A stretch of DNA of 5,486 nt. Source: Candidatus Desantisbacteria bacterium CG1_02_49_89 (GTDB lineage: Bacteria; Desantisbacteria; UBA1551). The notes under the pieces were generated by a model. The model had not been told where the DNA came from and did not search any database. It saw only the letters and a program-made list of their open reading frames with translations. Position 1 is the stretch's first letter. Each line of letters begins with the position of its first letter. Positions 1 to 5,486 of the stretch are shown in pieces. Made by a program: the position numbers and the translations under genes. The DNA lies in NCBI GenBank assembly GCA_001871075.1, contig MNUP01000064.1, positions 1 through 5,486 of the forward strand. The letters are read 5' to 3'.

Positions 1-996
1 CTGCTGGGCCACGGGGCCGGCGGAAAATTGATGCATAATCTGATAAAAGAGATGTTCGTAAAGGCGTTCGGGAATCCCGCCCTGAACAGGCTTGATGACG
101 GCGCCGTTATCAGAATGTCTTCAGGGGAAAGGATCGCCTGCTCAACGGATTCATACGTGGTGGACCCGGTTTTTTTCAGGGGCGGGGACATAGGCAGGCT
201 GTCTGTGTGCGGGACGGTGAACGACCTTTCGATGTGCGGGGCAAGACCGCTTTTCATCACGCTTGCCCTGATAATAGAGGAGGGGTTCCCGGTTTCTGAC
301 CTTGAAAGGATATCGCTGTCAGCGGCAAAGACCGCGGCTGAAGCAGGTGTTAAGGTAGTGACAGGGGACCTCAAAGTTGTGCCCAAAGGGAAGGTAGACA
401 AGATCTTCACCAACACAAGCGGCATCGGGACAGTAAAAAAAGGAGTGGATGTTTCCGGCTCAAACGCAGGGCCGGGAGATTCGGTCATATTAAGCGGGTT
501 CATGGGTGACCACGAGATAGCGGTGCTGAGCGGCAGGGCGGGTTTTGATCTCAGCGTGAAAATAAAAAGCGACTGCCAGCCTTTGAACAAGATCGTCCAG
601 AAGATCCTCTGCCTGCCGGAAGCAGTGCGCTGCCTCAGGGACCCGACGCGCGGGGGCCTGGCAACAACCCTGAACGAGATATGCGTTTCGTCAAATGCCG
701 GGATGGAGATCGACGAGGCATTAGTGCCTGTCAGGAGCGCGGTCCGTTCGGCATGCGGCATGCTGGGGTTCGACCCGTTTTACCTGGCAAACGAAGGCAA
801 GTTCGCGGCAATCGTGAAAGAAAAATACGCGGGAAGGATCCTGAGGATCATAAGGGCTGAAAAAGAAGGCAGGGATGCGGCTGTCATAGGCAGAGTGGTG
901 AACACGCACAGGGGAGAGGTTATTCTCAGGACGCGTTCAGGCGGAAGAAGGATCCTGGGAATGCTTGCGGGCGAGCAGCTGCCAAGGATATGCTAA
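1..996 (+). CDS. hypE: Hydrogenase maturation protein HypE, 5'-truncated by the window edge
   Basis: HypE makes the cyanide ligands of the [NiFe]-hydrogenase iron centre. HypF carbamoylates its C-terminal cysteine, and HypE then dehydrates the group using ATP to a thiocyanate. The frame is open from base 1 and begins LLGHGAGGKLMHNLI, the usual HypE N-terminus, so only a few codons are missing and the TTG/ATG codons at 28 and 31 are internal. Visible family signatures are the LDD metal/ATP-binding segment near residue 31, the stretch STDSYVVDPVFF then GGDIG, CGTVNDLSMCGA, the glycine-rich RDPTRGGL of the AIRS C-terminal domain, and FDPFYLANEGK. It ends exactly in PRIC, the conserved tail carrying the modified cysteine, so the 3' end is intact and the protein is probably functional. 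HypE is normally the last gene of a hyp operon, so hypD, hypC or similar genes are expected to the left. No terminator is obvious after the stop. Confidence 0.96.
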   Translation: MLGHGAGGKLMHNLIKEMFVKAFGNPALNRLDDGAVIRMSSGERIACSTDSYVVDPVFFRGGDIGRLSVCGTVNDLSMCGARPLFITLALIIEEGFPVSDLERISLSAAKTAAEAGVKVVTGDLKVVPKGKVDKIFTNTSGIGTVKKGVDVSGSNAGPGDSVILSGFMGDHEIAVLSGRAGFDLSVKIKSDCQPLNKIVQKILCLPEAVRCLRDPTRGGLATTLNEICVSSNAGMEIDEALVPVRSAVRSACGMLGFDPFYLANEGKFAAIVKEKYAGRILRIIRAEKEGRDAAVIGRVVNTHRGEVILRTRSGGRRILGMLAGEQLPRIC

Positions 997-1028
997 ATAC
1001 AATCGTTAACCACGAATTAACCCCTGCG

Positions 1029-1043
1029 GGTTTCTGCGAAACC
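1029..1043. repeat. Small perfect hairpin in the hypE-nucleotidyltransferase spacer
   Basis: GGTTTC (1029-1034) and GAAACC (1038-1043) form a 6-bp stem with a 3-nt loop. A second short stem lies nearby, AGAGC 1066-1070 with GCTCT 1081-1085. Neither is followed by a T-run, so they are not convincing intrinsic terminators. The spacer 997-1159 otherwise holds a 10-bp direct repeat starting CACGGATT (near 1090 and 1100) and the array at 1112-1150. I see no credible gene in it. Confidence 0.4.
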
Positions 1044-1111
1044 ATAACGCTGGGGCCTACGAACCAGAGCTGGGTCGATGGCTCTCCGGCACGGATTAAC
1101 ACGGATTTTAG

Positions 1112-1150
1112 ACTATATAAACTGTGTAAACTTTGTAAACTGTGTAAACT
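1112..1150. repeat. 9-bp tandem repeat array, four units
   Basis: Four consecutive nonamers read ACTATATAA (1112), ACTGTGTAA (1121), ACTTTGTAA (1130) and ACTGTGTAA (1139), with a partial ACT at 1148-1150. Units vary at positions 4-6 only. The array ends 9 nt before the nucleotidyltransferase start codon and fills the place where a ribosome binding site would be expected. It resembles the 7- and 8-bp arrays downstream of mraZ in design but not in sequence. Confidence 0.85.
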
Positions 1151-1159
1151 AATACTACT

Positions 1160-2776
1160 ATGGAAAATGGACTGAAACAAAAACTATTGAAACTCAAAGT
1201 GCTAAGCAACATGCACCGTTTCTTTGAAAGTAAGGGCGCCAGGCTTTTCCTTGTCGGCGGGTATATAAGGGATGCCCTGCTCGGAAGGGACACAAAAGAC
1301 CTGGATTTTACCTTCAAGGGCGATGTCATAACCCTGGCAAGGCAGTACGCGAAAAAAATAAAAGGCGCGTTTGTCCTGTTAGACGAAAAGAACGCCACGG
1401 CAAGGGTTATATATAAGGAAACGGGGCTAAAGCCCCTAGTCCAGGGGAAGGGAACGGGGCTCCCTCCTAACAAAAATGGCAGCTTGCCCGCCAATCTTGC
1501 TGGGCGGGGGTCTTCGAAAAGCCCTCCGAAGAGTCCGCATCCCCGATGTAACATCGGGGCATCGGACCTAGTCCATAAAAAAGATAAGAATACAGAGTGG
1601 TGGTTTGATTTCACGGGAATGGCCGGCCGAGGCATAGCCGAGGACCTTTCACGCAGGGATTTTACTTTTAACGCAATGGCGGTAAACTTGCAGGAATTTT
1701 TTAAAACCGGAAAGATGGAAATAATAGATCCGTTTAACGGGATGAAGGATTTGCAAAAATGCATTGTAAGGATGGTTAATGAAAAATCTTTCAGGGATGA
1801 CCCGCTGCGGCTCCTGCGCGCTTTCAGGTTCTCCGCTGCCTTAGATTTTTGCATAGACGGGAAAACCGCGCGGGCAATTGCGTCATATGCCCGCTTGATA
1901 CGGAATGCAAGCGGTGAGAGGATAAGGGAAGAAATATTCGCGATCTTTAAAACCGGAGATTCCTGCCGATCCATTAAAGACATGGACAGGGCAGGCCTTC
2001 TGGGCTGGATATTCCCGGGAATTTCCAAAATAAAGAATGAAAAAGGTTTATGGAAACATTCGGTTAGAACGCTTTGGTGCCTGGAGCAGATCCTCGGGAA
2101 TAAAATTGCCTCAGGTATACAGCCAGGGCAAAAGAAAGGATCTGTATCTCATTTCAATGAAACAGTATGCGATCCGAGAACAAGGATAGAGCTTTTAAAG
2201 TTCGCGTGTCTTTTCCATGACGCGGGCAAGCCGCGCACGAAGAAGATAAAAGGGGACAGGTTCAGTTTTTACGGGCACGAGCATACGGGCGCAAAGATCA
2301 TGGAAAAGCTCTGCCTGCGCCTGCGCCTGAGCAACAGGGAAACCAGGATACTTGAAAATATCGTCCGTTTCCATATGCGGGCGCATTACCTCGCGAACCT
2401 TAAAGAAGTGAGCGAGCGCGCTGTTTCAAAGCTGATACGGGACTGCGGGGATGAGCTCATAGAACTGCTTTTTTTCACGCTTGCTGATTTCCTGGCAACC
2501 CCGCGCGAGCTTAAGAAGCTGGACGCGCGCAAATACAGGAAAACGATCAGGAGGATCTTTAAGCGTTATGATTCGGCGAAAAAAATAAGTAACCTTCCCA
2601 GGCTGGTGAACGGGTATGACCTGATGAAGGAATTCTCTCTCCAGCAGGGGCCGTTAGTAGGGAAGTTGTTGAACGAAGTGGAGCTGGCAAGGTCTGAAAA
2701 TAAAATAAAGACCCGCCAGGAAGCTCTTGGGCTTGCAGAGTTATTGTTAAAGGGAAAATTATGCCGGATGAAATAA
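1160..2776 (+). CDS. CCA-adding enzyme / poly(A) polymerase-family nucleotidyltransferase with HD domain
   Basis: A class II nucleotidyltransferase that most likely adds or repairs the tRNA 3'-CCA end; an A-adding enzyme or poly(A) polymerase cannot be excluded from sequence alone. The head domain has FLVGGYIRDALLG (G33-G34, R37-D38) and the catalytic metal-binding pair D47-x-D49. Further on are EDLSRRDFTFNAMA (residues 161-174), DDPLRLLRAFRFSA (213-226) and GERIREEIF of the neck. An HD phosphohydrolase domain follows (HD at 353-354 in CLFHDAGKP, then GHEHTGA), typical of CCA enzymes with 2',3'-cyclic phosphodiesterase/phosphatase activity. The protein is long at 538 aa, mainly because residues 95-138 are a low-complexity insert between IYK and WWFDFT, where relatives have a short loop (see the insert feature). 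The ATG at 1160 has no Shine-Dalgarno sequence; ATG 1211 (M18), still upstream of the GG motif, is the alternative start. It overlaps the next gene by 16 nt. Confidence 0.9.
   Translation: MENGLKQKLLKLKVLSNMHRFFESKGARLFLVGGYIRDALLGRDTKDLDFTFKGDVITLARQYAKKIKGAFVLLDEKNATARVIYKETGLKPLVQGKGTGLPPNKNGSLPANLAGRGSSKSPPKSPHPRCNIGASDLVHKKDKNTEWWFDFTGMAGRGIAEDLSRRDFTFNAMAVNLQEFFKTGKMEIIDPFNGMKDLQKCIVRMVNEKSFRDDPLRLLRAFRFSAALDFCIDGKTARAIASYARLIRNASGERIREEIFAIFKTGDSCRSIKDMDRAGLLGWIFPGISKIKNEKGLWKHSVRTLWCLEQILGNKIASGIQPGQKKGSVSHFNETVCDPRTRIELLKFACLFHDAGKPRTKKIKGDRFSFYGHEHTGAKIMEKLCLRLRLSNRETRILENIVRFHMRAHYLANLKEVSERAVSKLIRDCGDELIELLFFTLADFLATPRELKKLDARKYRKTIRRIFKRYDSAKKISNLPRLVNGYDLMKEFSLQQGPLVGKLLNEVELARSENKIKTRQEALGLAELLLKGKLCRMK
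1443..1574. repeat. In-frame palindrome-rich insert within the nucleotidyltransferase gene
   Basis: The 8-mer CCTAGTCC occurs at 1435-1442 and again at 1567-1574. The distance is 132 bp, exactly 44 codons, so both copies are read in the same phase (Leu-Val). Between them are stacked inverted repeats: CCCGCC 1487-1492 with GGCGGG 1503-1508; TCTTCG 1511-1516 with CGAAGA 1527-1532; and a long hairpin at 1533-1567. Another hairpin, GGGGCT-AA-AGCCCC (1423-1436), abuts the left direct repeat. The encoded 44 residues are rich in Gly, Ser, Pro and Lys, unlike the rest of the protein. Excising one repeat plus the intervening DNA restores a compact loop leading into WWFDFT. The pattern resembles protein-coding palindromic elements such as Rickettsia RPEs, although no sequence relationship is claimed. 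Confidence 0.65.
1533..1567. repeat. Long hairpin inside the in-frame insert
   Basis: CCCCGATGT (1541-1549) and ACATCGGGG (1551-1559) are perfect inverted copies around one base. They are enclosed by GTCCG (1533-1537) and CGGAC (1563-1567) across a 3-nt mismatched internal loop. This gives 14 pairs over 17 positions, far more than coding constraint alone would produce. Confidence 0.85.
2749..2755 (+). promoter_or_regulatory. Ribosome binding site of the URO-D-like gene inside the upstream gene
   Basis: AAAGGGA at 2749-2755 leaves 6 nt between its last G and the ATG at 2761. It lies within the last codons of the nucleotidyltransferase gene and supports the ATG at 2761 as the true start, giving a 16-nt gene overlap and probable translational coupling. 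Confidence 0.65.
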
Positions 2777-4023
2777 TAATTCCGTCGAAAGACAGAGATG
2801 TCCTGCGCCGGCTGGCAGAGGAAACGGCGGAAATAGCCGCATTGCCGGCGCATAAGGAAAAAGCCGGGTTATGGACCAGGCTTAATGACCTGCGATCCGC
2901 GCGCCCGATGGTGCTGATCTCCCAGGTCTGCTGGAATGAAATGAACTTAGATAACGAACTTACTCTGCAGACCAGCCATCCGTGGGCAAGGGGCCAGGAA
3001 TTCGGATTCCGCGCTTCTCTTTATAAATGGAGGCACATGCCTGATGATATGTTTTTCGGCGATTCTTTCTGGTCTCCCCTGGCTATACGCAGCACGGGCT
3101 TCGGCATAGACGAAGACGTGGACATAGTTAAAACAGATGAGACCAGCGATGTTGTATCGCGGCATTTCAATGTCCAGATACGCAATCCGGAAGATATAGA
3201 AAAGATCTTAATGCCCGTAGTAACCCATAATGAGAAAGCAACAGAAGCCGAGTACCAAACCATGAGCGAACTATATAAAGGTATTATGCCGGTAAAAAAG
3301 GTCGGGCGCACGCATATATGGTTCGCGCCCTGGGACAACCTGATCCGCTGGTACGGCATCAAGGAAGCCATGATGGATATGATCGATCGGCCGGAAATGG
3401 TGAACAGCGCTGTATCCCGAGTGGTTGACGGGTATATGGCAGAACTTGACCAGCTGGAAAAACTGAACCTTCTTTCACTGGAAACCACGGGAGTCGGGTC
3501 AGGGGGTTACGGGAACACAAGCGATCTGCCCGGAGCCGGCTGCGATCCGGGCTACGCGCGCCCGCATGACCTGTGGGGTTGTTCGAACGCGCAGATCTTT
3601 TCTGAAGTGTCCCCGGATATGCACTGGGAATTCGCGATAAGGCACGATATGCGCTGGCTGGAACGCTGGGGGTTGAATTATTACGGATGCTGCGAGCCGC
3701 TCGATAGGAAAATACACATCCTGCGCCGCATTCCCAATCTCCGCAAGATCTCTATATCGCCGTGGGCTGACATAGACCGGGCTGTTGAAAATATCGGCAG
3801 TGATTTTGTGGTCAGCTATAAGCCTAATCCTGCGATCCTGGCCGAGGAAAGCTGGCACCCGGAAAGAGCCCGGGCAGCGCTGCGTAAAGTGCTGGAAAGA
3901 ACAGGCAAAAAATGCCACGTAGAAATTATCCTGAAAGATATTTCCACCGTGCGCTATAAACCGCAGAGACTGTGGGAATGGTCCCGCATAGCCATGGAAA
4001 CAGCAGAAGAATTCAGCAGATAA
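2761..4023 (+). CDS. Uroporphyrinogen decarboxylase (URO-D) superfamily protein, methyltransferase-like
   Basis: A 420-aa soluble protein of the URO-D/MtaA TIM-barrel superfamily; the exact reaction is unknown. Recognisable segments are the central PWDNLIRWYGIKEAMMDMIDRPEMV, the late NYYGCCEPLD (C310, C311), IPNLRKISISPWADIDRAVENIG, and the C-terminal HVEIILKDISTVRYKPQRLWEW. In corrinoid-dependent members (MtaA, MtbA, CmuA types) a cysteine near this place binds the zinc that activates the thiol acceptor, so C310/C311 are candidate ligands. H269 and C261/C274 may contribute. The HemE N-terminal RQAGR motif of true uroporphyrinogen decarboxylase is absent and the protein is longer than HemE, so haem synthesis is unlikely. 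No signal peptide or membrane segment is seen. No corrinoid protein or partner methyltransferase gene is adjacent; the upstream neighbour is the overlapping nucleotidyltransferase. The family assignment is firm; the substrate is not. Confidence 0.82.
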   Translation: MPDEIIIPSKDRDVLRRLAEETAEIAALPAHKEKAGLWTRLNDLRSARPMVLISQVCWNEMNLDNELTLQTSHPWARGQEFGFRASLYKWRHMPDDMFFGDSFWSPLAIRSTGFGIDEDVDIVKTDETSDVVSRHFNVQIRNPEDIEKILMPVVTHNEKATEAEYQTMSELYKGIMPVKKVGRTHIWFAPWDNLIRWYGIKEAMMDMIDRPEMVNSAVSRVVDGYMAELDQLEKLNLLSLETTGVGSGGYGNTSDLPGAGCDPGYARPHDLWGCSNAQIFSEVSPDMHWEFAIRHDMRWLERWGLNYYGCCEPLDRKIHILRRIPNLRKISISPWADIDRAVENIGSDFVVSYKPNPAILAEESWHPERARAALRKVLERTGKKCHVEIILKDISTVRYKPQRLWEWSRIAMETAEEFSR

Positions 4024-4129
4024 AAAAGTTTTTACGCTTTCTTTATAAAGTATAAACCCCGGAACAACCCGCAGGAAAAGCACCTCTGAGTTTTTTTTCA
4101 AAAAAAAAACCTAAAAATCATGGTTTAAC

Positions 4130-4157
4130 AAAAAAATGGGGTCAAACCCACTTTTTT
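4130..4157 (+). terminator. Probable intrinsic terminator between the URO-D-like gene and mraZ
   Basis: TGGG (4137-4140) pairs with CCCA (4147-4150) around a 6-nt loop. The flanking A-tract 4130-4136 can pair with the T-tract 4152-4157 across one bulged C, giving an A-stem-T structure that could work in both directions. The GC part is short, so strength is uncertain. It would end the nucleotidyltransferase/URO-D transcript and insulate mraZ. A T8 tract (4091-4098) followed by an A10 tract (4100-4109) lies upstream, but no GC-rich stem precedes it. Confidence 0.5.
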
Positions 4158-4158
4158 C

Positions 4159-4186
4159 TTGACAAATCCCATTTTTTGTATATAAT
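4159..4186 (+). promoter_or_regulatory. Sigma70-type promoter of mraZ
   Basis: A perfect -35 box TTGACA (4159-4164) and a perfect -10 box TATAAT (4181-4186) are separated by 16 nt. Transcription would start near 4192-4194, giving a leader of about 40 nt that contains the operator repeats. The -35 box directly abuts the terminator T-tract. Confidence 0.85.
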
Positions 4187-4195
4187 GGTAGATTG

Positions 4196-4231
4196 AAGTG
4201 GTAGAAAGTGGTGTAAAAGGGAGGGAAGTGG
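4196..4231 (+). promoter_or_regulatory. MraZ-type operator: 10-bp-phased direct repeats
   Basis: AAGTGG occurs at 4196, 4206 and 4226, and a degenerate AAAGGG fills the phase at 4216, so four boxes repeat exactly every 10 bp between the -10 box and the mraZ start. MraZ proteins are known to bind short G-rich direct repeats spaced one helical turn apart upstream of their own gene (TGGGN with 5-nt gaps in Escherichia coli; AAAGTG-like boxes in Mollicutes). Autoregulation by the downstream MraZ is therefore the natural inference. Confidence 0.8.
4219..4224 (+). promoter_or_regulatory. Ribosome binding site of mraZ, embedded in the operator
   Basis: GGGAGG (4219-4224) lies 8 nt before the GTG at 4233 and selects this GTG as the start. 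It coincides with the degenerate third operator box, which probably explains why that box reads AAAGGG instead of AAGTGG. Confidence 0.75.
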
Positions 4232-4232
4232 A

Positions 4233-4679
4233 GTGTTCTCCGGCGAATATTCTCATGCTATTGATAAGAAAGGCAGGCTGATAATACCCTCCAGGTTCAG
4301 GGAGATCCTGACTGAAAGGTATGAGGAAAAGTTCATAATGACCAAGGGACTTGATACCTGCCTTTTGCTTTATCCGGCTGACGAGTGGAATGAACTTGAG
4401 AAAAAAATGAAGGAAGTTTCCACTGTCACCAACCCAAGCGCGCGCGCTTTTAAAAGGTTTATGATCGCGGGCGCGATAGAATGCACTGTTGATAAGCAGG
4501 GCAGGATAATGATCCCTTCAAACCTGCGCGTGTACGCCCAGATAACAAGGGATGTTGTGATAACCGGAAATCTGGAAAAGGTGGAGATCTGGGCAAAAGA
4601 GAGATGGCAGGAATACTGGAAAGCCTCCAAGCCGATCGAGGAGCTTGCCAGGGAGATAGGGGAGGATGTAAAACTATAA
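4233..4679 (+). CDS. mraZ: Transcriptional regulator MraZ
   Basis: A 148-aa DNA-binding protein with two SpoVT/AbrB-like MraZ half-domains. Each carries the signature DKxGRxxIPSxxR: DKKGRLIIPSRFR at residues 11-23 and DKQGRIMIPSNLR at 87-99. The start FSGEYSHAIDKKGR is typical of the family, and the length fits the usual 140-150 aa. MraZ forms ring oligomers that bind repeated boxes ahead of its own gene and controls the division and cell-wall (dcw) cluster. GTG is the start, supported by the ribosome binding site at 4219-4224. The gene has its own strong promoter and phased operator. The oddity is downstream: rsmH (mraW) normally follows within tens of bases, but here an 8-bp tandem array begins at 4681 and no gene follows to the window end. 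Confidence 0.96.
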   Translation: MFSGEYSHAIDKKGRLIIPSRFREILTERYEEKFIMTKGLDTCLLLYPADEWNELEKKMKEVSTVTNPSARAFKRFMIAGAIECTVDKQGRIMIPSNLRVYAQITRDVVITGNLEKVEIWAKERWQEYWKASKPIEELAREIGEDVKL

Positions 4680-4680
4680 A

Positions 4681-4715
4681 CGTGTCAACGTATCAACGTG
4701 TCAGAGTGTCAGAGT
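4681..4715. repeat. 8-bp tandem repeat array, copy 1
   Basis: Four octamers, CGTGTCAA (4681), CGTATCAA (4689), CGTGTCAG (4697) and AGTGTCAG (4705), are followed by AGT. The array starts 2 nt after the mraZ stop codon. The same unit, count and terminal AGT recur at 5011-5045. Confidence 0.9.
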
Positions 4716-4733
4716 AGGTTCTAACTAAAAAGT

Positions 4734-4750
4734 CCCGCCTCATCGGCGGG
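4734..4750 (-). terminator. Terminator-like hairpin on the minus strand
   Basis: CCCGCC (4734-4739) and GGCGGG (4745-4750) form a 6-bp GC stem with a 5-nt loop. Read on the minus strand, it is followed after two bases by five T (4731-4727). No minus-strand gene in the window would use it, so it may simply be a repeat half-palindrome. Confidence 0.35.
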
Positions 4751-4799
4751 TCGCCATGCCTCGCCGGCAGGTCGCCGAAGTGGTGACCGAAGTGGCGAC
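4750..4799. repeat. Imperfect palindrome with internal direct repeat
   Basis: GTCGCCA (4750-4756) and TGGCGAC (4793-4799) are perfect 7-bp inverted repeats. Inside, CCGAAGTGG is repeated directly. The block adjoins the hairpin at 4734-4750 and looks like part of the same composite repeat. Confidence 0.55.
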
Positions 4800-4803
4800 A
4801 AAG

Positions 4804-4824
4804 CTCAAAGGTCAAAGGTTAAAG
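4804..4824. repeat. 7-bp tandem repeat, three units
   Basis: CTCAAAG (4804), GTCAAAG (4811) and GTTAAAG (4818) are consecutive heptamers, each differing from the next by one base. Confidence 0.7.
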
Positions 4825-4843
4825 CTTAGAATAAAATTCCTTC

Positions 4844-4878
4844 ATTGTAAATTGTAAATTGCAAATTTTAAATTGTAA
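4844..4878. repeat. 7-bp tandem repeat array, five units
   Basis: ATTGTAA at 4844 and 4851, ATTGCAA at 4858, ATTTTAA at 4865 and ATTGTAA at 4872 run without gaps. It is very AT-rich and sits just before pseudoknot-like element A. Confidence 0.9.
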
Positions 4879-4894
4879 AAAACGGAATACATAC

Positions 4895-5008
4895 TAACTC
4901 AAATACATATCCGCCGCGAATTACTCTTCAAGGGTCCGCATTCACCTTTTCACGCTTGGGCGGATTCATCGATACCTTTACCGCGGACCCGTCCCGCTCT
5001 TTTCAGAT
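4895..5008. other. Pseudoknot-like structured element, copy A
   Basis: Two inverted-repeat pairs are interlaced. TCCGCC (4910-4915) matches GGCGGA (4959-4964), extendable to 7 bp by A4909-T4965. GGGTCCGC (4932-4939) matches GCGGACCC (4983-4990). The order 5' S1, 5' S2, 3' S1, 3' S2 is H-type pseudoknot topology with gaps of 16, 19 and 18 nt. TAACT lies 11 nt before CCGCC, and GCTCT and CAGAT lie after the last strand, all shared with copy B. Weaker nested TCCGC/GCGGA pairings are also possible in this copy. It may be an RNA, a DNA cruciform or a mobile-element remnant; strand and function are unknown. Confidence 0.5.
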
Positions 5009-5010
5009 AC

Positions 5011-5045
5011 AGTGTCAACGTGTCAGCGTATCAACGTGTCAAAGT
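5011..5045. repeat. 8-bp tandem repeat array, copy 2
   Basis: AGTGTCAA (5011), CGTGTCAG (5019), CGTATCAA (5027) and CGTGTCAA (5035) are followed by AGT. It matches the array at 4681-4715 in unit, copy number and ending, and lies between elements A and B. Confidence 0.9.
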
Positions 5046-5071
5046 AACCGGCTAAACAGGCCAAACCGGCA

Positions 5072-5188
5072 TAACTGATACTATACTCCGCCTTAGTTAC
5101 GACTTTCTGGGCCCGCTTGCCCCCTTAAGCAAAGACTGGCGGACTACACTTGCCCTTCTGCGGGCCCTTGCTCTACATAACTACAGAT
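5072..5188. other. Pseudoknot-like structured element, copy B
   Basis: This has the same architecture as copy A. TCCGCC (5087-5092) pairs with GGCGGA (5138-5143), and GGGCCCGC (5109-5116) pairs with GCGGGCCC (5160-5167), with gaps of 16, 21 and 16 nt. TAACT is again 11 nt before CCGCC, and GCTCT (5170) and CAGAT (5184) follow. Relative to A, the fourth pair of stem 2 changes from T-A to C-G on both sides, while the loops have diverged strongly. A small TTGC/GCAA stem (5117-5120, 5129-5132) can form inside loop 2 in this copy only. Confidence 0.5.
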
Positions 5189-5200
5189 CATAGATGCTGC

Positions 5201-5251
5201 CGCCCATGGCTTTTGCCTGGGCGAGCCTCGCCCTGAGGTTTCAGGGCGGGG
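5201..5251. repeat. Two adjacent strong hairpins
   Basis: Hairpin 1 pairs CGCCCA (5201-5206) with TGGGCG (5218-5223), plus GGC/GCC inside around a TTTT loop. Hairpin 2 pairs CGCCCTGA (5229-5236) with TCAGGGCG (5241-5248) around GGTT, extended to 11 pairs (5226-5251) with one G-T wobble. Neither has a T-run. They follow element B and stop 4 nt before the MITE's flanking TA. Confidence 0.7.
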
Positions 5252-5255
5252 ATCC

Positions 5256-5423
5256 TAGTGTGGTGTCACATAAATCCCTTGACATTTGATTCTGCTTTGA
5301 GTTGTCATTGCGAGCGACCAAAGGGAGCGTGGCAATCTCGATTTTTAGGTCGAGATTGCTTCGTCGTTAACACTCCTCGCAATGACAGCCCAAATGTAAA
5401 GATCTGTTAGAGACACCACACTA
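5256..5423. mobile_element. 164-bp MITE bounded by TA dinucleotides (Tc1/mariner-IS630-like)
   Basis: Terminal inverted repeats GTGTGGTGTC (5258-5267) and GACACCACAC (5412-5421) are flanked on both sides by TA within CTAG. This is the target preference and 2-bp duplication known for IS630/Tc1-mariner elements. The interior is a nested palindrome: ACATTTG/CAAATGT (5282-5288, 5391-5397), GTCATTGCGAG/CTCGCAATGAC (5304-5314, 5376-5386) and GCAATCTCGA/TCGAGATTGC (5332-5341, 5350-5359). It is too short to encode a transposase and would need one in trans. The core CATTGCGAG...GCAATCTCG resembles palindromes widely seen in bacterial intergenic DNA (from memory). Confidence 0.75.
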
Positions 5424-5486
5424 GTGTGGTGTTACATAAATCCCTTGACATTTGATTCTGCTTTGAGTTGTCATTGCGAGCGACCA
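5424..5486. mobile_element. Second copy of the same MITE, cut by the window end
   Basis: It starts with GTGTGGTGTT directly after the TA at 5422-5423 that closes the first copy. It matches copy 1 (5258-5320) at 62 of 63 positions; the only difference is T5433 against C5267. The two copies are in the same orientation and share one TA. Confidence 0.8.

Follow-up and report, generated by a model that had tools for sequence, protein, structure and literature searches.

The antitoxin RNAs of type III toxin-antitoxin systems (ToxI and CptI) are built from near-identical repeats of 34-48 nt with short loops and adjoin a toxin gene. In HDV-like ribozymes, the 5' strand of P2 begins no more than about 2 nt after the 5' strand of P1, and the P3 hairpin stands directly before the 3' strand of P1. 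The boxes of integron attC sites are nested and end in RYYYAAC and GTTRRRY. The locus described here carried two copies, A and B, of an element with two interlaced stems, and the duplicated element was confirmed to be real and beyond chance. The window, which is the whole stretch of DNA analysed, was a complete contig of 5486 bp from a 2.48-Mb draft genome in 150 contigs, with an assembly completeness of 93.5%.

Architecture and conservation of the two copies

Copy A extended from TAACT to CAGAT at positions 4895-5008, and copy B extended between the same two blocks at 5072-5188. The copies were 177 nt apart (from 4895 to 5072), with about 60 nt between the modules. Both showed the block order TAACT, 10 nt, TCCGCC, 16 nt, GGGYCCGC, 19 nt (A) or 21 nt (B), GGCGGA, 18 nt (A) or 16 nt (B), and GCGGRCCC. 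In copy A, TAACT (4895-4899) was followed by the 5' side of stem 1, TCCGCC (4910-4915), which was complementary to GGCGGA (4959-4964), and by the 5' side of stem 2, GGGTCCGC (4932-4939), which was complementary to GCGGACCC (4983-4990). In copy B, TAACT was located at 5072-5076, the two sides of stem 1, again TCCGCC and GGCGGA, at 5087-5092 and 5138-5143, and the two sides of stem 2 at 5109-5116 (GGGCCCGC) and 5160-5167 (GCGGGCCC). The order and spacings given in the original prediction agreed with these exact positions, and its stem 1 could be extended to 6 bp (TCCGCC/GGCGGA) in both copies, with a seventh A-T pair possible in A (4909/4965). Stem 2 consisted of 8 bp in A and B. The core from TCCGCC to GCGGRCCC measured exactly 81 nt in each copy (4910-4990 and 5087-5167), and the interval inside stem 2 was constant at 43 nt because the 2-nt difference in loop 2 was offset in loop 3. 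The spacing from TAACT to TCCGCC was also fixed at 10 nt. GCTCT (4996-5000 in A, 5170-5174 in B) and CAGAT (5004-5008 and 5184-5188), which had been listed as shared blocks as well, were present in both copies but at different distances (5 and 2 nt for GCTCT, 3 and 9 nt for CAGAT), so these two could be chance 5-mers. The open reading frame check revealed no supported frame in the region that explained the blocks. A covariance model built from A and B (R1) scored the copies at 99 and 100 bits, and a loop-masked model (R2) scored them at 53 and 52 bits, respectively.

The interlacing of stems 1 and 2 was borne out by the letters, since all 14 crossed pairs were Watson-Crick in A and all 14 were in B. 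When the partners were slid by 1-3 columns, the pairing fell from 100% to 29-54%. The three-block pattern occurred twice in the real sequence and not once in 200 dinucleotide shuffles. Between the copies, 13 of the 14 pairs were identical letter for letter, and one pair of stem 2 carried a double change from T-A to C-G, with the C at 5109-5116 and the G at 5160-5167 of copy B; the single compensatory change that had been predicted was therefore verified on both sides. It had been called modest evidence and turned out weaker than that, as the covariation score from one double change in two sequences was equalled by 238 of 500 shuffles. Two sequences provide no statistical power for covariation. 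All four boxes in A contained a TCCGC core, and the T-to-C change of box 2 was mirrored in box 4 (A to G) and absent from boxes 1 and 3, which favoured a relation of pairing partners over that of a shared core.

The three loops measured 16, 19-21, and 16-18 nt. Their divergence, described earlier as almost complete, was confirmed: the summed alignment score of the loops of A against B equalled that of shuffles (p 0.49). With the loops randomised and 13 of the 14 pairs unchanged, the letters of the stems had been conserved too. This conservation exceeded what selection on pairing alone predicts, under which several compensated changes would be expected; it would fit RNA helices that a partner binds, but also recognition boxes in DNA. 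The claim of selection on structure was thus only partly supported: the crossed pairing, the double change, and the diverged loops held up, but 13 pairs never varied and the two copies had no third copy or relative beside them. The composition of the loops, a bias that was noticed post hoc and was independent of the stems, was unusual on the plus strand, where 72 of 106 positions were pyrimidines (68% in each copy, p 0.0003; 49% in the rest of the intergenic DNA) and only 11 of 106 were G (10%, p 0.0001). On the minus strand, the loops were rich in A and G and poor in C, and an A/G-rich, C-poor composition is usual for the unpaired parts of structured RNAs. The word AAGG on the minus strand stood at matching positions of loops 1 and 2 in A and in B (p 0.005, post hoc), which we regarded as a lead and not as a claim. 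The complementarity of the loops to the sampled genome was limited to matches of 10-12 nt, as chance predicts.

Genomic setting and search for relatives

The contig contained an AIR-synthase-type gene (window start to 996), a CCA-adding-type nucleotidyltransferase gene (1160-2776), a 420-aa gene without a name, and mraZ (4233-4679, plus strand), which adjoined the twin elements. The PolyA_pol match of the nucleotidyltransferase was split in two, and between the parts of the head domain lay a stretch of some 50 in-frame codons rich in palindromes (1415-1570). Words related to this stretch (TCTTCGAAAAGCCC and GGGGCTAAAGCCCC) recurred at other places in the genome, among them non-coding DNA near L275 4470, so a mobile palindrome appears to have been inserted into this coding gene. 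Rickettsia palindromic elements are a described case of palindromes inserting in coding genes. Upstream of mraZ, three AAGTGG repeats at 4190-4235 were observed, which resemble MraZ boxes for autoregulation. The usual operon partner and neighbour of mraZ is rsmH. In the assembly, which is 93.5% complete, no match to rsmH rose above the Pfam cut-off. Some of the cell-division cluster is therefore probably missing, lost in the gap after the contig, which ended 298 nt past B.

Copies A and B lay within about 800 nt of non-coding DNA 3' of mraZ, a region that was rich in repeats. Octamer arrays (GTGTCAAC/GTATCAAC) flanked A on both sides, at 4679-4717 and 5012-5046, and arrays of this type matched at about 40 places in the genome. 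The spacer between the copies (5009-5071), composed of the octamer array GTGTCAAC (5012-5042 within the spacer) and an inverted repeat AACCGGC...AAACCGGC, was not part of the element. The intergenic region also contained a heptamer array, and five other short arrays were counted there. Elsewhere, short arrays of other kinds (TGTAAACT, ATTGTAA, and TGAATTA) were arranged as inverted pairs and created many apparent crossed stems. A MITE-like repeat began 67 nt past B and ran to the contig end (5255-5486), with a unit of about 166-170 bp and the start of a second tandem copy. It matched more than 40 places in the genome, many of them at contig ends, which indicated that this repeat fragments the assembly. 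A Y1/IS200-like transposase gene of 160 aa, which by its size would be of the REP-associated type, was located at L275 3766-4248 on the minus strand, next to a 60-bp double palindrome repeated in tandem about four times (L275 4260-4475).

The search of Rfam 15 with the whole window on both strands returned only three chance matches, none of them at 4895-5188 even with E up to 5, in agreement with the earlier statement that no known RNA family was recognised in the element. The covariance-model search that had been proposed as a check was also carried out, and R1 recovered A and B and no third copy in their own 2.48-Mb genome. R1 gave no match in one other genome of the phylum and three weak matches (E 0.03-0.1) in 385 other genomes, which were rejected as relatives since they lacked the crossed stems, lay in coding-looking DNA, or both. 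The composite pattern with three mismatches allowed found only A and B in the same genome, and R2, applied to 644 kb (26% of the genome), recovered the two copies (52-53 bits) without any further credible match. A structure-only scan of 644 kb revealed eight other GC-rich crossed stems, all with different letters, where one to five would be found by chance. The sequence at L271 6363, also 81 nt in total, was rejected as a third copy because it was a hairpin repeat with unrelated letters. Whole-element blastn matched only the octamer array elsewhere in the genome and found nothing in 58 other genomes, phages, or plasmids. Pattern scans of viral sequences and genome collections yielded GC-rich chance matches, at least 120 in one scan; the 120 listed there all lacked a stem-2 partner within 40 nt, and a further six from another scan lacked stem 1. 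For two of the scans this covers the matches listed, and relatives may exist beyond them. Nothing matching the element was found in the papers searched. Since hardly any of the phylum has been sampled, this absence of relatives carries little weight.

Folding, strand, and interpretation

On the plus strand, the stem stacking sums were -34.6 kcal/mol for A and -36.7 kcal/mol for B, compared with nested optima of -21.6 and -30.3 kcal/mol, which made the pseudoknot energetically plausible once the usual penalty is applied. In the nested ensemble on this strand, stem 1 dominated in A (pairing probability 0.8) and stem 2 in B (0.99). Copy B folded better than its shuffles (z -2.76), whereas neither strand of A showed such an advantage (z -0.44 and +0.45). 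On the minus strand, A folded otherwise, and both stems had low pairing probabilities. Thermodynamics would therefore slightly favour the plus strand for the element. The loop composition and a terminator-like hairpin favoured the minus strand; this hairpin, CCCGCCGATGAGGCGGG followed by ACTTTTTAGT, was located at 4750-4734 on that strand and would be downstream of A and B if they were read from it. Two terminator-like sites were found where 0.8 were expected by shuffling. The promoter scan identified weak A/T-rich matches only. These fell at 4844-4879 of the minus strand and, in that orientation, downstream of both copies; no convincing promoter was found for either copy.

We tentatively favoured the reading that A and B are pseudoknot RNA elements with long loops, arranged in tandem after mraZ and before the missing remainder of its operon. 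We infer that the element is transcribed, forms the pseudoknot, and acts as RNA; what is shown is its architecture, its duplication, the complete crossed pairing of both copies, and the divergence and compositional bias of the loops. The two copies would then be diverged descendants of one structured nucleic-acid element, and each module may be a small RNA that folds as a long-loop H-type pseudoknot. Its helices would carry conserved information in their sequence as well as their pairing, so a protein or a partner nucleic acid may read them, and its loops would be free in sequence and kept G-poor on the plus strand and thereby single-stranded. Kept stems with free loops would suggest that the helices, rather than the loops, are what is recognised. 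If read from the plus strand, the pair would belong to the mraZ operon as an intercistronic element; if read from the minus strand, it would be a separate small RNA that ends near 4734. Were it an RNA, mraZ, the regulator heading the cell-division gene cluster, would have a structured element as its neighbour, in a phylum for which hardly any genomes exist. A bolder proposal, which we considered a long shot, is that the element belongs to a new class of scaffold RNA from this little-sampled phylum, with sequence-fixed helices and freely varying, strand-biased loops. Each tandem module would share the conserved scaffold but display single-stranded segments of its own, and the pair would lie in the cell-division cluster's first operon.

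Among the rival explanations, the most probable was that A and B are non-functional debris, the remains of a local duplication in an intergenic region rich in palindromes and arrays, where common GGCGG/CCGCC arms look conserved as they are recurrent words of the genome. We judged it somewhat unlikely, although this palindrome- and array-rich background left it a substantial share. TCCGCC was about twice as frequent in the sampled genome as expected (543 against 272), whereas GGGTCCGC was not over-represented (16 found and 16 expected). A repeat family, CCCGCC N9 GGCGGGTCCGCC N9 GGCGGA, with five copies in 644 kb, shared some letters of the element. Crossed stems at the same size limits gave, through arrays, 464 matches (overlapping ones included) against 44-68 in Markov controls, and the five other arrays beside A and B agreed with such an origin; however, GC-rich stems with these loop sizes were left at only the eight other places in the 644 kb. 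A neutral duplication would also have kept loops and stems equally, but only the stems survived, and the total length was exact.

A function at the DNA level appeared unlikely to us. It would make the four TCCGC-type boxes of each copy (two forward and two inverted, 21-27 bp apart) sites recognised by a DNA-binding protein or by a recombinase/transposase; the spacers between them would be neutral. The survival of letters and not merely of pairing, the core common to all four boxes in A, and the nearly fixed distances, with the first, second, and fourth boxes identically spaced in A and B, were consistent with such sites, but the third box shifted by 2 bp and the change in box 2 was mirrored in box 4 only. 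Mobile short repeats were abundant in the genome, as seen from the MITE after B and the Y1 transposase beside tandem palindromes; yet inspection by eye revealed neither a terminal inverted repeat nor a target duplication around A and B, no further sites were found in the genome, and the strand bias of the spacers was left unexplained.

Comparison with known systems

That a known RNA class or ribozyme (HDV-like, tmRNA or RNase P pseudoknot, riboswitch, or type III antitoxin repeat) had been missed was very improbable, because, although type III antitoxins do contain tandem repeats that form pseudoknots, Rfam showed no match at the element, the gap between its 5' strands exceeded that of HDV-like ribozymes, and its long repeats had unrelated loops and no toxin gene after them within the contig. 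Like the type III antitoxin repeats, A and B would be tandem H-type pseudoknots in non-coding DNA, but their cores were 81 nt long, and no toxin gene was found on either strand in the 298 nt between B and the contig end. This class, which requires short, near-identical repeats, was rejected for two copies 177 nt apart with unrelated loops. The two interlaced helices were similar in size to those of HDV-like ribozymes; however, the stem-strand gap was 16 nt in both copies against 0-2 nt, and A had no hairpin in loop 2 at the place of P3. Together with the lack of an Rfam match, this led us to reject an HDV-like ribozyme, which the original prediction had already excluded on the length of the gap.

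Integron attC sites resembled the element in having short, conserved inverted boxes with a freely variable interior, arranged in series, but the boxes of A and B crossed and the RYYYAAC/GTTRRRY letters were absent; with crossed boxes and ends without GTTRRRY, an attC site was rejected. A MITE or transposon end, the explanation that would have accounted for all blocks at once, was also rejected, since only two copies existed in the genome and the end blocks TAACT and CAGAT were not inverted repeats. The REP/RAYT palindromes and MITEs of the same genome, which encodes a Y1 (RAYT-like) transposase, shared the GC-rich GGCGG/CCGCC arms and the intergenic location, but they were simple hairpins in many copies, whereas A and B were crossed and numbered only two. 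The element was thus outside every tested family, a well-defined orphan with two occurrences in everything searched. If it is an RNA, its uncommon combination of letter-conserved stems and freely varying loops would mark a class of pseudoknots not yet described.
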